The notes beneath the pieces were generated by a model that was not told the DNA's origin, did no database searches, and was given only the letters and a program-made list of their open reading frames with translations. Both the position numbers and the translations under genes were made by a program. A DNA stretch of 6,621 nt from Kiritimatiellia bacterium (GTDB taxonomy: Bacteria; Verrucomicrobiota; Kiritimatiellia; RFP12; UBA1067). The stretch is from the NCBI GenBank assembly GCA_017389885.1, contig JAFPDR010000002.1:1-6621 (forward strand). Reading direction: 5' to 3'. Shown here in pieces: positions 1 to 6,621 of the stretch. Position 1 is the stretch's first letter; every line of letters begins with the position of its first letter.

Positions 1-2
1 GC

Positions 3-1532
3 TTCCAGCCGGTGCAGGTTGACGCTCCGAGCGAGGAGGACGCGATCTCGATCCTGCGCGGCATAAAGGAGCGCTTCGAAAAATACCACAACGTCCACAT
101 ACGAGACGAAGCACTCGTTAGCGCAGTCGTCCTGTCGTCGCGCTATATCCAGGACCGATTCCTCCCAGACAAGGCAATCGACCTTCTCGACGAGGCGTGC
201 GCGCGCATCAGGACGGAAATGGATTCCTGCCCGCAGGAACTCGACGAAATCTCGCGGCACGTCAGGCGCCTCGAGATCGAGGAGATCGCGCTCAAGAAGG
301 AGAAGGACGAAGCGTCCAAGAAGCGGCTCGAGGAGCTCCAGTCGGAGCTTAAGGCGCTTCGGGAGAAGATGGACGCGATGACGGCTCAGTGGAAGCGCGA
401 GAAGGCGGCGATCGAGGAGGTGCGCAAGGTGCGCGCGGACCTCGAGCAGGCGAGGATCCGCCACCAGCAGGCCGTGGACGCGGGCAATCTCAACGCCGCG
501 GCGAAGCTTCAGTACGGCGACATCCCTGCGCTTGAGAAGCGCCTCAGGGAGCACGAGGCGGCGGTGAAGTGCGGCGACGCGGCGCTCCTGAGCGAGGTCG
601 TGACGTCCGACGAAATCGCCGAGGTCGTCTCGCGCTGGAGCGGGATACCGGTGACGAAGCTCGTGGAGGGCGAGCGCGAGAAGCTGATGCGCCTCGGCGA
701 TGTGCTGCACCAGCGCGTCATCGGACAGGACAAGGCGGTGGAGGCTGTCGCGGACGCGGTCATACGCTCGCGCGCAGGCATCAAGAACCGCAACCGCCCC
801 GTGGGCGCGTTCCTCTTCCTCGGCCCGACGGGCGTCGGAAAGACCGAGCTTGCGAAGGCGCTCGCGCAGGAGCTCTTCGACGACGAGAACGCGATGGTGC
901 GCCTCGACATGTCCGAGTACATGGAGAAGTTCGCCGTCTCGCGCCTCGTCGGAGCGCCGCCCGGATACGTCGGCTACGACGAGGGCGGGCAGCTCACGGA
1001 GGCCGTGCGCAGGAAGCAGTTCTCCGTAGTCCTCCTCGACGAGATCGAGAAGGCGCATCCGGACGTCTTCAACATGCTGCTGCAGGTCCTCGACGACGGC
1101 AGGCTCACCGACAGCCACGGAAGGACCGTGTCGTTCAAGAACACCGTCATCATCATGACCTCTAACGCGCCGAAGGACTCGCTCAAGGACATCTTCCGCC
1201 CCGAGTTCCTGAACCGCCTCGACGAGATACTCGAGTTCGACTCGCTCAGCGAGGCGCAGATCGCGGAGATCGTGAAGCTCCAGCTGAAGGACTTCTCGAA
1301 GCGGCTTGCGGACCAGGGCTTCCGCCTTTCGGTCGACGACGCCGCGGTCGCGCAGCTCGCGAAGGACGGATACGACCCCGCCTTCGGCGCGCGTCCGGTG
1401 AAGCGCGCTATCCAGCGCGAGCTGGAGAACCCGATCGCGAAGGGCATCGTCGCCGGCAGGTACATGCCCGGCGCGGAGATAAAGGTCACGGCGAAGGACG
1501 GCTCGCTCGCCTTCGCCGGCGCCGCCGAATAA
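3..1532 (+). CDS. clpB: ATP-dependent disaggregase ClpB, 5'-truncated by window edge
   Basis: Hsp100 ring ATPase that threads aggregated proteins through its central pore together with DnaK/DnaJ in the cytosol. The frame is open from base 3 (Phe-Gln-Pro), and the GTG at 12 is an internal valine, because FQPV lies inside a conserved ClpB stretch at the end of the first ATPase module. What remains (509 residues) is: the end of AAA1 with KAIDLLDEA (57-65); the long coiled-coil middle domain (about 75-190) that separates ClpB from ClpA/ClpC; then AAA2 with Walker A GPTGVGKT (274-281), pore loop GYVGYDEGG (321-329), Walker B VVLLDE (342-347), the NRLDE arginine-finger region (404-408) and sensor 2 GAR (462-464). 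One oddity is that the segment between TSN (386-388) and FRPEFLNR is only 9 residues, about 20 shorter than in E. coli ClpB, and lacks the usual LGS after TSN. Identity is secure. Probably transcribed separately from the genes downstream. Confidence 0.97.
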   Translation, partial: FQPVQVDAPSEEDAISILRGIKERFEKYHNVHIRDEALVSAVVLSSRYIQDRFLPDKAIDLLDEACARIRTEMDSCPQELDEISRHVRRLEIEEIALKKEKDEASKKRLEELQSELKALREKMDAMTAQWKREKAAIEEVRKVRADLEQARIRHQQAVDAGNLNAAAKLQYGDIPALEKRLREHEAAVKCGDAALLSEVVTSDEIAEVVSRWSGIPVTKLVEGEREKLMRLGDVLHQRVIGQDKAVEAVADAVIRSRAGIKNRNRPVGAFLFLGPTGVGKTELAKALAQELFDDENAMVRLDMSEYMEKFAVSRLVGAPPGYVGYDEGGQLTEAVRRKQFSVVLLDEIEKAHPDVFNMLLQVLDDGRLTDSHGRTVSFKNTVIIMTSNAPKDSLKDIFRPEFLNRLDEILEFDSLSEAQIAEIVKLQLKDFSKRLADQGFRLSVDDAAVAQLAKDGYDPAFGARPVKRAIQRELENPIAKGIVAGRYMPGAEIKVTAKDGSLAFAGAAE

Positions 1533-1536
1533 AACA

Positions 1537-1569
1537 TTTTTGTTGCGCAGATGTTGCGTATTTGTTGCG
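1537..1569 (+). repeat. Three tandem 11-bp repeats ending in TGTTGCG (putative operator)
   Basis: Units are TTTTTGTTGCG (1537-1547), CAGATGTTGCG (1548-1558) and TATTTGTTGCG (1559-1569). All three share the last seven bases exactly, and units 1 and 3 match at 10 of 11. The array starts five bases after the clpB stop, in the only long non-coding stretch of the window. An 11-bp step places the shared bases on one face of the helix, as in operators bound by tandem response-regulator dimers. The centre lies about 70 bp upstream of the start site predicted from the -10 element, which suits an activator. The repeats are seen directly; the regulatory role is inferred, and no factor can be named. Confidence 0.55.
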
Positions 1570-1608
1570 AAGAAGTCATAGAGATGTAACACTTCCTTTT
1601 CCGCTTTT

Positions 1609-1617
1609 TGCGATAAT
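1609..1617 (+). promoter_or_regulatory. Extended -10 promoter element upstream of comM
   Basis: TGCGATAAT matches the extended -10 pattern TGnTATAAT at all but one defined base. It lies in an AT-richer island within very GC-rich DNA and would start transcription near 1624, giving a leader of about 35 bases before the comM ATG. No good TTGACA-like -35 sits 16-18 bp upstream (the region reads ACACTT). That fits an extended -10 promoter, possibly helped by a factor bound to the upstream repeats. It is the best candidate promoter for the whole comM-recA operon. Inferred from sequence only. Confidence 0.45.
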
Positions 1618-1658
1618 GTCTCCGTCATCTGAATTCATCAGAAAGGAACGGAGGCAAA

Positions 1659-3200
1659 ATGGTCGCAAGATGCTATTCGGGCGCGATTAACGGCGTGGAT
1701 GCGTCCACTGTCGAGATCGAGGTCAGCTCGGCGAAGTCGACGAGTTCGTTCGCCATCGTCGGTCTCCCCGACCAGGCGGTGAAGGAGGCGAAGGACCGCG
1801 TGTCGACCGCGCTCAAGAACTCGGGCTTCCGCTCGAAGGACGAGTACGCCATCACCGTCAACCTGGCGCCTGCGGACGTGCGCAAGGAAGGCCCCATATA
1901 CGACCTTCCCATCGCCGTCGCGCTCCTGCGCGCTACAAAGCGCCTCAGGAACGAGGAGCTCGAGGAGTACGCCTTCGCGGGCGAGCTTTCGCTCGCGGGC
2001 GGCGTGAGGCGCGTGAGGGGGATAATACCGATCGTCATGGAGATGCGCCGCATCGGGCGGCGCGCCGTGTTCGTCCCCGAGGAGAACGCCGAGGAGGCGA
2101 GCGTCGTTCCGGGGATAGACGTCATTCCCGTGAGGTCCCTCGCCGAGACCGTCGCGTGCCTCAACGGCGAGGTGAAGATAGAGCCGCACGCGACGGACCT
2201 CGCCGGGCTTGTCGCCGCCGAGGAGGGGCATGGCGACGACTTCGCGGACATCAAGGGCCAGGAGAACCTGCGGCGCGCCATCGAGACCGCCGTCGCGGGA
2301 GGGCACAACATGCTCATGATCGGCGCGCCCGGCTCCGGCAAGACGATGATCGCGCGGCGCATTCCGTCCATACTCCCGCCGATGACGCTGGAGGAGGCGC
2401 TTGAGGTCTCCAAGATCCACTCCGTCGCGGGGCGGGAGAAGGGCGGCGGCGTTTTCGTGACGTCGCGACCTTTCCGCGCGCCGCACCACACCGTGAGCTC
2501 CATCGGCCTCCTCGGCGGGGGGACGCGTCCCGTGCCGGGCGAGGTGTCGCTCGCGCACAGGGGCGTTCTCTTCCTCGACGAGTTCGCGGAGTTCCCGAGG
2601 AGCGCGCTCGAGGTGCTTCGCCAGCCGCTCGAGGACGGACACGTCGCGGTGTCCCGCGCGGCGGCGGCGTACGACTTCCCGTCTCGCTTCATGCTCGTCG
2701 CGGCGATGAATCCGTGTCCGTGCGGATACTATCCGACGGACGACTGCAGGTGCAACCAGGCGCAGGTGCTGAAGTACCAGCAGCGCGTGTCCGGTCCGGT
2801 TCTCGACCGAATCGACATCCAGTGCGGCGTCCGGGCCGTTAAGCCGGACGAGCTGGAGAACCTGAAGCCGGGCGAGTCGAGCGCTGAGATAAGGTCGCGC
2901 GTCGTCGCCGCGAGGGCGATACAGGCCGAGCGCTACCGCGGGATGCGCGGGGTGGTCACGAACGCGGACGCGAAGAGCCGGGACCTGAAGGACATCTGCC
3001 GGCTGACCGACAGGGCGGCCGACGCTCTCCACGACAAGCTCCACGCCCTCAGCCTCTCGGCGCGCGCGTACGACCGCGTCCTCAGGGTGGCGCGCACATG
3101 CGCGGACCTCAAGGGGCGTCTCGACGTCACTGAGGAGGACGTGTTCGCGGCGGCGAGCTACCGCGAGCTCGACCGCGGGGGGGACTCTTTCTGGGCCTGA
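1659..3200 (+). CDS. comM: ComM/YifB-family Mg-chelatase-like AAA+ ATPase (DNA branch-migration helicase)
   Basis: Hexameric AAA+ motor of the Mg-chelatase-like family. In Vibrio, ComM drives bidirectional branch migration so that RecA-paired DNA can be integrated during natural transformation. The 513 residues match the family's usual length. The N-terminal ChlI-like (S5-domain-2/Lon-like) fold spans about 1-170 with the typical FAIVGLPD (31-38). The ATPase follows: FADIKGQ (195-201), Walker A GAPGSGKT (222-229), RAPHHT (273-278), Walker B VLFLDE (303-308) and LDRIDI (382-387). A cysteine pair-of-pairs CPC...CRC (C353, C355, C363, C365) is a likely zinc site. The C-terminal helical domain has LSLSARAYDRVLRVART (464-480) and ends YRELDR. 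The ATG at 1659 follows GGAGG (1650-1654), only 4 bases away. First gene of the proposed recombination operon. The family is widespread in non-competent bacteria too, so competence itself is not proven. Confidence 0.95.
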   Translation: MVARCYSGAINGVDASTVEIEVSSAKSTSSFAIVGLPDQAVKEAKDRVSTALKNSGFRSKDEYAITVNLAPADVRKEGPIYDLPIAVALLRATKRLRNEELEEYAFAGELSLAGGVRRVRGIIPIVMEMRRIGRRAVFVPEENAEEASVVPGIDVIPVRSLAETVACLNGEVKIEPHATDLAGLVAAEEGHGDDFADIKGQENLRRAIETAVAGGHNMLMIGAPGSGKTMIARRIPSILPPMTLEEALEVSKIHSVAGREKGGGVFVTSRPFRAPHHTVSSIGLLGGGTRPVPGEVSLAHRGVLFLDEFAEFPRSALEVLRQPLEDGHVAVSRAAAAYDFPSRFMLVAAMNPCPCGYYPTDDCRCNQAQVLKYQQRVSGPVLDRIDIQCGVRAVKPDELENLKPGESSAEIRSRVVAARAIQAERYRGMRGVVTNADAKSRDLKDICRLTDRAADALHDKLHALSLSARAYDRVLRVARTCADLKGRLDVTEEDVFAAASYRELDRGGDSFWA

Positions 3201-3247
3201 GTCGGGTCCGGGGAAACAAAGACACGAAAAAGGAAAGGAACGAGAAG

Positions 3248-3847
3248 ATGAACGATACAATGCAGCAGAAGATCGCGCAGGCTCCGGGGCAGTTCCGTCC
3301 CAGCCTCGCGCTCTACCACGCCAACGGAAAGGGCACCGGAGGGGCGATCAAGATGACGCTCCATCCGGCTCACGACGACACTGACGGATGCATCATGCTG
3401 ACGATGGCGAACCAGCTGACGATCGGCGACAGGCGCGGGCCGAACCCGACCTTCCCGAGGTTCGACTGGGACGGCAGGCTCACGGTGAAGCTCGACTTCA
3501 CGGACCTCACCGAGATGCTGATGGTCTTCCGCGGCGAGCGCGAGTCGATAGGGGACGGGAAGGGCCTCTTCCACACGACCGCGCAGTTCACGACGAGCAT
3601 CAACCTCCGGCACATCGTGGAGCCGACGAGCTGCTATTCGCTCGAGCTGTTCCGCACTTCGCGGGACGGACAGGGCGAGTCGCGCTCGCGGTTCATACTT
3701 GCGCCGAACGAGGCGCTCGGGGTGAGCCTCGCGATCGAGAAGTCGTTCGGCGTCATCTGCTTCGGCATTCCGATGCTGGTGCCGCACGACACGTCCAAGT
3801 ACCGCCGCGAGACGCGGGAGGCGCGCAATGCCCAGGCAGCGGCGTGA
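3248..3847 (+). CDS. Whirly-like (putative ssDNA-binding) protein, family otherwise unrecognised
   Basis: 199 residues with no signal peptide or membrane segment. The protein reads as two copies of a strand-strand-strand-helix unit, roughly 32-103 and 112-176. The first ends in FDWDGRLTVKLDFTDLTEML (72-91) then RGERES (95-100); the second has YSLELF (130-135), ESRSRFILAP (144-153) and a helix around 154-166. This order, and the F/Y-D-W ... V-x-L-x-x-T-D/E-L/I ... R-x-S and LFH stretch, resemble plant Whirly proteins as I remember them (YDW, VTEIGTL, RES, FFH). Whirly tetramers bind ssDNA and limit illegitimate recombination in organelles. The tail (180-199) is charged and probably disordered. 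The start ATG follows AAAGGA (3234-3239) by 8 bases; a second ATG at 3260 is possible. It begins 47 bp after comM and overlaps yraN by 20 bp. That it is a real gene is near certain. The Whirly assignment is inferred by eye; PC4- or PUR-like folds are alternatives. Confidence 0.9.
   Translation: MNDTMQQKIAQAPGQFRPSLALYHANGKGTGGAIKMTLHPAHDDTDGCIMLTMANQLTIGDRRGPNPTFPRFDWDGRLTVKLDFTDLTEMLMVFRGERESIGDGKGLFHTTAQFTTSINLRHIVEPTSCYSLELFRTSRDGQGESRSRFILAPNEALGVSLAIEKSFGVICFGIPMLVPHDTSKYRRETREARNAQAAA
3816..3821 (+). promoter_or_regulatory. Ribosome binding site of yraN inside the upstream gene
   Basis: GGGAGG lies six bases before the ATG at 3828, within the last codons of the Whirly-like gene. It supports this start, and hence the 20-bp overlap, over any later start in yraN. 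The arrangement suggests translational coupling: ribosomes finishing the upstream gene expose or reuse this site. Confidence 0.7.
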
Positions 3848-4271
3848 GGCCTCGAACGTCGGCGTGCGCCACGGCGAGTGGGGCGAAGACGTCGCGGTCG
3901 AGTTCCTCCGTGTCCACGGATACGAGATCGTCGACCGAAACGTCCGCCCCTGCTCGCGCGACAGGAGGCTCGAGATCGACGTCGTGGCGTACGACAGGAT
4001 GTACGACGTGATGGCGTTCGTCGAGGTCAAGCAGCACGCGGCGAAGAGTCCGTTCGCCACGCGCCTCCGGAGCGTCGACCGCCGAAAGCGCGACCTGCTG
4101 AGGCGCGCGTGCAGGACGTGGATCGCGAAGGAGCGCTGGGCCGGCGCGTACCGCTTCGACGTCATAGAGGTGTACGGCACGCCGAACGCGGCGTGCCGCG
4201 CCGAGATAGACCACATTCCGGGCGTGAGGCTCTTCGAGAAGTCGGAGCGCTTCGTGGACTGGAGCAAATGA
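3828..4271 (+). CDS. yraN: UPF0102/YraN-family protein, PD-(D/E)XK nuclease-like fold
   Basis: 147 residues, near the family's usual 110-130 with slightly long ends. Family members have a restriction-endonuclease-like core and no firmly settled role; they are often found near DNA-processing genes. Visible marks are: GEWGED (16-21), where the conserved G-x-x-G-E opens the first helix; [11 protein letters not shown] (30-40); EID (49-51); FVEVK (64-68), giving the likely metal-binding set E20, D51, E66 and K68; a basic helix [11 protein letters not shown] (84-94); and RFDVIEV (109-115). The residues before EID are RRL rather than the common GGE-type turn, a minor departure. The start at 3828 is supported by GGGAGG six bases upstream. 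It overlaps the Whirly-like gene by 20 bp and ends 28 bp before recA, which suggests co-expression with recombination genes. Family assignment is strong; nuclease activity is inferred from the motif. Confidence 0.9.
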
Positions 4272-4285
4272 AGTCAGGAACTCAC

Positions 4286-4292
4286 AAGGAGG
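4286..4292 (+). promoter_or_regulatory. Strong Shine-Dalgarno sequence of recA
   Basis: AAGGAGG is a full anti-16S match, seven bases before the recA ATG at 4300. It is the best ribosome site in the window, stronger than those of comM or yraN. Strong independent translation of recA would fit its need to be more abundant than its operon partners. No promoter hexamers fit in the 28-bp gap. Confidence 0.8.
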
Positions 4293-4299
4293 AACCGAT

Positions 4300-5310
4300 A
4301 TGGGCAATCTGCTGGAAAACGTGATGAAGGAGATCAGGAAGCAGTTCGGCGAGATGTCCGTGCTGCGCCTCGGCGACGCCGCGCAGAAGGACGTCGAGGC
4401 CGTGTCGACGGGGGCTCTGGGGCTGGACCTCGCGCTCGGCGTGGGAGGGCTCCCGAAGGGGCGCATAGTAGAGCTCTACGGGCACGAGTCGTCCGGAAAG
4501 ACGACCCTCGCGCTGCACGCCGTCGCGAACGTGCAGAAGGCGGGCGGCACTGCGGCGTTCATCGACGCGGAGCACGCGCTCGACCCGGGCTACGCGCGCA
4601 AGATAGGCGTCGACCTCGCGAACCTCGTCGTCTCGCAGCCGTCGAGCGGCGAGGAGGCGCTCACGATCTGCGAGGAGCTCGTGAAGTCGGGGGCTGTAGA
4701 CATCGTGGTGGTCGACTCGGTCGCGGCGCTCGTTCCGCAGGCGGAGATCGACGGCGCGATGGGCGACAGCCACGTGGGGCTCCAGGCGCGCCTCATGTCG
4801 CAGGCGATGCGCAAGCTCACCGCCGCGATAGCGCAGACGAAGACGCTGTGCATATTCACGAACCAGGTGCGCGAGAAGATCGGCGTCATGTTCGGCAACC
4901 CCGAGACGACTCCGGGCGGGAAGGCGCTCAAGTTCTACGCGAGCTGCCGTCTGCAGGTGCAGAGGATCGGCGCGATAAAGTCCGCGGCTGGCGAGGTCGT
5001 GGGGAACCGCACGCGCGTGAAGGTCGTGAAGAACAAGGTGGCATCGCCGTTCACCGAGGCGGAGTTCGACATACTCTACTCGTGCGGGATATCGTGGGAG
5101 GGTTCCGTTCTCGACGCCGCGCTGGCGCGCGGTATTGTCGAGCGGCGAGGGAGCTGGCTCGCGCACGGGAGCGAGCAGCTTGCGCAGGGCTCGCTCGCGG
5201 CGATCGCGTACCTGAGGGAGCATCCAGAGGTGGCGGATGCGATCGCGCAGGAGGTGCGGGAGACGCCGTTCGACCCGGCGAAGGCCAAGGCGGCGAGAAA
5301 GGCGGCATGA
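4300..5310 (+). CDS. recA: Recombinase RecA
   Basis: ATP-dependent strand-exchange protein: it forms filaments on ssDNA, pairs it with homologous duplex, and in many bacteria triggers LexA cleavage. The 336 residues are typical (E. coli 353), with a short N-terminal polymerisation helix. Motifs: Walker A GHESSGKT (61-68), with His where the family nearly always has Pro (GPESSGKT); catalytic Glu in FIDAEHALD (E91); Walker B VVVDS (136-140); loop 1 region [18 protein letters not shown] (148-165); FTNQVR (186-191); loop 2 [15 protein letters not shown] (198-212); and KVVKNK (241-246). The C-terminal tail is basic and Ala/Lys-rich (KAKAARKAA), not the acidic tail that restrains E. coli RecA. AAGGAGG lies 7 bases before the ATG. 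There is no room for its own promoter in the 28-bp gap, so it probably depends on the promoter before comM or one hidden within yraN. It overlaps the next gene by 4 bp. Confidence 0.98.
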
Positions 5311-6470
5311 TCTGCGAGCGGCACGTCCAGGCGATCTGGTACGACCGCGCCCTCAGGCCCGGCAGGCTCTACGCGGTCGGGAGGTCCGCCGCGTCCGGGG
5401 GCGAGGTGCGCGTCGTAGATCCCGGCGCGTGGAACCAGGGCGCAGGGCCCGACTTCCTCGGCGCGGTGATCGAGGTCGGTCCCGAGCGCACGCGGCTTTG
5501 CGGAGACGTCGAGGTGCACATGGCGCCTTCGGACTGGTCCGCGCACGGACACGGAGACGATCCCGCGTACCGCAACGTGGTCGCTCACGTGACGTGGCGG
5601 TACGGACCTCCCCCCGCGTCGCTTCCGCCGCGCGCGGTCTCGATCTGGCTCGGACGCTTCCTCGCCTCCGACCCGGGCTTCGCCCCTGAGGCGATCGACC
5701 TGGGCGCGTATCCGTTCGCGAGGCTTCCGTCGGACGAGCGGGCGTGCTTCGAGGCGTTCGAGGGGAAGCCGGACGAGGCGCGCGAGCTTCTCGCCGAGGC
5801 TGGGCGCAGGCGCATCGCGGAGAAGGCCTCGCGAATGAGGCGGCAGCTTGCGGACTGCGCGGACTCCGCTCAGCTGTTCTACGCGGAGATAATGGGCGCG
5901 CTCGGCTACAGCAGGAACGCGGGTGCGTTCCGCGCGATCGCCGCGTCCGTCCCCTACCGCCGCCTAGTCGCCGAGCCGGAGAACGCGGCGGCCGCCCTCG
6001 TCGCCGCTGCGTCGTTCGCGGACGTCGAGCGCGGCGGGCGTCCGTGCAACGCGCCGGAGCGCAGGCTCGAGGCGGCGGCGGAGCTGTTCGTGTCGACGCC
6101 TGTGATGAGCCTTGCGGACGCGTATGACTTCTCGCCGAAGTCCTGCCGCGAGCTCGTCGGGACCATGTCCGCGCGGCACATAGTGGGGCGCGGACGCGGC
6201 GCGGCGGTGCTCGCGAACATAGTCGTGCCGTGGGCGATGGCGGAGGGGCGGATAGAGCGCGCGCCGGACTGGCTTCCGCCCGAGGACGTCTCGGAGCCGG
6301 TGCGGCTGATGGCGTTCAGGCTGCTCGGACGCGACCACAACCCCGCCGCGTTCTACTCCGGCAACGGGCTCCACATCCAGGGGCTTATCGAGATATACCG
6401 GCGGTGGTGCAGTCCGATCCACCCCTACTGCGAGACGTGCCCCGCGTGGCGCCTGAGTGCCCCAAAATAA
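5307..6470 (+). CDS. DUF2851 family protein, possible nuclease-like core and C-terminal cysteine cluster
   Basis: 387 residues, no signal or membrane segment, function unknown. The family is recognised from [13 protein letters not shown] (38-50), [17 protein letters not shown] (66-82) and NVVAHV (90-95), which match the conserved N-terminal block of DUF2851. The layout P-D-F, a strand, then G-D-V-E-V-H resembles a PD-(D/E)XK site (D49, E69) with His in place of the Lys. The middle (about 140-330) is helical and Ala/Arg-rich. The C-terminus carries C368-x6-C375-x2-C378, spaced like the first three cysteines of the iron-sulphur loop of endonuclease III-type glycosylases, but with Ser rather than Cys at the fourth position. 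The ATG at 5307 overlaps the recA stop (ATGA), with GAGAAAGG four bases upstream, indicating translational coupling to recA. Family assignment is firm; both the nuclease and metal-site readings are my inference. Confidence 0.88.
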
Positions 6471-6620
6471 CGTAGGCGCGCAAAGCGCCGCGCCGTTGCG
6501 CGACACCGCAGGCACCCCCATCTGTTCGGCGAACGCCAGCGTGTTGAAGCCGACGACCACGTCGTTGGATGTGGCCGGTATGAGATTCGCGCCGAAGCCG
6601 GCGCTGACGCCCGCGAAAGC
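6471..6620 (-). pseudogene. Fragment resembling an AbgT-type (p-aminobenzoyl-glutamate) transporter, open at the window edge
   Basis: Minus-strand frame entering at the right edge. It reads AFAGVSAGFGANLIPATSND and continues VVVGFNTLAFAEQMGVPAV, then GAALCAPT near 6471. The Ala-Phe-Ala-Gly-Val-Ser-x-Gly-Phe-x-Ala-Asn-Leu pattern followed by a D-x-x-x-x-G-x segment is like an internal loop of AbgT-family inner-membrane transporters as I remember them. In that family it lies well before the C-terminus, with several membrane segments still to follow. Here the frame instead runs on without a stop through the antisense of DUF2851 (to about 5964), giving charged, Arg-rich sequence with no membrane character. 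So either this is a truncated remnant, a junction artefact of assembly, or a chance match. The plus-strand frame over the same bases is also open but resembles nothing I know. The 5' part lies outside the window. Confidence 0.3.
6475..6494. terminator. GC-rich hairpin after the last operon gene, weak terminator candidate
   Basis: GGCGCG (6475-6480) can pair with CGCGCC (6489-6494), or GGCGC (6475-6479) with GCGCC (6485-6489), five bases after the DUF2851 stop. No T tract follows on the plus strand. Read on the minus strand, it is followed by the T-rich stretch TACGTTATTTT. In DNA this GC-rich such a pairing can arise by chance, so confidence is low. Confidence 0.25.
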
Positions 6621-6621
6621 C

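Follow-up and report, generated by a model that had tools for sequence, protein, structure and literature searches.

The window, i.e. the whole stretch of 6,621 nucleotides that was analysed, contains a gene for a protein of 199 amino acids, named WHL here, which lies between comM and yraN and is followed by recA and a DUF2851 gene. These genes and the end of a ClpB-type gene are all located on the same strand. A sequence-only reading had placed an open reading frame of 199 residues between comM and yraN-recA; its coordinates and + strand proved exact, and Pfam bore out the neighbours. The features of the region are as follows.

1659..3200, + strand: comM, Mg-chelatase-type AAA+ protein of the ComM kind (Pfam; conserved upstream neighbour)
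3234..3239, + strand: Shine-Dalgarno-like AAAGGA, 8 bases 5' of the WHL ATG (sequence; putative function)
3248..3847, + strand: WHL, gene of the Whirly-like protein, 199 aa (open reading frame, homologues, model and fold match)
3329..3340, + strand: codons K28-G29-T30-G31, KGTG-like family motif of WHL (G29 and G31 invariant in alignment A2)
3461..3469, + strand: codons F72-D73-W74 of WHL, opposite plant YDW (profile and multiple alignments)
3572..3574, + strand: codon H109 of WHL, opposite the His of plant FFH (invariant in alignments A4 and A5)
3710..3712, + strand: codon E155, start of the second long helix of WHL, opposite plant AEF (alignments)
3828..4271, + strand: yraN (UPF0102) (Pfam; its first 20 bases overlap WHL)
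4300..5310, + strand: recA (Pfam)
5307-6470, same strand as WHL: DUF2851 gene (Pfam)

The gap between comM and WHL measures 47 bases. Neither promoter- nor terminator-like sites were found in the region 3100-4400, which is loosely compatible with a single transcription unit.

At E<=1e-3, 353 of 444 candidates were homologues of WHL. No Pfam domain was present among the 120 matches listed, and in the few names seen the source annotation reads 'hypothetical protein'. Among the contigs examined, the closest relative is located on L001 (Kiritimatiellae bacterium isolate Tb.RUG.298); its WHL protein is 96% identical, and the dN/dS value for this pair is 0.108. Five pairs of greater divergence, in which silent sites are partly saturated, gave values of 0.20-0.54. 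A scan of genome contigs with patterns of the close family yielded 35 loci. Every one of them is titled Kiritimatiellae/Kiritimatiellia, Verrucomicrobia, Lentisphaerae or simply uncultured bacterium. comM precedes WHL in 34 of the loci, and 33 show the full order comM-WHL-yraN; the two exceptions are L029, at a contig edge, and L035, a stray copy. The number of homologues, the dN/dS value of the closest pair and the kept gene order confirm that WHL is a real, conserved gene and not a chance reading frame. recA follows yraN within about 150 bases in 28 of the 35 loci (identity at least 75%). No recA was found in L005 and L029, where the contig ends, or in L021, L031 and L035. In L019 (6967-7377) and L020 (3155-3823), where recA is diverged, its position is occupied by nothing more than a short or divergent RecA-like match (29% and 42%, respectively).

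In the AlphaFold model of WHL, the first repeat has strands at residues 19-24, 32-39, 48-58 and 78-82 followed by a helix at 84-94, and the second has strands at 107-110, 114-123, 129-138 and 144-151 followed by a helix at 153-172. Of the duplicated strand-strand-strand-helix layout that had been read from the sequence, the duplication thus recurs in the predicted model; the three strands do not, each repeat being made of four strands and a helix. Models and fold searches gave the predicted fold of the Whirly superfamily, i.e. two antiparallel four-stranded sheets and two helices (repeat beta-beta-beta-beta-alpha). Plant Whirlies were the best fold matches for two models, that of WHL and that of a distant ssb-linked relative 26% identical to it, with a high rmsd in several VIA alignments (up to 7.0 for AtWHY1 chain A), and no confident match to an unrelated fold appeared. 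A related predicted fold was also seen in three uncharacterized proteins of Bacillus phages, A0A222Z2Z6, W5QUN3 and G9B1Y1 (BFVD, E 2e-4 to 6e-3).

Known cousins of the Whirly fold include the bacterial PUR protein Bpur and the whirly-shaped SsgB. Streptomyces SsgB recruits FtsZ, and a Whirly-type fold could, as perhaps in SsgB, have been adapted in WHL to protein contacts and no longer bind nucleic acids. This is very improbable given that the Z value of the fold matches drops from 17 to less than 8, where common arrangements score according to the tool's own note, and that the named neighbours of the family are ssDNA genes.

Searched alone against Pfam, WHL matched no family at E<=1 and failed the cut-off of Whirly (PF08536; 23 bits). 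Its sole phmmer match in the PDB was MRP1 (E 0.49). Among 66 close members, Pfam reported MRP (PF09387) in five (best E 0.011) and Whirly in one (E 0.27), all below cut-off. The coatomer appendage domain PF14806 (33 of the 66 members, best E 0.0064) was dismissed; it was below cut-off too, covers only a short stretch around FDW and is absent from the fold matches listed. No Whirly was found when the PDB was searched with a profile of the close relatives, and the isoamylase and SDO1 matches of that search were taken as noise.

Alignments of increasing breadth were then compared with plant Whirlies. Using hhalign, alignment A1 (close relatives only) scored 7% (P 0.0051) and the 18-row profile A2 31% (P 5.2e-4). 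Ten distant members were tested against PF08536, of which L096 (31.2 bits), L097 (30.3), L098 (31.2) and L091 (24.6) exceeded the cut-off and the remaining six stayed below it. Profile-profile alignment of A4, a 35-row profile that includes these four, with A3, which consists of four plant Whirlies, extended over 125 columns at 95% (E 3.9e-8), and A4 reached 92% (E 7.8e-7) against 124 plant sequences. All 12 control pairs of A4 (reversed profiles; ComM, YraN, RecA, DUF2851 and SSB families) had P values of at least 0.11. After removal of L095-L098 from A4 the values were 4.6e-5 against the four plant Whirlies and 24% (8.2e-4) against the 124 plant sequences. A 65-row alignment, from which two pieces of L043 were excluded, gave 5.7e-5 against the four and 10% (P 0.0033) against the 124, with ten controls at 0.13 or above. 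Since scores were weaker with narrower alignments, the sequence link leans on the distant members.

When the A4 profile was used to search the PDB, StWhy2 was the top match (E 0.0099); the only other matches were a mutant of StWhy2 and coatomer beta (0.084). An HMM of the four plant Whirlies placed the WHL family, i.e. 66 of 5836 ORFs if the two pieces of one split gene are both counted, at 25 of the top 40 ranks, with a best E value of only 0.39. In a 13-row alignment including three plant Whirlies, columns G29, D73, W74, H109 and E155 (WHL numbering) are invariant; only the latter four were relied on because the N-terminal alignment around G29 looks misregistered. The FDW...LFH series of WHL, which had been likened to the YDW...FFH series of plants, stands in the same register as the latter in the profile-profile alignments (FDW) and in the StWhy2 hmmsearch alignment. 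Taken together, the comparisons support homology of the WHL family to Whirly through the wider family, and a relationship that was at first proposed from motifs has thereby gained a footing in sequence.

WHL is below the Pfam cut-off and lacks both the KGKAAL motif and the acidic/aromatic tail, and therefore it is best described as a Whirly homologue with the same predicted fold but not as a canonical plant-type Whirly. In plant Whirlies (PF08536; StWhy2, AtWHY1-3) KGKAAL is located in the second strand; its nearest counterpart in WHL is KGTGGAI, and the KGTG-like motif perhaps stands in place of the plant strand. Algal and Marchantia Whirly-like proteins are described as lacking KGKAAL, too (PMC9070903). 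The acidic/aromatic C-terminal tail is presented as a feature of plant Whirlies (PMC6963530), whereas the last 20 residues of WHL comprise, by eye, three acidic, five basic and one aromatic residue plus one His. Most bacterial rows aligned have a longer loop before FDW than the plant proteins, and the WHL family, in contrast to plant Whirlies, is bacterial and encoded beside recA or ssb. The Whirly-like proteins of L066, L070, L074 and L075 have short, mostly acidic C-terminal tails ending in F or PF, which resemble the C-terminal tip of SSB; WHL has no such tail.

Two further groups of nucleic acid-binding proteins were compared with WHL. Trypanosoma MRP1/MRP2 (PF09387), which bind guide RNA according to the title of 2gje, had a lower Z value against the WHL model than Whirly and no significant profile match. 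PUR-domain proteins (PURA, Borrelia Bpur) are described as having related strand-helix repeats, as binding nucleic acids and as including a bacterial example (PMC3764826, PMC7990775). WHL might act in RNA binding or matchmaking like MRP1/MRP2, or as a PUR-type regulator like Bpur, on transcripts or promoters and not on recombining ssDNA. We consider this unlikely because the Pfam model above cut-off in the distant members is Whirly and not MRP, and because the recurrent neighbours that can be named are ssb, recA, comM and yraN.

The distribution of the gene was determined in genomes of the phylum. A search of 288 genomes with A2 yielded 40 places in 39 genomes, and a search with A4 yielded 54 places in 52 of 387 genomes; this sample overlaps the 35 loci described above (e.g. 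G003 is the genome of L003). There is no general need for the gene, as only 52 of the 387 genomes carry it. The Pfam Whirly model matched in seven of the 387 genomes, six of them over cut-off, and in none of 14 control genomes. Most commonly in the wider family (23 of 54 places), a co-oriented ssb gene is located no more than about 510 bases upstream. comM and/or yraN adjoin the Whirly-like gene in ten places, and a possibly HTH-type gene is upstream of it in four. For the other 17 places, some of which are cut by contig ends, the stretch examined contained no ssb, comM, yraN or HTH-like gene.

Several individual loci have additional features: (i) the short HTH-like gene was seen in L068 (6458-6970), L069 (6036-6572), L074 and L075, with a Pfam match (E 0.017) in L068 only; (ii) in L081 a small gene of the 23S-intervening-sequence type separates ssb from the Whirly-like gene; (iii) 12 of the 23 ssb-linked loci have, close to ssb-WHL, a recurrent pair of neighbouring genes with about 290 and 235 codons (L076:2279-3858, L077:5334-6871, L144:7191-8842 and others), the pair of L076 being without Pfam match; (iv) directly 3' of the Whirly-like gene, L083 encodes an ERCC4-type nuclease with helix-hairpin-helix motifs (5315-5965), a kind of protein that is rare in bacteria; (v) diverged copies in L035 (7971-8450), L094 (3486-3914) and L155 (6065-6775) are second copies in their genomes, and neither comM nor yraN was found on their stretches. 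Named phages and plasmids gave no match for WHL or L098, and viral contigs gave none with L098 or L091 as query; with A2, three viral contigs matched (L176, L177, L178). The Whirly-like family may therefore also travel on mobile elements.

The SSB proteins of these genomes were inspected, too. The neighbouring ssb product exceeded the Pfam SSB cut-off in all 23 ssb-linked loci, and each of the 23 genomes has two or more SSB places. In the window clade, 15 of 20 genomes had an SSB match, always a single one and in two cases partial; the five genomes without a match may be incomplete. Replacement of SSB by WHL was thus rejected, as an SSB is present besides in the 15 window-clade and the 23 ssb-linked genomes. 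Linked SSBs comprise 134-153 residues from the domain start and have a PF end after an acidic tail in 17 of 24 cases; the same end was present in all 15 other SSBs and all five window-clade SSBs read. In a tree of 24 linked, 15 other and five window-clade SSBs, the last two sets being hand-picked, linked SSBs were mostly apart from the others (two label changes versus a mean of 14.9 after shuffling), and they had a single origin in only 36% of bootstrap trees. L152 has two very similar ssb genes (3594-4067 and 5487-5960) upstream of the Whirly-like gene. The bacterial SSB (OB fold, PF00436) is unrelated to WHL in fold, but a shared task is probable for the two, their genes being adjacent or nearly so in the 23 ssb-linked places.

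Given that many bacterial relatives adjoin ssb, WHL probably handles ssDNA in recombination and repair, the link to ssb being an added argument for a role in ssDNA metabolism. Gene neighbourhood indicates shared use at most, not contact. Plant Whirlies are also described as architectural nucleoid proteins (PMC9070903), and WHL might correspondingly be a nucleoid-compacting or transcription factor like chloroplast WHIRLY1, whose place by DNA-repair genes would reflect co-expression only. Depending on the clade, the gene is paired with one of two different sets of ssDNA genes, a specificity beyond that expected of a general nucleoid protein, which makes such a function decidedly improbable.

RecR was found in 54 and RecO in 52 of 56 genomes. 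Thirty-six of these carry the Whirly-like gene, with RecR in 35 and RecO in 35. RecO was over the curated cut-off in only 28 of the 56 genomes, many window-clade proteins being below it, and a short RecR zinc-finger model that matched in none of 20 genomes was misleading. As RecR and RecO are present, WHL is not favoured as a stand-in for RecA mediators, and RecA loading in lieu of the usual mediators is less likely. ComM is a branch-migration helicase of transformation, and in L066 comEC adjoins the Whirly-like gene; a role in transformation might be guessed from these two. All 30 genomes tested contained ComEC and DprA, but so did 10 (ComEC) and 11 (DprA) of the 14 controls, and their wide distribution is therefore no argument for transformation in particular.

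We consider it likely that WHL is a bacterial Whirly homologue which holds ssDNA as an accessory to the ordinary recombination and repair machinery. Most likely it would serve as an auxiliary ssDNA-binding protein, shielding ssDNA or handing it over for RecA, SSB and ComM. The small protein with its two predicted four-stranded sheets and two helices would most likely assemble into a tetramer that holds ssDNA across the sheets without strict sequence preference. In the commonest arrangement of the wider family the gene lies downstream of one for a second SSB; in the window clade, where it lies between comM and yraN and next to recA, WHL would coat or hand over ssDNA in recombination, repair or natural transformation. 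Like plant Whirlies, it might also limit annealing at short repeats. Plant Whirlies are reported to form tetramers and 24-mers on ssDNA, and plants lacking WHY1 and WHY3 to accumulate rearrangements at microhomologous repeats (PMC6963530); plants in which polymerase IB and RecA are missing as well (quadruple mutant) are described as not surviving (PMC9070903).

The history of the family was addressed in a 62-row tree, whose root is not fixed, comprising 45 of the 54 places, WHL, seven of the 35 loci and nine plant rows. Absent from it are L036, L067, L071, L075, L093, L094, L099, L102 and L155; L070, which has yraN nearby, is labelled 'oth'. The comM/recA clade of the window nests in a larger bacterial group, in which the outer branches nearest on this side, L073, L150 and L152, are ssb-linked (support 90/84, 93/79 and 96/87). 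The simplest reading, with the root not fixed, is that pairing with ssb is older and that the move beside recA came later. The nine plant rows group with L096-L098, L142 and L143 at 97/99, although the branch in question measures 3.65 changes per column, and transfer of Whirly from bacteria to plants is possible.

Whirlies have been described as plant-specific (PMC9070903) and as unique to plants (PMC6963530). Among the matches listed in the openly licensed literature there was no paper on a bacterial Whirly; bacterial matches to PF08536 may already stand unremarked in databases. Tentatively, Whirlies might not be a plant invention: a family of Verrucomicrobia/Kiritimatiellae could have been devoted to a second SSB as its partner and have been moved later into the comM-yraN-recA operon, where it would manage ssDNA for recombination or DNA uptake, and the Whirlies of plant organelles could descend from it by lateral transfer.

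The bacterial family makes the origin of plant Whirlies testable. Encoded beside ssb or recA, it offers a simple system for the action of Whirly on ssDNA, SSB and RecA, and it suggests that uncultured bacteria, mostly gut dwellers, possess an accessory ssDNA protein.
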